From contig NZ_JABURL010000016.1 in NCBI RefSeq assembly GCF_014762705.1, positions 28,796 to 92,795 on the forward strand: a stretch of 64,000 nt of DNA, written 5' to 3'. Both the position numbers and the translations under genes were made by a program. Shown one piece after another: positions 1-64,000 of this stretch. This DNA is from Cyclobacterium sp. GTDB lineage: Bacteria > Bacteroidota > Bacteroidia > Cytophagales > Cyclobacteriaceae. The notes under the pieces are model-generated. The model had not been told where the DNA came from. It saw only the letters and a program-made list of their open reading frames with translations, and did not search any database. Position 1 is the stretch's first letter, and the number at the start of each line of letters is the position of its first letter.

Positions 1-1
1 A

Positions 2-724
2 GGAAATGTGGCCGGGGTATTGGAGCAGGTAGCTGCCATTGGGTTTAAAAACCTGGAGGCGGCAAATTATGCTGATGGAAAGATTTATGGCATGTCCCCT
101 GTAGCCATTAAAAAGTTGGTTGCTGATTTGGGAATGAGGATGCAAAGTGCCCATGTAGGCGGGCCAAGAGATTTTCAGGGCGCCAATCATACCGCCGCAA
201 TGGACTGGTGGAAGGAAGCTGCTGAAGCTCATGCCGCTGTAGGAGCAGATTTTCTAATCAAACCCTCCATGCCCAAACCTGATACCTTAAAAGAGCTGGA
301 ATTGTGGTGTAATTATTACAATCAGGTTGGGGCCATTGCAAAAGCCAATGGACTTGTATTTGGATTTCATAATCATGCCAGGGAATTTGAGAAAATTGAA
401 GGCCAGGTGATGTATGATTTCATGCTGGAAAATACGGACCCGGATCTGTTTTGCATGGAACTCGATGTTTACTGGGCTACCAAAGGGGGATATGATCCTG
501 TAGACTACCTGAAAAAATACAAAGGAAGATTTCCTTTGTTGCATATCAAAGATGAGGAGGAAATCGGCCAAAGCGGAGAAATGGACTTCAAACCAATTTT
601 TAAGGCCGCTTATGCACAAGGTATGAAAGGATACTATGTGGAAGTGGAGCGATATAACCATGAGCCCATAAAGAGTGTTGCCATGAGTTATGACTACCTT
701 GCAGCTGCTAAATATGTAAAATAA
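2..724 (+). CDS. Sugar phosphate isomerase/epimerase, 5'-truncated
   Basis: This is a TIM-barrel protein of the xylose-isomerase-like (AP endonuclease 2) superfamily, which usually isomerises or epimerises sugars or inositols. The visible motifs fit: FHNHAREFE and ELDVYWATKGG near the middle carry the kind of His/Glu/Asp metal ligands this fold uses, followed by LLHIKDEEE and YVEVERY. The frame stays open to the first base of the window, and the GTG given in the ORF track at position 8 falls inside a typical strand-helix unit, so the true start lies upstream. Roughly 240 residues remain of a family that is commonly 280-320 long. The substrate cannot be told. The gene ends at a strong hairpin shared with the convergent pirin gene. 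Confidence 0.85.
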   Translation, partial: GNVAGVLEQVAAIGFKNLEAANYADGKIYGMSPVAIKKLVADLGMRMQSAHVGGPRDFQGANHTAAMDWWKEAAEAHAAVGADFLIKPSMPKPDTLKELELWCNYYNQVGAIAKANGLVFGFHNHAREFEKIEGQVMYDFMLENTDPDLFCMELDVYWATKGGYDPVDYLKKYKGRFPLLHIKDEEEIGQSGEMDFKPIFKAAYAQGMKGYYVEVERYNHEPIKSVAMSYDYLAAAKYVK

Positions 725-728
725 TTTT

Positions 729-760
729 AAAAGCCGGCAGGTGAATGACTGCCGGCTTTT
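729..760. terminator. Bidirectional intrinsic terminator
   Basis: A perfect 12-bp stem (AAAAGCCGGCAG with CTGCCGGCTTTT) encloses an 8-nt loop. It lies between the stop of the plus-strand isomerase and the stop of the minus-strand pirin gene. The A tract on one side and T tract on the other let it serve both genes. Confidence 0.9.
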
Positions 761-762
761 GA

Positions 763-1776
763 TTACTTAATCTCTTCTCTGCCATCAGCATGAATGGCAA
801 AACGTCCCTTCCCTTTTTCATGGGTATGTTCATGGCTTTTCCATGGCCAGCCACCAAATTGGGTCCTTTGAAATTCGTGAACTGCTTCCTGGATTTCCTG
901 ATTGCTGTTCATTACAAATGGGCCATGCTGAACCACTTTTTCTGATATGGGTTTTCCTTGAAGGAAGGCAAAATATCCGGTTTTACTGCCATTTTTTATT
1001 TCAAATGACTTCATGTCACCCATATCGATGGAATGGTCATTGGTAATCCGCTCGCCTTCCAGATCAATATAATCACCACGGTAGAAAAACAAGCTCCTAT
1101 TGGTCCCTTGGGAAACCTCCGGCAGGATAAAGGTGGCATCAGGCGCTGCTTTTATCAACCATATGGCCACTTCATTGGCAGGATCTGCAGCATAGGAGTC
1201 AGGTGCAGGGGGCAGGGCACTGCGCTCACCATATTTCCCTGCGATTAATTTAATTTCGGTGGTTTTTCCATTTGAATCCCTTACTGTCTCCACAGGTATT
1301 TCTTCCTTCCACATCATTTTGAAATGGGCCGGTACATTTTTTTTAGTTTTGGGTAGGTTTAACCATATTTGAAACAAGTGTAGTTCATTTCCTTCCTTTT
1401 CATTGAGTAGGGGGAACATTTCAGAATGCATGACTCCTTTTCCGGCGGTCATCCACTGTGTGTCACCATTGCCAAACCTGCCTGCTGCTCCCAATGAGTC
1501 GGAGTGGTCCACCAGGCCCTTTTCCACAATGGTCACCGTTTCAAAACCTTTGTGCGGGTGGGCAGGAAATCCGGGAACCTTGCTGCCATGGTACATGCTC
1601 CATCCATCTTTACCAGAAAAATCTTGTCCGATCATGCGATTTTCCAATCCGGTTTCAGGGGACATGTCAGGTAGGCCCCTGGGAAAGAAATCATGGTGAT
1701 GGGCACAAAACAAAAATGGATCTTGAGTTTGCCATTGAAAACCCAAAGGACGGATATCTTTTAGTGTAGGCTTCAT
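763..1776 (-). CDS. Pirin family protein (bicupin)
   Basis: The 337-residue product is a pirin-like double-cupin protein. The N-terminal cupin carries the metal-site signature FPAHPHKGFETVT (about residues 71-83) and, further on, GVMHSEMF, supplying the His/His/His/Glu ligands expected for Fe binding. Some bacterial pirins have quercetinase activity and others are redox-linked regulators, so the role here is open. The start MKPTLKDIRPL is an ATG. A 12-bp palindrome lies about 17 bp upstream of it. The gene is monocistronic by layout: it is convergent with the isomerase and separated by 74 bp from the upstream minus-strand gene. Confidence 0.9.
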   Translation of the reverse strand: MKPTLKDIRPLGFQWQTQDPFLFCAHHHDFFPRGLPDMSPETGLENRMIGQDFSGKDGWSMYHGSKVPGFPAHPHKGFETVTIVEKGLVDHSDSLGAAGRFGNGDTQWMTAGKGVMHSEMFPLLNEKEGNELHLFQIWLNLPKTKKNVPAHFKMMWKEEIPVETVRDSNGKTTEIKLIAGKYGERSALPPAPDSYAADPANEVAIWLIKAAPDATFILPEVSQGTNRSLFFYRGDYIDLEGERITNDHSIDMGDMKSFEIKNGSKTGYFAFLQGKPISEKVVQHGPFVMNSNQEIQEAVHEFQRTQFGGWPWKSHEHTHEKGKGRFAIHADGREEIK

Positions 1777-1792
1777 AAACGACTTATTTTAT

Positions 1793-1804
1793 ATGTATAT
1801 ACAT
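1793..1804. promoter_or_regulatory. 12-bp palindrome upstream of pirin gene
   Basis: ATGTATATACAT is a perfect palindrome lying 17-28 bp before the pirin start codon. It could be an operator half-site pair, but A/T-rich palindromes of this size also arise by chance. No TAnnTTTG -7 element is visible next to it. Confidence 0.3.
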
Positions 1805-1850
1805 CTAATAAGCTGATTCAAACATCAAAAGTTCATTTCCAGGATATGTT

Positions 1851-2585
1851 TTAAAATAAACTGGAATAATCTACTGATTTTATGGTATTTAGGTAACGTC
1901 TGAAGACAATCTGCCCGGATACCGGATAATCTTTGAAACGGTTAAATCCTACATTTCCGTCAAGCTCATCTGAAAAAGTCATTAATACGCTTCCTTCAAT
2001 GGCGATATCGGTGTACAGGTTAAGTCTGTAGCTTAAGCCTCCCCTGACCGGGATATATGGCACCGCCTGACTTCTGTTTTTTCTTTCTGAGCCATTTTCA
2101 CTAAGCTTTGTAACTTCACTTAAATTAAAAAGCAATCCCAGGCCTGTTCCCAGATACAAATTGACTCGTTTTCTTTGGGTATGGTTTGTGGATCCGACGA
2201 TATGCAGGGTTGGCATCAAATCCAGGTATATCAGGTTGTTTTTACTGCCTACGGCCTGCCCATTATCCCGCCAGGTTTCGACGACCTGATTTGTGAAATA
2301 GTTTTGATCCTGGCTTTGGGTCCGCTGGTAGCCCAGGTTTCCCCGCAGATCGATGTTGGAATGGATTTTTCGGCCATAGGTAAAGGAAACCGATGGTCCT
2401 GTTTTCACTTCCAGGCCCCGAAACCTACCGGAATTATCTGCATACATGGCTCCAAGTCCCAATCCAGCTTGTAAATATTGGTTTCTGGAAATTTTTTCCT
2501 TGTAAAAATTCTGGCCGTAAAGGGTATTAGAACAAAGAAATCCGGTAAAAAGGGCTAGGGTGGTAATAATTATTTCCTTTTTCAT
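1851..2585 (-). CDS. Putative outer-membrane beta-barrel protein
   Basis: The 244-residue product starts with a signal peptide (MKKEIIITTLALFTGFLCSNTLYGQ) followed by alternating aromatic/hydrophobic strands such as YLQAGLGLGAM and VSFTYGRKIHSNIDLRGNLGYQR. It ends near an aromatic residue (YSSLF), as small Bacteroidota porin-like or PorT-like barrels often do. It probably forms an 8-10-strand barrel in the outer membrane. I do not recognise a specific family beyond that. A -7-like motif on the minus strand and an inverted repeat lie upstream, described in the intergenic entry. Confidence 0.75.
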   Translation of the reverse strand: MKKEIIITTLALFTGFLCSNTLYGQNFYKEKISRNQYLQAGLGLGAMYADNSGRFRGLEVKTGPSVSFTYGRKIHSNIDLRGNLGYQRTQSQDQNYFTNQVVETWRDNGQAVGSKNNLIYLDLMPTLHIVGSTNHTQRKRVNLYLGTGLGLLFNLSEVTKLSENGSERKNRSQAVPYIPVRGGLSYRLNLYTDIAIEGSVLMTFSDELDGNVGFNRFKDYPVSGQIVFRRYLNTIKSVDYSSLF

Positions 2586-2885
2586 AAGAAGATGTTGATG
2601 TCAGGTTTGCAATGTGGTTTGTTTATCTTAGTGATAAACGCATTAAGAAGATTCAAAATTATCAATTCTTTTTCAAATGTTGTATTTGAAACATATTGAA
2701 CTGAAGTTTTTTTAAGATTATTTTAAAGGATAAGAAATTATTTATAATTTGGTAACAATCATATTTTTTATGATTGGAAGCAAATTAATGCTTAGTTAAT
2801 TAGTTTTTACAGATTTGAAGTTTTTGAAATTTTGTTCCGGCAATCGCAGGAATTTTAGTATAGCAGAGTAATAAAACCAGTATTC
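2586..2885. other. Divergent intergenic region with promoter-like signals
   Basis: No gene is seen in these 300 A/T-rich bases between a minus-strand barrel gene and plus-strand rfbA. On the minus strand TAATTTTG (2654-2661) fits the Bacteroidota -7 consensus TAnnTTTG about 70 bp before the barrel gene. Just behind it, in the -33 zone, is a perfect inverted repeat TTTCAAAT / ATTTGAAA (2671-2691, 5-nt spacer), a possible operator. No exact -7 motif was found for rfbA; TATAATTTG near 2743 is one base too long. Confidence 0.45.
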
Positions 2886-3761
2886 ATGAAAGGAATAATT
2901 TTGGCCGGAGGATCAGGTACCAGGCTTTATCCGTTAACCATTGCAGTAAGTAAACAATTGATGCCCATTTATGATAAACCGATGATTTATTACCCCCTAT
3001 CGGTATTGATGATGGCTGGGATCAAAGAAATATTGATCATTACCACACCCGAAGATAATGAAGCCTTTAAAAAACTACTGGGAGATGGGACGGATGTAGG
3101 TTGTTCATTTACATTTGCCATTCAGCCTAAACCAGAGGGGTTGGCGCAGGCTTTTATCATAGGAGAGCAGTTTATAGGTAAGGATAAAGTAGCTTTAATC
3201 CTGGGAGATAATATTTTTTACGGGACGGGATTGTACAAAACCCTGAAGGAGCATACAGATCCCGATGGAGGAGTGGTATTCGCTTACCATGTAAATGATC
3301 CGCAAAGATACGGGGTGGTCGAGTTTGATGATCACAATAAAGTTTTGAGCATAGAAGAAAAACCCAAATTGCCCAAATCCAATTTTGCTGTTCCCGGACT
3401 TTATTTTTATGACAATGAAGTGGTGGAAATCGCCAAAAACATCAAACCCAGTTCCAGGGGAGAACTGGAAATCACCGATATTAACAATGTTTACCTGCGG
3501 AAAGGGAAACTCAATGTAGGTATCCTAAACCGGGGGACAGCCTGGCTGGACACGGGGACCCATCAATCACTGCTGCAGGCTGCACAATTTGTGGAGGTAA
3601 TTGAAGAAAGACAAGGTCTTAAAATCGGGTGTATTGAAGAAATTGCCTACAGAAATGGGTTTATCAATGAAGAAAAGTTACTTCAATCTGCTGCAAAGTT
3701 GGGAAAAAGTGGCTATGGCGAATACCTCAAAAATTTGGTAAAGCTAAAATTTAATCTTTAA
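2886..3761 (+). CDS. rfbA: Glucose-1-phosphate thymidylyltransferase
   Basis: RfbA/RmlA joins dTTP and glucose-1-phosphate to give dTDP-glucose, the first step towards dTDP-L-rhamnose and related sugars for surface polysaccharide. The 291-residue length matches the family. Visible signatures are the N-terminal nucleotide-binding loop [11 protein letters not shown] (about residues 8-18), [41 protein letters not shown] and the C-terminal [16 protein letters not shown]. The start is the ATG at 2886 (MKGIILAGG). The rest of the pathway (rfbB, rfbC, rfbD) is not next to it, which is unusual for a polysaccharide locus and suggests those genes lie elsewhere. Confidence 0.97.
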
Positions 3762-3868
3762 GTGAGAAGCCCACTCATTTCGTTTTTAATTTATTTGGTT
3801 GCCCTTTCTAGATGTTAAATACAAAAAACAACATTTGAAAAACAAAAAAAGCGTTAAATAATTCTTCT

Positions 3869-3876
3869 TATTTTTG
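3869..3876 (+). promoter_or_regulatory. Candidate -7 element for response regulator
   Basis: TATTTTTG matches the Bacteroidota -7 consensus TAnnTTTG about 70 bp before the response-regulator start. No TTTG -33 box lies at the usual 19-20-bp distance, so support is partial. Confidence 0.35.
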
Positions 3877-3946
3877 GATGTATTTATTTTTTATTATATG
3901 TTTGTCATGTTCAAAATGATTTTTGTAACATAATAAATGTATTTCG

Positions 3947-4306
3947 ATGGTAAATATTGTATTGATAGATGATGATGAGGTAAGTACTTTTGTTACTGAA
4001 AAATACATTCAAAAACATTTTCATTCACCTTTCAGGATATTTAAATTTTCTTCAGCTGTAGAGGCATTGGAGAAAATCAGTGATATCAATCCAAAGTACC
4101 TGTTTCTGGATCTTGTCATGCCTCAAATGACTGGGTGGGATTTTTTGGAGCAGATTGATTCTGAAAAGCTGGGCTCTAAAATCTATATTCTAAGTGGGTC
4201 CATGGATATAAAGGACAGGGAAAAGGCGAAAAAAAATCAACACGTAAAGAAATTTCTTTCCAAACTTTCAGTGAAGGAAAGCATGCCGGAAATTTTCCGG
4301 GATTGA
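3947..4306 (+). CDS. Single-domain response regulator (receiver only)
   Basis: The 119-residue protein is a CheY-like receiver domain with no output domain. The acidic pair is in LIDDDEV near the N-terminus, the phospho-acceptor Asp is in YLFLDLVMPQMTGWDFL (near residue 54), the switch Ser is in YILSGS and the conserved Lys is in KKFLSKLS. The usual Pro after this Lys is absent. Such proteins relay phosphate to other proteins or act by binding them. No histidine kinase gene is adjacent, so its partner is unknown. It is followed by a strong hairpin. Confidence 0.9.
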   Translation: MVNIVLIDDDEVSTFVTEKYIQKHFHSPFRIFKFSSAVEALEKISDINPKYLFLDLVMPQMTGWDFLEQIDSEKLGSKIYILSGSMDIKDREKAKKNQHVKKFLSKLSVKESMPEIFRD

Positions 4307-4348
4307 AGCTTTTTTTGTAGGGTTTAAGATTAATTTTTGATCGAAAGC

Positions 4349-4381
4349 ACATTGGCCTCAGGCTTTGCCCGAGGCCAATGT
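4349..4381. terminator. Hairpin between convergent genes
   Basis: An 11-bp stem (ACATTGGCCTC with GAGGCCAATGT) is extended inside by GGC/GCC around a TTT loop. It lies between the response regulator and the convergent sulP gene. The T tract is weak on both sides, but the stem is very stable. Confidence 0.75.
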
Positions 4382-4449
4382 TATTTAAAAAGGTTAAGCT
4401 TTTTTGCAGAAGGGATGTTTCTTCCGGGATTAAAAAACCTTTTAGAAAT

Positions 4450-6189
4450 TTATTTTTTGTCAACATTACTCTGAATGGCGTAAGGTGCATATTTTTCCTG
4501 GCTTTTTGAATCAAGTGTCTGATCAAAATAGGCAGTTGCGGAATAATCATCCATAAACATGTGATCCGCACCAATACATTCAATCAGTTTCCATTTGTTC
4601 AATACATCGCGGATAGGTCCTTTTGTTCCGGAAATGCATACGTCTATTTCGTTTGTTCTCCAGGTCTGTATCCATTCATAAAGTGCATGAGCTCCGGTAC
4701 TGTCGATACTAGTTACACTTTCCATGTTGAATACGATCATTTTGGTTTGGTTCTTCCTTTCCGAGAGCCATTGGTTCATTTTATCCCTGATAAATTCCAC
4801 ATTGGCAAAATATATGGGTCCGTCAATTCTGACGATAAGGAGGTTTTTATTGATTTCCAGGTCTTTGAACCTGCGTATATTGCGGTATATTTTTGTCCCT
4901 GGAACGCGTCCCAATTGAGCCATATGCGGTCTGGAAGCCCTGTAAATCACCACCAGTAAGGATAAAATCATACCTGTAATGATTCCTGTTTCGATTCCCA
5001 AGGTTAAAGTAATCAAGAAGGTAGCAATAAGCATGGCGAAATCGGTCTTGTCTTTTTTCCATAGATCAATAGGCTCCTTTAAGTCTATCAATCCCGCGAC
5101 CGCTACCAATACCACTGCCGCTAAAATTGCTGAGGGAAGGTAATAAAACAGTCCAGTGAAGAACAGCAATGTCAACAGGATTAAAATGGCACTGATGACG
5201 GAAGCCATGGTGGTTTTTGCCCCTGCCTGGTTGTTTACAGCCGTCCTGGAAAACCCTCCGGTGACGGGATAACCGTTGAAAAAAGCAGCCCCAAAATTGG
5301 CCATTCCCAAAGCCATCAATTCCTGATTGGCATCTAGCTTGTAATTTTTATGTTTTGCCTGTATGGTTTTTGCCACAGCAAAACTTTCCGCAAACCCCAC
5401 CAATGATATGGTAAGTGCTATGGGCAGGAGGGTAGACCAACCATTAATGTCGAAGGAAGGGAAGGACAAGGTAGGGAGACCACTGGGCACTTCTCCGACA
5501 ATTTTCACCCCCCTTTCTGTTAAGTCAAAACCCCAAACCAGCAAAATACCTGCAATTACAGCAATCAAGGGTGCCGGAAGGGCAGGATGAATTCTTTTTC
5601 CAAATTTAATGATGAGTATTCCCAATAGGCCAATGCCCAGGGTGAGCCAATGGGTATCCCCAATGTTTTGAACAATGGCCAACGCCATTTCCTGAATGTG
5701 CTCGCTATTGGGCAGGTTGATTTTGAAGAGATGTTTGATCTGGCTCAGGCCAATGATGATAGCGGCAGCGGAAGTAAAACCGTTGATCACCGGATGGGAA
5801 AGGAAATTCACCACAAAACCCAGACGGAAAGCGCCCATAATAAATTGAATCAATCCTACCAGAAATGCCAGTGTAAGCGCATACAGGAGGTATTCAGCAG
5901 GAGAACCGGGGCCCAGGCTGCTGATTCCGGCCGCAGTCAATAGAGAAACCATGGCCACCGGACCTACTGCCAGCTGCCGGGAGCTACCAAAAATAGCATA
6001 CAAAATCAATGGCACTGTAACGGCGTACAAACCATGGATGGGCTCCAGTCCTGCAAGCATGGCATAGGCCATTCCCTGGGGAATAAGCATGATGCCTACT
6101 GTAATCCCAGCGGACAAGTCACCCTTCAGGTAGTTTTTATTGTAATCGGGAAGCCATTGTAAAAAGGGCAAATATTTTTTCAGGTCCAT
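4450..6189 (-). CDS. SulP (SLC26) family anion transporter with STAS domain
   Basis: This 579-residue inner-membrane protein belongs to the SulP/SLC26 family of sulfate, bicarbonate or other anion transporters. The family signature appears near the N-terminus (GITVGIMLIPQGMAYAMLAG), followed by many hydrophobic segments to about residue 415. VTGGFSRTAVN lies in the conserved core. A cytosolic STAS domain follows (about residues 440-555) with FNMESVTSIDSTGAHALYEW. The substrate cannot be read from sequence. A neighbouring carbonic anhydrase would point to bicarbonate, but none is present. The start MDLKKYLPFLQW is an ATG. Confidence 0.93.
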   Translation of the reverse strand: MDLKKYLPFLQWLPDYNKNYLKGDLSAGITVGIMLIPQGMAYAMLAGLEPIHGLYAVTVPLILYAIFGSSRQLAVGPVAMVSLLTAAGISSLGPGSPAEYLLYALTLAFLVGLIQFIMGAFRLGFVVNFLSHPVINGFTSAAAIIIGLSQIKHLFKINLPNSEHIQEMALAIVQNIGDTHWLTLGIGLLGILIIKFGKRIHPALPAPLIAVIAGILLVWGFDLTERGVKIVGEVPSGLPTLSFPSFDINGWSTLLPIALTISLVGFAESFAVAKTIQAKHKNYKLDANQELMALGMANFGAAFFNGYPVTGGFSRTAVNNQAGAKTTMASVISAILILLTLLFFTGLFYYLPSAILAAVVLVAVAGLIDLKEPIDLWKKDKTDFAMLIATFLITLTLGIETGIITGMILSLLVVIYRASRPHMAQLGRVPGTKIYRNIRRFKDLEINKNLLIVRIDGPIYFANVEFIRDKMNQWLSERKNQTKMIVFNMESVTSIDSTGAHALYEWIQTWRTNEIDVCISGTKGPIRDVLNKWKLIECIGADHMFMDDYSATAYFDQTLDSKSQEKYAPYAIQSNVDKK

Positions 6190-6286
6190 TAGTATCTTAA
6201 TTTTTATCTATCAACTTACCTTTTTGAAATACAGGATTGTCCAAGTAAATGAAATACAAATGTGACCCGATTTTTTGCTAAAATAA

Positions 6287-6300
6287 GTGATTTTTATCAC
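6287..6300. terminator. Weak hairpin downstream of ppx
   Basis: GTGAT and ATCAC form a 5-bp stem with a TTTT loop just beyond the ppx stop on the minus strand. It is followed on that strand by an A/T-rich run without a clean T tract. It may aid termination of the sdhAB-ppx unit, but support is weak. Confidence 0.3.
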
Positions 6301-6314
6301 CGGAATGGTTTGGC

Positions 6315-7847
6315 TTAACCAACTACGATATTGATCTCTTTTTTCAGATACCTTGACAGGGTGTCTGAAAACCTCTGTGCTTCCCAGATTTCTAGGGTTA
6401 CATTTTCAACTGAAAAAACCTGAATCTGAAGCTGGTTTTTTTGTGGAAGGCAATAGATGTTTTGCACCCATTGGTTTTTGGTCTTGTCCAGCCCAATAGC
6501 AATTCTTAAAATGCCCGCAAGTAACCTGACCTGATTCTTTTGCGCATCGGACAACTTTTTAAAACGTTTGTGCCTTTTTTTTGGTCCTTTTTTTCTGTGG
6601 TATCTTGCCAGGTGGCCCAGCACAAGAATTTCTTCATTGGTGAAACCTCTCAGCTGACTGTTGGTGATAATATACCTGGAATGCTTATGAAAATCCTGGA
6701 ATTGAATAAACAAACCAACATCGTAAATTAAAGCTGCATGGTACAGCATGCTTCGTTCCTGGTCTCCAGCCTGATGGAGGTGTTTGAGCTGGTCAAATAA
6801 CTGAAGGGCCAGACCGGAGACATGTTTTTTGGCTTCCAACTCGGTTTCATACCTATTGGCGAGCCAAAAACAACTCTTCTCCTTCAAATTCTTTCCTTGA
6901 TTTTCCTCTCCTATTGGTAGTTTTTGTTTTTCGATGTGATGGATGATCATTCCTTCCCGCAGAGAGGCATCCGAGATGGTTAAGCTTTTGACATTGGCTA
7001 TTTGGAGCAACTCTACCAATAGTGTGGCACCCAGATGGATTGCATCGGTTCGGTTGGTACTTATTCCAGGTATTTCCCCACGTTTTTCCGGAGGTAATTC
7101 CAATAGCTTGTCACGGAGTTTGATAAGATCTGCCAGTTGCACTTCTTCGGCATTGACACTTTCGGGAGAAGGATTGTCCTTTTTTTCCAAACAGGCTTCT
7201 GCCAATGACCTGATGGTACCAGAAGTTCCGATCACCCGATCAAAACCTGTTTCCAGGGCCTTTTCCATGATTTTTGTTGCGGCTTGACGGATTTGGGATT
7301 TCAATGCTTCCTGCTCCTCCTCATTTAGAGCGTTCTGGTGACCAATTTTGTCCAATAAACGCAACACACCCAATTTCATGGAGTGCCCAAATAAAACCTG
7401 GTTTTCATCTCCTACTACCGCTTCTGTGCTCCCACCTCCTATATCCAGTACCAGAATTTTTTCCTTTTTGATGGAAATGGCCTCTTTTACAGCCAGAAAA
7501 ATAAGTTTGGCCTCTTCTTTTCCCGAGATAAGTTTTGGGGATACGCCCGCTTCATGAATCAGTCTGTCTAAAAACTCCCTTCCATTTTTTGCTTCCCGCG
7601 TGGCACTTGTTGCAGACACAATGATGTCGTCTACTCCATATTGATCTGCGAGTTGTACATATCTTTTGATGGTAGCCACACCGTCTTCCATGGCCTTTGG
7701 ACTCAGTAAATTATTGGCAAAAACACCAACCCCAAGTTTGACCATGCTTTTTTCCTGCATTAAAATGTCGAAGTGGTTCCCGGACGTGATCCTCACGATG
7801 ATCATGTGGATACTGTTCGTACCTATATCTATAGCTGCGAGGTTCAT
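6315..7847 (-). CDS. ppx: Exopolyphosphatase / pppGpp phosphatase (Ppx/GppA)
   Basis: The 510-residue protein belongs to the Ppx/GppA family, which removes phosphate from polyphosphate or the 5' phosphate of pppGpp. The actin-like ATPase fold motifs are present: AAIDIGTNSIHMIIV (residues 4-18), the second phosphate loop VLDIGGGSTEAVVG and GTSGTIRSLAE. The C-terminal part (about 320-510) resembles the HD-type domain of long Ppx proteins and includes YHAALIYDVGLFIQF. The start lies 10 bp after the sdhB stop, so it is probably cotranscribed with sdhAB. Whether it prefers polyphosphate or pppGpp cannot be decided here. Confidence 0.92.
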   Translation of the reverse strand: MNLAAIDIGTNSIHMIIVRITSGNHFDILMQEKSMVKLGVGVFANNLLSPKAMEDGVATIKRYVQLADQYGVDDIIVSATSATREAKNGREFLDRLIHEAGVSPKLISGKEEAKLIFLAVKEAISIKKEKILVLDIGGGSTEAVVGDENQVLFGHSMKLGVLRLLDKIGHQNALNEEEQEALKSQIRQAATKIMEKALETGFDRVIGTSGTIRSLAEACLEKKDNPSPESVNAEEVQLADLIKLRDKLLELPPEKRGEIPGISTNRTDAIHLGATLLVELLQIANVKSLTISDASLREGMIIHHIEKQKLPIGEENQGKNLKEKSCFWLANRYETELEAKKHVSGLALQLFDQLKHLHQAGDQERSMLYHAALIYDVGLFIQFQDFHKHSRYIITNSQLRGFTNEEILVLGHLARYHRKKGPKKRHKRFKKLSDAQKNQVRLLAGILRIAIGLDKTKNQWVQNIYCLPQKNQLQIQVFSVENVTLEIWEAQRFSDTLSRYLKKEINIVVG

Positions 7848-7857
7848 GTCAGGGATA

Positions 7858-8586
7858 TTATTTCCAAAATTCTCTGTTCATCAAAGCGATATGGCTTATG
7901 GATATTCCCTGAGGACATTCCACCTCGCATGCCCCGGTATTGGAGCAGGCTCCAAAACCAAGTTGGTCCATGGTTTCCACCATGTTTTTGATCCGTTTTT
8001 TATGCTCGATTTTTCCCTGAGGCAATTGGAAAAGATGGCTTATTTTGGCTGCTGTAAACAAGGCAGCACTGCCGTTTTTACAGGAAGCTACACAGGCTCC
8101 GCAGCCGATGCAGGATGCGGCATCAAAAGCCTGCTCTACTGTATCGCTATCTATCAGGGTTTGATTGGCTTCTGGTGCCTGGCCGGTATTTACCGATATA
8201 TAACCACCAGAAGCAATGATTTTATCCAAGGCTTGCCTGTCTATCTTTAAGTCCTTTTTGATGGGAAATGGCCCGGCGCGGAAAGGTTCTACGTATATGG
8301 TTTCTCCCTCCCTGAATGAGCGCATGTGTAATTGGCAGGTACTGGTATGTTCAATGGGACCATGTGCCCTGCCATTGATAAACAGACAACACTGTCCACA
8401 AATCCCTTCCCGACAATCGTAATCAAATGAAATGGGGTTTTCTCCTCTAAGGATGAGGGTTTCATTCAGCTGATCCAGCATTTCAAGAAATGAAGTATCA
8501 GGCGATATTTTTTTAACCTCATAATCTACCATTTTACCCTTTGATTGGGGATTGTCCTGGCGCCAAATTTTAAGCTTAAAATCCAT
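7858..8586 (-). CDS. sdhB: Succinate dehydrogenase/fumarate reductase iron-sulfur subunit
   Basis: The 242-residue subunit carries three Fe-S clusters that pass electrons between the FAD of SdhA and the membrane quinone. The 2Fe-2S ligands lie in CREGICGQCC (from Cys58) with Cys84. The 4Fe-4S motif is CIGCGACVASC (Cys159-169). The 3Fe-4S cluster is supplied by CSNTGACEVECP (from Cys214). The start codon overlaps the sdhA stop by one base, so translation is probably coupled. The membrane anchor subunit gene is not adjacent (see sdhA). Confidence 0.96.
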   Translation of the reverse strand: MDFKLKIWRQDNPQSKGKMVDYEVKKISPDTSFLEMLDQLNETLILRGENPISFDYDCREGICGQCCLFINGRAHGPIEHTSTCQLHMRSFREGETIYVEPFRAGPFPIKKDLKIDRQALDKIIASGGYISVNTGQAPEANQTLIDSDTVEQAFDAASCIGCGACVASCKNGSAALFTAAKISHLFQLPQGKIEHKKRIKNMVETMDQLGFGACSNTGACEVECPQGISISHIALMNREFWK

Positions 8587-10520
8587 TATTTGTAACTCCT
8601 TTCTGTGGGCTTTGTAAATTCAAACTGTAAAGGTTCTTTAATCAGCACGGGTGTATCTGCATTTTTTTTCCAACAGGAAATGTAACTGAAATCACTATCA
8701 TTTCTTTTTGCTTCCCCATCCGGAGTTTGATGTTCTTCCCTAAAATGAGCTCCGCAGGACTCTTCCCTGCTCAGCGCATCAATACACATCAATTCCCCGA
8801 TTTCCAGGTAATCCGCTACCCTCCCGGCTTTTTCCAATTCTTCATTAATACCCTGAAGGACCTGGGGTATTTTCAAATCCTGTAAGAAGGATTTCCGCAA
8901 TACCCGGATAGATTCTATAGCTTCTGTCAATCCTTTGGCTGACCTGGATAGACCGCATTTGTCATAGAGTATCTTACCCAACTCCCGGTGAAAATGGTCC
9001 ACTGTCTTGCTTCCGTTTATTCCGGACAATTCCTCCAGCTGTGAGCGCACCTGGTTTTCGGCCTTCATAAATGCTTCTGAACTTGATTCGGGTGGAGTAG
9101 CTTTGCCCTGCTGAGCCAGGTATTGAGGTAATGTCTGAGGCAATACATAATACCCATCTATGCAAGCTTGCAACAGAGAATTGGCACCAAGCCGGTTGGC
9201 ACCGTGGTCTGAAAAATTGGCTTCTCCTATTGCGTATAATCCTGGTATATTGGTGCTAAGTTCATAATCTACCCAAAGCCCGCCCATGGAAAAATGTGCC
9301 GCGGGCGAAATCATCATGGGTTGTTGATAGGCATTGATACCCGTGATTTTTTCGTACATATTGAATAAATTGCCGTATTTTTTGCTGATAATATCTTTTC
9401 CCTGAGTAGCGATGGCATCTTTAAAATCCAGGTAAACGGCATTTTTCAGGGGACCTACCCCATGCCCTGCATCAATTCGCTCTTTGGCTGCCCTGGAGGC
9501 AATATCCCTTGGGGCCAGGTTGCCATAGGAGGGGTACTTTCTTTCCAGGTAATAATCCCTGTCTTCCTCTGGTATCTCAATGGCCTTTCTGTTTTCATTC
9601 TTGGTTTGTGGCACCCATATCCTGCCGTCGTTCCTTAAGGACTCTGACATGAGGGTAAGTTTAGATTGGTAGTTACCTGCCTGTGGAAGACAGGTGGGGT
9701 GAATTTGCGTCCAGCTGGGACAAGATGTCCATGCTCCTTTCTTGTGTGCGCGCCAGATGGCAGAACCATTGCAGCCCATGGCCAGCGTGGACAGGTAATA
9801 GATTTTACCAAATCCACCGGTGGCCAGTACTACTGCATGTGCTGCATGTCTGCTGATTTCTCCGGTGTCCATGTTTCGCACAATAATTCCCTTTGCCACT
9901 CCATTCTCCGTGACCAGGTCCAACATTTCATGGCGGGTAAAACTTTTTATCCTGCCCAAATGAACCTGTCGCATCATGGCCTGGTAAGCCCCCAGAAGTA
10001 GTTGCTGGCCTGTTTGTCCCCTGGCATAAAAAGTTCTGCTTACCTGAACACCGCCAAAGGAGCGATTTGCCAGGTATCCGCTGTATTCTCTGGCAAATGG
10101 GACACCCTGGGCGACTGCCTGATCGATCAGGTGGGAAGAACATTCTGCCAGCCGGTATACATTGGCTTCCCGGGCCCGGAAATCACCTCCTTTTAAAGTG
10201 TCATAAAACATTCTGTAAACACTGTCTCCATCATTTTTATAATTTTTCATCGCATTAACCCCTCCCTGTGCAGCCACGGAATGGGCCCTTCTAGGAGAAT
10301 CCTGAAAACAAAAAGTGGAGACATTATATCCCAATTCGGCAAGGCTGGCAGCAGCTGATGCTCCTGATAGACCTGTGCCCACTACAAGAATCTTGTATTG
10401 GTGCCTGTTGTTTGGACTGATCAGGCGTGTTTTGTCCTTGAAGTTGGACCACTTATCCTTCAAGTCGCCTTCCGGTATTTTTGCGTTGGGAGTAGTGGCC
10501 GTGTCGGTAGTGTAATACAT
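8586..10520 (-). CDS. sdhA: Succinate dehydrogenase/fumarate reductase flavoprotein subunit
   Basis: The 644-residue catalytic subunit oxidises succinate to fumarate. It shows the Rossmann FAD motif [14 protein letters not shown] (from about residue 44), the covalent-FAD histidine in [11 protein letters not shown] (His80), the capping-domain active-site region HPTCLPQAG and the second FAD segment [22 protein letters not shown]. The length and N-terminal extension fit the Bacteroidota enzyme. In most relatives sdhC (the cytochrome b558-like anchor) lies immediately upstream in an sdhCAB operon. Here the 348 bp upstream contain no such gene and the next gene is divergent. The anchor must be encoded elsewhere if the complex is functional. 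Confidence 0.96.
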
Positions 10521-10868
10521 TAAAAATGTTTTAGCGATTTGTATTACCCTAATAATAATAAATTTTCTCGATTGTTCCCAATGGTTGGGATAGGGAGTTG
10601 ATTAGGCATTGTAATACTTGTCACCAAAATTCAGGTAGGGTATACCTATATTTGTTCATTGAGAAAAAAAAGTCAGGTTGATTGATTTCACGAATTAATT
10701 TGTTTATTACTGGGTTTAATAGCGATAAAGAGGGGGCTTGGGTAAGTCTCCTCTTTTCAAAAAATAGAGTTTTATATCACATGATTACAGATTGGATAAC
10801 AACTGGAAAGAATTTTCGTGTGAAAACCTCATGAATACCTGCACTGTCAAGCTAATGATTTAAATAAT
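10521..10868. other. Divergent intergenic region (sdhA / sterol desaturase)
   Basis: No coding sequence is supported in these 348 bases, and there is no sdhC. On the plus strand TATATTTG at 10647-10654 matches the TAnnTTTG -7 consensus. A start near 10661 would give a long leader of about 200 nt for the sterol-desaturase-family gene. No TTTG box sits at the standard distance. A small CCCAA/TTGGG hairpin occurs at 10577-10589. No -7 motif was found for sdhA on the minus strand. Confidence 0.4.
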
Positions 10869-11741
10869 ATGGAAAAATACATCCGCATTATTTCCGATGC
10901 CTATTATGGGTATTTCAATTACCTGATGAACGAAATCATGTATCCCTCCTGGACCAACTACTTCTGGTGGCTGGTAGGGCTTTCCTTGGTTGTTTGGCTC
11001 CTTGAATTGGTTTTTCCCTGGAGGAAATCACAGCCTGCACTCAGAAAAGACTTTTGGTTGGATGGCTTTTACATGTTTTTTAATTTCTTTCTGTTTTCCC
11101 TCATTGCTTACAATGCCATTTCCAACGTAGCGGTGGAGGCCTTTAATGATTTTCTTGGGCTTTTTGGTATCAGTAACCTGGTAGCAATTGAAGTGAGTTC
11201 CTGGCCGAAATGGGCACAATTTATTTTGTTATTTGTTGTGGCGGATTTTATCCAATGGAATGTTCATCGCATGCTCCACCGGGTGCCGGCACTATGGGAA
11301 TTCCATAAGGTGCACCATTCCGTAGAGCAAATGGGCTTTGCGGCGCATCTGCGATTTCATTGGATGGAAACCATACTTTACAAGAGTGCGCAATACATAC
11401 CCCTGGCCATGATAGGCTTTGGCCTGATAGACTTTTTTCTGGTACATATTTTCGCAACGGCCATAGGGCACCTGAATCATGCGAACCTGAGGATAACTTA
11501 TGGGCCATTGAAATATGTCCTGAACAACCCCATCATGCATATCTGGCATCATTCCAAAAAGCTGCCCGAAGGATCGTATGGAGTGAATTATGGGCTGACC
11601 TTAAGTGTCTGGGATTATTTGTTCGGAACAGCCTATATTCCACATGAAGGAAGGGATATTCCCCTGGGCTTTGATGGCATGGAAACGTTTCCTAAAACTT
11701 TTTGGCAACAGATCACCTATCCTTACAGGAAGAAAAAGTAA
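10869..11741 (+). CDS. Sterol desaturase / fatty acid hydroxylase family protein
   Basis: The 290-residue integral membrane protein belongs to the di-iron fatty acid hydroxylase superfamily. The eight-histidine ligand set is visible as HRMLH, HKVHHS, HLNHANL and HIWHHSK. About four hydrophobic segments lie upstream of and between these clusters. Bacterial members hydroxylate or desaturate fatty acyl chains, carotenoids or hopanoid-like lipids. The substrate here is unknown and no carotenoid genes are nearby. The last codons overlap the ATG given in the ORF track for the next gene, but that gene probably starts 75 bp later. Confidence 0.9.
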   Translation: MEKYIRIISDAYYGYFNYLMNEIMYPSWTNYFWWLVGLSLVVWLLELVFPWRKSQPALRKDFWLDGFYMFFNFFLFSLIAYNAISNVAVEAFNDFLGLFGISNLVAIEVSSWPKWAQFILLFVVADFIQWNVHRMLHRVPALWEFHKVHHSVEQMGFAAHLRFHWMETILYKSAQYIPLAMIGFGLIDFFLVHIFATAIGHLNHANLRITYGPLKYVLNNPIMHIWHHSKKLPEGSYGVNYGLTLSVWDYLFGTAYIPHEGRDIPLGFDGMETFPKTFWQQITYPYRKKK

Positions 11742-11776
11742 ATGGGTTAACTTGCAATGGAAAAATTAGCGGTTCC

Positions 11777-12646
11777 ATGAAGATTTTAAATATTGTCGCG
11801 GTTATTACCCCTCTTCTTAGTATGGTGGCAGAGGCTCAGGTTGTCCCGATTGAAACACAAAGACCCTTGCCGGAAAAGCAGGGCTATCAATTGGTATGGG
11901 CAGATGAATTTTCTGGTGAAGGTGCTCCTGACCATCGGTTTTGGTCTTTTGAACACGGATTTAAAAGGAACGAGGAACTGCAATGGTACCAAACAGCAAA
12001 TGCCAGCCAGAAGGATGGGTTTTTGATCATTGAAGCAAGACGGGAGCAGGTGAATAATCCTGCTTATGTTAAAGAAAGCAAAGATTGGAAAAAAAACAGG
12101 CCTTTTGCCGAATTTACCTCTTCCAGCGTCAATACCAGCGGGAAATTTTCATTCCAATATGGATTAATGGAGGTGAGGGCTAAAATAGATACTGCCCTGG
12201 GTTTGTGGCCCGCCATCTGGACACTTGGTATCTCTAAAGGCTGGCCTGCAAATGGAGAAATTGATGTGATGGAATATTATCTTTCGGAGGGGGAATCCAC
12301 CATTCTGGCCAATGCAGCCTGGGCACATCCCGACAAAAGAGCCAATTGGGATGAAGCAAAAATCCCATTTTCAGATTTCCTGGAGAAAGACCCTGATTGG
12401 CCGGTTAAATTTCACGTATGGAAACTGGACTGGACAGCAAATTACATCAGAATTTTTCTGGATGATGTACTGCTCAATGAAGTTGATCTGACTACTACCA
12501 TCAACCCTGATGGGTTCAACCCCTTCCATCAACCGCACTATATCCTGCTCAACCTTGCCATTGGAGGAAATGGAGGGGATCCATCAGGCACTGTATTTCC
12601 CAAACAGTATGTAGTGGATTATGTCAGGGTATATCAGGCGGATTAG
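11777..12646 (+). CDS. Secreted glycoside hydrolase family 16
   Basis: GH16 enzymes cut beta-1,3/1,4-glucans and galactans by a retaining mechanism. The catalytic motif is NGEIDVMEYY, with the ExDxxE residues at about Glu161, Asp163 and Glu166. The substrate-cleft segment YGLMEVRAKI and the C-terminal ILLNLAIGGNGG are also typical. I prefer the ATG at 11777 over the track start at 11702. It begins a signal peptide (MKILNIVAVITPLLSMVAEAQ) and avoids overlap with the upstream gene. No T9SS C-terminal domain or binding module is present, so the 289-residue enzyme is probably periplasmic or freely secreted. A laminarinase-like activity is plausible, not proven. Confidence 0.92.
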   Translation: MKILNIVAVITPLLSMVAEAQVVPIETQRPLPEKQGYQLVWADEFSGEGAPDHRFWSFEHGFKRNEELQWYQTANASQKDGFLIIEARREQVNNPAYVKESKDWKKNRPFAEFTSSSVNTSGKFSFQYGLMEVRAKIDTALGLWPAIWTLGISKGWPANGEIDVMEYYLSEGESTILANAAWAHPDKRANWDEAKIPFSDFLEKDPDWPVKFHVWKLDWTANYIRIFLDDVLLNEVDLTTTINPDGFNPFHQPHYILLNLAIGGNGGDPSGTVFPKQYVVDYVRVYQAD

Positions 12647-12722
12647 GTTTACCTGTTTCAAAGGTTAATTTATTGTGCATTTAAACCGAAATTTTTAAGA
12701 TGAGCAACAAATGATAAGTTCT

Positions 12723-13763
12723 TTAGTCTGAAATGCTCGAAGCGGCATGGTCCAGTTGGTAATGAGCCTGCAAAAGATCTCCGCCAAAATCGTTTTGCAA
12801 ATCCCGAATGACAGTATGGACATGATTGGCATTGTTTTGAATATTGTCATATTCAATGATGAGGTCAGCACCTTGTAACCTGTAATAATGCGGTTCCCCA
12901 ACCTGGTTTATTTCACTACCTGCCCAGGCAAATGAGAAAGAATCCCAACCAAGGCTGTTGATTCTGTCCATGAGCTTTTGCAGGTATTCAGCGGTATTTC
13001 GGGAAAGATAAACCTGTACCAGGTTTTTAAACAAGGTTTGCTGTTCTGTATTCAGGGAATTGAAAGAAAGCCCTTTTGGCTCCAGTGCCGATGCCTTGCG
13101 TTCATTGGAGGTGATAATGTCAAAGGGTGCTTCGTTGCTGAATTTAGCGATTTTTTTTTGGGATTCAGTAAGGGATGCAAGCAAGGCAAAACCCTGATTG
13201 GTCTCCTCTGCCAAAACCTGCCTGTCCATCTGGGGCCCTGAAAGTACAATGCCCGGATTAGCCCCCATAAAGGAAGGTGTGGTGGAGACCAGGGTGCCAT
13301 TGGATGAAGAGAAATTGAGCGATAGGTGGTGACCCTCCAGTCGCCATCCCCAATTATTGGATTTATCCGGTGAACCAAAAATGCTAAAATGATAGTTTAA
13401 AGGATCCCGGTAACTGTCATCTGAAGGCCGGTTTTCTACTTCCCTCAATACGTTTTCAAGTTCAAATATGGCTTCTGCCCTTGTTTTTCCTGCTTCTCCC
13501 AGCGAAGCGCGCATCAGGGTAAGGGCAGCTGCTTTTTGTTGTTCATTGAAGTCGTGAAAGGTGGGGCCTTTTCTTTCTCTGGGCACAAAATGCCAGTTAA
13601 ACCTTTCTTTGTGATCAAAAGGGAAACAGGCCTGATTTTTAAGTTTCTGGTCCAGGCTTTGGATAAAGTCCATTGCCAAAGGAGCTAAATGCTGCCCGTA
13701 ACCAGGCGACATGGCCCATAGGGTCAAAAGCAGCACAAGAGAGCACTTGAGAAGACGAATCAT
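12723..13763 (-). CDS. DUF3500 family secreted protein
   Basis: The 346-residue product has a signal peptide ending near SPGYGQ. Its body fits DUF3500: FNWHFVPRERKG, LMRASLGEAG, the block from DPLNYHFSIFGSP to WRLEGHHLSLNF and, near the end, FSFAWAGSEINQVGEPHYYRLQG. The family has no established biochemical function, and conserved His and Trp residues suggest an enzyme or ligand-binding role. It is 43 bp downstream of a secreted FG-GAP protein on the same strand, so the two may be cotranscribed. Confidence 0.85.
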   Translation of the reverse strand: MIRLLKCSLVLLLTLWAMSPGYGQHLAPLAMDFIQSLDQKLKNQACFPFDHKERFNWHFVPRERKGPTFHDFNEQQKAAALTLMRASLGEAGKTRAEAIFELENVLREVENRPSDDSYRDPLNYHFSIFGSPDKSNNWGWRLEGHHLSLNFSSSNGTLVSTTPSFMGANPGIVLSGPQMDRQVLAEETNQGFALLASLTESQKKIAKFSNEAPFDIITSNERKASALEPKGLSFNSLNTEQQTLFKNLVQVYLSRNTAEYLQKLMDRINSLGWDSFSFAWAGSEINQVGEPHYYRLQGADLIIEYDNIQNNANHVHTVIRDLQNDFGGDLLQAHYQLDHAASSISD

Positions 13764-13806
13764 GAGACTGGGATTATTTGGTGAATTTTAAGGTATAGCA
13801 TATCGA

Positions 13807-14976
13807 TCAATTGCTTTTGTTCCAATAAATTTTAAGATTTTTGGTAGCTCTTCCCGATGCAATGATTTCAGGTTTGCCATCACCATTCAAATCCGCCACT
13901 TTGAGGTCTTCGCAAGCCATTCCGTTTTTATCTACCCAATGTGCTTTCCAGGAATGGTCCGGACCTGTATAAAAAAGTTTGATGCCTAAATCTCCTGAAT
14001 CGTTTGGTTCTCTCCATCCAATGATAATCTGATCTTCTCCCTGGTCAAGTAAATCGCCTGTAGCCAATCCATGTCCCTGATTCATGGCGGAAGTAAGTTC
14101 TTTCCGCATCAGGTTATCTCTGGTAAATTGGTCATCATCTGGAAGATAAACCGATAGGGTAGGGCCATGGAAAGGCTCAACCCCGGTGAGGAAGTGATGT
14201 CCGGATGCATTTTTGCCAATGCGGATTTCTCCAAAGCCATAATCATCTACCAACCAGGTACCATTTGGGTGGGCCTGCCATTCATTATTGGCATAATGAA
14301 AGGCTTTGACACCTTCCTTGCCTCCTATATAAAGTGATTCCCCCTCTTTCTCATTGGGAGAGATTTCCAGATTATGGGTAATGTGCATGGACTGATCGAT
14401 GACCCAATGCTTCCAGTCAAGGCCTTTTTCGTCCTGCATTTCATAGCCGATTACCTTTACACCTGCTCCTTCTCCTCCCGAATTTCCCCTGCCATGCAAG
14501 GGAAGCATGACCAAATGAAACAGGCCTTTATCCGCTTTTATCCAGCGCATGCGATGTACCGTCGGCTCATGGTGAAGTTTCACAGGTTCCCATTTTTGGG
14601 TCGGATCCGTGGGCCTTATCAGGTAATGTACCGATCCGGAAAGACTTTCATCTGAGGTTTCCCCGGGATTCCATTGGGCACCCACAGCCACCTCCACTTT
14701 TCCATCTCCATTGATATCCCGGGCAGCAATGCATACATTATCATTAGGAGTGAGGTTTTCTACCATAACAAACCTTTTCCAGTCCCCATTTCTATACCAA
14801 ACAAACTCCTTCTTGTCGGCCAGTAAAATATCCGGTTTGCCGTCTCCATCAACATCGCCAATCGCAAGGCCATAGCCAATTTCAATTTGATTATCCAGGG
14901 TTTGCTCCTCAAAGATAGGGTTGGGATCCTGGCTGAACAGTACTGATGCTACTAAAATGAAAGGCAGGTATATCAT
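13807..14976 (-). CDS. FG-GAP/VCBS-repeat secreted protein
   Basis: The product carries Ca-binding-like FG-GAP repeats: AIGDVDGDGKPDILLADK near the N-terminus, AARDINGDGKVEVAVGAQ, ATGDLLDQGEDQIIIGW and VADLNGDGKPEIIASG at the C-terminus. This suggests a seven-bladed beta-propeller. The ORF track starts at a TTG (15015). The ATG at 14976 begins a clean signal peptide (MIYLPFILVASVLFSQ) and is preferred, giving 389 residues. Similar Bacteroidota propellers are extracellular and sometimes relate to sugar lyases or dehydratases, but no catalytic residues can be assigned. Confidence 0.85.
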   Translation of the reverse strand: MIYLPFILVASVLFSQDPNPIFEEQTLDNQIEIGYGLAIGDVDGDGKPDILLADKKEFVWYRNGDWKRFVMVENLTPNDNVCIAARDINGDGKVEVAVGAQWNPGETSDESLSGSVHYLIRPTDPTQKWEPVKLHHEPTVHRMRWIKADKGLFHLVMLPLHGRGNSGGEGAGVKVIGYEMQDEKGLDWKHWVIDQSMHITHNLEISPNEKEGESLYIGGKEGVKAFHYANNEWQAHPNGTWLVDDYGFGEIRIGKNASGHHFLTGVEPFHGPTLSVYLPDDDQFTRDNLMRKELTSAMNQGHGLATGDLLDQGEDQIIIGWREPNDSGDLGIKLFYTGPDHSWKAHWVDKNGMACEDLKVADLNGDGKPEIIASGRATKNLKIYWNKSN

Positions 14977-15053
14977 GGGTTTTGATTGGTTTTTGCTATC
15001 TCTAAATTTAATCAAAAAAATGATACATGCCTAATCAGCTGCTGCTAAAAGGA

Positions 15054-15719
15054 TTAAACCACCGATTGACCTGATTTCAGAAATAAATGTATGGCTTCAG
15101 ATACCTCCACTTTTCCCCCCAGTATTTCAAAAGCTTGTGATCCCTCTAAGGATGTGTCCAGCATGTGGATCAAAACAGCAGCTACATCGGCCCTCGATAT
15201 TTCTCCTTTTGAATTCAATACAGCTGCCACTTTTATTTTTCCGGTATATGGTCCGTCTGTTAATTTACCCGGTCTGACAATAGCATATGGCAGGCCTGAT
15301 GCTTTTAAATACTCGTCAGCCTTTTTTTTGGCCATTAGGTAATGCTGCATAGGTTCATCTGCCTTTTCGGCGTTTTCTGCCCCTCTGGAACTCAGTATGA
15401 CGAATTTTTTTACCTGGTTTTTAAGAGCAAGATCTATGCTTTTAATCGCACCCAACTCATCCACCAATTTGGTTTTGTCTTTCCCGGTTTTGGAGCCTGA
15501 TCCGGCGGCAAATATCACCTTGTCAATACCTGTAAATGCCTGGCTAAAATCCTTTTCCAAATCTCCTGTAACGGTTTTTATACCCTTTTTCTCAAAAAAC
15601 GATTGCTGAGATTTTTCCCGAATCATGGCAATAGGAGTATACTCGGGATGGGAAGATAATTGCTCAACCAGTAACCGACCAGTTTTGCCATTTGCACCAA
15701 TAATCAATATTTTTTCCAT
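15054..15719 (-). CDS. NAD(P)-binding atypical SDR family protein
   Basis: The 221-residue protein has the dinucleotide-binding motif ILIIGANGKTGRLLVEQL at its N-terminus (GxxGxxG as GANGKTG), then VIFAAGSGSKTG, FVILSSRGAE and YAIVRPGKLTDGP. It fits the NAD(P)H-binding NmrA-like or YwnB-like branch of atypical short-chain dehydrogenases, which often lack the catalytic Tyr-Lys pair. The function may be a redox sensor or reductase. It is a single-gene unit by layout. Confidence 0.88.
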   Translation of the reverse strand: MEKILIIGANGKTGRLLVEQLSSHPEYTPIAMIREKSQQSFFEKKGIKTVTGDLEKDFSQAFTGIDKVIFAAGSGSKTGKDKTKLVDELGAIKSIDLALKNQVKKFVILSSRGAENAEKADEPMQHYLMAKKKADEYLKASGLPYAIVRPGKLTDGPYTGKIKVAAVLNSKGEISRADVAAVLIHMLDTSLEGSQAFEILGGKVEVSEAIHLFLKSGQSVV

Positions 15720-15828
15720 AATAATTTAAATCTGTTTCTCAGATTCACCCAAAAATTGTTCCAGTCAACAAAAAAAATTATTAAAAAACCTTAAAATTGA
15801 TTTTTCCAAGCCCGGATACGAAAGTAGA

Positions 15829-16665
15829 TTACAGTCTATGCAACAAACCTAGCATGATTTTTCTCATGGAAGGCTCTGCATGTGCTGCTGCCTTCAGGAC
15901 ATCCTGAAGACTGATTTTTTTTATATTACCCGGTGTTCCCAGATCAGTAATAGCCGTGATGGCAAACACTTTCATGTCAGAATGAACAGCTACGATCACT
16001 TCTGGTACGGTACTCATGCCTACCGCATCCGCCCCAATGCTGCTCAGGTATTTGTATTCAGCCGGGGTTTCCAGGTTAGGGCCCTGTACCCCGGCGTATA
16101 CTCCCTGATGCAAGGCTATTCCCTTTTCTTTTGCAATTTCTAGTGACCACAGGATAAATTCAGGGCAATATGCCTGGCTCATATCCGGAAACCTGTCTCC
16201 GAAACCAGCTACATTGGCTCCCCGGAGCGGATTTTCAGGAAACAAGTCAATGTGGTCATTGATGACCATTACATCCCCTATTTTATGTTTTGCATTTAGG
16301 CCACCTGAAGCATTGGAAATGAGTAGTTGCCTGATGCCCAATTTTTTCATGACCCGAATGGGGAAAGTAACTTCTTTCATGGAGTAGCCTTCATAATAAT
16401 GAAAGCGGCCTTTCATGGCCAGGATATTTTTACCTCCAAGATTTCCAAGAATTAGTTTTCCATGGTGGGATTCAACTGTGGAAATAGGGAAGTAGGGAAT
16501 TTCCCCGTAAGGGATTTCCAGTTTTACGTCTATGTCATTGATCAGACTTCCAAGTCCGGTCCCAAGAATTATACCGGTTTCAGGTTTTGTTTTCAACAGC
16601 TTTTGCAGGTGAAGGACTGCATGGTCTATTTTTTCTGTATATGCTATTTCAGGTTCTTTTCGCAT
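15829..16665 (-). CDS. punA: Purine-nucleoside phosphorylase (class I)
   Basis: The enzyme phosphorolyses (deoxy)guanosine and inosine to the base and (deoxy)ribose-1-phosphate in purine salvage. Family motifs of the trimeric class I type are present: GIILGTGLGSLI (about residues 34-45), the phosphate-binding ESHHGKLILG, GRFHYYEGYSMKEVTFPIRV, NASGGLN, GPNLETPAEYKYL and GADAVGMSTVPEVIVA. Its 278-residue length matches. A -7 element lies about 50 bp upstream on the minus strand. Confidence 0.96.
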   Translation of the reverse strand: MRKEPEIAYTEKIDHAVLHLQKLLKTKPETGIILGTGLGSLINDIDVKLEIPYGEIPYFPISTVESHHGKLILGNLGGKNILAMKGRFHYYEGYSMKEVTFPIRVMKKLGIRQLLISNASGGLNAKHKIGDVMVINDHIDLFPENPLRGANVAGFGDRFPDMSQAYCPEFILWSLEIAKEKGIALHQGVYAGVQGPNLETPAEYKYLSSIGADAVGMSTVPEVIVAVHSDMKVFAITAITDLGTPGNIKKISLQDVLKAAAHAEPSMRKIMLGLLHRL

Positions 16666-16715
16666 GATCGGTTTGCCTGGAAACTTAAGTCCCGTAAAGG
16701 TGAAACGCCAGGTTT

Positions 16716-16723
16716 CAAATATA
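16716..16723 (-). promoter_or_regulatory. Candidate -7 element for punA
   Basis: The minus strand reads TATATTTG, an exact TAnnTTTG match, about 50 bp before the punA start. No matching -33 TTTG is seen at the standard spacing. Confidence 0.45.
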
Positions 16724-16782
16724 GCAAATAAGAAACTTTATGGGGGGCATGATTGTATTTATGTAATTAAAATCAAAAGTCT

Positions 16783-17307
16783 ATGATAAAAATTATAGTA
16801 AGCACAAATAGAAAGCAGGCTGTTTCAGCCAGTGTGGCAGAACTTTACCGGGAAATATTGGCGCACAATGGGGTGGAGAGTGAAGTAATTAATTTGACCG
16901 AACTCCCGGATGACTTTGTTTTTACTGCGCTTTATGAAAATAATGGTAAAAACAAAGCCTATAATGCCATTCACAATCGGGTAAAGGAAGGTGCAAAGTT
17001 TGTGTTTATCGTACCGGAATACAATGGATCATTTCCGGGTATATTGAAATCATTTATTGATGGGATGACTTATCCCAACAGCTTCAGGTCCAAAAAATGT
17101 GCCCTGGTGGGGATTTCCTCAGGCATCGGTGGAGGTGGCATTGCGCTGAGCCACCTGACCGATATTTTTAACTACCTGGGAATGCATGTACTGGCCAATA
17201 AAATCAAACTGGCCAAAATTGAGGAAAACATGTCAGATGGCCTGCTCACCAATAAGTTATACCTTAGCTTATTGCATGAACAGGCCAAATCATTGATTGA
17301 TTTTTAA
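16783..17307 (+). CDS. NAD(P)H-dependent FMN reductase family protein
   Basis: The 174-residue flavodoxin-like protein belongs to the NADPH-dependent FMN reductase family, which reduces FMN, quinones or azo compounds. The phosphate-binding start IIVSTNRKQAVSASVAELY and the flavin-contact segment VFIVPEYNGSFPGILKSFID (PEYNGSxPG motif) are clear. The GISSGIGGGGIALSHL loop follows. It converges on ftsZ with only 2 bp between the stop codons and has no partner gene on its strand. Confidence 0.92.
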   Translation: MIKIIVSTNRKQAVSASVAELYREILAHNGVESEVINLTELPDDFVFTALYENNGKNKAYNAIHNRVKEGAKFVFIVPEYNGSFPGILKSFIDGMTYPNSFRSKKCALVGISSGIGGGGIALSHLTDIFNYLGMHVLANKIKLAKIEENMSDGLLTNKLYLSLLHEQAKSLIDF

Positions 17308-17309
17308 GG

Positions 17310-18950
17310 TCAATCCACATTGTCATGGAGAAACCTGTTGTTGCTGATGATCTCGTTATCGTCGTTTAGGTTGAATTTTGACAAGCTTCTTTCGGAACTG
17401 TGTTGGACCTGGTGAAGTTTGATGTTTTTTCTTTGATAGGCAGGAATTTCCAGTTTTTCTTTAAATTCTTCAGGGGTTTGGTTGACCGATCTCATTTGCC
17501 GAAGTTTTTCAAATCGATCATGTGCCCTTTTCATGGCTTTTTCTTTGATCTGCTCGAAATAATCGTTTTGGTAAACGTTTGTCTCTTCCTGTTTTTTCTC
17601 CTGATTTTCGTAGGCTTCATGATCCGGTTTGTCAAAAAGGGTCAATACCTTCTTGGGTTCAGGAGTTGGTTTTGGAGCCACGTATTCAAAATCATCATCC
17701 GCTTCCGTCCGCTCCTCTCTTTTTTCTTTCTCGGCAGGTTTTTCTGAGTCCGGGCTTTCTTTCGCTGTAGGTTTTTCTTCCTCCTTATTTGTGGTTTCGG
17801 ATTCATCCGGAGCCTGGGGAGGTTGTTGTACAGAAAAGGTTACGGTTTGTCCCGAACGGGTAACGTCTTCTTCAACTTTTGATGTTTTGCCGGATTCAAG
17901 GTGGATGACTTTCCGGGTTTGTTCTTCGTCTTTTTTCTTATCCTGGGAAAAGGTTTTATCTGCCAGAGAATCTGTCTGAAAACCAGTTGCGATGACAGTC
18001 ACCCGGATGGATTTTTTCAGGTCCGGGTCAATGCCCTGACCGAAAATCACATCGGCCATATCTCCGGCTTTGTTCTGGATAAATTCTGTTATTTCTACCA
18101 GTTCGTCCATAGAAAGCTCTTCATCTTCTCCCGACATGATGGACAGCAGGATTTTTTCTGCTCCCTTGATGTCTACGTTGTTGAGCAGGGGAGAGGAAAT
18201 GGCTCTTTCGGCAGCTTTGAGGGCCCTGCCTTCCCCTTCTTCCGTTGCCGATCCCATTACTGCGGCACCGGCATCTTTCATTACTGTTTTGACATCTTCA
18301 AAATCCACATTGACTTCCTGTGTTTCTGTGATGATTTCAGCGATGGATTTGGCGGCAGTACTCAGAATATTGTCTGCTTTCCCGAATGCCTGGCGGATTG
18401 GAAGGTTGCCATACATTACCCTTAACTTGTCATTTAAAATCACTAGGACCGTATCACAGTTTTCCCGGAGTGATTCTATACCAATCTGGGCAGATAAGGT
18501 TTTTTTCCGGCCTTCAAATATAAATGGTGCTGTCACAATGCCTACAGTAAGGATGTCCATATCCTTGGCTATTTTGGCAATAACAGGAGCTGCACCTGTT
18601 CCCGTGCCTCCTCCCATACCAGCTGTAATGAATACCATTTTGGTATTGTCCTCCAATAATTTTCTGATTTCTTCTTTGCTTTCCAAGGCTGCGTTTTTGC
18701 CTTTCTCCGGATTGGCACCGGCTCCCAGGCCCTCGGTCAGGTGGGCGCCAATTTGTAATTTTAACGGGACAGGGCTGCTTTTCAGGGCTTGCGAATCGGT
18801 ATTGACTACCACAAATTCCACATCCTTGATTCCCTGGTTAAACATGTGGTTTACGGCATTGGAGCCACCTCCTCCGACACCAATGACCTTGATGATCGAT
18901 CGGTGATTTTTTTGAATATCAAATTTATAATCTCTCATGACGCTTGACAT
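17310..18950 (-). CDS. ftsZ: Cell division protein FtsZ
   Basis: FtsZ is the tubulin-like GTPase that polymerises into the division ring. The GTP-binding core is clear: GVGGGGSNAVNHM (from about residue 24), the tubulin signature GGGTGTGAAP (113-122) and NVDFEDVKTVM. After about residue 320 comes a long acidic, disordered linker rich in Glu, Lys, Thr and Pro. The tail NNRFLHDNVD is the conserved Bacteroidota C-terminal peptide that contacts FtsA and other partners. At 546 residues it is longer than enteric FtsZ because of the linker. MSSVM offers two starts (18950 or 18938). It is the last gene of the dcw operon. Confidence 0.98.
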   Translation of the reverse strand: MSSVMRDYKFDIQKNHRSIIKVIGVGGGGSNAVNHMFNQGIKDVEFVVVNTDSQALKSSPVPLKLQIGAHLTEGLGAGANPEKGKNAALESKEEIRKLLEDNTKMVFITAGMGGGTGTGAAPVIAKIAKDMDILTVGIVTAPFIFEGRKKTLSAQIGIESLRENCDTVLVILNDKLRVMYGNLPIRQAFGKADNILSTAAKSIAEIITETQEVNVDFEDVKTVMKDAGAAVMGSATEEGEGRALKAAERAISSPLLNNVDIKGAEKILLSIMSGEDEELSMDELVEITEFIQNKAGDMADVIFGQGIDPDLKKSIRVTVIATGFQTDSLADKTFSQDKKKDEEQTRKVIHLESGKTSKVEEDVTRSGQTVTFSVQQPPQAPDESETTNKEEEKPTAKESPDSEKPAEKEKREERTEADDDFEYVAPKPTPEPKKVLTLFDKPDHEAYENQEKKQEETNVYQNDYFEQIKEKAMKRAHDRFEKLRQMRSVNQTPEEFKEKLEIPAYQRKNIKLHQVQHSSERSLSKFNLNDDNEIISNNRFLHDNVD

Positions 18951-18991
18951 TTTTCCTCAATCAGTTGTTAAATATTTTTAGCTTTTGGGTT

Positions 18992-20308
18992 TCAGTATTG
19001 TTGTTGGTCATCACCTATATCATCGGTAATGAAGTTTTTGAGTTTTTTGGTAATGGAACCGAAAATATCCCGACCCATTTGTTCCGATTTATACCCTTTT
19101 TTCAATCCCGGATTGCTCAGGGTTTCTTTTAACCTGTAGGTATCTTCCCTGTCATCAAGTGCCTTGAAACCTGCCAAAACCAGTCCAACAGTAGTGGCAA
19201 ACATAGGGCTTTTCACTTCTTCGATCTTGGATTTTCCCAGGTGTTCATTGGGATATCCGATTCTCGTGTCCAAACCGGTCATGTATTCGAATAGTGGTCC
19301 TATACCATGTAGCAGAGATCCTCCTCCGGTCAAAACGATACCGCCAGCCAGTTTTTTGTACACGCCACTGGCAGCAATTTCAGATTGAACCATCTCGATG
19401 ATCTCTTCCATTCTTGCCTCAATGATGGAGGCGAGGTTTTTGACGGAAATTTCCTTGGGAGGCCTGTTGCGCAATCCCGGAATGGAAACAATCTCATTGG
19501 GATTGGCTTCTTCGGAAATGGCCTTACCAAACTTGGTTTTCAACAATTCGGCCTGGTGTTGCATAACCATACATCCTTCCTTGATATCAGCAGTAATGAT
19601 GTTGCCACCAAATGGAATGACTGCCGTATGGCGAATGATGTTTTCATAAAATATGGCCACATCGGTGGTGCCCCCGCCGATATCTACCAGGCAGACACCG
19701 GCTTCCTTATCCAGGTCACTTAGTACGGAAAGGGAGCTGGCAAGTGGTTCCAGGATCAAGGCCTTGGACTGAAGATTGGCTCGCTTGACGCAGCGGTCAA
19801 TGTTATTGATAGCAGCAGATTGGGCGGTTATGATATGGAAATCAGCTTCAAGCCTTGCTCCGGACATTCCTACAGGATCCCGGACACCCTCTTCATAGTC
19901 TACGGTGTAATCCTGGGGCATTACATGAATGATGCTATTGCCCGGAGGGACCACGATGTTTTCCATGTCATTGGCCAGTCGCCTTACATCCTCTACGGTG
20001 ATCTCATCATCCTTAGGGTTTCGGATGATGACTCCATGGTGAATGGCGCTCCTGATGTGTTGACCGGCAATCCCTACGATTACCTCTCCAATGTCAACAT
20101 TGGACATTTCAGATGCCTCGTTTACCGCTTTGGTAATGGCATTGACTGTCTTGTCTATATTGGTGACAATGCCTCTGATCACCCCGTCAGAAACCGCTTT
20201 GCCCATTCCCAATACTTCCAATTTACCGTATTCATTTTTACGGCCGATAATCGCACAGATTTTCGTTGTACCTATATCCAGTCCTACAATGAGTTTTTCG
20301 TTTTCCAT
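18992..20308 (-). CDS. ftsA: Cell division protein FtsA
   Basis: FtsA is an actin-like ATPase that tethers FtsZ filaments to the membrane and recruits later division proteins. The 438-residue protein shows the phosphate loop GLDIGTTKICAIIG (about 9-22), the SHS2 region (VDIGEVIVGIAGQHIRS), VDIGGGTTDVAIF and ALTGGGSLLHG-like phosphate-2 residues (IVLTGGGSLLHGIG). A C-terminal amphipathic segment, DIFGSITKKLKNFI, is the likely membrane anchor. It lies 11 bp after ftsQ and 41 bp before ftsZ. Confidence 0.97.
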   Translation of the reverse strand: MENEKLIVGLDIGTTKICAIIGRKNEYGKLEVLGMGKAVSDGVIRGIVTNIDKTVNAITKAVNEASEMSNVDIGEVIVGIAGQHIRSAIHHGVIIRNPKDDEITVEDVRRLANDMENIVVPPGNSIIHVMPQDYTVDYEEGVRDPVGMSGARLEADFHIITAQSAAINNIDRCVKRANLQSKALILEPLASSLSVLSDLDKEAGVCLVDIGGGTTDVAIFYENIIRHTAVIPFGGNIITADIKEGCMVMQHQAELLKTKFGKAISEEANPNEIVSIPGLRNRPPKEISVKNLASIIEARMEEIIEMVQSEIAASGVYKKLAGGIVLTGGGSLLHGIGPLFEYMTGLDTRIGYPNEHLGKSKIEEVKSPMFATTVGLVLAGFKALDDREDTYRLKETLSNPGLKKGYKSEQMGRDIFGSITKKLKNFITDDIGDDQQQY

Positions 20309-20319
20309 AGCGCTAACAA

Positions 20320-21087
20320 TTATTCACAAATGATTTGATCCTTATATTTTACATTTACCCTTTCATAAGTATTCCATCCCTTTTCAGGTAAAATTTTCTT
20401 ATAAAAGGTCTTGATTTTTCTAAATTTCAAGGGGATGTTTTCAGGTTTACCGAATTCGATCACCTGCCTGCCCACCTGTTGGTACAGGTTCACTTCCCCA
20501 TTCCTCAATAATTCAACCGAACTGATTTGTGCTGTCCAAAAGGGATCTTGATAAATGAAATGAATCAATTCCAACAGCTGGGCTTCATTATTTGTCAAAT
20601 CTGTTTCCTGCAACAAGGCCGGGGCGCGGCTGCCTTCCAGTATAAGCACCCTGGAGGTGTAATTGGGGGAGGTAGGAAGGATTTTACCTGTGGTACTGAT
20701 GTATCCATCAGCCGCCCCGGGCCGGACTATCCTTGCCATAGGAATATGCTGCCTCACTTTTACCCTAATGGTACCTTTCAGGTCCTGATATACTTCGGCT
20801 TTTTTGACCAGGGGATGGGCCTCCACTTTTTTCTCCATTTTGTTAATGGATACTTCACTGATATTGGACAGTTTATCCAATTCAGGAAAGGCATTTCTTA
20901 GCAGGCTTGCCAGTTCCTTTTCTTCCACAAAATAAACATCACTAACCCCTTCTACATATACTTCCAGTCCGGCAATTTGCCGGGATTCCGATTTATGCTC
21001 GGTAAAGGCGATAAAAGCAAACAAGACCAGTCCTACAAGTAGGATGAGCACAGGCTTTTTATATTTCCAAGGCTTACTATTCTCCAT
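20320..21087 (-). CDS. ftsQ: Cell division protein FtsQ/DivIB
   Basis: The 255-residue protein has the FtsQ layout: a short cytosolic N-terminus, one transmembrane segment (PVLILLVGLVLFAFIAFTE, about 12-30) and an extracytoplasmic POTRA-like domain (LEVYVEGVSDVYFVEEKEL and following). ISEVSINKMEKKVEAHPLVKKAEVYQ is the typical POTRA helix-strand unit, followed by the beta domain with RVLILEGS. It bridges early and late divisome proteins. Its start overlaps the murC end by 11 bp. Sequence conservation is low in this family, so the call rests mainly on topology and gene order. Confidence 0.92.
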   Translation of the reverse strand: MENSKPWKYKKPVLILLVGLVLFAFIAFTEHKSESRQIAGLEVYVEGVSDVYFVEEKELASLLRNAFPELDKLSNISEVSINKMEKKVEAHPLVKKAEVYQDLKGTIRVKVRQHIPMARIVRPGAADGYISTTGKILPTSPNYTSRVLILEGSRAPALLQETDLTNNEAQLLELIHFIYQDPFWTAQISSVELLRNGEVNLYQQVGRQVIEFGKPENIPLKFRKIKTFYKKILPEKGWNTYERVNVKYKDQIICE

Positions 21088-22474
21088 CTTTTATCCATTT
21101 ATTGATAGGTATAACCAGGCGATCAATATCACCGGCTCCAATGGTGACCAAAACTTCAGGCGGATGTTGTGTGAGGTAGCTTAGCAGGGTTTCTTTGTCC
21201 AGGACCTGTTTTGAGGGGCTGCTTATCCCCTGAAGCAGCATGGATGAAGTAACTCCCGGTATGGGTTGTTCCCTCGCCGGATAGATATCAAGCAATATAA
21301 CCTCATCTGCCAGTGAGAGGCTTTCAGAAAAGCCTACAGCAAAATCTCTCGTCCTGGTAAAGAGGTGGGGTTGAAAGATGGCGGTCAGCCGTTTGCCGGG
21401 ATACATGGCCTTTACAGATTCCAGAAAGGCCCTGATTTCCTCCGGGTGATGGGCGTAGTCATCGATGTAAGTGATTTTATCACTGGTATGAATGCACTCA
21501 AACCTTCTTTTTACCCCCTTATAGGTCTCAATTCCTGCTCTTATCGCTTTTTCTGATAAACCATAATAAAGGCCTACCGCAATGGCTGCCAGGGCATTTT
21601 CTATGTTGTGAAATCCAGGTACTCTTAGTTCTAATCCCTCAATCCGCTCATTCTCCGAAACAAAATCGAAAGTGAAAGAAACAGTCCCGGTTTTGATGTT
21701 TGCCGCATGGACAGCACCTGAAGTCAGCCCGTATTGATGGATCGACGCTGTGCCCAGATCCTGGTCTTTAATTTTTTCGAAGGCTTTTTGATGAATAAAG
21801 AGTTGTCCTTTTGGGTTGCACAGCCGGATGAAGGAAATGAACCCTTCAAGCATCTTTTCGGCATCTCCATAAATATCCAAATGATCCGGGTCTATGCTGG
21901 TCACAATACTTACATTGGGGTGCAGCTGCAGAAAAGAACGGTCAAATTCATCTGCTTCTACCACTACAACCGGTGCTTCTGTACTTCCTTCATCGTGGAG
22001 GATGAGGTTGTTTTGGTAATTTTGGGTAAGACCACCCAAAAAAGCTGCTGTGTTGTGACCGGAATGCTTCAGCAGGTGAGCTATCATGGATGATGTGGTG
22101 GTTTTGCCATGGGTCCCGGCTACAGCCACTGATTCCATGTCTTTGGTTATCATTCCCAATACCGCCGATCTTTTCCTGATTAAAAAACCATTATCCTTGA
22201 AATAAGTATAAAGCTGACTGCTTTCAGGGACTGCAGGAGTCCACACCACCAATTTATTTTTTCCCTGATCTTTAAAGGATGCAGGAATTTGACTGCTATC
22301 ATCCGTATAACTGATTTGCATCCCCTCTTTTTCCAGGGCTGCTGTCAGTGGGGAAGGGGTTTTGTCGTAGCCGTAAACGGGAGTGCCCAGGTGATTGAAC
22401 CAACGGGCAATTGCACTCATACCGATGCCGCCAATTCCGAGAAAATAGACGCTATGTAGGTTTTTCAAGTTCAT
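21077..22474 (-). CDS. murC: UDP-N-acetylmuramate--L-alanine ligase MurC
   Basis: MurC adds L-alanine to UDP-MurNAc, the first cytoplasmic step of the stem peptide. The 465-residue protein shows the N-terminal nucleotide motif FLGIGGIGMSAIARW, the ATP-binding loop VAGTHGKTTTSSMIAHLL, DEFDRSFLQLHP, VTSIDPDHLDIYG and DDYAHHPEEIRAFL, all family hallmarks. The THGKTTT form separates it from MurD and MurE in the same cluster. Its start overlaps the murG stop by 4 bp. Confidence 0.98.
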   Translation of the reverse strand: MNLKNLHSVYFLGIGGIGMSAIARWFNHLGTPVYGYDKTPSPLTAALEKEGMQISYTDDSSQIPASFKDQGKNKLVVWTPAVPESSQLYTYFKDNGFLIRKRSAVLGMITKDMESVAVAGTHGKTTTSSMIAHLLKHSGHNTAAFLGGLTQNYQNNLILHDEGSTEAPVVVVEADEFDRSFLQLHPNVSIVTSIDPDHLDIYGDAEKMLEGFISFIRLCNPKGQLFIHQKAFEKIKDQDLGTASIHQYGLTSGAVHAANIKTGTVSFTFDFVSENERIEGLELRVPGFHNIENALAAIAVGLYYGLSEKAIRAGIETYKGVKRRFECIHTSDKITYIDDYAHHPEEIRAFLESVKAMYPGKRLTAIFQPHLFTRTRDFAVGFSESLSLADEVILLDIYPAREQPIPGVTSSMLLQGISSPSKQVLDKETLLSYLTQHPPEVLVTIGAGDIDRLVIPINKWIKDGE

Positions 22475-23583
22475 TGCAACATGTTTTCCATTACGTTTAC
22501 GATTTCTTTTGCAGCATCAGGCTTTGCCAGTAATTTTATAGCATTGGATAATTTTTGCTGTTTATCAGGATCCTGGAGCAAGCCAATAACTGTAGGTGCA
22601 AGATCGGCTACGGCCTCACTGTCCTTAAGCAATAAAGCAGCATGTTGGGATACGAATGCCATGGCATTTTTTGTTTGGTGATCTTCTGCCACATTTGGGG
22701 AAGGAATGAAAATGACCGGTTTACCTACCAGGCTCAATTCGGATACGGAAAGGGCTCCGGATCTGGAAATAACCAGGTCTGCCGCCGCATAGGCCAGATC
22801 CATATCCCGGATAAATTCCATAGGATGAATATTTTTTAAACCGGATTCAGCTATTTTTTTGCTCACTTCTTCATGATAAAATTTGCCGGTCTGCCAGAGC
22901 ACCTGGTAACCATTTTTTTCAAATTTCGCCATACTGCCCAGTAAGGCATGGTTGAGGGTTCTGGCGCCCAGGCTTCCGCCTATGGAAAGAATAACCGGTT
23001 TAGCCGGCTGCAATCCAAAATGATTTATCGCCTTTTCTTTTTTATCCCTGAGATCCAGGATGTCTTTTCTTACAGGATTACCCGTATACCGGATCTTTTG
23101 GGCAGGGAAATAGCGGTCCATGTCCGGATAGGCCACACAGATGGCATCTGCTCTTTTGGCCAGGACTTTATTGGTCAGTCCTGCATAGCTGTTTTGTTCC
23201 TGAATAAGGGTGGGGATTTTTTTTCTTTGGGCCGCAAAGAGTACAGGTCCACTGGCATATCCGCCTACTCCTACTACAAGGTGTGGTTTAAAGTTTTTAA
23301 TCAGTTTACTCGCCTTTTGAAGGCTATCAAGGACTTTAAAAGGAAACCATAAATTATCCAGGGTCAGTCTTCTTTGAAGCCCGGCTATCCTGAGTCCCTC
23401 GATCCTATATCCCGCTTCTGGCACTTTTTGCATCTCCATTTTTCCTTCCGCACCCACAAACAGCACCTCACTCTCCGGATATTTTTCATTCCAGGCTTTG
23501 GCAATGGCGATGGCGGGGTAGATATGTCCTCCGGTTCCGCCTCCACTAATGATGATTCGATATGTTTCTTTGTTCCCTTTCAA
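22471..23583 (-). CDS. murG: Undecaprenyl-PP-MurNAc-pentapeptide GlcNAc transferase MurG
   Basis: MurG transfers GlcNAc to lipid I on the inner membrane face to give lipid II. The 370-residue GT28 enzyme has the G-loop SGGGTGGHIYPAIAIA (about 13-28), the membrane-contact region with VGVGGYASGP, SIGGSLGAR and the donor-site segments VISRSGALSVSEL and FIPSPNVAEDHQ. The start is a TTG at 23583. An in-frame stop lies just upstream and there is no ATG before the G-loop, so TTG appears to be the real start. The gap to ftsW is 4 bp. Confidence 0.97.
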   Translation of the reverse strand: MKGNKETYRIIISGGGTGGHIYPAIAIAKAWNEKYPESEVLFVGAEGKMEMQKVPEAGYRIEGLRIAGLQRRLTLDNLWFPFKVLDSLQKASKLIKNFKPHLVVGVGGYASGPVLFAAQRKKIPTLIQEQNSYAGLTNKVLAKRADAICVAYPDMDRYFPAQKIRYTGNPVRKDILDLRDKKEKAINHFGLQPAKPVILSIGGSLGARTLNHALLGSMAKFEKNGYQVLWQTGKFYHEEVSKKIAESGLKNIHPMEFIRDMDLAYAAADLVISRSGALSVSELSLVGKPVIFIPSPNVAEDHQTKNAMAFVSQHAALLLKDSEAVADLAPTVIGLLQDPDKQQKLSNAIKLLAKPDAAKEIVNVMENMLQ

Positions 23584-23587
23584 TTGA

Positions 23588-24757
23588 TCAAACTACTTTT
23601 ACCATATTTTTTGTCATTTTTTCTTCAGCCAGAAATGCATCTTCATGATCTCCTCTGCTAATACTTAATATGATACCCAATGATATCCCGGTAAATATCA
23701 GGGAAGTCCCTCCCATACTGACCATGGGTAGAGGCAATCCGGTAATCGGTACCAAACCTACCGCCACACCCATATTGATCATGGCTTGAATGACCAGGGA
23801 AAAACTGAGGCCCGCAGACAACAGCCCTCCAAATGGTCGGGTGGAAATGGCTACTACCCGCATGCCCCTGTAAAGCAAGGCCAGGTACAGAAACAGTACT
23901 AACCCTCCACCAACCATGCCATATTCTTCAATAATAATGGCATAAATAAAATCCGAATAGGGATGGGGTAGGATATTTCTTTGTTCACTTTTTCCTGGTC
24001 CCTTTCCTGTGATCCCACCTGTGGCAATGGCGATGTAGGAATGCTTTGCCTGAAAAGGAATCTCGCTGGGTTCCTTATCCATGAATTTTTCTATCCTTGA
24101 AAAGAATACTCCGCCTCTTTGCCCCATGAAGATGGCCGTGCTTAATACCATGGCTCCTACCATGCATACCACCAGGAGGTATTTAACCGGTACCCTGCCT
24201 ATAAACATCAGCAGCAGGCAGGTAGCCAATAGCATGACCGCAGTGGACATGTTGGCGATGGCAATCAAAAGGCAAATGATACCAATCCAGATAATCAGGG
24301 GAATAAATGTGATTTTGATATTTGTAATCTGCCGCTGCCTTTTAGCCAGCATTCCTGCCACCGCGGCTATAAGTGCCAGTTTTGCCAAATCTGATGGTTG
24401 AAATGCCTGATCAATAATAGGTATGGTTATCCATCGGCTTGCCTCATTGATCTTGGACCCGAACATATAAGTGACCAAAAGCAGGGGCACACTTACCCAT
24501 AAGGCAAACAGACTCAATTTGGAGAAATATTTATAGGGGATGTTGTGAATCGCCCACATGACCACCAGGCTGGTGATAATCAGCGCACTGTGCTTGAACA
24601 GGTAAATTTCGGTGTTGCCTCCCATTTTTCTATAGGCCAGTGATCCAGTGGCTGAGTATACCGCCAAAATACTGATCAGGGACAATAGCAGTACAATGGC
24701 CCAAATGATCGGGTCGCCTTTCAGGTTCTCTTCCAGCCAAACTTTTATTTTCACCAT
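23588..24757 (-). CDS. ftsW: Peptidoglycan glycosyltransferase FtsW (SEDS)
   Basis: FtsW is the septal SEDS glycosyltransferase working with FtsI. The 389-residue protein has about ten membrane segments. Family features include SDLAKLALIAAVAGML (around residue 120), the GKGPGKSEQRNILPHPYSDFIYAIIIEEYG block and the C-terminal GLPLPMVSMGGTSLIF. The ATG overlaps the murD stop by one base. The position between murD and murG and the companion ftsI upstream favour FtsW over the elongation homologue RodA. Confidence 0.96.
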   Translation of the reverse strand: MVKIKVWLEENLKGDPIIWAIVLLLSLISILAVYSATGSLAYRKMGGNTEIYLFKHSALIITSLVVMWAIHNIPYKYFSKLSLFALWVSVPLLLVTYMFGSKINEASRWITIPIIDQAFQPSDLAKLALIAAVAGMLAKRQRQITNIKITFIPLIIWIGIICLLIAIANMSTAVMLLATCLLLMFIGRVPVKYLLVVCMVGAMVLSTAIFMGQRGGVFFSRIEKFMDKEPSEIPFQAKHSYIAIATGGITGKGPGKSEQRNILPHPYSDFIYAIIIEEYGMVGGGLVLFLYLALLYRGMRVVAISTRPFGGLLSAGLSFSLVIQAMINMGVAVGLVPITGLPLPMVSMGGTSLIFTGISLGIILSISRGDHEDAFLAEEKMTKNMVKVV

Positions 24758-26103
24758 TATTGCTCTTGTTTCAATTTTAAAACCCCGGCCTTGAATTGAT
24801 TGCCCCGATCTTCATAATTTTTGAAAAGATCAAAACTGGCACATGCCGGTGATAGTAATACTACGTCTCCTGCCCTTCCTTTCTCCAGAGCCCATTGAAT
24901 GGCCTGGGCCATGTTCTGGGTTTCAAGGATTTCCGGGATTTTTCCCGAAAAGGCCTTTTTAAGCTTTTCGTTGTTTTTGCCCAGGCAGATCAATACCTGT
25001 ACATGATTGGTTATTTTGTCTTCCAATAGTCCATAATCATTGCCCTTATCCACCCCTCCGGCAATCCATATAAGCGGGGCTTCAAATGCTTCCAGCGCAA
25101 AGGCCGTGGCATCTACATTGGTACCTTTGCTGTCATTTACAAAAAGGACTCCCCCGATAGTGGCCACAGATTCCATTCTATGCGCTGCATTTACAAAACT
25201 TTTCAGGCCTTCCCCCAGGCTCCCGGGATCGGCTCCAGCCAGCCTGGCTGCCAGCAGTGCAGCCATGGTGTTGAGTTGGTTATGCCGTCCTTTAAGGGCC
25301 ATTTTTTCAAGGGGCCAGGAGCAGCTGCCTTCATGGGTTTGCACCACCAACTCATTTTCCCGTAGGTAGGATTTGGTATCAGGACCACATTCCATATCAA
25401 AGGGGAAAAGCTCCGGGCTTCCCTGCATTTTCCGGATGGCTGCGGATATATTTTTATCTGCTTCATGGAAGATGAATTGATCGCCCCCTGCCATTTTTGC
25501 CGTCAGCTTTACTTTGGTCGCCGCATACAGAGACAAGTCATAATTGTACCGGTCCAAATGGTCCGGGGTGATGTTAAGCAAAACGGCGATTTTTGGCCTG
25601 AAATTCTCAAATCCTTCGATCTGAAAACTACTCACTTCCAATACCCACCAATCGTGATCTTCATGGGAGAGCTGTAATGCCCAGCTCTGTCCTACGTTCC
25701 CTCCGATGCCTGCATCCATTCCGGCTGCCCGCATCAGGTGGTGCGTGAGTAATGTCGTGGTGGTTTTGCCATTGGTACCGGTGATGGCGATGACTTTTCC
25801 TCGGGAAAAACCGTAGGCAAATTCCAATTCATCTATTACCCGTTTCCCTGATGAAAGTAATTTTTCTATCAAGGGGTTTGAAAAAGGGATTCCCGGGCTT
25901 TTTATCAGGGTATCCGCATCCATTAATTTTTCAAGAGAATGTTGCTCTTCTTCAAATGCAATCCCCTTTTCCAGATATGTTTTTTTCTTTTCGGCGCTTA
26001 TTTTTCCGCCATCGGACACAAAAACCTCGTGCCCGTTTTTATGGGCCAGTAAAGCTGCGCCAAAACCGCTTTCTCCAGATCCTATGATAGCTGTTTTTTG
26101 CAT
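24757..26103 (-). CDS. murD: UDP-N-acetylmuramoylalanine--D-glutamate ligase MurD
   Basis: MurD adds D-glutamate to UDP-MurNAc-L-Ala. The 448-residue protein has the N-terminal AIIGSGESGFGAALLA, the ATP loop [57 protein letters not shown] and the C-terminal VVLLSPACASFDLFKNYEDRGNQF, which is diagnostic of MurD. The start abuts the mraY stop with no gap. Confidence 0.98.
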   Translation of the reverse strand: MQKTAIIGSGESGFGAALLAHKNGHEVFVSDGGKISAEKKKTYLEKGIAFEEEQHSLEKLMDADTLIKSPGIPFSNPLIEKLLSSGKRVIDELEFAYGFSRGKVIAITGTNGKTTTTLLTHHLMRAAGMDAGIGGNVGQSWALQLSHEDHDWWVLEVSSFQIEGFENFRPKIAVLLNITPDHLDRYNYDLSLYAATKVKLTAKMAGGDQFIFHEADKNISAAIRKMQGSPELFPFDMECGPDTKSYLRENELVVQTHEGSCSWPLEKMALKGRHNQLNTMAALLAARLAGADPGSLGEGLKSFVNAAHRMESVATIGGVLFVNDSKGTNVDATAFALEAFEAPLIWIAGGVDKGNDYGLLEDKITNHVQVLICLGKNNEKLKKAFSGKIPEILETQNMAQAIQWALEKGRAGDVVLLSPACASFDLFKNYEDRGNQFKAGVLKLKQEQ

Positions 26104-27315
26104 TTACCTTAGTTTTAGTGTTGCCAATGCCATGATGGCAAACAAAATTCCCAAAATCCAGAACCTTACCGTTATTTTGGCTTCAGGAATATTTTTTTTC
26201 TGGTAATGGTGGTGCAGGGGAGACATCAGGAAAATCCTACGGCCTTCCCCAAATTTCTTTTTGGTATATTTAAAATAGCTCACCTGAATGATCACAGAGA
26301 GCAATTCAATCAGAAAAATGCCACATAAGATAGGTAGCAAAAGCTCCTTTCTCAATACCAGGGAGAGTACTGCGATCACTCCTCCTATCATGAGACTTCC
26401 CGTGTCTCCCATAAAAACCTGGGCCGGATAGGAATTGTACCAAAGAAAACCCACACAGGCTCCCACGAATGCTGAGCAGAATATCACCAGCTCTCCGGAA
26501 TTTGGGATAAACATGACATTCAGGTATTGGGAAAATATGGCATTGCCACTGATATAGGCATAAATGGCTATGGTAAGTCCAATTATGGCCGAAGTGCCTG
26601 CTGCCAGTCCATCTATTCCATCGGTGATATTGGCACCATTGGAGACTGCCGTAACCACAAATATGACCAGGATGATGTAAAAAAACGGGGTGAAATTTTC
26701 TCCCAGAAACCCAAAAACGACATCATAGTTGAGCTCATTGTTTTTAAGAAAAGGAATGGTGGTTTTCATGGATTTGACATCCTGAAAGGCAGGGGTGTCT
26801 ACTACGCCTTCTGCTATGGAAACCGTGTCCTGAAATTCCCGCACCACCACGTCTTGGTGAAAATACAAGGTGACCCCAACGATGATCCCTATGCTGACCT
26901 GTCCGGCAATTTTGAACCATCCGGCCAAGCCTTCCTTGTTTTTTTTGAATACCTTGATATAATCATCCAGGAAACCGATACCGCCTAGCCAGAGGGTGGT
27001 GACCAATAGCAAAATGATGTAAATGTTGTAGATATTGGCAAATAGCAGGGTAGGAATGACAATGGCGGCCATGATCATCAAGCCACCCATGGTTGGTGTT
27101 CCTTTTTTCTCCATTTGACCTTGCAGGCCAAGTTCTCTGACGGATTCCCCAATCGATTTTTTCCTGATCCAGTCGATGATGGTTTTACCCAAAGTGATGG
27201 TGATCAAAAGGGAAAAAAAAGCGGCCATTCCTGCACGGAATGAAATGTACCGGAATACCCCCGCACCCGGAAAATCAAATTTTTGGTCGATATAATCAAA
27301 AAGATGGTAGAGCAT
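26104..27315 (-). CDS. mraY: Phospho-N-acetylmuramoyl-pentapeptide transferase MraY
   Basis: MraY moves phospho-MurNAc-pentapeptide to undecaprenyl phosphate, forming lipid I. The 403-residue polytopic protein carries [19 protein letters not shown], the catalytic [19 protein letters not shown] and the cytosolic PLHHHYQKK motif. It exceeds the roughly 360 residues of enteric MraY because of an insert near residues 175-215 ([11 protein letters not shown] to [11 protein letters not shown]), a feature I associate with Bacteroidota enzymes. It lies one base from murE. Confidence 0.98.
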
Positions 27316-27316
27316 T

Positions 27317-28783
27317 TTATTCCTGATGTAATAAATTCAAAAACTCCTTAACAATTTCTTTATCATCAAATGGGTGTTTTACCCCTTTGATTTCCTGGTA
27401 AGTCTCATGACCTTTTCCTGCAATCAGGATGATGTCTCCTTTTTCTGCCATGCTGCATGCTGTTTTAATGGCAGCCCTTCTGTCTGCTATGGTGAGTGTT
27501 TTTTTTTGGTCTATAGGGCTGATACCTGATTCCATTTCCTGAATTATGGTCATGGGATCCTCATCCCGTGGGTTATCGGAAGTGAATAGGACCTTGTCGC
27601 TGAGCTGGCAGGCAATTTTTGCCATTACCGGCCTTTTTGTTTTGTCCCTGTTTCCACCACAACCTATCAGGGTGATCAGGGTTTCTCCTCCTGTCCGCAA
27701 TTTTTGAATGGTTTTCAGGACATTTTCCAGAGCATCGGGTGTATGGGCATAATCGATAATGGCAGTGATGCCGGCATGTACGACCTGATCAAACCTTCCT
27801 ACAGCTCCTTTAAGCTTGGATAATTGCCGCAAAACTTCTTCCTCCTCTTCTCCCAAAAGCATGGCAATTCCCAGTACTCCTAAAAGATTATAGGCGTTGA
27901 ATTCCCCGATTAACCGGAACCATACCTGTTTTCCTTCCAGATCAAGCTCTAACCCATGGAGGGAATTACCTAGAATTTTTGCCTTGAAGTCTGCAGGGTA
28001 TTTCAAACCGAAGGTGAATTTTCGGGCTTTACTGTTTTGTACCATGATCAAACCCCGCTTATCGTCGGCATTTACAAGCGCAAAGGCTTCCCTGGGTAAT
28101 TCGTCAAACAATTTTTTCTTTGCCTCAATATAGGCATCAAAGCTACCGTGGTAATCCAGGTGGTCATGACTGATATTGCTGAATAATGCACCCGTAAATT
28201 GCAATCCGGCTGTTCTTTCCTGTACGATGGCGTGCGAACTGGCTTCCATGAAACAGTGTGTGCAACCCTCTTTCAGCATTTGGATGAGCAGCTCATTGAT
28301 GGCTATGGCATCAGGGGTAGTATGGCTGGCAGGTATGGTCTTGTTGTCAATTTTATTTTCCACCGTAGAAATCAAGCCGCAGGTATACCCCAATTCGGAA
28401 AAAAGCTGGTGTAGCAGCGTTACCGTGGTGGTCTTACCATTGGTACCGGTCACTGCCACCAGGTTGAGTTTCCGGGAGGGGTTGCCATAAAAGTTAGCCG
28501 CCATAAGTCCCAGAGATTTTGGGCTGTTAAGTACTTGAACATAGGTAATGCCTTCCCGCAGGTTCTCGGGCATACTTTCGCAAACTACGGCTACCGCTCC
28601 CATATCCAGGGCCTTTTCGATAAAGTCATGCCCATTTACCTGAGTCCCTGGAAGGGCCACGAAAACTGATCCTTCCGTTACCTTCCTGCTGTCAAAGACC
28701 AATTGGTTGATATCCATTTCCATATCACCTTTGGTGGAGACCAGAGAAACTTTATACAATATGTCTTTTAACTTTTGGCTCAA
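27317..28783 (-). CDS. murE: UDP-MurNAc-tripeptide synthetase MurE
   Basis: MurE adds the third stem-peptide residue. The ATP loop [32 protein letters not shown] and [12 protein letters not shown] are present, and the DNPR motif ([11 protein letters not shown]) indicates meso-diaminopimelate as the added amino acid. The 488-residue start is a TTG whose TGA overlap with the ftsI stop (TTGA) suggests coupled translation. In-frame alternatives upstream are absent from the ORF. Confidence 0.97.
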
Positions 28784-30888
28784 CTTAATGTTAATTTAAT
28801 GATTTGATCTTTTCTGAATGAACTTCCCTTGTGAAGTGACTGGGAGGCAACCCTGCCTTTACCTGAAAACTCCACCCGTAATCCTTTATTTTCCAGAATG
28901 TAAATGGCATCTCTTAGTGTCATGCCTGTTACATCAGGTACCAAAGGGGCTTCAACTTCATTGCCTACCCAATGAATGGATTTGTTGGAAACAGTGGATT
29001 GGACCCAGGTTTCATCTCCCGCATAATGATTGGAAATGCCCATGCTGTTACAGATCATTCGCAACTCTTCAACATTTCCGGCCCGGATGTAAGGAAAGGT
29101 TTCTAGGTCGACTTTGGGCTGTTCCTTTGAGGAAGCCTTACTGTCTTGCATATCCATATCCTGGGCATAAATCTTGTCCGCGATTTCCCTAAACACAGGG
29201 GCAGAGATATCACCGCCATAGGCATTGAACCCTTTAGGGCTATCGATTACGATAATGGCACTGTATTTAGGCTTGTCTGCAGGGAAAAAGCCTGCAAAAG
29301 AAGTGAAATACTTTTGTGTGTACCTCCCGTTTTCCAGCTTTTGGGCAGTACCTGTTTTACCTGCAATACTGTATGTCTCATTTTTGATGTTCCTTGCAGT
29401 TCCCCTGTCTACTACTCCTTTCAAAAGGCTTTGCAGCTGTTGAATGGTTTTCTCAGAGGCGATGTTACTTTTGATGGTTTCCGGCCGGTATTTTTTTTCT
29501 ATGGCATTCCCTCTGGAAATTTCCTTGACGATTAGAGGCTTTACCATGTCACCTCCATTGGCAATGGCATTGTAAAAAGCCAGGGTTTGCAGGGGAGTAA
29601 TCTTCAATTCATAACCAATTGACATCCATGGGAGAGTGGTACCGTACCAGTCATTTTTTTCAGGATCCTTAAAATAGGGAATGCCTTCACCTTTCAACTG
29701 AAATCCCAATGGTTGATCCAATTTAATCTTTTTGATATATTCCATGAAGCGATGGGGCTGATGTCCGAAATGTTCGTGGACCATTTTTGAAATACCCACA
29801 TTGGAGGACTTTTCAAACACTTCCCTAACTGTGAGTTTCCCATAGCCACCATTTCTGGCATCCCTCATATATCGGTCATAGAACTTATAGGTACCGTTTC
29901 CCGTGTCTATGCTGTCTTGCAGGTTGATTTTTCCCTCTTCCAGCAAGGCAAGCATGGAAAGCAGTTTAAAGGTCGATCCTGGCTCCGTTAGCCCTTGTTC
30001 ACCTACAGCATAATTATAATATTCTCCGTATCCGTAGCCATTTTTGTTTTTTTGCAAATTGGCAATGGCTTTGATATGTCCGGTGCTGACTTCCATAACG
30101 ATCACGGAGCCATAAGCAGCATCCTTATTCATCAACTGCCTGAGCAGGGCCGATTCTGCGACATCCTGTATGTTGACATCCAGCGTTGTGACAATATCGT
30201 AACCATCTGTAGGCTTGATGTCCTCGGCATCATGTAAGGGTTTCCAACTGCCTCCGGCTATTTTCTGAAACAAAGCCTCCCCATTTCTGCCTTCCAGGAA
30301 ATCATTGAAACTGTATTCCAGACCAACCCCATATTGGTCTTCATTTAAAAAGCCCACTGTTCTTCCTGCCAGATTTTTAAATGGTCGGTACCTTTTATCG
30401 ATTTTCTCAAAAATCACGCCTCCTCCCATTCTGCCTTCTCTGAAGACAGGCCAGGTCATCATTTCCAGTTTATCCTGGTAGCCGATTTGTTTTCTGTTTA
30501 AAATCAGGTATTTTTTTCCCTGATTCCGGGCATCCAGTATCATACGCTTATAGGCAGCAGCAGAGCGGTCCCTGTAAAACCCGGAAAGTTTGATAGCAAG
30601 ACTGTCGATACCGGATTTTAAAACATTTTCCGAGCTGATATAAGGATCCATGGCTACCCTGTAGAATGGCAAGCTGGTGGCTAAAAGACTTCCGTTTCCG
30701 CTGTAAATATTGCCGCGGGTAGCTTTCACCGGACGGTATTGCAGGTTAATTTCTTCCGACATTTTCCGCCACCGGTCACCCTCCACCAATTGTATGGTGG
30801 CAATCCTGTAAAAAATAGCACCAGCGATCAGGGTTACCACCAAAAAGGAAACCCTGACACGGAGCAATATGGATTTTTTTATATTCAC
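28780..30888 (-). CDS. ftsI: Penicillin-binding protein FtsI (PBP3-type transpeptidase) with PASTA domain
   Basis: FtsI is the septal transpeptidase. After one N-terminal membrane helix (about 12-30) come the dimerisation domain and the transpeptidase domain, with active-site STFK (Ser305-Lys308), SSN (361-363) and KTGTAQ (510-515). A single PASTA domain follows at about 645-702 (VPDVTGMTLRDAIYILENKG). At 702 residues it is longer than enteric FtsI because of the C-terminal extension. The start is GTG, overlapping the ftsL stop (GTGA). Position between ftsL and murE supports the division role. Confidence 0.97.
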   Translation of the reverse strand: MNIKKSILLRVRVSFLVVTLIAGAIFYRIATIQLVEGDRWRKMSEEINLQYRPVKATRGNIYSGNGSLLATSLPFYRVAMDPYISSENVLKSGIDSLAIKLSGFYRDRSAAAYKRMILDARNQGKKYLILNRKQIGYQDKLEMMTWPVFREGRMGGGVIFEKIDKRYRPFKNLAGRTVGFLNEDQYGVGLEYSFNDFLEGRNGEALFQKIAGGSWKPLHDAEDIKPTDGYDIVTTLDVNIQDVAESALLRQLMNKDAAYGSVIVMEVSTGHIKAIANLQKNKNGYGYGEYYNYAVGEQGLTEPGSTFKLLSMLALLEEGKINLQDSIDTGNGTYKFYDRYMRDARNGGYGKLTVREVFEKSSNVGISKMVHEHFGHQPHRFMEYIKKIKLDQPLGFQLKGEGIPYFKDPEKNDWYGTTLPWMSIGYELKITPLQTLAFYNAIANGGDMVKPLIVKEISRGNAIEKKYRPETIKSNIASEKTIQQLQSLLKGVVDRGTARNIKNETYSIAGKTGTAQKLENGRYTQKYFTSFAGFFPADKPKYSAIIVIDSPKGFNAYGGDISAPVFREIADKIYAQDMDMQDSKASSKEQPKVDLETFPYIRAGNVEELRMICNSMGISNHYAGDETWVQSTVSNKSIHWVGNEVEAPLVPDVTGMTLRDAIYILENKGLRVEFSGKGRVASQSLHKGSSFRKDQIIKLTLS

Positions 30889-31265
30889 TTTTCCAAAACT
30901 ATTTTTTGTGGTGGTTCTTCAATTTCGCCTATTCCCAAGGGTTGAATTTTCTTCGCAACTTCAGATTGCTTACTGGCATACATGTATTCTGCTTCCAGCG
31001 TGGTGACATCTGCACGCAGGTCTTCGACTTCCTGCTGCATGCGGTCGATTTTTCTAATGGTATTTTCTGCCTGGTGATTACTCCAGATATAAATCATGGC
31101 CAGAAAGGCAGCATACAAAAAGGGAGGTACCAACCTTACTGGCACATTTTCTCCCAATAGTCCACTCACATCCAGTCTTTGCTCCATGAATGTGAAAGGG
31201 TTGAACCATGATTTTTTTACTTTTCCCGTAGGTCTTATTGGTTTCTTAAAAGAATTCCGTCCCAT
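30885..31265 (-). CDS. ftsL: FtsL-like cell division protein
   Basis: The 126-residue protein has a basic N-terminus, one transmembrane segment (LVPPFLYAAFLAMIYIWS, about 62-79) and a coiled coil (RKIDRMQQEVEDLRADVTTLEAEYMYA). The bitopic layout and position between rsmH and ftsI match FtsL, which with FtsB links FtsQ to FtsWI. Sequence similarity in this family is poor, so the name rests on topology and synteny. In Bacteroidota it is often annotated as an FtsL-like protein. Confidence 0.9.
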   Translation of the reverse strand: MGRNSFKKPIRPTGKVKKSWFNPFTFMEQRLDVSGLLGENVPVRLVPPFLYAAFLAMIYIWSNHQAENTIRKIDRMQQEVEDLRADVTTLEAEYMYASKQSEVAKKIQPLGIGEIEEPPQKIVLEK

Positions 31266-31267
31266 AA

Positions 31268-32173
31268 TCAGTTTTTTCTTGCAATTCTTAGTTTGGCACT
31301 CCTTGCTCTTTTATTCTCACCCACTTCTGATGCATCAGCAATTATGGCTTTCCGGCTTACCGGTTCCAAAGGCCGTACCGGATTTCCATAGAAATCTTTT
31401 TCCAATTCTCCATGGAGCTTTCCTTTGGCTATCATGTTTTTTACCATTCTGTCTTCCAGGGAATGATAACTCATTACCACCAATCGCCCTCCTGTTTTCA
31501 GCAAATCAATACTTTGATCCAGCATTTCTTCCAATGCAGCCATTTCCTGATTGACTTCTATCCGGATGGCCTGAAAGACTTGTGCTGCATATTTGGCATA
31601 CTTTCCCTTTGGCGCATATTTGTCCAGAAGTTTTTTAAAATCAGGTATGCTCCCGAAGGGTGAGCCGGTCCTGCTGCTTACAATAGCTTTTGCCAGGGTT
31701 TTTGCATTCCTAACCTCTCCATACATCCCGAATACCCTGTGTAATTCCTCCTCTGAATAATTATTCAAAACGTATGCTGCCGTAAGTTCTCCCGATTGAC
31801 TCATGCGCATGTCTAACTTTCCTTCAAACCGTGTGGAAAAACCGCGCTCAGCTTTGTCTATCTGGTGAGAAGATACCCCAAGATCAGCCAATATCCCATC
31901 CACTTTTGTTACTCCATATATTCTCAGATACCGTTTCAAATCCCTGAAATTGGCCATAATGAAGGTGAAGTTTTCATTTTCAGGTATATTACTGGCCGCA
32001 TCCGGATCCTGGTCAAATCCATACAAATGCCCTTTGTCCAAATGCTTCAGAATTTCACGGGAGTGACCACCTCCACCAAAAGTGAGGTCAACATAGACTC
32101 CATTGGGATCTATGGCCAATCCTGAGATGCAGGCTTCAAGCATGACGGGGATATGGTATGCTGGATTATCCAC
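31268..32173 (-). CDS. rsmH: 16S rRNA (cytosine(1402)-N(4))-methyltransferase RsmH
   Basis: RsmH (MraW) methylates N4 of C1402 in 16S rRNA. The 301-residue protein has the family start YHIPVMLEACISGL, the SAM site VDLTFGGGGHSREIL, YGFDQDPDA, ILADLGVSSHQID, the block RGFSTRFEGKLDMRMSQ and YHSLEDRMVKNM. The start is a GTG overlapping the mraZ end by 8 bp. Confidence 0.98.
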   Translation of the reverse strand: MDNPAYHIPVMLEACISGLAIDPNGVYVDLTFGGGGHSREILKHLDKGHLYGFDQDPDAASNIPENENFTFIMANFRDLKRYLRIYGVTKVDGILADLGVSSHQIDKAERGFSTRFEGKLDMRMSQSGELTAAYVLNNYSEEELHRVFGMYGEVRNAKTLAKAIVSSRTGSPFGSIPDFKKLLDKYAPKGKYAKYAAQVFQAIRIEVNQEMAALEEMLDQSIDLLKTGGRLVVMSYHSLEDRMVKNMIAKGKLHGELEKDFYGNPVRPLEPVSRKAIIADASEVGENKRARSAKLRIARKN

Positions 32174-32615
32174 TTTTACCTAAAAACTTTTTGTTCAAAC
32201 TTTTGTAGGTAGCCTCCTCTTTGGCTGAAAATTCTTCATGTAGATCCGGGTTCCAAATTTCTATCTTGGTTCCTATTCCAATGACAGTGGCATCTTTTCC
32301 CAACTGGGCATGGCGGAGCATGTTTTTAGGAATGACAAACCTACCTGTTGCATCCAGTTCTACCGGAGACTCTCTTCTAAAGAAAGATCTTTTAAAGGCC
32401 CTGACCTCATCATCGGTATCGTCCAGGCTGGCCAATTTGCTATGGTCCTTTCGGACCTCTAGCATTGGAATCAATTCCAGACAGGGTTCCAAACCTTTAC
32501 GCAGCATCATTTCCTGACCTAAGGATTCTGGTAATAATGCCTTCATTTTAGAAGGCAATACCAACCTGCCCTTAGCATCAAGTTTACATTCAAACTCACC
32601 GGTGAAAGATGCCAT
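32166..32615 (-). CDS. mraZ: Transcriptional regulator MraZ
   Basis: MraZ is a ring-forming DNA-binding protein with two AbrB-like (SpoVT-AbrB) domains that controls the dcw operon. The two DxxGR segments are visible: ECKLDAKGRLVLPSKMK (about 10-26) and VELDATGRFVIPKNML (about 83-98). At 149 residues it matches the family. It is the first gene of the operon. Four boxes spaced 10 bp apart just upstream are its likely binding sites, fitting autorepression as known for MraZ in other bacteria. Confidence 0.97.
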   Translation of the reverse strand: MASFTGEFECKLDAKGRLVLPSKMKALLPESLGQEMMLRKGLEPCLELIPMLEVRKDHSKLASLDDTDDEVRAFKRSFFRRESPVELDATGRFVIPKNMLRHAQLGKDATVIGIGTKIEIWNPDLHEEFSAKEEATYKSLNKKFLGKSG

Positions 32616-32641
32616 ACCGCTACTACCTTAATTTATGATTA

Positions 32642-32649
32642 CAAAAGTA
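32642..32649 (-). promoter_or_regulatory. Candidate -7 element of the dcw operon promoter
   Basis: The minus strand reads TACTTTTG, an exact TAnnTTTG match 27-34 bp before the mraZ start. No TTTG box is present 19-20 bp upstream; that space is filled by the MraZ-like boxes. Confidence 0.55.
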
Positions 32650-32660
32650 GTAAATAGCCA

Positions 32661-32700
32661 AACACTTTTTACCACTTTGCCCCACTTTTTACCACATTCC
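32661..32700 (-). promoter_or_regulatory. Putative MraZ operator, four 10-bp-spaced boxes
   Basis: Read on the minus strand, the sequence has AATGTG followed by three copies of AAAGTG, each exactly 10 bp apart. On the plus strand these are CACTTT at 32663, 32673 and 32683 and CACATT at 32693. Known MraZ operators are short G-rich direct repeats (AAAGTG-type in Mycoplasma, TGGG-type in E. coli) at one helical turn. The boxes begin about 12 bp upstream of the -7 element and would cover the -33 region. Confidence 0.75.
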
Positions 32701-32940
32701 TATAAAAGTATCCAAAACAAACTACAAACACAATTTTTTTAGCATAAAGTTATAATGCCTTTGAGGGTGCAAGCTGCTATGAATCAGCGTTTAAATACAG
32801 GTAAAAACCAGTCTGGAAGGCTATTTGACAAATAAATTGAAGTAGAAATACAATTAAAAGCGCTTGAAAGCAACTTGAGGATAAAAAGTGGGGAGGTTTC
32901 CCATAAAATTCAAAACAAAAGAAAAAATACCTGTTGAAGG
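32701..32940. other. Intergenic sequence upstream of the dcw promoter
   Basis: These 240 bases between the dcw control region and the end of the polyprenyl synthase gene hold no supportable gene. A weak GGGA/TCCC hairpin near 32892-32903 might end the polyprenyl synthase transcript. Nothing else stands out. Confidence 0.35.
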
Positions 32941-33915
32941 TTATTTTTTTCTTTCTATCGTATAGGTCACCAGGGATGAAAGCGACGATTTATAGGTGGA
33001 ATCCGGAAAATCAGCCAGCAGGTTTAGTGCTTCCTGGTAAAAATTATTCATGATATTTTGAGAATATTCCAGTCCTCCTGAATTTTTGACGAATTCAATA
33101 ATTTCATTGACTGTTTTTTTGTTTTCGCTTTTATTCCGGATGAGGTAAATGATTTTTTTCTTTTCTATCCAGCTGGCTTTATTGAGGGCATAAATAAGTG
33201 GCAGCGTCATTTTTTTCTCCTTGATATCTATGCCTACAGGTTTTCCTACAACATCCTCTCCGTAATCAAAAAGATCATCTTTGATTTGAAATGCCATACC
33301 GACTTTTTCACCAAAAAGCCGCATTTTTTCGGTATTTTCCTTATTGGCACCGGCAGTGGCTGCACCTACTGCACAACAGGAAGCAATCAGGCTGGCCGTT
33401 TTTTGCCGGATGATGGTATAATAAACTTCTTCTGTAATATCCAGTTTCCTTGCTTTGGAAATCTGCAATAGCTCCCCTTCGCTCATTTCTCTTACCGCAT
33501 CGGAAACTATTTTCAGCAATTCAAAATCATTGTTTTCCACACTCAAAAGCAGGCCTCTGGACAAAAGGTAATCCCCCACCAAAACGGCTATTTTATTTTT
33601 CCAAAGGGCATTGATGGAGAAAAAACCCCTACGGTAATTGGCATCGTCCACTACATCATCGTGTACCAGGGTGGCCGTATGCAAAAGTTCAATCAGGGCA
33701 GCACCCCGGTAAGTTGCTTCAGTTATGTTTCCGCTTAGGCCAGATGTCAGAAAAACAAACATGGGACGCATTTGCTTGCCTTTTCTCCGTACAATATAGC
33801 TTGTGATATGGTCCAGCAATTTGACCCTACTCTGCATAAAAGAGCGGAATTTTTTCTCAAAATCAGCCATTTCTATGGCTATAGGTGCTTGTATCTGCTG
33901 TAAATCCTGCTTCAT
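32941..33915 (-). CDS. Polyprenyl diphosphate synthase
   Basis: The 324-residue trans-prenyltransferase builds long isoprenoid diphosphates, most likely the menaquinone side chain. Both Asp-rich Mg-binding motifs are present: LVHDDVVDDANYRRG (first, DDxxD) and FQIKDDLFDYGEDVVGKPVGIDIKEKKMTLPLIYAL (second DDxxD within it). RRKGKQMRP near the N-terminus is the IPP-binding segment. Chain length cannot be assigned by eye. The gene is divergent from the acyltransferase gene, with an 86-base spacer before the TTG at 34002. Confidence 0.94.
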   Translation of the reverse strand: MKQDLQQIQAPIAIEMADFEKKFRSFMQSRVKLLDHITSYIVRRKGKQMRPMFVFLTSGLSGNITEATYRGAALIELLHTATLVHDDVVDDANYRRGFFSINALWKNKIAVLVGDYLLSRGLLLSVENNDFELLKIVSDAVREMSEGELLQISKARKLDITEEVYYTIIRQKTASLIASCCAVGAATAGANKENTEKMRLFGEKVGMAFQIKDDLFDYGEDVVGKPVGIDIKEKKMTLPLIYALNKASWIEKKKIIYLIRNKSENKKTVNEIIEFVKNSGGLEYSQNIMNNFYQEALNLLADFPDSTYKSSLSSLVTYTIERKK

Positions 33916-33984
33916 TGATTTTTTGGATGCTGCAATATTACGATCTATTCCATCATTGACAAAACTGCCTTCTTGATTATTCTG

Positions 33985-34014
33985 TTTAATGAATTTTATT
34001 TTTGGTTATCTTTG
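33985..34014 (+). promoter_or_regulatory. Candidate promoter of acyltransferase-gpsA unit
   Basis: TTTA, 18 bp, then TATCTTTG (34007-34014) fits the TTTG-N19-TAnnTTTG consensus closely. It overlaps the TTG at 34002 chosen by the ORF track, which argues that translation starts further downstream. Confidence 0.5.
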
Positions 34015-34034
34015 ACCAACCAAATGACATTCTC

Positions 34035-35729
34035 TTGACAGACGACTATATCAAACATCAGTATGCCCCCATTCTACCTAAAAAGGACGAGTGGCCTGTG
34101 GTGAAGCTGAGCAAAAGCAGAAAAGAATTTATCCAGCAAGTAGTAGCGTCAAGTAGAGAAAGGATCAAAAGCCTGACAGGTAACCAGTTGCAGGCATTGA
34201 GGGAAGAATTGGAATTGACGCTCTACAGGGAAAGGATGAGAATCAAACAGAATCCCTGGCTTGTGGATCCAGAGGATGAGGCGGTATTTTGGTCTAAAGT
34301 GAAATCAGCACTTTTGGTCATAGGAGCCGATCAGCAATCCTTGGAAAATGAAAAAAAAGAAAAATATTATGAGGTTCTAAGTTCCATCACGCTCCGGTAT
34401 GCAGAAGAAATTGCCAGTAATTTCAAACACAGCCATTATAAAATGACCCGAAGCATTGTTACTTTCGGCTTTTCAAGGCTATTGAATACTGCCAGGGTAA
34501 AAGGCTTTAAATCTGTTTTCAGCAATCAATATAGCCTTCAGGATAAAATTCAGATCATTGGAGAGACAGATCAGCTCAGGGAGTTGGCATCCAAGGGTAC
34601 CATAGTGATGGTGCCTACCCATTTCAGCAATCTGGACAGCATATTAATAGGATGGACCATCAACACCCTTGGACTTCCTCCTTTTATTTACGGTGCGGGA
34701 TTGAATTTATTTAATATCCAGATTTTCGCTTATTTCATGAACGCTCTGGGAGCTTACAAGGTTGATCGGCGAAAAAAGAATCTGGTTTATCTGGAAACAT
34801 TGAAAACCTACTCCCGGGAAGCCATTCAGTTTGGTTGTCACAGTCTGTTTTTTCCAGGTGGAACCCGTTCGAGAAATGGAAACATAGAATCTAAATTGAA
34901 GCTGGGATTACTGAGTACGGCTATTGAGGCGCAGCGGGCCAACTATCAGAATGGGGACAAGGAATTTGGAAAGGTTTTTATCGTTCCTGTTACCATAAAT
35001 TATCATTTTGTATTGGAAGCCCCGAGCCTAATTCATGACCATCTCAATTTCACTGGGCAGGAAAGGTATTACCATGAATCAGATGAGTTCTCTACCTCTT
35101 ATAAAATTTCTAAATTCCTTGTCAAGTTTTTTACCAAAGGTTCTGACATATCGGTATCTATAGGAAAGGCCATGGATATACTGGGCAACCACGTGGATGT
35201 GGAAGGAAACAGCAGGGATAAGCAAGGCAGGGCCATAGATTGCAGGGATTATTTTTTATCCAATGGCAAAGTCACCGTAGATTTACAAAGGGAGGAAGAG
35301 TACACCAAAAAGCTGGGGCGGCGAATAGTAGAAGAATTTCATAAAATCAACCGGGTTTTTAGCAGCCACCTGGTGGCTTTTACCGCTTTTCGCCTGATCA
35401 AAAAGGCCAATAAGAAGTTGGATTTATTTAGCTTGCTGAGACTACCGGAAGAAGACATTTATCTATCCTATGAAACCTTCAGAGCTGCCACAGCGGAGGT
35501 TTTGGAATGTATCCAGAAATTGCGGCAGGAAGGAAAACTGCACATGGCACCGCATTTGGAAATGCCCTTGGAAGAAATTATCAGGCATGGCTTGGAAAAT
35601 GTCGGCATGTACCATGCCAAAAGGCCATTGATTCGCAATGAGCAAGGGCATATAGTGACGGAAGATATTAGTTTATTGTATTATTACCATAACAGACTGG
35701 ATGGCTATGAATTGGAAAAAATCATCTAA
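34035..35729 (+). CDS. Glycerol-3-phosphate/1-acyl-G3P acyltransferase (PlsC domain)
   Basis: The protein of about 564 residues carries an acyltransferase domain with the catalytic HX4D motif in VPTHFSNLDSILIGW and a downstream FPGGTRSRNGNIESKLKLG block, as in glycerophospholipid acyltransferases. It is much longer than PlsC (about 240 residues), closer to large PlsB-like enzymes. The ORF track uses a TTG at 34002, but a promoter-like -7 box overlaps that site, so the in-frame TTG at 34035 is preferred. No ATG lies near. It overlaps gpsA by 29 bp. Since GpsA makes glycerol-3-phosphate, the pair probably supplies and acylates the same intermediate. Confidence 0.85.
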   Translation: MTDDYIKHQYAPILPKKDEWPVVKLSKSRKEFIQQVVASSRERIKSLTGNQLQALREELELTLYRERMRIKQNPWLVDPEDEAVFWSKVKSALLVIGADQQSLENEKKEKYYEVLSSITLRYAEEIASNFKHSHYKMTRSIVTFGFSRLLNTARVKGFKSVFSNQYSLQDKIQIIGETDQLRELASKGTIVMVPTHFSNLDSILIGWTINTLGLPPFIYGAGLNLFNIQIFAYFMNALGAYKVDRRKKNLVYLETLKTYSREAIQFGCHSLFFPGGTRSRNGNIESKLKLGLLSTAIEAQRANYQNGDKEFGKVFIVPVTINYHFVLEAPSLIHDHLNFTGQERYYHESDEFSTSYKISKFLVKFFTKGSDISVSIGKAMDILGNHVDVEGNSRDKQGRAIDCRDYFLSNGKVTVDLQREEEYTKKLGRRIVEEFHKINRVFSSHLVAFTAFRLIKKANKKLDLFSLLRLPEEDIYLSYETFRAATAEVLECIQKLRQEGKLHMAPHLEMPLEEIIRHGLENVGMYHAKRPLIRNEQGHIVTEDISLLYYYHNRLDGYELEKII

Positions 35730-36765
35730 AATCAAACCCATTGGTGTTATTGGTATCGGTAGTTTTGGTGCAGCCATTGCCAATTTGCTGGCTGAGAAAA
35801 ACGAAGTATTGGTTTATGCCAGAGATCAGGGAGTAGTTGACGCAATCAATGAACAGCACATGGTGAAAAACCGAAAATTGGAAGAAAAGATCCAGGCTAC
35901 CAGTGATCCGGAAATGCTCTGCGAAGTTTGTGATATTATGTTTCCCATGATCCCTTCAGCTGCTTTCAGAGAGGTAATGGTTCAGTTTGCGCCATACCTG
36001 CATCCCTATCATTTTTTAATTCATGGGACCAAGGGACTATCGTTGAATTTACCAAAAGGGAAAAATCTGGAAAATATTCATCAAATCAAGCGGGAGAATA
36101 TTTGTACCATGAGCGAAGTGATCCTTCAGGAAACGGTGGTGGAAAGGATCGGTTGCCTGGCGGGGCCTAATTTGGCAAAGGAATTATTGGAAGACCAACC
36201 CGGAGCAACTGTCATTGCCAGCCGATATGACGAGGTGATCAGTGAGGGACAGCGCTTGTTGAGGTCAGATAATTTTCAGGTCTATGGCAATTCGGACATA
36301 GTAGGGGTGGAGCTTTCCGGAGTGCTGAAGAATATTATAGCCATCGCAGCAGGAGCACTCTCAGGAATGGGCCTGGGCGACAATGCCAAAGGTTTGCTGG
36401 TTTCCAGGGGAATGGTGGAGATGATCTATTTGGGAAATGCCATGGGGGGAGAGACCAAGTCCTTTCTGGGCCTGGCAGGGATTGGAGACCTTGTCACTAC
36501 CTGCAATTCCACGCTTTCCAGAAACTACACCCTGGGCTTCAGACTGGCAAGGGGAGAGACCCTGGATGACATCGTATCAAACATGGAAGAGGTAGCGGAA
36601 GGCATCAATACCGTAAAACTGATCAAGCTTTATCTGGAATCCACAGACACAAGAGCACCCATTACAGAAAATTTGTACAAGGTGCTTTTCGAAGACTTTA
36701 AAGTGGAAACGGCACTGCAATACCTGATGAAATACCCGATTTACACAGATATAGATTTCTTATGA
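35701..36765 (+). CDS. gpsA: NAD(P)-dependent glycerol-3-phosphate dehydrogenase
   Basis: GpsA reduces dihydroxyacetone phosphate to sn-glycerol-3-phosphate for phospholipid synthesis. The 354-residue protein has the Rossmann motif GVIGIGSFGAAIANLL (about 15-30), FLIHGTKGLSL, the GPNLAKEL signature, the catalytic-Lys segment SGVLKNIIAIAAGALSGMGLGDNAKG and GIGDLVTTCNSTLSRNYTLG. The start at 35701 overlaps the acyltransferase end by 29 bp; the ATG at 35707 is an alternative. Its 3' end overlaps the convergent dioxygenase gene by 25 bp. Confidence 0.96.
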   Translation: MAMNWKKSSKIKPIGVIGIGSFGAAIANLLAEKNEVLVYARDQGVVDAINEQHMVKNRKLEEKIQATSDPEMLCEVCDIMFPMIPSAAFREVMVQFAPYLHPYHFLIHGTKGLSLNLPKGKNLENIHQIKRENICTMSEVILQETVVERIGCLAGPNLAKELLEDQPGATVIASRYDEVISEGQRLLRSDNFQVYGNSDIVGVELSGVLKNIIAIAAGALSGMGLGDNAKGLLVSRGMVEMIYLGNAMGGETKSFLGLAGIGDLVTTCNSTLSRNYTLGFRLARGETLDDIVSNMEEVAEGINTVKLIKLYLESTDTRAPITENLYKVLFEDFKVETALQYLMKYPIYTDIDFL

Positions 36766-37541
36766 TCTACATCCAGAATATGCGCAGCTTCTGCGCTGAT
36801 TCTATCCAGTGTTTGTTTTTGGATGTATTTCTTTTGGTCTGTTTGTTGAATTTGGCTTCTCCGACAAAAGTAACTATGAATGGCTCTTCTTGGATCATTG
36901 CTCCCGTTTTTGGTGCCACCGTGCCAGGCATGGGAATTAAATATAAACACAGATCCTGCAGGAGCGTTGATGATAATTTCTTCCGGATGTGGATCCATGG
37001 GGTCTGCCATGACATCCTGAGGCAGAGCAGATTTTAAATGCGTTCCGGGCACTATCCGGGTAGCCCCGTTTTCCTGGCTGAAATCATCCAGAAGCCAGAT
37101 GGAATTGCACACCATAAAATCATTTTTGGCAACTGCCTCCGGCCAGTCTACATGTAATTTTTGTAAGCCGGCACCTGGCAGTGCAGCCCGGTAATTCAAT
37201 GAAGACAACTTGAAATCCGCATTTAAGACAAAAGCAATTGCTGCTAAAACTTTTGGGTGGGTGTAAAAGATATCAAATTCTTCCCCTTTATTGACCAGAT
37301 CACCTAGTCTGTGGGCGCCCGGCTCTTTGGAATGTCTGATATTGGGCGATTGCACCAGTTCAATACCCGCCTGATCTCCCTCTGATTCCAATAGTTTTTG
37401 GGCCCTGATGCGAATGCGATTCAAATGTTCATCTGAAAGCAATTTCCCTAAATTAACGTATCCGTTCTCACTTAATGTTTTTTTCTCATCCGGTGAAAGA
37501 AGGTCCTGTTCAACACCCATTTTTTGTAGTACTTGATCCAT
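36741..37541 (-). CDS. Phytanoyl-CoA dioxygenase (PhyH) family protein
   Basis: This is an Fe(II)/2-oxoglutarate oxygenase of the PhyH family. The iron ligands are HVD in LQKLHVDWPEA and the distal His in NSHAWHGG, and the 2-oxoglutarate Arg is in DPRRAIHSYFCRR. WLLDDFSQENGATRIVPGTH is the typical family core. The track starts at a GTG (37577). The ATG at 37541 (MDQVLQKMGVEQD) is the better start, giving 266 residues. Substrates in this family range from fatty acids to small metabolites and cannot be told here. Confidence 0.88.
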   Translation of the reverse strand: MDQVLQKMGVEQDLLSPDEKKTLSENGYVNLGKLLSDEHLNRIRIRAQKLLESEGDQAGIELVQSPNIRHSKEPGAHRLGDLVNKGEEFDIFYTHPKVLAAIAFVLNADFKLSSLNYRAALPGAGLQKLHVDWPEAVAKNDFMVCNSIWLLDDFSQENGATRIVPGTHLKSALPQDVMADPMDPHPEEIIINAPAGSVFIFNSHAWHGGTKNGSNDPRRAIHSYFCRRSQIQQTDQKKYIQKQTLDRISAEAAHILDVDHKKSISV

Positions 37542-37722
37542 GGTTATTCGGGGGGGTAAGTTTTTATTTATAAACACCTAAAACTGCAATTGAAATACTC
37601 CGTGAAAGCAGGTAATTGCTGCTGCATTCTTTCAACCGGATTTCCGGAAACCAGCCGAAAGTACCTACAAAGGGATTCAATTTGAATTAAATATAAGATT
37701 AAAGGTCAAAAATCCCAAAGCC

Positions 37723-38952
37723 TTATTCCAGTCTTTTAAGTCTGCTCAATAGTGGGGGGTGAGAGTAATTCACAAATACATATAGGGGATGCGGGTTGAT
37801 ATTGGACAGTGTTTTTACGGATAAGGTTTTGAGGGCCTCAGCCAGCGGCTGTCCGGCATAAGTAGATTTGGCAAAAGCATCCGCCTCAAATTCATTGTTT
37901 CTACTCAGGCAATTCATGAAAATACCAAGAACGGTAGAAATGGGAGAAAATAGCATGGTAAAACCGATGATATTCAGGTGAATGGCCATTTGATTTCCCC
38001 CCAGTGCATAACTTATCTGTTCGCTGAATATAAAAAGAGAGAGGATGAACAACATGATCCCAGTCTGTAAAATGCCGGTAATCATCCCGGTTCTGATATG
38101 CCCTTTTTTATAATGCCCGATTTCATGGGCAAGGACAGCAACCAATTCTTCGGGGGTATGTTGTTCAAGCAGGGTGTCGAATAAAACGACTTTTTTTCTT
38201 TTCCCAAAACCTGAGAAAAAAGCGTTTGCCTTAGAGGACCTTTTGCTCCCATCCATTATGAAAACATTTTCCAGGGGGAAACCTACAGACCTGGCATAAT
38301 CCATGATCTTGTTTTTAAGTTCCCCTTCTTCCAGTGGAGTAAGTTTATTGAATAGGGGGAGTATCAGCCCGGAGTAAAACATGTTGACAAACACCATAAA
38401 AAGGGCGGCAATTATCCAAAATATCCACCAGAAATCCCGTCCAATTTCCAAAATCAGCCAAACCAATACAAAGAGCAACGTTCCGCCGACAATGATGGAT
38501 AAAAGGTAGCCTTTGATTTTATCAGCAAAAAAGGTTTTCACGGTGGTTTTGTTGAACCCAAAGTCCTCTTCTATTTTGAAAGTATGGTAATAATCAAAGG
38601 GTATAGACAAAATGTCTGAGCCAATAAAAAGAATCCCGAAGTAAACTATAGATAAAGGGATGTGGGAGAGGCCGAATTGCCTGAGCCATTCATCAAGATA
38701 GCCAAAAAAGCCAAAAGCAATAAAAATCAGGGTAAGTATAAAACTAAATCCACCTGTAAATAAACCAAAAGTATAATTGGTTTGCTGGTATTTTCTGCTT
38801 TCCTTCAATTTATCGGGACTCAGGTATTGATCCAGTGTCCCGGGAACGTCCCCAATCTTTCGGCTAATGTTTAGGTAATTGATGGTTTTATCAAAAATGA
38901 AAGTAAGGGTAATGATCCCCATCAAAAGGTATTTTATAATTTCCTGGTCCAT
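37723..38952 (-). CDS. M48 family (Ste24/CAAX protease-like) metallopeptidase
   Basis: The 409-residue membrane protease has several transmembrane segments and the zinc motif HEIGHYKKGH (HExxH), with the third ligand in NNEFEADAFAKS. The N-terminal part resembles the CAAX prenyl protease 1 N-terminal domain (YYHTFKIEEDFGFNKTTVKTF). Bacterial members degrade damaged membrane proteins. It starts 12 bp after the end of the PorP/SprF gene on the same strand and is probably cotranscribed with it, though a functional link is not established. Confidence 0.93.
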   Translation of the reverse strand: MDQEIIKYLLMGIITLTFIFDKTINYLNISRKIGDVPGTLDQYLSPDKLKESRKYQQTNYTFGLFTGGFSFILTLIFIAFGFFGYLDEWLRQFGLSHIPLSIVYFGILFIGSDILSIPFDYYHTFKIEEDFGFNKTTVKTFFADKIKGYLLSIIVGGTLLFVLVWLILEIGRDFWWIFWIIAALFMVFVNMFYSGLILPLFNKLTPLEEGELKNKIMDYARSVGFPLENVFIMDGSKRSSKANAFFSGFGKRKKVVLFDTLLEQHTPEELVAVLAHEIGHYKKGHIRTGMITGILQTGIMLFILSLFIFSEQISYALGGNQMAIHLNIIGFTMLFSPISTVLGIFMNCLSRNNEFEADAFAKSTYAGQPLAEALKTLSVKTLSNINPHPLYVFVNYSHPPLLSRLKRLE

Positions 38953-38964
38953 GTTGCAAACTTA

Positions 38965-40014
38965 TTAAAATTTGGGACAAGGAAGAATGGTATCTCTTTT
39001 TCTGGGTGCTCCGGGATTGCTTGGAGGGAAAATGTAGGATATGCTGATTTCGTGGGCTCCTCCCGACTGAATGCCCAATTGGGAAACGGTATAATCGAAA
39101 CTGTAACCCACATTTAAACCAGATGGCAGGTTGAAGCCGACCATCATTACCAGGGCGTCCCGGTTACTTTGGTTTTCTATAGGCTTGTAAGGCAATCCCC
39201 TGTACCAAAGGCCAAAAACAATGGGTTCCATATATATGTAGGCACCCAGATCCAGTTGTTCAAAAGGACCTTGCCGCTTGTAATTGATGGTAGGCGTAAA
39301 ATACCGCTGTTTGTATGTATGGGTAAAATCCCGCCTTGGCGCACCTCTCCCAAGGGAAATCCGGTAACCTGTATGAATGGAATATTTGATGGGTAACCTG
39401 CTGATCCCCTCCTCAATAAAGCTTTGATTGGGTTGGTTGACATGATGCGTGGAGAGACCAAACCAAAAATCTTCTGTAAAGATCAATCCCCCGAAAGAAA
39501 GGGACAACAGGTTTACCGGTTCACCGAAGCCCTGCAGGTCATTGCCGGGTAGTATGGGTCCAAATGGATCCGAGGGATTGATTTGGTTGGCAAAGACCAG
39601 ATTTTCGTAAAATCCTATATCCCTTCGCATATAACTGGCCTGAAATCCCGGTCGAAGGTACAGGTTATCGGCCAGTTTTAATTCGTAAGAAAACAAGCCT
39701 GAAACATGAGTAGATCTTAAACCGGCAGCACCTTCCACGTCGTTGGTTACCAGAAATCCGATTCCTGTGTTGTATTCTTCTACAAATGTATCACCATACG
39801 CGGAGAAAGTCGTAAAGCTAGCCTCCAGTCCGGGCCATTGGCTCCGGTAATTGACCCCCACCCTTGTGGCTATTTCTGATCCAGCGAATGCAGGGTTGAG
39901 GTACAAGGGAGCCGCATAGTATTGACTATATTGGGGATCCTGCCCAAAAGAGGTCAATGCAACTAGCATTGCTAGTAGCGTTAAAAAAACTGTATTTAAT
40001 TGTGACTGAAACAA
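38965..40014 (-). CDS. PorP/SprF family type IX secretion membrane protein
   Basis: PorP/SprF proteins are outer-membrane barrels that accompany T9SS substrates, typically encoded next to the adhesin they help to attach or secrete. The 349-residue product begins with a signal peptide ending in LTSFGQ, followed by the family hallmark DPQYSQYYAAPLYLNPAFAGS. Beta-strand segments such as VGVNYRSQWPGL and LSFGGLIFTEDFWFGLSTHHVNQPNQ follow. It starts with TTG. No ATG gives a full signal peptide. It is divergent from the 1706-residue T9SS protein, supporting a functional pair. Confidence 0.94.
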   Translation of the reverse strand: MFQSQLNTVFLTLLAMLVALTSFGQDPQYSQYYAAPLYLNPAFAGSEIATRVGVNYRSQWPGLEASFTTFSAYGDTFVEEYNTGIGFLVTNDVEGAAGLRSTHVSGLFSYELKLADNLYLRPGFQASYMRRDIGFYENLVFANQINPSDPFGPILPGNDLQGFGEPVNLLSLSFGGLIFTEDFWFGLSTHHVNQPNQSFIEEGISRLPIKYSIHTGYRISLGRGAPRRDFTHTYKQRYFTPTINYKRQGPFEQLDLGAYIYMEPIVFGLWYRGLPYKPIENQSNRDALVMMVGFNLPSGLNVGYSFDYTVSQLGIQSGGAHEISISYIFPPSNPGAPRKRDTILPCPKF

Positions 40015-40094
40015 AGATTTATTCGTTTATTGAATACCAAACAGTTTATAAACGTTTTGCTGCTTCCTTGGGTATGTAAAGCAGCGTGTAAATT

Positions 40095-43000
40095 ATGAAA
40101 TCTAACTATTTTAACACCATATTTGATTTTATTTTTAAAGCAATATTTTTATTTATTGGTCTGAATGTCCCCTTGATGGGGTATTCTCAGGGTTTTAATG
40201 ACAATGAGTGGATCTTTGGATATTGTGAAGGGGGAGAAAACAATTATATTTCTTTTGGAAAAGATGGGAGGGCTCAGGTAGCCACCCTTCCCGGAAATAT
40301 TACTCTGGGCAAGAATAACGCTGCCATGGCCATTGACCCCATCACTGGAGAAATCCTTTTCTACACAGACGGAGCACTGGTATACAATTACCTCAATGAT
40401 GCCATGCAGGGCGTAGTGGGTGAGTTAGGGGGAATGGAGACTGAGCGGCAATCAGTAGCCATAGCCTCCCTGGATTTTGATCCAAACCCCGGAGGAGCGA
40501 AGGAATTTTATATTTTCTATATCAGTCCGGCAGGGCAGCTGGAGTACAGTTTGGTTGACATGAACGAGCAGGGGGGTGCCCCTTTGAATCAGCCTCCTGC
40601 AGGAGCAGTTTCTGCGGGCGGCACCATTGGTAATGCTACAGGAGCCATTTTGGTAGTCAAATCGGGAAGTTCCCCCAATTATTTATTGAGTGTTGAAGGT
40701 GGAAATTTGATTTCCCGTAGGTTGGAAGATTTGCAGGGTGAGTTTACAGAAACAGCAACTTTGTCCCTTGATGCGGACCCTGCTTCCATATTTTTTGATG
40801 AAGCATCGGAGACCCTTTACCTGATACCGGCAGGAACGGGTGAGGATATTCTGGCTGTTCCATTTGATCCGGATTCAGGTTTATTTGGAACGCCAGAACC
40901 CATTGAAGGCACAGGAGGTACAGATTCAATAGGTGGGGTTTCTGTTTCTCCGGAAGGAGATTTTTTGTATTATTCCCGGGGAGATGAGTTGTTTCGGATT
41001 TTTATCAATGAAGAGGAGATTGATCCTGAATTAGACCCATCCGAAATCCCTGAAGCCGGGCCGGTTAATCTACCCCTGGCCAATGAGATTCATAGCATAT
41101 ACGATCTCAAGTATGGACCAGATGATCAGCTGTATTACATCTATGAAGAAGTAGAGGGAGGCCCTCAATACGTTGGAAGGGTGACCAATCCCGACGAGTG
41201 GATCCTGGCAGGTGTGGATATAGAGGAATTACCCTTCAATGGTGCAGATTTTTGTGGTACGGTTTTCCCCCAATTTGCACCAACTTCAGATGTAAACCCC
41301 ATGGCCGATTTTACCTGGCAACCGGAAATGCCCTGTATGAACAATCCCCTGCAGCTTACCAGTATGGTTAGCCCTTTGAACTACCAACCGGTAAGTTTCG
41401 AGTGGGAGATCTTGCCTCCCCTTACGGATGAAGAAGGCGAAGAAATTGAGATGGATCTGAATGCAGAACACCTTCTTCTTCCCAGGGACGCTACCTCCGA
41501 ACAACAAGTCACTGTAAATCTTACTGTTACCTACGCCAATGGCGAAACCAGTAATGTAACCAAAAACATAACATTTACTGAAAATAACCTTACTGTTCAG
41601 TTTAATCCTGCCGATACCACCCTTTGTGACCCTTCCTGTCTGGATCTGATGCCATTGGTTGAGGCCCAGAGTGGTGAAGAGGGTGGTGGTCAGGGTGGCG
41701 GCCAGCCAGGCGGGGGTGGAGGTATAGGTGGTATACCCGGGACAGGACAACAACCCGGAGGAGGACAGGGCCAACAACAACAAAACTATGAATACTTTTG
41801 GTCGAATAAGCGGGAAGAAGGTTGGGGGCCAGAAGCACCAAACGAAATTTGCAGACCCGGATTTTATTGGGTGCTTGTACGGGAGCAGGGATCCAGTTGT
41901 TACGCCTATGCCAGTATCCGGGTGAAAATGTGGGATGTGGAAGACCAGTCTAACAATATCTGGTACTTTGGAGATGGTGCAGGCCTGGATTTCAATCCTG
42001 ATCCCGACGACCCGGATGCGCCTACACCCAGGCCAATAGAAAACCCTCATCCCCAAAATATTCCTGCAGGAGTCACCACCGTTTCAGACCAGGCTGGTCA
42101 GGTGCTTTTTTATACCGATGGCCAAACCGTATGGGACCTGAATGGCAACCCCATGCAAAACGGAGAAGATATAGGTGGAGATAACATTTCTACAGGTAGT
42201 GTGCTTGCAATTCCAGTAGCTTCAGATGAAACTTTATATTACCTTTTCACCACCCAGCAGGGTGCGGGTGGTGAAAATGAGGTAAAGTATTCATTGGTAG
42301 ATATCAAAGGGGATAATCCGGATGGTATAGGCAATGTGGTCACAAAAGATAATTTTTTGTTCAGTCCGAGCACGGAGCATGCCACAGCCTTTAATTCCGG
42401 AGATACTACATGGGTAGTATTTCACGAAAAGGGCAATGATACCTTTAGGATGTATCCTGTTTCCAGTGAAGGGATTGGTCAACCTGTTTTTAATTCGATT
42501 GGCGGCAACCATGATTTTGGAGATGGCATCGGGACAATGAAACTATCCGGTGACGGCTCCAAACTGGCTGTGGCCTATTCAGAAGGAGGAACCAATAAGG
42601 TGGATATTTTCGACTTTGACCAAAGTACCGGTGAATTGGAAATATATGCAAGCCTGGATTTGGGTAGTGATGGAGATATCTATGGATTGGAGTTTTCCTC
42701 GGATGCAAGCAGGATATTTGTTTCTTACAGAAATGGTGGCCCGGGAGTGGAGGAATTTTACATCCAGGAAACAGAGGCAGGAGATGAAGATGACCCGGAT
42801 AGCCCGGATACTTCTGCCTGCTCGGAATGCTTTGTTAATGCAACAGATCAGGATGCCATTGAGAGCTGTATTCTTGATAGCAGAGCTACTGTGTCAGGAA
42901 CAGGTGGTCTGGATTTAGGAGCAGTTCAAATTGGTCCTGATGGTCAGATATATGTGGCAGTTGTAGGGTCAAACCAGATTGGTCAGATACAGATTGGATC

Positions 43001-45215
43001 TGGGTGTAACCCCTCCACATTTAACCAGAATGCAGTGGATGCCATGCCCGGAACCAGTAATCTGGGTCTGCCGGCCTTTGTTCAAAATTCAGGCAGCAAT
43101 ATACCCGATCCCAGTCTTAATGGTCCTGACAGACTTTGCTTGAGTGATGAAGAAGGGGCTGTTGGATTGTTTGAAGGGGGAGGAGAACCGGATATAGATA
43201 CCTATAACTGGACCATTTTCAACGAGGATGGAGAAGTGGTGGACGAATTCCTAAATGGAGGAGAGGATTTTCAGGATCTGGAATATGCTTTTGACACGGT
43301 AGGGGTATTTACCGTACAACTGGAAGTTGACCGATGCGGGACACCCTGGGAGGAGGTTTTTTCTATGGAGGTGGAAGTATTGGCCTCGCCTGAAATCATC
43401 CTTCCTGATGAGGTGTCACTTTGTGGTGATACAAAGAATTTAGTGGCTGTGGATCCGGAAGATCCACGCTTGTCTGAATATGAATTTATCTGGGAGAATG
43501 CGGCAGGGGAAATTATTGGAGATTCCAATGAACTGGAAGTGACAGAAGAAAGTATATACACCGTAACGGTATCTTATGCCCTGCCGGCTGGTGCGGATGA
43601 TGAGGTATTTGAAACCTGCCCGGTTACCCAATCGGTATTCGTTGGTCCTCCCTTTGAATTTGAACTGGAGCAGTCCGCAGAAGAGGTTTGTTATGGTGAG
43701 GATGTTACCTTCAATCCGGACACACCTGTTTCCGGACTATGGTCCATAAGGCCGTCGGGAGGTGGTGATTTTGAGGTGTTGGGAGATACTCAGGTGCTGG
43801 AAATCAATACAGGAGATCTGGAGGGACCAGGCTCATTTGATCTCTTGTTCCAGGCCCGGGACCCACAAGACAGCACCTGTACGGTGGAGAGAACAGCCAG
43901 TTTGTTGGTTAACCCCGTTCCCGAATTTATAATTGAAGCCATAAGTCCTGCTCAAAGTTGTGAGATAGGAGATGGTAGCATTCTTTTGGAAGCAGGCACT
44001 CCTTTGGACAGTTTGGTGTCTGAGGATACAGATGAAATTTTTCTGGACCTTCAGGCGGGTGAAGAAATTGAGTTCACTGCTCTTGCTCCGGGGACTTATA
44101 CTTTTACGGCTTATTCAGGCGGGTGTCCTGCTTCCCAGGTGGCGGTAATCGAAAATGCCAGCCCTCCTTCAGATACAGTTTATGATGTTGAAGTTGCTCC
44201 TGAATCCTGTACGGAAAATGGTGTCCAGGAGGGGGCGGTTTCCATTTTCTTTAACAATGGTCCTGCTTCTGGCAGCTATCGCATTCAAAACCTGACAACA
44301 GGAGAAGAATTTGAAGCGACTTTTGCAGGTGAAGACAGTATTCAGGTGGATTTGCCTCAGGGGGAATACCTGGTGGAAGTCACAGATTTGGGAGGCTGTG
44401 CAGTCCCTGATCCGGAAATATATTCCATCGGCACCGGAAATGAGGCTGAGGTAGTTTTGAGTAGTCCGGGTTTATGTGGGGGAGTTTTGAGTACCGAAAT
44501 CATTGCTGAAGCGGATTTTTCTCAGGTTGAGCAGATTGAGTGGTATTATCAGGTAGGAGCAGGAAGCACAAGGATTGTGGGAGAATCGGATTCTGTTTTG
44601 GTAGTTGAAAATCCGGGTACTTACGAGATTCGTTTGCTTAGCTCAACCGGATGTCTGCTTGGGTCGGAATCCATAGAAATTATTTTTTCCGATGCCACGC
44701 CCCCTGTACTGTTGGATAATTATGAAATATGCAATTCAACAGGAGACTTGGTTACCCTGGATGTGGGGATTTGGGCATCCTATGAATGGTACAGGGATGA
44801 GGTGCTGGTTAGCGAAGAACCGGCATTTGTTCCTGAATTGGCCGGTTCCTACGAGTTGAGGGTTATGGATGAAGCAGGCTGTGATTTCACTATAAATTTT
44901 ACTGTAGAAGAAATTTGTGATATTGACGTTAGGTTTCCCAATGCCATCAGGCCGGACGATCCAAACAGGAATTTCGTAATTTATACCCAGGGACAGATAG
45001 ACACATTGGTGGTTTATATCTACAACCGGTGGGGAGAATTGGTTTATTTTTGTGAAGAGACCAATGTTGCCGAAAACGTGTCCGTATGCAGTTGGGATGG
45101 AATAGTCAATGGAAAAAAAGTTCCAGTGGGAACATATCCTGTGGTTGTGAAGTTTACCAACGAAGAACAAATGATTGCAAGAACCTTAAGAGAAGCCATA
45201 GTAGTAATAGATTGA
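40095..45215 (+). CDS. Large T9SS surface protein with gliding-motility C-terminal domain
   Basis: The 1706-residue protein has a signal peptide (about 1-32) and two related propeller-like modules. The first covers about 35-400; the second covers about 613-1000 and repeats the order NxxWxFG, FYTDG, YSLVD. Between them is a Gly/Gln-rich stretch (about 526-565). A string of Ig/PKD-like domains fills about 1010-1600. The last 95 residues (from VRFPNAIRPDDPN, then VVYIYNRWGELVYFC and WDGIVNGKKVPVGTYPVVVKF) match the type B gliding-motility-associated C-terminal domain that directs T9SS export. A Cys pair interrupts this domain. The protein is probably a cell-surface adhesin or structural fibre; its ligand is unknown. 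Confidence 0.93.
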   Translation: MKSNYFNTIFDFIFKAIFLFIGLNVPLMGYSQGFNDNEWIFGYCEGGENNYISFGKDGRAQVATLPGNITLGKNNAAMAIDPITGEILFYTDGALVYNYLNDAMQGVVGELGGMETERQSVAIASLDFDPNPGGAKEFYIFYISPAGQLEYSLVDMNEQGGAPLNQPPAGAVSAGGTIGNATGAILVVKSGSSPNYLLSVEGGNLISRRLEDLQGEFTETATLSLDADPASIFFDEASETLYLIPAGTGEDILAVPFDPDSGLFGTPEPIEGTGGTDSIGGVSVSPEGDFLYYSRGDELFRIFINEEEIDPELDPSEIPEAGPVNLPLANEIHSIYDLKYGPDDQLYYIYEEVEGGPQYVGRVTNPDEWILAGVDIEELPFNGADFCGTVFPQFAPTSDVNPMADFTWQPEMPCMNNPLQLTSMVSPLNYQPVSFEWEILPPLTDEEGEEIEMDLNAEHLLLPRDATSEQQVTVNLTVTYANGETSNVTKNITFTENNLTVQFNPADTTLCDPSCLDLMPLVEAQSGEEGGGQGGGQPGGGGGIGGIPGTGQQPGGGQGQQQQNYEYFWSNKREEGWGPEAPNEICRPGFYWVLVREQGSSCYAYASIRVKMWDVEDQSNNIWYFGDGAGLDFNPDPDDPDAPTPRPIENPHPQNIPAGVTTVSDQAGQVLFYTDGQTVWDLNGNPMQNGEDIGGDNISTGSVLAIPVASDETLYYLFTTQQGAGGENEVKYSLVDIKGDNPDGIGNVVTKDNFLFSPSTEHATAFNSGDTTWVVFHEKGNDTFRMYPVSSEGIGQPVFNSIGGNHDFGDGIGTMKLSGDGSKLAVAYSEGGTNKVDIFDFDQSTGELEIYASLDLGSDGDIYGLEFSSDASRIFVSYRNGGPGVEEFYIQETEAGDEDDPDSPDTSACSECFVNATDQDAIESCILDSRATVSGTGGLDLGAVQIGPDGQIYVAVVGSNQIGQIQIGSGCNPSTFNQNAVDAMPGTSNLGLPAFVQNSGSNIPDPSLNGPDRLCLSDEEGAVGLFEGGGEPDIDTYNWTIFNEDGEVVDEFLNGGEDFQDLEYAFDTVGVFTVQLEVDRCGTPWEEVFSMEVEVLASPEIILPDEVSLCGDTKNLVAVDPEDPRLSEYEFIWENAAGEIIGDSNELEVTEESIYTVTVSYALPAGADDEVFETCPVTQSVFVGPPFEFELEQSAEEVCYGEDVTFNPDTPVSGLWSIRPSGGGDFEVLGDTQVLEINTGDLEGPGSFDLLFQARDPQDSTCTVERTASLLVNPVPEFIIEAISPAQSCEIGDGSILLEAGTPLDSLVSEDTDEIFLDLQAGEEIEFTALAPGTYTFTAYSGGCPASQVAVIENASPPSDTVYDVEVAPESCTENGVQEGAVSIFFNNGPASGSYRIQNLTTGEEFEATFAGEDSIQVDLPQGEYLVEVTDLGGCAVPDPEIYSIGTGNEAEVVLSSPGLCGGVLSTEIIAEADFSQVEQIEWYYQVGAGSTRIVGESDSVLVVENPGTYEIRLLSSTGCLLGSESIEIIFSDATPPVLLDNYEICNSTGDLVTLDVGIWASYEWYRDEVLVSEEPAFVPELAGSYELRVMDEAGCDFTINFTVEEICDIDVRFPNAIRPDDPNRNFVIYTQGQIDTLVVYIYNRWGELVYFCEETNVAENVSVCSWDGIVNGKKVPVGTYPVVVKFTNEEQMIARTLREAIVVID
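41670..41792 (+). repeat. Gly/Gln-rich low-complexity coding segment
   Basis: Within the large T9SS protein, codons 526-565 encode runs such as GGGQGGGQPGGGGG and GQGQQQQ. The stretch interrupts an Ig-like domain that resumes at YEYFWSNK. It looks like an expanded surface loop, and its repeated codons could vary in length between strains. Confidence 0.7.
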
Positions 45216-45217
45216 CG

Positions 45218-45970
45218 ATGATAGTATTGATTTCACCCGCAAAAACACTGGATTACAGTACCACAGAAATAGGATTGATATCCCAACCAGCATTTCAAAA
45301 GGAAACCAAAGAACTGGTTGGGATTTTGAAAAAAAAATCAAGTAAAGCGATACGTGAACTCATGCATGTGAGTGATAATATTGCCCGGCTGAATGAAGAA
45401 CGGTATCAGCAATTTGGGGATGAATTTACCATTGAAAATTCCAAACAGGCTCTTTTGGCATTTAAAGGAGATGTTTACACCCATATAGATGTGGATGCTT
45501 TTTCGGAAGATGAATTTGCCTTTGCCCAGGAGCACCTCAGGATATTATCCGGACTTTATGGACTTCTACGGCCTATGGACCTTATTCAACCATACCGCCT
45601 GGAAATGAAAACAAAACTAAAGAATAAAAAAGGGAAGGATTTGTATGGTTTTTGGGGAAATAAAATAACCGCTGCTATAAATGAAGCAGCAGCTGGTGCG
45701 CCGATTATTAATTTGGCCTCAAAGGAATATTTCAAATCAGTAAACAGGAAAGCACTGAAGGCCAGAGTAATTGAAATTGTTTTTAAAGAATTTAAGAATG
45801 GGGATTACAAAAATATAGGCATTTTTTCCAAGCAGGCCAGAGGGATGATGACTGATTTTATCATCAAAAATAAAATCGAAAATCCGGAAGAATTGAAAAC
45901 ATTTCATCAGGAGGGATACGAATTTGCTGCGAATAAAAGTGGAACTGATGAGTGGGTTTTTGTTCGGTAA
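45218..45970 (+). CDS. yaaA: Peroxide stress protein YaaA (DUF328/UPF0246)
   Basis: YaaA limits free iron and DNA damage under peroxide stress in E. coli and binds DNA in a helix-hairpin-helix-like manner. The 250-residue product starts MIVLISPAKTLDY, as the family does, and has ILSGLYGLLRPMDLIQPYRLEMKTKL, YGFWGNKIT, INLASKEYFKSV and IGIFSKQARGMMTDFII. The ORF track begins at 45086 inside the preceding gene. The ATG at 45218, 2 bp after the upstream stop, is the family start. It is wedged between two paralogous T9SS surface protein genes, an unexpected context. Confidence 0.95.
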   Translation: MIVLISPAKTLDYSTTEIGLISQPAFQKETKELVGILKKKSSKAIRELMHVSDNIARLNEERYQQFGDEFTIENSKQALLAFKGDVYTHIDVDAFSEDEFAFAQEHLRILSGLYGLLRPMDLIQPYRLEMKTKLKNKKGKDLYGFWGNKITAAINEAAAGAPIINLASKEYFKSVNRKALKARVIEIVFKEFKNGDYKNIGIFSKQARGMMTDFIIKNKIENPEELKTFHQEGYEFAANKSGTDEWVFVR

Positions 45971-46088
45971 TTGAAGAATTAGCTATTGGAAAAGGCAATT
46001 AATTCAGAAAAGCAAAAAACTGGTACCATATATGTTATCCAATTCCCTGGTCTGATTAATTTTACCTGATTTATAAATTTTGCCCAAT

Positions 46089-48764
46089 ATGTCGGTGCCA
46101 AAAAAGTTTGCAACTGCTTTATTTGCTGTATCCATGGTACTGGTTTTTACCATTGGTATTACCTCAATGAAAATACCGGCATCTTTGCGTGTAGAACCAA
46201 ATCTGCAAGGTCCTGAAGGGGTTTGCCTGAATGGGGCTTTTGCCTACGGGGATTTTTCTGCGGGAGGTGACCCGGCTACAGATCGGTATATATGGAGTAT
46301 CCTCGATGCTTCCGGTTTTGAAATTTTTTATGAGTCAGGAGGGGCTCAGGCTCAGGAAATTACTTTCCCATTCACTTCCACCGGGGTTTTTGATGTAAGC
46401 CTGAGGGTGATCCGGGGAGATAATCAAAACTATTACCAGGAAACCCTTTCCGTGAGTGTGGAAAGAGGACCCTCCTTTGTTTTGCCGCCTGATGTGGTTT
46501 TTTGTGGCAATGATCCGGTTACCCTTCAGGCACTAGACCCCAATGATCCAAATTTTTCCAGATATACCATTGAGTGGCTGAACCCAGCAAATACTGTTTT
46601 AGGTACGGGAAATACTTATATCGCCACCGAACCAGGAAGGTATTACGCTAAAGTGAGTTCAGTAGCTTGCGAAGCTGTGGCGACTACCTTTGTCGGTCCT
46701 TCCATAGCGGTAAATGTGGCTTCATCGGCTCAGGTGGCCTGTTTGGGCAGTACTGTTAGCTTTCGTCCTGATGCACCTTATCTGGCTTCCTGGGCTTACA
46801 GTAAAGATGGTCAGCAGGGAAGGACTTTTATTGAAAATGCTTACGAGTTAAATCTGAATACTGATAACCTTGAGGGATTGGGTAATTACACGATTTTTTT
46901 CAGCGTAGAAGATCCTGAGCGACCAGGTTGCAATGTGGAGAAATCTTTTCCACTTGAAATAAGGCCCGCTCCGGATTTTACATTAAGTAAAATAAGCGAT
47001 GCTGAAAGCTGTGCCATAGGGAATGGCGTTTTTGAGATTACCGCCAATACTGCCATTTCATCGATTACCATTTCTGGCGGGCAGCCTGAAACCATCAATC
47101 AAATTCCTGAAAATGGAAAACGGACCATCACAGACCTTGATCCCAAAGTCTATACCGTCACTGCAACCGTTGGTACTTGTACAATAAGCAAGTCCATAAG
47201 CATAGAAAATGAAAACCCTGATGAAGGAATAGATTTTGATGTCAGTTCATCTCCTTCCAGTTGTACTGCTTCAGGTGCAGGGAGAGGCCTGCTTCTTTTG
47301 GATTTTAAAGGCCTTTCGGTTTCAGGCTCCTACCGGATTTCCTCACAGGACGGAGACATCTTTCAGGATGATTTTCAAAATCAAACACAAATTGAGGTAG
47401 AGGTGCCCAAAGGGAATTACCGGGTAGAAGTAAGTGATAATGATGCCTGTAGCAGCACTAAATCGCAAGTTTATGAAGTGGAGGGCCCCAATCAGGTCGG
47501 TTTTTCTGTCCCTTCCACGCTTACAGTCTGTGAGCGGTATGAGCTTGTGCCACAAACCGGACAGGACCTTAGCTTTACTTTAATTGATCCGTCCGGCAAT
47601 GAAGTCAGTCGGGAAGCTAATGGGAGTTTCGCTATTGATCAAACTGGAAGCTACAGGCTTACTGGCCGTCCAGCGGACCCCGACTCACCATTGTGTCCCA
47701 GAACGAGAGTTTTGGAAGTAACCGTAAATGAGCCCTTGGAGTACGATTACAGCCAGCGTGTTATTGATTGTTTCGGAAATCAGATTTTTAGTGCAGAGTT
47801 ATTTGATAATAATCCCGGAGATGTAATTATTCGGTGGATGTCAGCAGATCGGACCATATTGGGCAGAGAATTGGAGTTTTTCCCCCCTACCACTGGTACA
47901 TTTTTGTTGGAGGTTCAGCCTCGGTCGAGCAGCAGTTGCCCTGTGAATCCCATTTCATTTGAAGTGAGTATTCAGGCCAATGATGGCTCGGTTTATATCG
48001 AGGGATCGCCCTTGTGCAGTGGTGATTCTTTTACCCGGTTGCAGGCTGTCGTTTCCGGAGATCCTGGCAACAAGGTGGAATGGTATAAGATTGATCCGGA
48101 GTTGGGTAATACCTGGCTTTTTGAATTGGATGGTCAAATGGAAATTGAGGTTGAAGAACCCGGCGTTTACGAAGTTGTTTTGAGAAATGAAATAAACTGC
48201 AGGTTGGAAAGTGCGGTTTACGAAGTTGCCCAATTTGAGGCGCAAGGCCTTGATTTGGCAGATAGTTATGTTTTGTGTAGTGCTGAAAATATCAGCCCTA
48301 CCATATCACCGGGAGAGTTTGCATCTTATTCCTGGTCTTTGGAGGGAACAATAGTCAGTGATACTCCTAGTTACAGACCCACCTCGCCTGGAACCTATGA
48401 ACTTACGGTCATTGACGATAATGGCTGCGAGCAGGTAGTGTCCTTTGTGGTGGAGGAGGGATGCGAGGTATTGGTAAGGTACCCCAATGCCCTAATCCCG
48501 GGAGATCCTCAAAGGGATTTTAAACTATTTGTCGATGAAGATATAGATTGGGTAGAAATATTTATTTACAATAGAAATGGTGCCCTGGTTTATCACTGTG
48601 AAAGCCAGAATGAAGATGGATCACTTTCGGTTTGTATTTGGGATGGAATGGTAGACGGGAAACAAGCTATTTCAGGTAGTTATCCGATGATTGTTAAATA
48701 CAGGAGTGAGGTTTTGGGTTTGGATAAAACCGAGAAAAGATCCGTCACGGTTATTGGTAATTGA
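46089..48764 (+). CDS. T9SS surface protein, shorter paralogue of the 1706-aa protein
   Basis: The 891-residue protein has an N-terminal hydrophobic signal (FATALFAVSMVLVFTIGIT) and repeats, in the same order, the Ig/PKD-like domains found in the C-terminal half of the 1706-residue protein. Paired landmarks include LEGLGNYTIFFSVEDPE with LEGPGSFDLLFQARDPQ, SCAIGNGVFEI with SCEIGDGSILL, and SGSYRIS with SGSYRIQ. It ends with the same type of gliding-motility C-terminal domain (VRYPNALIPGDPQRDF, from about residue 794). It lacks the propeller modules. The ATG at 46089 is preferred to the track TTG at 46080. Probably surface-attached; function unknown. Confidence 0.92.
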   Translation: MSVPKKFATALFAVSMVLVFTIGITSMKIPASLRVEPNLQGPEGVCLNGAFAYGDFSAGGDPATDRYIWSILDASGFEIFYESGGAQAQEITFPFTSTGVFDVSLRVIRGDNQNYYQETLSVSVERGPSFVLPPDVVFCGNDPVTLQALDPNDPNFSRYTIEWLNPANTVLGTGNTYIATEPGRYYAKVSSVACEAVATTFVGPSIAVNVASSAQVACLGSTVSFRPDAPYLASWAYSKDGQQGRTFIENAYELNLNTDNLEGLGNYTIFFSVEDPERPGCNVEKSFPLEIRPAPDFTLSKISDAESCAIGNGVFEITANTAISSITISGGQPETINQIPENGKRTITDLDPKVYTVTATVGTCTISKSISIENENPDEGIDFDVSSSPSSCTASGAGRGLLLLDFKGLSVSGSYRISSQDGDIFQDDFQNQTQIEVEVPKGNYRVEVSDNDACSSTKSQVYEVEGPNQVGFSVPSTLTVCERYELVPQTGQDLSFTLIDPSGNEVSREANGSFAIDQTGSYRLTGRPADPDSPLCPRTRVLEVTVNEPLEYDYSQRVIDCFGNQIFSAELFDNNPGDVIIRWMSADRTILGRELEFFPPTTGTFLLEVQPRSSSSCPVNPISFEVSIQANDGSVYIEGSPLCSGDSFTRLQAVVSGDPGNKVEWYKIDPELGNTWLFELDGQMEIEVEEPGVYEVVLRNEINCRLESAVYEVAQFEAQGLDLADSYVLCSAENISPTISPGEFASYSWSLEGTIVSDTPSYRPTSPGTYELTVIDDNGCEQVVSFVVEEGCEVLVRYPNALIPGDPQRDFKLFVDEDIDWVEIFIYNRNGALVYHCESQNEDGSLSVCIWDGMVDGKQAISGSYPMIVKYRSEVLGLDKTEKRSVTVIGN

Positions 48765-49284
48765 TATAATTGGGTGGCGTGATGTTTTGGAGCCTGAGGT
48801 AGACGATCATCTGGGCCCTATGGTGGCTTACATGGTCTGCCAACAAAAGGAGGAATTGTCTTCTGGTGCGTGTAAAATCGGCATAGCTCCCTTTTTCATC
48901 TAGTCTTTCGGGATCGAAAGTAGCTATCAATCGTTTTGCACGATCGAATTCCTTTTCAGCTATCCGAATCATTTGTTGCTTGGTTTTTCCTTCGGATTTA
49001 AATTCTTCCCACCGAATGCCAGATTCCCGGCCATCAAATTTGCTAAAGGCATGCCAGTCAATTATCAGGGCCACATGCATTAATTGTTCCGCAAAATTCA
49101 TCCCTTCTTCATAGACTTTTTCATGGTATTTATCTTCAGGCATGGCTTCTGCCACGGCAAGAAAATATTTTTTGGAATTCTCCCATCTTTCCAAAAAATC
49201 CCTTAGAAATGGATCTTCCTGTCCAATGCTCATAAAAACAAAAGCATTCATCAGGAATAGGATAAAGGTCACTTTAACTTTCAT
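48751..49284 (-). CDS. Secreted DinB-like protein
   Basis: The 177-residue product has a signal peptide ending near MSIGQ followed by a DinB-type four-helix fold. The metal-binding histidines appear as EQLMHVALIIDW and DHVSHHRAQMIVYLRLQ. DinB-like proteins are mostly cytosolic thiol-dependent or damage-inducible metalloenzymes of unknown reaction. The exported form suggests a periplasmic or lipid-face role. Its 3' end overlaps the convergent T9SS gene by 14 bp. Confidence 0.88.
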   Translation of the reverse strand: MKVKVTFILFLMNAFVFMSIGQEDPFLRDFLERWENSKKYFLAVAEAMPEDKYHEKVYEEGMNFAEQLMHVALIIDWHAFSKFDGRESGIRWEEFKSEGKTKQQMIRIAEKEFDRAKRLIATFDPERLDEKGSYADFTRTRRQFLLLLADHVSHHRAQMIVYLRLQNITPPNYINYQ

Positions 49285-49387
49285 GGTTATTTTTGATTAT
49301 TGTACACCATATGTTTTAACATTGGTTATTTAAGTAATACTTTAAATCCGCAACATAACACTTTAATCAACTGATTAATCGGGGTAA

Positions 49388-49455
49388 AAACCTGTCAGGT
49401 TTCCTCCACTCAAAGTTTGATGTTGGTTGAATATCAATATAAACCTGACAGGTTT
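49388..49455. repeat. Paired 15-bp palindromic repeat (AAACCTG-N-CAGGTTT)
   Basis: AAACCTGTCAGGTTT at 49388-49402 and AAACCTGACAGGTTT at 49441-49455 are exact reverse complements. Each is itself a 7+1+7 palindrome, and 38 bp lie between them. The whole can fold as one long hairpin or two small ones. It sits between divergent genes rather than at a transcript end. Such short palindromic elements are scattered in many Bacteroidota genomes, comparable with REP/BIME-like elements. Confidence 0.8.
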
Positions 49456-49520
49456 GCGGATTTTGGATAATAAATTAATTGAAAATAGCAATTTAAGCTT
49501 ACATTTAATAATTGGAGATC

Positions 49521-50141
49521 ATGAAAACATTCTGGGACGAAAGGTATAAAGATGAAAAATATGTCTATGGAGAAGCTCCTAATGCATTTTTTGCTTCAAG
49601 ACTGTCAGGGCTAAAACCGGGAAAATTATTGTTACCGGCGGAAGGTGAGGGCAGGAATGCCGTCTTTGCAGCCAAATCCGGCTGGAAGGTGCAGGCGTTT
49701 GATTGGAGTGAGGAAGGATTAAAAAAGGCAGAAAAGCTAGCGGATAGAGAAAAGGTACACATTTCCTATCAAGTGGGTGCCATGGAAGAAATCCACTACG
49801 AACCAGAAACCTTTGATGCCCTGGGCCTGATATTCGCTCATTTTCCGGTAGCTAATCGCAGGGTTTATCATCAGAAACTTAGTGATTTCCTAAAACCGGG
49901 AGGATATTTAATCTTGGAGGGCTTCAGCAAGGCCCATCTGCAGTTCAATACTGAAAACCCGAAGGCAGGAGGGCCAAAAAATGAAGGAATGCTTTTTTCA
50001 CTGGAAAATATTCGAAACGATTTCCCTGATTTTGACTGGGAATTGCTGGAAGAAGTACATGAAGAACTGAATGAAGGTGCATTTCATGTAGGTAAGGCAG
50101 CATTGATCAGGGCATTTGGAAGAAAGAAAAAGACCAATTAA
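49521..50141 (+). CDS. Class I SAM-dependent methyltransferase
   Basis: The 206-residue protein resembles the small TehB-like/thiopurine-type methyltransferases. It starts KTFWDERYKDEKYVYGEAPNAFF, has the SAM loop LLPAEGEGRNAVFAAKSGWKVQAFDWS and the post-I acidic region with YEPETFDALGLIFAHFP. The ATG at 49521 is preceded by a GGAG sequence and is preferred to the TTG at 49512. The target is unknown. Only 3 bp separate it from the amidase gene, so they form an operon. Confidence 0.9.
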   Translation: MKTFWDERYKDEKYVYGEAPNAFFASRLSGLKPGKLLLPAEGEGRNAVFAAKSGWKVQAFDWSEEGLKKAEKLADREKVHISYQVGAMEEIHYEPETFDALGLIFAHFPVANRRVYHQKLSDFLKPGGYLILEGFSKAHLQFNTENPKAGGPKNEGMLFSLENIRNDFPDFDWELLEEVHEELNEGAFHVGKAALIRAFGRKKKTN

Positions 50142-50144
50142 AAA

Positions 50145-51746
50145 ATGAATAGTATGAATTTACTTTACAGGCGAATTAAATTACTTAACTTCTTATTTTT
50201 ATTGTTTTTTTATTCTTGCACGGGACAGCGTGGATATGAGAATGCAGTAACGGATTTTCCCTATGAAGAATGGACGATTGAGGACTTCCGTCTAGGTTAT
50301 GAAGACGGATCCCTTTCAGTCAGGGAAGTGGTGGAGGCCTACCTCAAACGCATTGCCGAGATCGATCAGTCAGGCCCGGAATTAAAATCGGTATTGCAGG
50401 TTAATCCTGATGCACTGGCTATAGCTGATTCACTGGATCAATTGCGCATTGAAGGCAACGTTACCGGGATTTTATTTGGGATACCTGTATTGCTTAAAGA
50501 TAATCTGGATACCCATGACAAAATGGCTACTACCGCAGGATCCAGGGCATTGGCAGGCTCTATGCCCCTGAAAGATAGTTTTGTAGCCAAGAAGCTACGG
50601 GAATCTGGAGCAGTAATTTTAGGGAAGGCCAATCTGAGTGAATGGGCCAATTTCAGGGGAGAACTTTCCAGCAGTGGTTGGAGTGGGATTGGGGGTCAAA
50701 CCAAAAACCCGTATTACCTGGATAGGAACCCCTGCGGGTCAAGTTCCGGTTCAGCGGTGAGCGTTTCGGCTAATTTATCCGTTCTGGCGATAGGAACCGA
50801 AACGAATGGATCCATTGTCTGCCCTTCCCATGCCAATGGGATTGTTGGTATCAAACCTACTGTAGGATTGGTGAGCCGTTCAGGTGTGATACCAATTTCT
50901 TTTACGCAGGATACCCCTGGTCCAATGGCCAGAACAGTCAGTGATGCAGCTATTGCACTGGGGTGTCTGGTAGGGGTAGATCCCGAAGATGAAAAAACCC
51001 TGGGCAGTGCAGGAAATTACCAAAGCGATTACCTGCCATTTCTGAAGGAAGATGGGTTAAAAGGAAAAAGAATCGGTTGGTTTAAAGGTCCTTCAGGCAG
51101 AAATTTTAAGGTGGACCAGCTTATGGAAAGGGCTGTAGCTCAAATGGAAAGTCTCGGAGCTACCATCATTCCAATAGAGCAGGTTGAACCTTCAGGAACA
51201 GGTTCCCATTCCTTTGAGGTGATGCTGTATGAATACAAGGATGGTTTAAATCGGTATTTTGCGGGTTTGGGACCCAAAGCTCCTATAAAGAGTCTGGAAG
51301 ATTTGATAAGCTTCAATAAGGAAGACAGCATTTCTCTGGAAAATTACAATCAGGTTTACCTGGAGCAGGCGCAGGAAAAGGGGGACCTGACCGACCAGGC
51401 TTATTTGGATGCCCTCAGTTCATTGAATCGGATGAGCAGGGAGGAAGGGATAGACAAGGTACTTCAAGCCCAGGATTTGGATGCCATTATTGCCCCTACA
51501 GGAAGCCCGGCCTGGAAAACCGACCTGGTAAACGGTGATAGCTTTCAACTGGGGAGTTCGTCTCCGGCTGCCCATGCGGGTTATCCCAACATTACCCTTC
51601 CCATGGGATTTGTGGGAGGCTTACCTGTGGGGATTTCCGTTTTTGGCACAGCCTGGTCTGAGCCGACATTGCTGGAAATAGCTTATGCCTACGAACAAGG
51701 TACCCATCACCGTAAACCTCCCAAATTTATTAGCGGGACCCATTGA
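50145..51746 (+). CDS. Amidase-signature family lipoprotein
   Basis: The 533-residue protein belongs to the amidase signature family with a Ser-Ser-Lys catalytic triad. The Lys lies in GIPVLLKDNLDT, and the two Ser lie in NPCGSSSGSAVSVSAN and the following IGTETNGSIVCPSHANGIVGIKPTVGL block. The N-terminus has a basic-hydrophobic signal and a lipobox-like LFFYSC, so it is probably a lipoprotein. It is not GatA, because it is exported and stands away from gat genes. It probably hydrolyses amides or peptides in the periplasm. Confidence 0.92.
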   Translation: MNSMNLLYRRIKLLNFLFLLFFYSCTGQRGYENAVTDFPYEEWTIEDFRLGYEDGSLSVREVVEAYLKRIAEIDQSGPELKSVLQVNPDALAIADSLDQLRIEGNVTGILFGIPVLLKDNLDTHDKMATTAGSRALAGSMPLKDSFVAKKLRESGAVILGKANLSEWANFRGELSSSGWSGIGGQTKNPYYLDRNPCGSSSGSAVSVSANLSVLAIGTETNGSIVCPSHANGIVGIKPTVGLVSRSGVIPISFTQDTPGPMARTVSDAAIALGCLVGVDPEDEKTLGSAGNYQSDYLPFLKEDGLKGKRIGWFKGPSGRNFKVDQLMERAVAQMESLGATIIPIEQVEPSGTGSHSFEVMLYEYKDGLNRYFAGLGPKAPIKSLEDLISFNKEDSISLENYNQVYLEQAQEKGDLTDQAYLDALSSLNRMSREEGIDKVLQAQDLDAIIAPTGSPAWKTDLVNGDSFQLGSSSPAAHAGYPNITLPMGFVGGLPVGISVFGTAWSEPTLLEIAYAYEQGTHHRKPPKFISGTH

Positions 51747-51833
51747 AATGGTCTTTCATCGGAATATTTCACGTGTACTTCTCTTAATTTTTCGAATTTA
51801 TTTGGTAAACTTGAGGAAAATAACTTTTGATAT

Positions 51834-52928
51834 ATGGTACATGTAGATTTGATTGCAGGGGCAAGGCCCAATTTTATGAAAATTTCTCCCATCATTGATG
51901 CCATTAAAGCAGCTTCGGGAGATGGAAAAGCGATAACTTTTCGGCTGATCCATACCGGGCAGCACTATGACAAGAACATGTCCGGCAGCTTTTTCGAACA
52001 ACTGGGAATACCTGAACCAGACGTAAACCTGGGTGCTGGTGGAGGAACCCAGGCGGAACAAACAGCAGCCATTATGATTGGCTATGAAAAGTTGCTGATG
52101 GAATCCGGCAAGCCTGACCTTTGTCTTGTAGTAGGGGATGTAACATCCACCATGGCCTGTGCCATTACTGCCCAAAAGCTGCACGTAAAGGTTGCTCATG
52201 TAGAAGCTGGTATCCGGTCTGGTGACTGGTCCATGCCTGAGGAGATTAACAGGATGGTAACCGATAGCATTACCAATTATTTTTTCACTACCTCTGAAGT
52301 GGCCAACCAGAATCTCAGGGATGCGGGAATAGGAGGAGAAAGGATTTTCTATGTCGGCAACACCATGATAGATACGCTGCTCAAGCACCGGCCAAGATTT
52401 CAGCAACCGGAAGTCTGGAGTGAATTGGGCCTCGAAGATGGCAAATACCTGGTCATGACATTGCACCGTCCGGCCAATGTGGATCAGGAAGAAAAGTTAA
52501 AGGATTTAATTCAGAAAATTGTTGACCATACCCTGGATTTACCCCTGGTTTTTCCAGTGCACCCAAGAACGAAGAAAATGCTTCAAAATATCGGCATTAG
52601 CCACGAGCGGCTACACATGATTGATCCGTTGGGATACCTGGAATTCAATTATTTGGTAGAAAAAGCCAAAGCCGTCGTAACTGACTCGGGTGGAATTACC
52701 GAAGAAACTACTGTTATGGGCATTCCCTGTATGACCCTGAGGGACAACACTGAACGCCCCGAGACCATTACTCAGGGTACCAACGAACTGTTAGGTACGG
52801 ATCCAAAAGCCATTCCACCCGCTATGGAAAAATTATTCTCAGGAAACTGGAAAACCGGTAAAGTTCCTCATTTATGGGATGGTCAGACGGCAAAACGAAT
52901 TGTTGAAATTTTACTTGAAAAATTGTAA
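51834..52928 (+). CDS. wecB: UDP-N-acetylglucosamine 2-epimerase (non-hydrolysing)
   Basis: WecB interconverts UDP-GlcNAc and UDP-ManNAc for surface polysaccharide. The 364-residue protein shows GARPNFMKISPIIDAI, the block from THTGQHYD-type residues (IHTGQHYDKNMS), VVGDVTSTMA, HVEAGIRSGDWSMPEEINRMVTD and TDSGGITEETTVMGIPCMTLRDNTERPET. The ATG at 51834 gives MVHVDLIAGARPN. No wecC or other polysaccharide gene is adjacent; a methyltransferase gene converges on it. Confidence 0.95.
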   Translation: MVHVDLIAGARPNFMKISPIIDAIKAASGDGKAITFRLIHTGQHYDKNMSGSFFEQLGIPEPDVNLGAGGGTQAEQTAAIMIGYEKLLMESGKPDLCLVVGDVTSTMACAITAQKLHVKVAHVEAGIRSGDWSMPEEINRMVTDSITNYFFTTSEVANQNLRDAGIGGERIFYVGNTMIDTLLKHRPRFQQPEVWSELGLEDGKYLVMTLHRPANVDQEEKLKDLIQKIVDHTLDLPLVFPVHPRTKKMLQNIGISHERLHMIDPLGYLEFNYLVEKAKAVVTDSGGITEETTVMGIPCMTLRDNTERPETITQGTNELLGTDPKAIPPAMEKLFSGNWKTGKVPHLWDGQTAKRIVEILLEKL

Positions 52929-52955
52929 AAACGTTTAAAAAAAACATTTTACCCC

Positions 52956-53723
52956 TCAGACTTGCCCTTTCTGACAATAGAATATCATTTCGTTTTCAGG
53001 GAGGGCATGTTTTTTCAGGAAGTCCTGATGTAGCGTTTTTACAAATGCATTTTCCGTCACATTTAATCCCGATTTACTAAGTCTAAGAGCATAATCTCGT
53101 CCATATTTCCTTACATGGTCGCTTTGCCCAAATACTTTTTCACGAATGGATGGATCAGTAATGGTAGGATCCTCCAGGGTTTGTGCTAAATCGTATACCG
53201 GAGATTGTAAAATACCCCATCCTCCCGGTTTTAATACCCGCTTGATCTCCCTGCAGGCTTGCAGGTCGTCCGAAACATGCTCCAATACATGGTTACAAAA
53301 AAGCACGTCAAAGGTATTGTCCGGAAAAGGAATTTGGTGGATGTCCATTTTGACCTGAGCCAAAGGTGATTCCAGGTCACCAGTTATGTATTCCAGGTTA
53401 GGAAGTTTTTTGAACCTGTTTAAAAAACATAGCTCTGGTGCGACGTGCAAAACCTTTAGTCGTTTTTGAAAAAAATCTGTCTTTTCTGTCAGAAAAAGCC
53501 ACATGAGCCGGTGTCTTTCCAGTCCCAGGCAATTGGGGCAAAGTGCATTTTCACGAGCTACTCTCCCGTAGGGCAGGAACTTGCGAAAACCAAGGCCGCA
53601 GATATTGCATTGAACTTTATCTCCCCTGTAAAATACAGCGGCCATTCTCAAGAATACATGGCTAAAAAGCTGCAGGTATTTTCTTGGTATATGTCTGATG
53701 GTCCAACTGATCAATGATTTCAT
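52956..53723 (-). CDS. SAM-dependent methyltransferase with N-terminal zinc ribbon
   Basis: The 255-residue protein carries a four-Cys ribbon near its N-terminus (CNICGLGF and CPNCLGLERHR), then a methyltransferase type 11 core with LKVLHVAPE, YITGDLESPLAQVKMDIHQIPFPDNTFDVLFCNHVLEHV and LKPGGWGILQSP. The GDLESP and LEHV segments are typical. Proteins of this type are often found in polysaccharide loci, where they may modify sugars or lipids. Its start codon lies directly downstream of a 43-bp leader that recurs before the beta-barrel gene at 63511. Confidence 0.88.
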   Translation of the reverse strand: MKSLISWTIRHIPRKYLQLFSHVFLRMAAVFYRGDKVQCNICGLGFRKFLPYGRVARENALCPNCLGLERHRLMWLFLTEKTDFFQKRLKVLHVAPELCFLNRFKKLPNLEYITGDLESPLAQVKMDIHQIPFPDNTFDVLFCNHVLEHVSDDLQACREIKRVLKPGGWGILQSPVYDLAQTLEDPTITDPSIREKVFGQSDHVRKYGRDYALRLSKSGLNVTENAFVKTLHQDFLKKHALPENEMIFYCQKGQV

Positions 53724-53760
53724 GTGTTTATAATTGTTTCTTAATGGTCACATTGAATCT
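53718..53760 (-). repeat. Leader repeat copy 1 (43 bp, before methyltransferase)
   Basis: This stretch covers the start codon and the 37 bases upstream of the minus-strand methyltransferase. It differs at only two of 43 positions from 63506-63548, which holds the same place before the beta-barrel gene. Both contain GTGACCAT and AACAATTATAAACACATG on the coding strand. Confidence 0.85.
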
Positions 53761-54140
53761 CGCATGCTTAATAATCATCCCAGTGTGTGACGTTCTCGTC
53801 ATGCTCGATTTCATCTGTTAATAATTTGTTTTTATTAGGTCATAACATGTCCCGGACCAAAGCGCGGGGAAGGCTGAACCGAACTTGTTTCGGGGATCTT
53901 TTTTTGTGAAAGTCTGGCATTTTGGATAATCATTGCTTTAGGTGTCCCTTGGGTCAGGCTCGACTTCATTAGGCAAATATAACCGGAACCATTAAAAAGC
54001 ACCTATAACAATTATAATTCATTTATTGTTAATGTCCATGCAGGAAAAAAGAAAAACGAATAAAATAGGTCGTTACTTACATTTTTATTTCAATGGCCAT
54101 ATAAAATGCTCATTGGAAGGTTCTTCAGTGATGAAAAGCT
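53761..54140. other. Non-coding region with degenerate repeat and hairpin
   Basis: No gene is supported in this 380-bp gap between divergent genes. At 53879-53893 CCGAACTTGTTTCGG forms a small hairpin followed by GGATC and seven T. The surrounding words (CGTCATGCTCG, GCTGAAC, CTTGTTTCGGGGATC) recall, from memory, dispersed sequences of Bacteroidota genomes of the kind GTCATGCTGAACTTGTTTCAG. It may be decayed repeat DNA or the 3' end of a small RNA. Neither is established. Confidence 0.35.
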
Positions 54141-54148
54141 TATATTTG
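54141..54148 (+). promoter_or_regulatory. Candidate -7 element of the exporter operon
   Basis: TATATTTG matches TAnnTTTG exactly, 20 bp before the adaptor ATG. A start near 54155 would give a short leader. No TTTG lies at the standard -33 distance. Confidence 0.5.
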
Positions 54149-54168
54149 TATAATTAAATTAATATATA

Positions 54169-55518
54169 ATGAAAAAGAATCTAATATATGTTGCGATTGG
54201 TAGTGTGATCGTAATCGGAGCTTTATATTTTTTCTTTGCCTCTGGAAGTGCCGGAGTAGAGAACAATATTCTGGCTAATGTGAATAAGGGAGAGTTTAGG
54301 GTTGAGATCACCACTTCAGGTGAGCTTGAAGCCCTTCGCTCTGTTCAGGTTTTTGGCCCGGCAGAAGCCAGGAGATTTCGAATAGGAAACTTTACCATAG
54401 ACAAGATGGTGGATGAAGGTACAGTAGTCAAAAAAGGAGATTTTATCTGCTCAATTGATAAAACTGAACTTTTTGGCCGATTGGAAGACCGAAGGCTTGA
54501 TCTGGAGCAAACCAAAGCACAATATGAGCAGATTCAACTGGATACTTCGCTAAATCTGCGGGTGGAAAGAGACAATATTCTCAACCAGGAATATATCGTT
54601 CAGGAACAGGAATTGATTCTGGAACAATCCCAGTTTGAGCCACCTGCAATTATTAAGCAGAATGAATACAATGTAGAGAAAGCAAAACGAGAGTTGGATC
54701 AGGCAAGGGAGCGGTACAGGATTAAATCCCTGCAGGAGAAAGCCAGGATGTTGGAAATAGCCGCCAAATTAAGGGAGGATCAGCTGGAAGTAGACCAGAT
54801 GGTAGAGGTATTGGATAAATTTGTTGTGACGGCCCCACAAGATGGTATGGTCATTTATGTTGATTACAGGGGAAGTAAAGTGAAAGAAGGATCTCAGATC
54901 AGTACCTGGAATCCTGTAGTGGCCACTTTGCCAGACTTATCTACCATGCAAAGTATTACCTATGTAAATGAAGTGGATATCAGAAGGGTAAAAGTAGGAC
55001 AAAGGGTAGAATTGGGAATGGATGCTTTTCCTGACAAGAAATATACAGGGGAAGTGACCAAGGTTGCCAATGTGGGTCAGCAAAGACCCAACTCTGACGC
55101 CAAAGTTTTTGAAGTAATCATCGAAGTAAATGAAAGTGATCCCATGCTAAGGCCTTCCATGACCTCCAGTAATGCCATTATAGCAGATCAGCTTGATGAT
55201 GTAATATATGTGCCTTTGGAAGCCGTCAATGTTGAAAATGACAGCATCAATTATGTATACCTACGGAATGGGGTTAAACAGGAAGTATTGTTGGGATTAA
55301 CCAACGCCAATGATGTAGTTATTGAAAAAGGATTAAATGAGGGGGATTATGTTTATTTAAATACTCCTGATTGGGGAGAAAATCTCGCTGTAAATTTATT
55401 GGAAGAATTAAATGGGAAAAGAAATCAGGATAGTCAGGAAGAGGAAGAGCCGATAGCAGCGGCTAATTCTTCCTTTTCTTCTACTTCTCGTTCTGTATCA
55501 AAGAATTCTACGCCTTGA
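54169..55518 (+). CDS. Periplasmic adaptor (HlyD/MacA-type membrane fusion protein)
   Basis: The 449-residue protein has one N-terminal membrane anchor (LIYVAIGSVIVIGALYFFF) and the membrane-fusion layout: a barrel/lipoyl half (VEITTSGELEALRSVQVFGP), a long coiled-coil hairpin (about 105-215, with LEDRRLDLEQTKAQYEQIQ and AKRELDQARERYRIKSLQ), the second lipoyl half (DKFVVTAPQDGMVIYV) and beta-barrel domains. It bridges an inner-membrane transporter and TolC. A Ser/Glu-rich tail follows residue 420. The next two genes encode a MacB-type permease and a TolC protein. Confidence 0.93.
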   Translation: MKKNLIYVAIGSVIVIGALYFFFASGSAGVENNILANVNKGEFRVEITTSGELEALRSVQVFGPAEARRFRIGNFTIDKMVDEGTVVKKGDFICSIDKTELFGRLEDRRLDLEQTKAQYEQIQLDTSLNLRVERDNILNQEYIVQEQELILEQSQFEPPAIIKQNEYNVEKAKRELDQARERYRIKSLQEKARMLEIAAKLREDQLEVDQMVEVLDKFVVTAPQDGMVIYVDYRGSKVKEGSQISTWNPVVATLPDLSTMQSITYVNEVDIRRVKVGQRVELGMDAFPDKKYTGEVTKVANVGQQRPNSDAKVFEVIIEVNESDPMLRPSMTSSNAIIADQLDDVIYVPLEAVNVENDSINYVYLRNGVKQEVLLGLTNANDVVIEKGLNEGDYVYLNTPDWGENLAVNLLEELNGKRNQDSQEEEEPIAAANSSFSSTSRSVSKNSTP

Positions 55519-55561
55519 TTTTCAGTTTGTAAAAGACTGAATTCAAAAATTCTAGAAAAAT

Positions 55562-56875
55562 ATGTTTAATGAAAGGCTTTTGGCCAACTTCTACATCGCA
55601 TTTGAAGCGGTTTTGGCCAATAAAGTACGCTCATTGCTTACGGCTTTGGGGATCATTTTTGGGGTTGCTGCCGTGATTGCCATGCTGGCCATAGGCACAG
55701 GGGCCCAACAAGAGATCATGGAACAGATCAAACTTGTAGGTGTGAACAACATCGTGATCGAACCAGTGGTCGAGCAGACGGAGGAGAAATTGGATGAGAA
55801 CAGCAATCTGGAGAGGGAAAAAAGCAAATTTTCACCTGGTCTCAAGCTTGATGATGCAGCCGCTATTCGTAAAGTTATCCCCGGGGTCAATAGAATCAGC
55901 CCCGAAATAGTATTGGATACTTATATTGTCAAGAGTGGTGTCAGAAGGTCCGCCAAATTGGTCGGTGTGAATCCAGCCTATTTTGAAGTCCTTGATTTTG
56001 AGTTGAGGGAGGGGAAAATGTTTAGCGAAAAGAATCTTGTCAAAGGAGACCCTGTTTGTATCATTGGAAGAAACGTAGCGGCCAGATTTTTCCCCAATCA
56101 AAACCCAATTGGGGAGATGTTGAAAAGTGGCAATCAATGGTTGGAAGTGGTTGGTATTCTGGAAGAGAGGATTGTCTCGGAGTCCAGTATTTCCAAATTG
56201 GGAATCAGGGATTTTAACATGGATGTGTATATACCTATTCAAACCATGTTGATACGGTACAAAAACAGGGATTTGGTAACCGAAGCCCGTCTGAATGATG
56301 ATGACAGTGGCGGGTCCAGAAATTACCACCAAATAGACAAAATGGTCGTTCAGGTTGCTGAAAGTGAGTTGCTCAATCCCACCGCAGAGGTACTGGCCAA
56401 GATGCTGGAGCGGAGACATTTTAATGTGGTAGATTTTGAAATCACCATTCCCGAACTATTACTGAAGCAACAACAGCGCACCCAAAATATTTTTAACATC
56501 GTTTTGGGAGCCATTGCAGGTATTTCTCTACTGGTTGGAGGAATAGGTATTATGAATATCATGTTGGCTTCAGTGATGGAAAGGATAAAAGAAATCGGCC
56601 TAAGGCTTTCGTTGGGAGCAAAAAAGAACGATATTGTGAATCAGTTTCTATTTGAATCCATTATGATCAGTGTTTCCGGCGGCTTGATAGGTGTGATTTT
56701 GGGCATAGTGTTGGCCCATTTGGTTTCTACTTTTGCCGATTTCCCTACTGTAATTACCCTGAGTTCCATAGTATTGTCCTTTGGAGTGGCAGCCACAGTA
56801 GGTTTGGTTTTTGGTATTACCCCAGCCAAAAGAGCCGCCAGTCAGGATCCGATAACATCTTTACGCTATGAATAA
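55562..56875 (+). CDS. MacB/FtsX-type ABC transporter permease
   Basis: The 437-residue protein is a type VII ABC permease. It has an N-terminal helix (VRSLLTALGIIFGVAAVIAMLAIGTGAQ), a large periplasmic MacB core domain (about 45-300) and three C-terminal helices beginning NIFNIVLGAIAGISLLVGGIGIMNIMLASVMERIKEIGLRLSLGAKK. MacB in E. coli fuses an ATPase to this permease; here the permease stands alone and no ATPase gene lies in the operon. The export cargo is unknown. It overlaps the next gene by 8 bp. Confidence 0.94.
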   Translation: MFNERLLANFYIAFEAVLANKVRSLLTALGIIFGVAAVIAMLAIGTGAQQEIMEQIKLVGVNNIVIEPVVEQTEEKLDENSNLEREKSKFSPGLKLDDAAAIRKVIPGVNRISPEIVLDTYIVKSGVRRSAKLVGVNPAYFEVLDFELREGKMFSEKNLVKGDPVCIIGRNVAARFFPNQNPIGEMLKSGNQWLEVVGILEERIVSESSISKLGIRDFNMDVYIPIQTMLIRYKNRDLVTEARLNDDDSGGSRNYHQIDKMVVQVAESELLNPTAEVLAKMLERRHFNVVDFEITIPELLLKQQQRTQNIFNIVLGAIAGISLLVGGIGIMNIMLASVMERIKEIGLRLSLGAKKNDIVNQFLFESIMISVSGGLIGVILGIVLAHLVSTFADFPTVITLSSIVLSFGVAATVGLVFGITPAKRAASQDPITSLRYE

Positions 56876-58358
56876 AACCGCTACTCTATTTCTGGCCATG
56901 ATATTTTTTCTGGCCATTTTTTCTGTGCAAGGTCAGGAGACCGTAAGTTATACCCTCGATGATATTATTGCCCGCGCCAAGTCCCAATCCCCTGCGGCCT
57001 TGAGGGCAGATACCCGAAGGGAGAACCGTTATTGGTTTTATCGGCTGTATCAGTCCAATTTTAACCCCCAGCTGCGTCTTGAAGGCACACTCCCGCAATA
57101 CTCTCAGGCATTTAACAATGTCACCCAACCTGATGGTACGATTGAGTTCCGCGAGGTAAGGCAAAATCTGGTGGATTTGGAATTGGGCCTCAGGCAGGTA
57201 ATCAGCCCTACAGGGGGTATCATTTCGGTAAACAGTTCTACCAATAGGTTTGATAATTTCCTGGCAACTGATGGTTCCAATCAAACCCGTTGGAGTGGAG
57301 TACCTGTAAATATACGGTTGAACCAACCTATATTTGCCTATAATCCCTACAAATGGGACCGGAAGATAGAACCGATCAGGTTTGAAGAAAGCAAAAGAGA
57401 ATTTGTAGAGGAGATGGAAGAGATTAGCCAGTTTGTGGCTGAAATGTTTTTTGACTTTTTGGTGGCCCAGGTCAATCTGGATATTGCTACCAAGAACCTG
57501 GCTAACTCCGAAGCCATACTGCAAATCGAAAGGGGCAGGTACAATATAGGAACCACCTATGAGGACAAGCTATTGCAGGTGGAGTTGCAGGTATTAAAAG
57601 CCAAACAAGGCGTGGCACAGGCCAGACTGGATATGGAAGCTCGTTCACTAAGACTAAAATCCTATATCGGACTGAATGAAACCGTTAGCTTAAATCTGGC
57701 CCTTCCAGATGATATCCCCGAATTTGATGTCAATGTGGAGGAAGCCATAGAGTATGCCTTTCAAAATAGGTCAGATGCCATAGGGTTTGCCAGACAGCGC
57801 CTTGAGGCACAGGCTGAGGTGGCCCAGGCCCGAGGAGACCGCTTTCAAATGAACCTGAATGCCAGCTATGGATATAACAAGGCCGCTTTGATGTGGGGGG
57901 AAATTTACAACAATCCCAATACCCAGGCTTTAGTCAATCTAAGCATTCAGGTTCCCATTTTGGATTGGGGCAGAAACAAGGCCAGAATGAGTATAGCCAG
58001 GTCCAATCAGAAGCTGACTGAATACGAAATTGATCAGGAGATCATCAATTTTGAGCAGGAAATCTTTACTCGCGTTCGAAATTTTATCATGTTGAAAGAC
58101 AGGCTGGAGATCACCAAAACCTCCGATGAAGTAGCTGAAAAACGGTACGAGATTTCTTTCCGCAGGTATCAGAGTGGGAATGTATCCATTACAGACCTGG
58201 GCATTGCCCAGGAGGATAAAGATATCAACAGAAGGCAATATATAGAATCTTTGAGGGATTATTGGACAGCATATTACGAACTCAGGGGACTTACCCTCTA
58301 TGATTTTGAGAATCAGCAATTGTTGTATACGCCGGAAATGAGTTTCCAGGAAGAATAA
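56868..58358 (+). CDS. TolC family outer-membrane efflux protein
   Basis: The 496-residue protein has a signal peptide ending near FSVQGQ and two outer-membrane efflux repeats typical of TolC trimers. The helices EISQFVAEMFFDFLVAQVNLDIATKNLANSEAILQIERGRYNIGTTYEDKLLQVELQVL-type pattern (quoted here in short: NIGTTYEDKLL) and the second-half VPILDWGRNKARMSIAR and RRYQSGNVSITDLGIAQED are diagnostic. It completes a tripartite export path with the two preceding genes and is translationally coupled to the permease. Confidence 0.94.
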   Translation: MNKTATLFLAMIFFLAIFSVQGQETVSYTLDDIIARAKSQSPAALRADTRRENRYWFYRLYQSNFNPQLRLEGTLPQYSQAFNNVTQPDGTIEFREVRQNLVDLELGLRQVISPTGGIISVNSSTNRFDNFLATDGSNQTRWSGVPVNIRLNQPIFAYNPYKWDRKIEPIRFEESKREFVEEMEEISQFVAEMFFDFLVAQVNLDIATKNLANSEAILQIERGRYNIGTTYEDKLLQVELQVLKAKQGVAQARLDMEARSLRLKSYIGLNETVSLNLALPDDIPEFDVNVEEAIEYAFQNRSDAIGFARQRLEAQAEVAQARGDRFQMNLNASYGYNKAALMWGEIYNNPNTQALVNLSIQVPILDWGRNKARMSIARSNQKLTEYEIDQEIINFEQEIFTRVRNFIMLKDRLEITKTSDEVAEKRYEISFRRYQSGNVSITDLGIAQEDKDINRRQYIESLRDYWTAYYELRGLTLYDFENQQLLYTPEMSFQEE

Positions 58359-58364
58359 ATGGTT

Positions 58365-58817
58365 TCAATGGGGCCAGGGCCGGGTAATTCTTTCCTTGAT
58401 ATAGGCTTTATAGGAATTGCCCAGACAGTAAATTCCTGCCCCAAACAGCAGGCTAATGTGGAAAAGCCCATTGCTGTATATTCCGAAAATAGAATTTAAG
58501 GCTACCATAAAGGAATCAGTTTGCAATACGTTATCCCTTACCCAGCCGATCGAAAATACTATTCTGATAAAGATCGACAATAATGCCAGAATCCCACCTG
58601 CCAATCCAAATAGGGGCCTTTTATAGTGTATCAGCAAGCCGAATGCTGCAAAGGTTTCAATTCCAGCCAGTAAAATGGCCCAGAAAAGATTGTATTCCAG
58701 AGCACCGATTAATTTTAACTTCGTGAACCCACCAAATAAAAGCAGACATGCCAGGGAAATCCTGATGATATGACCGCCTATACTTTCCGTCTTAAGATAT
58801 TTCAAAAATTTTTCCAC
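58365..58817 (-). CDS. Small DoxX/DUF417-like membrane protein
   Basis: The 150-residue protein has four hydrophobic segments and begins MEKFLKYLKTESIGGHIIRISLACLLLFGGFTKL. This resembles the DoxX/MauE and YkgB (DUF417) families, which also share the C-terminal run LLFGAGIYCLGNSYKAYIK with YkgB. The function is unknown; relatives are linked to redox or chlorine stress. The start is GTG. It converges on the TolC gene with a gap of 6 bp. The family assignment is tentative. Confidence 0.7.
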   Translation of the reverse strand: MEKFLKYLKTESIGGHIIRISLACLLLFGGFTKLKLIGALEYNLFWAILLAGIETFAAFGLLIHYKRPLFGLAGGILALLSIFIRIVFSIGWVRDNVLQTDSFMVALNSIFGIYSNGLFHISLLFGAGIYCLGNSYKAYIKERITRPWPH

Positions 58818-58869
58818 CCTTCAATTTAAGAATTAAACCCAAATAATGCTTAAGGAAAGCGTAAAAACT

Positions 58870-58877
58870 CAAAAATA
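58870..58877 (-). promoter_or_regulatory. Candidate -7 element for the DoxX/DUF417-like gene
   Basis: The minus strand reads TATTTTTG, a TAnnTTTG match about 53 bp before the GTG start. No -33 TTTG is seen at the usual distance. Confidence 0.35.
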
Positions 58878-59017
58878 GGAACAAATGCCCATAAGCGACA
58901 TACCTTTTTTGGGTAAAGGATTTTCTGGTTAAGGATTATATTATCCCTTACTTTCCCGTCTCCTGATTGAGTTCTTTTGAAGATGGGTTTTTATTTAATC
59001 TGGTTGCCTGTTTTGCA

Positions 59018-60469
59018 TTAAAATTCCGCATTACCCGGGGTCCTGGGGAATGGAATCACATCCCTTATATTTCCCATGCCTGTAACAAACTGCACCAGGC
59101 GCTCAAAACCCAGCCCAAATCCTGCATGGGGGGTAGTCCCAAACCTGCGCGTATCCAGGTACCACCACAACTCTTCCTGACTGATGCCAAGTTCATCCAT
59201 TCTTTCAGTGAGTTTGTCCAGTCTTTCTTCCCTTTGGGAGCCGCCTACAATTTCACCAATCCCTGGAAAGAGTATATCCATGGCGGCAACGGTTTTTCCA
59301 TCTTCATTCTGTTTCATGTAGAATGATTTTATGGCTTTGGGATAATCTGAAATGATGACCGGCTTTTTAAAGTGTTTTTCTACCAGATACCTTTCGTGTT
59401 CGGACTGAAGATCTGTTCCCCAGTCGACTATGGGAAAAGAAAATTTCTTCTTTTTATTGGGTTTGGAATTTTTAAGGATTTCAAAGGCTTCCGTATAGCT
59501 GATTCTGACAAATTCATTTTGGGTCACGAATTCCAGTCTTTGCAACAAACCCATTTCGCTCCTCAATTCGGCTTTTTTCTCTTTTTCCTCTTCTGCAGCC
59601 CGGTTGTCAAGAAAAGCCAGGTCATCTTTACAATTTTCAAGTGCAAATTGGATGATATATTGAAGGAAATCCTCAGCCAGGTCCTGATTATCCTCAGCAT
59701 CATAGAAAGCCATTTCCGGTTCTATCATCCAGAATTCAGCCAGGTGGCGGGTAGTATTTGAATTTTCGGCTCTGAAAGTTGGGCCGAAGGTGTATATTTC
59801 GGAAAGGGCCAGGGCGGCCAATTCGCCTTCAAGTTGGCCGGAGACCGTAAGATTTGTTGCCCTTTCAAAAAAGTCCTCCCCGAAATTGATGTTATTGTGC
59901 TCATCCCTGGGAGGGTTTTTAAGGTCAAGGGTGGTTACCTGAAACGTTTCACCAGCCCCTTCTGCATCAGATGCGGTGATGATTGGCGTATGGATGTAAA
60001 AGAATCCTTTATCATGAAAATATCGGTGCACGGCAAAGGCCAGGTGATGCCTGATTCTGAATATGGCACCAAATGTATTTGTTCTTACTCTCAAATGGGC
60101 ATTTTCTCTCAGAAATTCCAGGGAATGTTTTTTGGGTTGAATAGGGAATTTCTCGGGATCTGCTTCTCCCAGAATTGCTATCTGATCGGCCTGTATTTCA
60201 GTTTGCTGTCCTGATCCCTGGGAAGATACAATGGTGCCACTAACTTTTATGCAGGCACCTGTATTGGCTTTTTTTAATATTTCCTCGCTGATTTTTTCCG
60301 GATCTGCCACCACCTGGTAATTTTGTATGCAAGAACCATCATTCAGGGCAATAAAAGTTACATGCTTGTTGCTTCTTCTGGACCTTACCCATCCCATTAA
60401 AGTTGTTTTTTCGCCTGCTGAAGCGTTTTCCAGCAAATATTTTATTTTGATCCGCTTGTTAAATGCCAT
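59018..60469 (-). CDS. asnS: Asparaginyl-tRNA synthetase
   Basis: AsnRS charges tRNA-Asn. The 483-residue class IIb enzyme has an OB-fold anticodon-binding domain (about 15-110, with [21 protein letters not shown]), motif 2 around [22 protein letters not shown] and motif 3 [30 protein letters not shown]. The [12 protein letters not shown] form favours Asn over Asp specificity. It has its own promoter region, shared with divergent rpoN. Confidence 0.97.
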
Positions 60470-60549
60470 GTCTGATTTTTCTTTTAAGATAAACTACCTG
60501 AAAGGATACTTATAAAGTGAATGCAAAAAAACGATATAATAAGCTTTTT

Positions 60550-60580
60550 ATCAAAATTTTGATCTTATTTCCTAAATTTG
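60550..60580 (+). promoter_or_regulatory. rpoN control region: palindrome and -7 element
   Basis: ATCAAAATTTTGAT (60550-60563) is a perfect 14-bp palindrome. Nine bases later TAAATTTG (60573-60580) matches the TAnnTTTG -7 consensus, 67 bp before the rpoN ATG. The palindrome occupies the place of the -33 box, which suits an operator. Confidence 0.45.
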
Positions 60581-60647
60581 AGAATTCAAAGGAATTTGAG
60601 GCAAAACAAAAAGCTCAAACATAAACCAACATTAGGTTAACATATAT

Positions 60648-62102
60648 ATGCAGAAACTGAATTTAAGTCAGATCTTATCTCAAAAACTGTCTCCCCAACA
60701 GATACAGTTTATCAAACTTCTTCAGGTTCCCACCGCTGAATTGGAAACCCGTATTGAAGAAGAATTAGAGATTAATCCAGCATTGGAAGAGGGAAAGGAA
60801 GTAGACTCCGACGATCAGGCCGATGATTTTCAGGATTCCGCTGAGAATTCGGAGGTAAAAGAGGATAAAGACATAAATATTGAGGAGTACCTGAATGAAG
60901 AGTATGGTGGGTATAAGATGCAGGGAGATGGCAATTATTCCAATGATGAAGAAGAGCGGGATATGCCACTTTCCAGCTACTCTTCTCTTCATGAACAACT
61001 GCTTTCCCAGCTTAATTTTTTAAAATTGGATGAGACGCAACGCATTATCGGAAAGCAGCTGATTGGAAGCATAGAGAATGATGGATACATCAGGAGAAGT
61101 CTTGAGGCCATTATCAATGACCTGGCTTTCAGCCAGAATGTGGAGACAGACCTGGATGAAATCGAAGAAATCCTGATTAAGATCCAGGGTTTTGAACCCC
61201 CTGGAATTGCTGCCAGAAATTTGCAAGAATGCCTGATCATCCAATTGGAACGGAGGGAAGATCCCCATGAACCTTTGGTCCAGAAGGCAGTTTTTATTGT
61301 ACAACATTGTTTTGAAGAGTTTACCAAAAAGCATTACGACAAAATATTAAAAAAGGCAGGGATAGACGAGGAAGAACTCAAGGAGGTCATTCATTTGATT
61401 ACCAGGTTGAATCCCAAACCCGGAGGGATCTCGGATGGCATGGTCCGGAACCATTATGTGATTCCCGATTTTATACTGACTAATATCAATGGGAAGTTGG
61501 AGATTACCCTGAATTCCAAAAATGCGCCGGAATTGAAGGTAAGCCGGTCTTATTCAGAAATGTTTAATGCATACGATAAAAGTAATAAGAAAGATAAAAA
61601 GCTAAAGGAAACCGTCAGCTTTGTGAAGCAGAAACTGGATTCGGCCAAGTGGTTTATTGATGCCATCAAGCAGCGGCAACAAACCCTGATGAAAACCATG
61701 CAAGCCATTCTGGATTACCAGCAAGAATTTTTCGTGGACGGAGATGAAACCAAATTGCGTCCCATGATTTTAAAGGATATTGCTGAGCGAATTGATATGG
61801 ATATATCCACCGTGTCAAGGGTAGCGAATAGCAAATCCATACAAACAGAATTTGGTGTGTTTCCATTAAAGTATTTCTTTTCGGAAGGTATTGCAACTGA
61901 CGGGGGAGAAGACGTCAGTAACCGGGAGGTGAAGAGCGTACTCAATAAAATGGTGGAAGAAGAGGACAAAAGAAAACCGCTTTCCGATGACAAGCTGGTT
62001 AAATTATTAAATCAAAAAGGTTATAATATTGCCCGACGAACAGTGGCCAAATACAGGGAACAATTGCAGATTCCCGTGGCAAGGCTTAGAAAGGAGTTAT
62101 AG
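60648..62102 (+). CDS. rpoN: RNA polymerase sigma-54 factor
   Basis: Sigma-54 directs RNA polymerase to -24/-12 promoters and needs an enhancer-binding ATPase. The 484-residue protein has the Gln/Leu-rich activator-interacting region (LSQILSQKLSPQQIQFIKLLQVP), an acidic linker (about 45-110), the core-binding domain and, at the C-terminus, the helix-turn-helix and RpoN box ARRTVAKYRE. The presence of sigma-54 implies partner activators elsewhere in the genome; none is in the window. Its stop overlaps the next gene's GTG start by one base. Confidence 0.97.
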   Translation: MQKLNLSQILSQKLSPQQIQFIKLLQVPTAELETRIEEELEINPALEEGKEVDSDDQADDFQDSAENSEVKEDKDINIEEYLNEEYGGYKMQGDGNYSNDEEERDMPLSSYSSLHEQLLSQLNFLKLDETQRIIGKQLIGSIENDGYIRRSLEAIINDLAFSQNVETDLDEIEEILIKIQGFEPPGIAARNLQECLIIQLERREDPHEPLVQKAVFIVQHCFEEFTKKHYDKILKKAGIDEEELKEVIHLITRLNPKPGGISDGMVRNHYVIPDFILTNINGKLEITLNSKNAPELKVSRSYSEMFNAYDKSNKKDKKLKETVSFVKQKLDSAKWFIDAIKQRQQTLMKTMQAILDYQQEFFVDGDETKLRPMILKDIAERIDMDISTVSRVANSKSIQTEFGVFPLKYFFSEGIATDGGEDVSNREVKSVLNKMVEEEDKRKPLSDDKLVKLLNQKGYNIARRTVAKYREQLQIPVARLRKEL

Positions 62103-62725
62103 TGTATAGAAAATTGGCAATGGGGATTTCTGTGGTTTTTCAGCCTCTATTGATCCCCTCATTAATGGTAGTTACTTTATTTTATATTGTACCTGAAGCA
62201 ACTGTGGTACCTCAAGCAGCCAAATGGTCCATTTTACTGCTTATTTGCTTTGCTACTTTTCTGGTGCCGCTTCTGGGTTTATTGGGCATGAGATTTTCTG
62301 ATACCATTCAGAGTTTTCATCTTTCAGACCAGAGAGAGCGGTTGGTTCCTTTTGGTCTGGTGACAATATTCTATTGCATGACCGCCGGATTTTTTTATTG
62401 GAAGCTAAATATTGATGAGCTTTTGATAGTTACCTTAAGCATGGTCACTTTTTGCCTGGTGGCACTGACCTTGGTTACTTTTTTCTGGAAAATCAGTGCC
62501 CATCAAATAGCTATGGGAGGTTGGGTGGCTTTAGTGGCCGTATTGTCCATGAAATTTTATTCTGCACCGATGTTCTATTATTTGTTAGCGATCATTTCCA
62601 TCAGTGGTCTGGTCGGGACTTCCAGGTTATACCTCAATGCACATAAGCCATTAGAAGTTTATGCTGGTTTTGGTCTGGGTTTCGCTATTAATTTTTTTGC
62701 CTATTACTATATTTTACTGGCATAA
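62102..62725 (+). CDS. PAP2-like integral membrane protein
   Basis: The 207-residue protein has about six hydrophobic segments. It contains SDQRERLVPFG in a loop and ends with LNAHKPLEVYAGFGLGFAINF, which recalls the third motif of PAP2-type phosphatases, although the catalytic motifs 1 and 2 are not clear. It may therefore be a degenerate or divergent member. The GTG start shares a base with the rpoN stop, indicating coupled translation, so the two genes are probably made together. The function is unknown. Confidence 0.75.
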   Translation: MYRKLAMGISVVFQPLLIPSLMVVTLFYIVPEATVVPQAAKWSILLLICFATFLVPLLGLLGMRFSDTIQSFHLSDQRERLVPFGLVTIFYCMTAGFFYWKLNIDELLIVTLSMVTFCLVALTLVTFFWKISAHQIAMGGWVALVAVLSMKFYSAPMFYYLLAIISISGLVGTSRLYLNAHKPLEVYAGFGLGFAINFFAYYYILLA

Positions 62726-62730
62726 AAAAA

Positions 62731-62752
62731 GCAGGTTTTGACAAACCTGCTA
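62731..62752 (-). terminator. Intrinsic terminator downstream of the beta-barrel gene
   Basis: AGCAGGTTT and AAACCTGCT form a 9-bp stem with a TGAC loop. On the minus strand it is followed by a run of seven T, so it should terminate the gene at 62777-63511. It may also help end the plus-strand rpoN unit, whose last stop is 6 bp away. Confidence 0.9.
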
Positions 62753-62776
62753 AAGTTAAAAGATTTTCGTGCGGCA

Positions 62777-63511
62777 TTAAAACAAAGCTACAGAGACACC
62801 AAAATTGAATTGAGAAGCCTCAGTGCCAAAAGGACCATTTCCCTCTTCAAACAAAGCATTCAATCCATAATAAGCCCAAAGGTTAAATCCTGGAAATCCC
62901 AGTCTGGTGTATGCCCCATATCTGATAGGACTCAATCCGTATTCCTGGCTATTTTTCACTTTTTGGCTCAGGCCCTCACTATCCGTTACTCCGATTTTGG
63001 AGTGGGCATTGTATAAAAATCCAAATTTGCCCCCTATAGCTACCCTGAAGCCACTGTTGTAATCACTTTTATTGGCATGATACCTGAATTCAATTGGAAT
63101 ATCAAGGTAATTGATGGCCATTGTATTGGTTTCTACCCGAATATTTTCTCCATAGATCTCTGATATGGGCACCAACTGACTGGAGTTCGGTCCTTTAGCG
63201 GGATCCGGGATAAGGGTCAGGTTGTCCTGAAAAGCAAGCTTTTCCAAACCGAAACCTATTCCGGGATTAAATGTGAATCCTGAATTAGCACCAATTGGCA
63301 GTTGAGTTTGGTAGTATATGTTCACCACACGTGAAGCAATGAACCTGGTATTCAGTTCATCGGGCCGGTTATTCAGCATATTGAATCCAAAATCCAAAAA
63401 CAAATCACCTTTTATGTTGGGTCTCCCTCCTATAGGAGTTCTTTCTTTCTCCTGAGCCTGCAGTTGAAAAGTGAATAGTAAAATAAAGGATATTATGGTA
63501 AGTCTTTTCAT
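62777..63511 (-). CDS. Outer-membrane beta-barrel (porin/PorT-like) protein
   Basis: The 244-residue product has a signal peptide (MKRLTIISFILLFTFQLQAQ) and amphipathic strands ending in FNFGVSVALF, a terminal-Phe signature of outer-membrane barrels. Segments such as GGRPNIKGDLFLDFGFNMLNNRPDELNTRF, here cited as DLFLDFGFNMLNN, and PIEFRYHANKSDYNSGFRVAIGGKFGFLYN indicate the barrel. It resembles Bacteroidota PorT/OmpA-beta-barrel-type proteins, function unknown. A 43-bp leader shared with the methyltransferase gene and an 18-bp inverted repeat lie immediately upstream. Confidence 0.82.
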   Translation of the reverse strand: MKRLTIISFILLFTFQLQAQEKERTPIGGRPNIKGDLFLDFGFNMLNNRPDELNTRFIASRVVNIYYQTQLPIGANSGFTFNPGIGFGLEKLAFQDNLTLIPDPAKGPNSSQLVPISEIYGENIRVETNTMAINYLDIPIEFRYHANKSDYNSGFRVAIGGKFGFLYNAHSKIGVTDSEGLSQKVKNSQEYGLSPIRYGAYTRLGFPGFNLWAYYGLNALFEEGNGPFGTEASQFNFGVSVALF

Positions 63512-63548
63512 GTGTTTATAATTGTTTCTTGATGGTCACATGGAATCT
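63506..63548 (-). repeat. Leader repeat copy 2 (43 bp, before beta-barrel gene)
   Basis: This copy matches 53718-53760 at 41 of 43 positions and covers the start codon and the preceding 37 bases of the beta-barrel gene. A weaker match (TTAAAATCATC here, TTAATAATCATC there) continues upstream. Confidence 0.85.
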
Positions 63549-63551
63549 TTA

Positions 63552-63600
63552 ACGATTAAAATCATCATTGCCCTGTATGTTTAATGATGATTTTAATCGT
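63552..63600. promoter_or_regulatory. 18-bp perfect inverted repeat
   Basis: ACGATTAAAATCATCATT (63552-63569) and AATGATGATTTTAATCGT (63583-63600) are exact reverse complements around 13 bp. The element lies 41-89 bp before the beta-barrel start. It has no T tract on the gene's strand, so it is more likely an operator or an RNA hairpin in the leader than a terminator. Confidence 0.6.
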
Positions 63601-63748
63601 GTCGATTTCATGAAAACAATGATTATTTGATCAATTGATCGGCTAAATTATGAAATATTGATTGATTTGGTGTGTTAATCATCTTAATAATTCTTAAATA
63701 ATTAAGCTAAGGCTTTTTCTGATCTGATGATTTTACCTGAATTTGATC

Positions 63749-63779
63749 TTTGTAATATAATCAATATTCTTTACCTTTG
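63749..63779 (+). promoter_or_regulatory. Consensus Bacteroidota promoter of tRNA-Arg
   Basis: TTTG (63749-63752), 19 bp, then TACCTTTG (63772-63779) matches the primary-sigma consensus TTTG-N19-TAnnTTTG exactly. The predicted start near 63786 is about 13 bases before the tRNA. Confidence 0.85.
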
Positions 63780-63798
63780 CATTCCATTTACAAGAAAT

Positions 63799-63875
63799 GG
63801 CCTCGTAGCTCAACTGAATAGAGCACTTGATTACGGCTCAAGAGGTTCCAGGTTTGAATCCTGGCGAGGTCACCA
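63799..63875 (+). tRNA. tRNA-Arg (anticodon ACG)
   Basis: The 77-nt gene folds as a complete cloverleaf. The acceptor stem is GGCCTCG with CGAGGTC and has one G-U at 2:71. The D stem is GCTC/GAGC, the anticodon stem CTTGA/TCAAG with loop TTACGGC (anticodon ACG, positions 63833-63835) and the T stem CCAGG/CCTGG. Discriminator A73 and an encoded CCA follow, and A20, a known arginine identity base, is present. A34 should be edited to inosine to read CGU, CGC and CGA. The D loop has A at position 19 and the T loop has T at 56, replacing the usual G19-C56 pair. A15 and T48 form an alternative Levitt pair. Confidence 0.97.
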
Positions 63876-63950
63876 TTTGATTTACAGTTCTTTATTTTCA
63901 GGATTTACTCTGAAGATTTAATCCAGTAAAAAAATTACATTTTTCCCATT

Positions 63951-64000
63951 GTGAAATGGAAAAAAGATATCATCTTTGTGATCCCAAACGTGGGAATAGA
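63951..64000 (+). CDS. Possible 5' end of a gene cut by the window edge
   Basis: From a GTG at 63951 the frame reads MKWKKDIIFVIPNVGI and stays open to the window edge; an ATG in another frame at 63956 is also open. The basic-then-hydrophobic opening suits a membrane or exported protein. Only 16 codons are visible, so no function is proposed. Confidence 0.3.
   Translation, partial: MKWKKDIIFVIPNVGI

Follow-up and report, generated by a model that had tools for sequence, protein, structure and literature searches.

An A19-U56 elbow pair in place of G19-C56 in the tRNA-Arg(ACG) of Cyclobacterium and its relatives

The tRNA-Arg(ACG) gene and its surroundings

The window analyzed here, a stretch of 64,000 nucleotides from a Cyclobacterium sp. 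contig, carries near its end a tRNA-Arg(ACG) gene on the plus strand (63,799–63,875), which ARAGORN calls as tRNA-Arg(acg) at exactly these positions and which is kept in 11 of 11 same-genus genomes examined. Divided by arms, the gene reads GGCCTCG TA GCTC AACTGAATA GAGC A CTTGA TTACGGC TCAAG AGGTT CCAGG TTTGAAT CCTGG CGAGGTC A CCA, a length of 77 nt including the encoded CCA. It scores 60.6 bits against Rfam RF00005 (gathering score 29) with model positions 1–71 complete, and every stem is paired, so the canonical 77-nt cloverleaf described in the original prediction is recovered in full apart from the elbow pair.

That pair is contributed by two loops, both on the plus strand and both assigned from the sequence and the ARAGORN arms. 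The D loop AACTGAATA (63,812–63,820) comprises A14, A15, C16, T17, G18, A19, A20, T20a, and A21, which places A19 at window position 63,817. The T loop TTTGAAT (63,852–63,858) spans positions 54 to 60 as T54, T55, T56, G57, A58, A59, and T60, which places U56 at 63,854; the variable loop supplies U48. The G19-C56 pair, commonly regarded as invariant, is the face on which the ribosome, RNase P, and many enzymes dock. In this gene, the elbow bases G18, T55, G57, and A58 are all present, as is a Watson-Crick pair between positions 19 and 56, but that pair is A19-U56 rather than G-C. The bases A19, U56, and A15-U48 are exactly those named in the original prediction, and A15-U48 is ordinary in this genome, occurring also in its other Arg tRNAs and in some non-Arg ones. 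The anticodon ACG lies at 63,833–63,835 (plus strand; ARAGORN gene position 35), and the Arg determinants A20, C35, and G36, the last two within the anticodon, can be read directly from the sequence.

Among the tRNAs of the genome, this gene stands alone in two respects. The other Arg tRNAs have the anticodons TCT, CCT, and TCG, the ACG pattern matches once, and neither the tRNA loci that were read nor the pattern search yielded a second ACG tRNA in the genome. In addition, G19-C56 is present in all 28 of the other distinct tRNA sequences read from the genome, a count that covers the 37 hits apart from seven genes with a long variable arm. A34 is expected to be inosine (ICG), and by general decoding rules we take the ICG tRNA to be the genome's sole reader of CGU and CGC, which make up 105 of the 727 Arg codons in the long ORFs of the window.

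Upstream of the gene, at 63,748–63,782 on the plus strand, aligned upstream regions of same-genus loci reveal a predicted Bacteroidota-type promoter consisting of TTTG, a 19-nt spacer, and TACCTTTG, an arrangement that is kept across the genus. The known promoter consensus of the Bacteroidota is TTTG / TAnnTTTG, and it is from the match to this consensus that we infer promoter function. The perfect promoter of the original prediction is therefore apt in the Bacteroidota sense, whereas a generic sigma-70 scan, like a terminator scan, gave nothing above shuffles. Promoter conservation and single-copy status both suggest that the tRNA is transcribed and functional.

Farther upstream lies a palindrome (63,535–63,615) with a 19-bp stem (CGATTAAAATCATCATT..AATGATGATTTTAATCG) and an outer stem, situated just before the start of a minus-strand ORF (62,777–63,511). 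It folds with −32.6 kcal/mol (z = −8.1 versus shuffles) and matches no Rfam family at its gathering score. On the other side, the contig ends 125 nt from the tRNA gene. An rRNA operon accounts for this break: in a complete genome of the same genus the 16S rRNA gene starts ≈410 bp downstream of the tRNA (L038, 1500–2000), and several sister genomes have a contig break at this point as well.

Covariation of positions 19 and 56 and switching between states

The A19-U56 pair extends well beyond this genome, occurring in all 11 of the same-genus genomes examined (two of which are single-contig) and in every readable same-family copy, across many other genera of the family. When neither position 19 nor position 56 was fixed in the search pattern, 138 genomes of the order yielded tRNA-Arg(ACG) sequences of two kinds alone, G19-C56 and A19-U56. 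The 64 distinct sequences divide into 39 GC, 25 AU, and 0 mixed (Fisher p = 2.5e-18, uncorrected for relatedness), which answers affirmatively the question posed in the original prediction of whether A19 and U56 covary in the Cytophagales, and no other alignment column of these 64 sequences separates the two states. A phylum sample of tRNA-Arg(ACG) agrees with the same split among the matches listed. An association with the state that is not strict, and is uncorrected for relatedness, is seen at T-stem positions 50 and 51, close to the elbow, and at the 32/38 pair. Two further features of tRNA-Arg(ACG) in the order are that positions 32 and 38 change in concert, being either C32-A38 or U32-C38, and that position 37 is A, not G, in families f13, parts of f9, f4, and f20.

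The scarcity of mixed pairs is not confined to this anticodon. Patterns covering all anticodons in one common D-arm layout (and so blind to rare mismatched tRNAs with another layout) returned 0 matches for G-U and 0 for A-C at 19-56 in 248 genomes of the phylum. A-U returned 23 matches in 16 genomes, belonging to Arg(ACG), Arg(TCT), Ala(TGC), Thr(TGT), and Gly(TCC), and G-C returned 202 in 15 genomes, extrapolated to ≈3,300 in 248. In this 248-genome sample, the double change thus outnumbers single mismatches by more than an order of magnitude.

Both states coexist within the order. In relatives with G19-C56, no other kind of ACG tRNA was found in the genome, and for that reason these relatives do not indicate decay in the window's genome. 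On an rpoB tree of 81 order genomes (31 AU, 50 GC), built with FastTree from this one gene, the state changes at least eight times, and six of these changes are forced by starred branches; several forks of the tree are weak, and some of the switches rest on draft genomes.

Instead of base changes in place, these switches could reflect whole tRNA genes that were transferred horizontally or replaced. The clearest case of a switch is genus g45, where G401 (GC, a 380-contig draft) is sister to G055 (AU) and G361 (AU) falls outside. The tRNA neighborhoods differ among the three genomes, as transfer would predict, yet G055 and G401 share a private and unusual acceptor stem, GATTTCG/CGAGATC, while their tRNAs differ at 19, 37, 56, and the 49-65 pair. 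Because of this shared stem, the g45 change looks vertical, within the lineage, rather than imported. Transfer would also fit the tRNA core of G359, which is identical to that of G452, a genome of another family, namely that of the window; G359 has a completeness of 84% and a contamination of 6%, the latter being a possible source of the f17 switch. In family f24, G265, G321, and G333 have a tRNA-Arg(ACG) of the G19-C56 type with a different body, and G265 and G321 carry an A-U tRNA-Arg(ACG) as well. The extra G-C type ACG tRNA of these two genomes counts in favor of transfer and was perhaps imported. Set against this, the 8 changes on the tree compare with 24.9 in shuffles, and the distribution of the state closely matches genera and most families. 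Taken together, we consider transfer an unlikely explanation.

The A-U elbow is also found in other tRNAs. When the genome collection was scanned for tRNAs with A19-U56 and a base other than A at position 34, the matches listed included Gly(UCC) in many Bacteroidales (Bacteroides, Prevotella, Alistipes, and Porphyromonas), Ala(CGC) in Saccharibacteria, Opitutae, and alphaproteobacterial MAGs, Thr in Pacearchaeota, and Arg in Planctomycetota [Arg(CCG)], Melainabacteria, Pyrinomonadaceae, Gelidibacter, and a cyanobacterium. Because the pair is found in other isoacceptors and phyla, A19-U56 is, on the genome sequences, a recurrent natural alternative rather than a unique oddity, with a likely independent origin in those other tRNAs. 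The Gly(UCC) form (L116, L131, L155, and others) is possibly an order-wide feature of the Bacteroidales.

Explanations for the A-U elbow

Very probably, the gene encodes a normal, working tRNA-Arg(ACG) with an ancient compensatory G-C/A-U swap in its elbow that has switched several times in the order. Being isosteric with G-C, A-U would keep the Watson-Crick geometry of 19-56, and the A58-G18-G57-19-56 stack with its flat outer face would remain available to the ribosome, RNase P, and tRNA enzymes. The double substitution would be ancient and common to the family and many relatives, with the order passing between G-C and A-U several times via an intermediate too short-lived to see. The tRNA, presumably read as ICG, would decode CGU and CGC. 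That it folds, is charged, and decodes normally in the cell is suggested by its conservation and by the tolerance of engineered A19:U56 tRNAs elsewhere, and selection presumably acts against the 19-56 intermediate. The simplest account is neutral compensation through a short-lived intermediate. The original prediction of a compensated double change in a functional gene agrees with the perfect covariation and with this being the sole ACG tRNA of the genome. The variant is not, however, peculiar to this gene: whole families, other tRNAs, and other phyla carry A19-U56, and the state has switched repeatedly.

Two other readings assign the A-U pair a selected function. The first treats 19-56 as a two-state switch in a small set of tRNAs, with intermediates purged almost completely and A-U having a tRNA-specific selective role in elbow stability, docking, or T-loop modification; we regard it as improbable. 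The second, which we judge quite unlikely, holds that the A-U elbow was selected for a specific role, in ArgRS, RNase P, or ribosome docking or in T-loop modification, as opposed to neutral compensation. Selection of this kind would be consistent with the persistence of A-U across whole families, with its recurrence in few tRNA species (Arg, Gly-UCC, and Ala-CGC among the matches listed) rather than at random, and with the lean of T-stem positions 50 and 51. However, both states occur among close relatives, and the other tRNAs read from the genome keep G-C. No ArgRS residue is linked to the elbow state beyond shuffles (best 0.519 versus a shuffled mean of 0.482), which speaks against a co-changed ArgRS residue. 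Gain or loss of T-loop enzymes as a permissive factor is likewise rejected, with TruB present in 46 of 46 genomes tested, AU and GC alike, and TrmFO over the cut-off in 0 of 46, whichever the state; the weak TrmFO matches, mostly in frames of ≈620–700 amino acids, are probably MnmG.

The rarity of the bases and the proximity of the contig end might point to a sequencing error or to a decaying copy beside an intact one, the two outcomes against which the original prediction had cautioned, but the chance of either is negligible given that 11 further genomes of the genus, including two single-contig ones, have the identical elbow pair, that every stem is paired, that the loci and pattern matches of the genome include no second ACG tRNA, and that the rRNA operon accounts for the contig end.

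Under the favored reading of a compensatory swap in a working tRNA, it would be pairing, not letter identity, that matters at 19-56 of this tRNA-Arg, and what began as one odd gene widens to a clade-wide, recurrent two-state pair. The existence of clades with A-U in one essential tRNA, and only in certain tRNAs, suggests that, in living cells, elbow readers accept shape over base identity. Sister lineages in both states, with the intermediates unseen, offer a natural experiment on the compensatory evolution of a tertiary pair. For tRNA annotation models the result is a warning, as A19-U56 genes should not be scored down as defective.

Comparison with known elbows

Established structural work describes the 19-56 pair as the end of the A58-G18-G57-G19-C56 stack, where it forms the flat, exposed surface of the elbow (PMC4810234). 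Our search of the open-access literature found no description of a natural A19-U56 swap, and the elbow and T-loop reviews searched by text make no mention of such a variant. The relevant cases of U56 with A19 in the literature searched are engineered mutants only; a C56U change described for a T-box system lies in the riboswitch RNA, not in a tRNA.

Compared with the canonical bacterial tRNA-Arg(ACG/ICG), the tRNA described here has the same cloverleaf, anticodon ACG, A20, 9-nt D loop, and 5-nt variable loop, as well as the same T-loop U-turn bases at 54, 55, 57, and 58, and differs in that A19-U56 replaces G19-C56. The natural Gly(UCC), Ala(CGC), and Arg(CCG) tRNAs with A19-U56 show the same change of the elbow pair but, unlike tRNA-Arg(ACG), represent other isoacceptors and phyla. 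The identical double substitution has proved functional in engineered tRNAs. In human mitochondrial tRNA-Ser(UGA), A19:U56 restores charging by SerRS, which a disrupted pair abolishes (PMC10412605), and a Thermus thermophilus pre-tRNA-Gly with G19A/C56U is cut by PRORP3 about as well as wild type (PMC5039416). Whereas those are laboratory mutants of other tRNAs, the A19-U56 pair of this tRNA-Arg(ACG) is natural, fixed in its clade, and recurrent.
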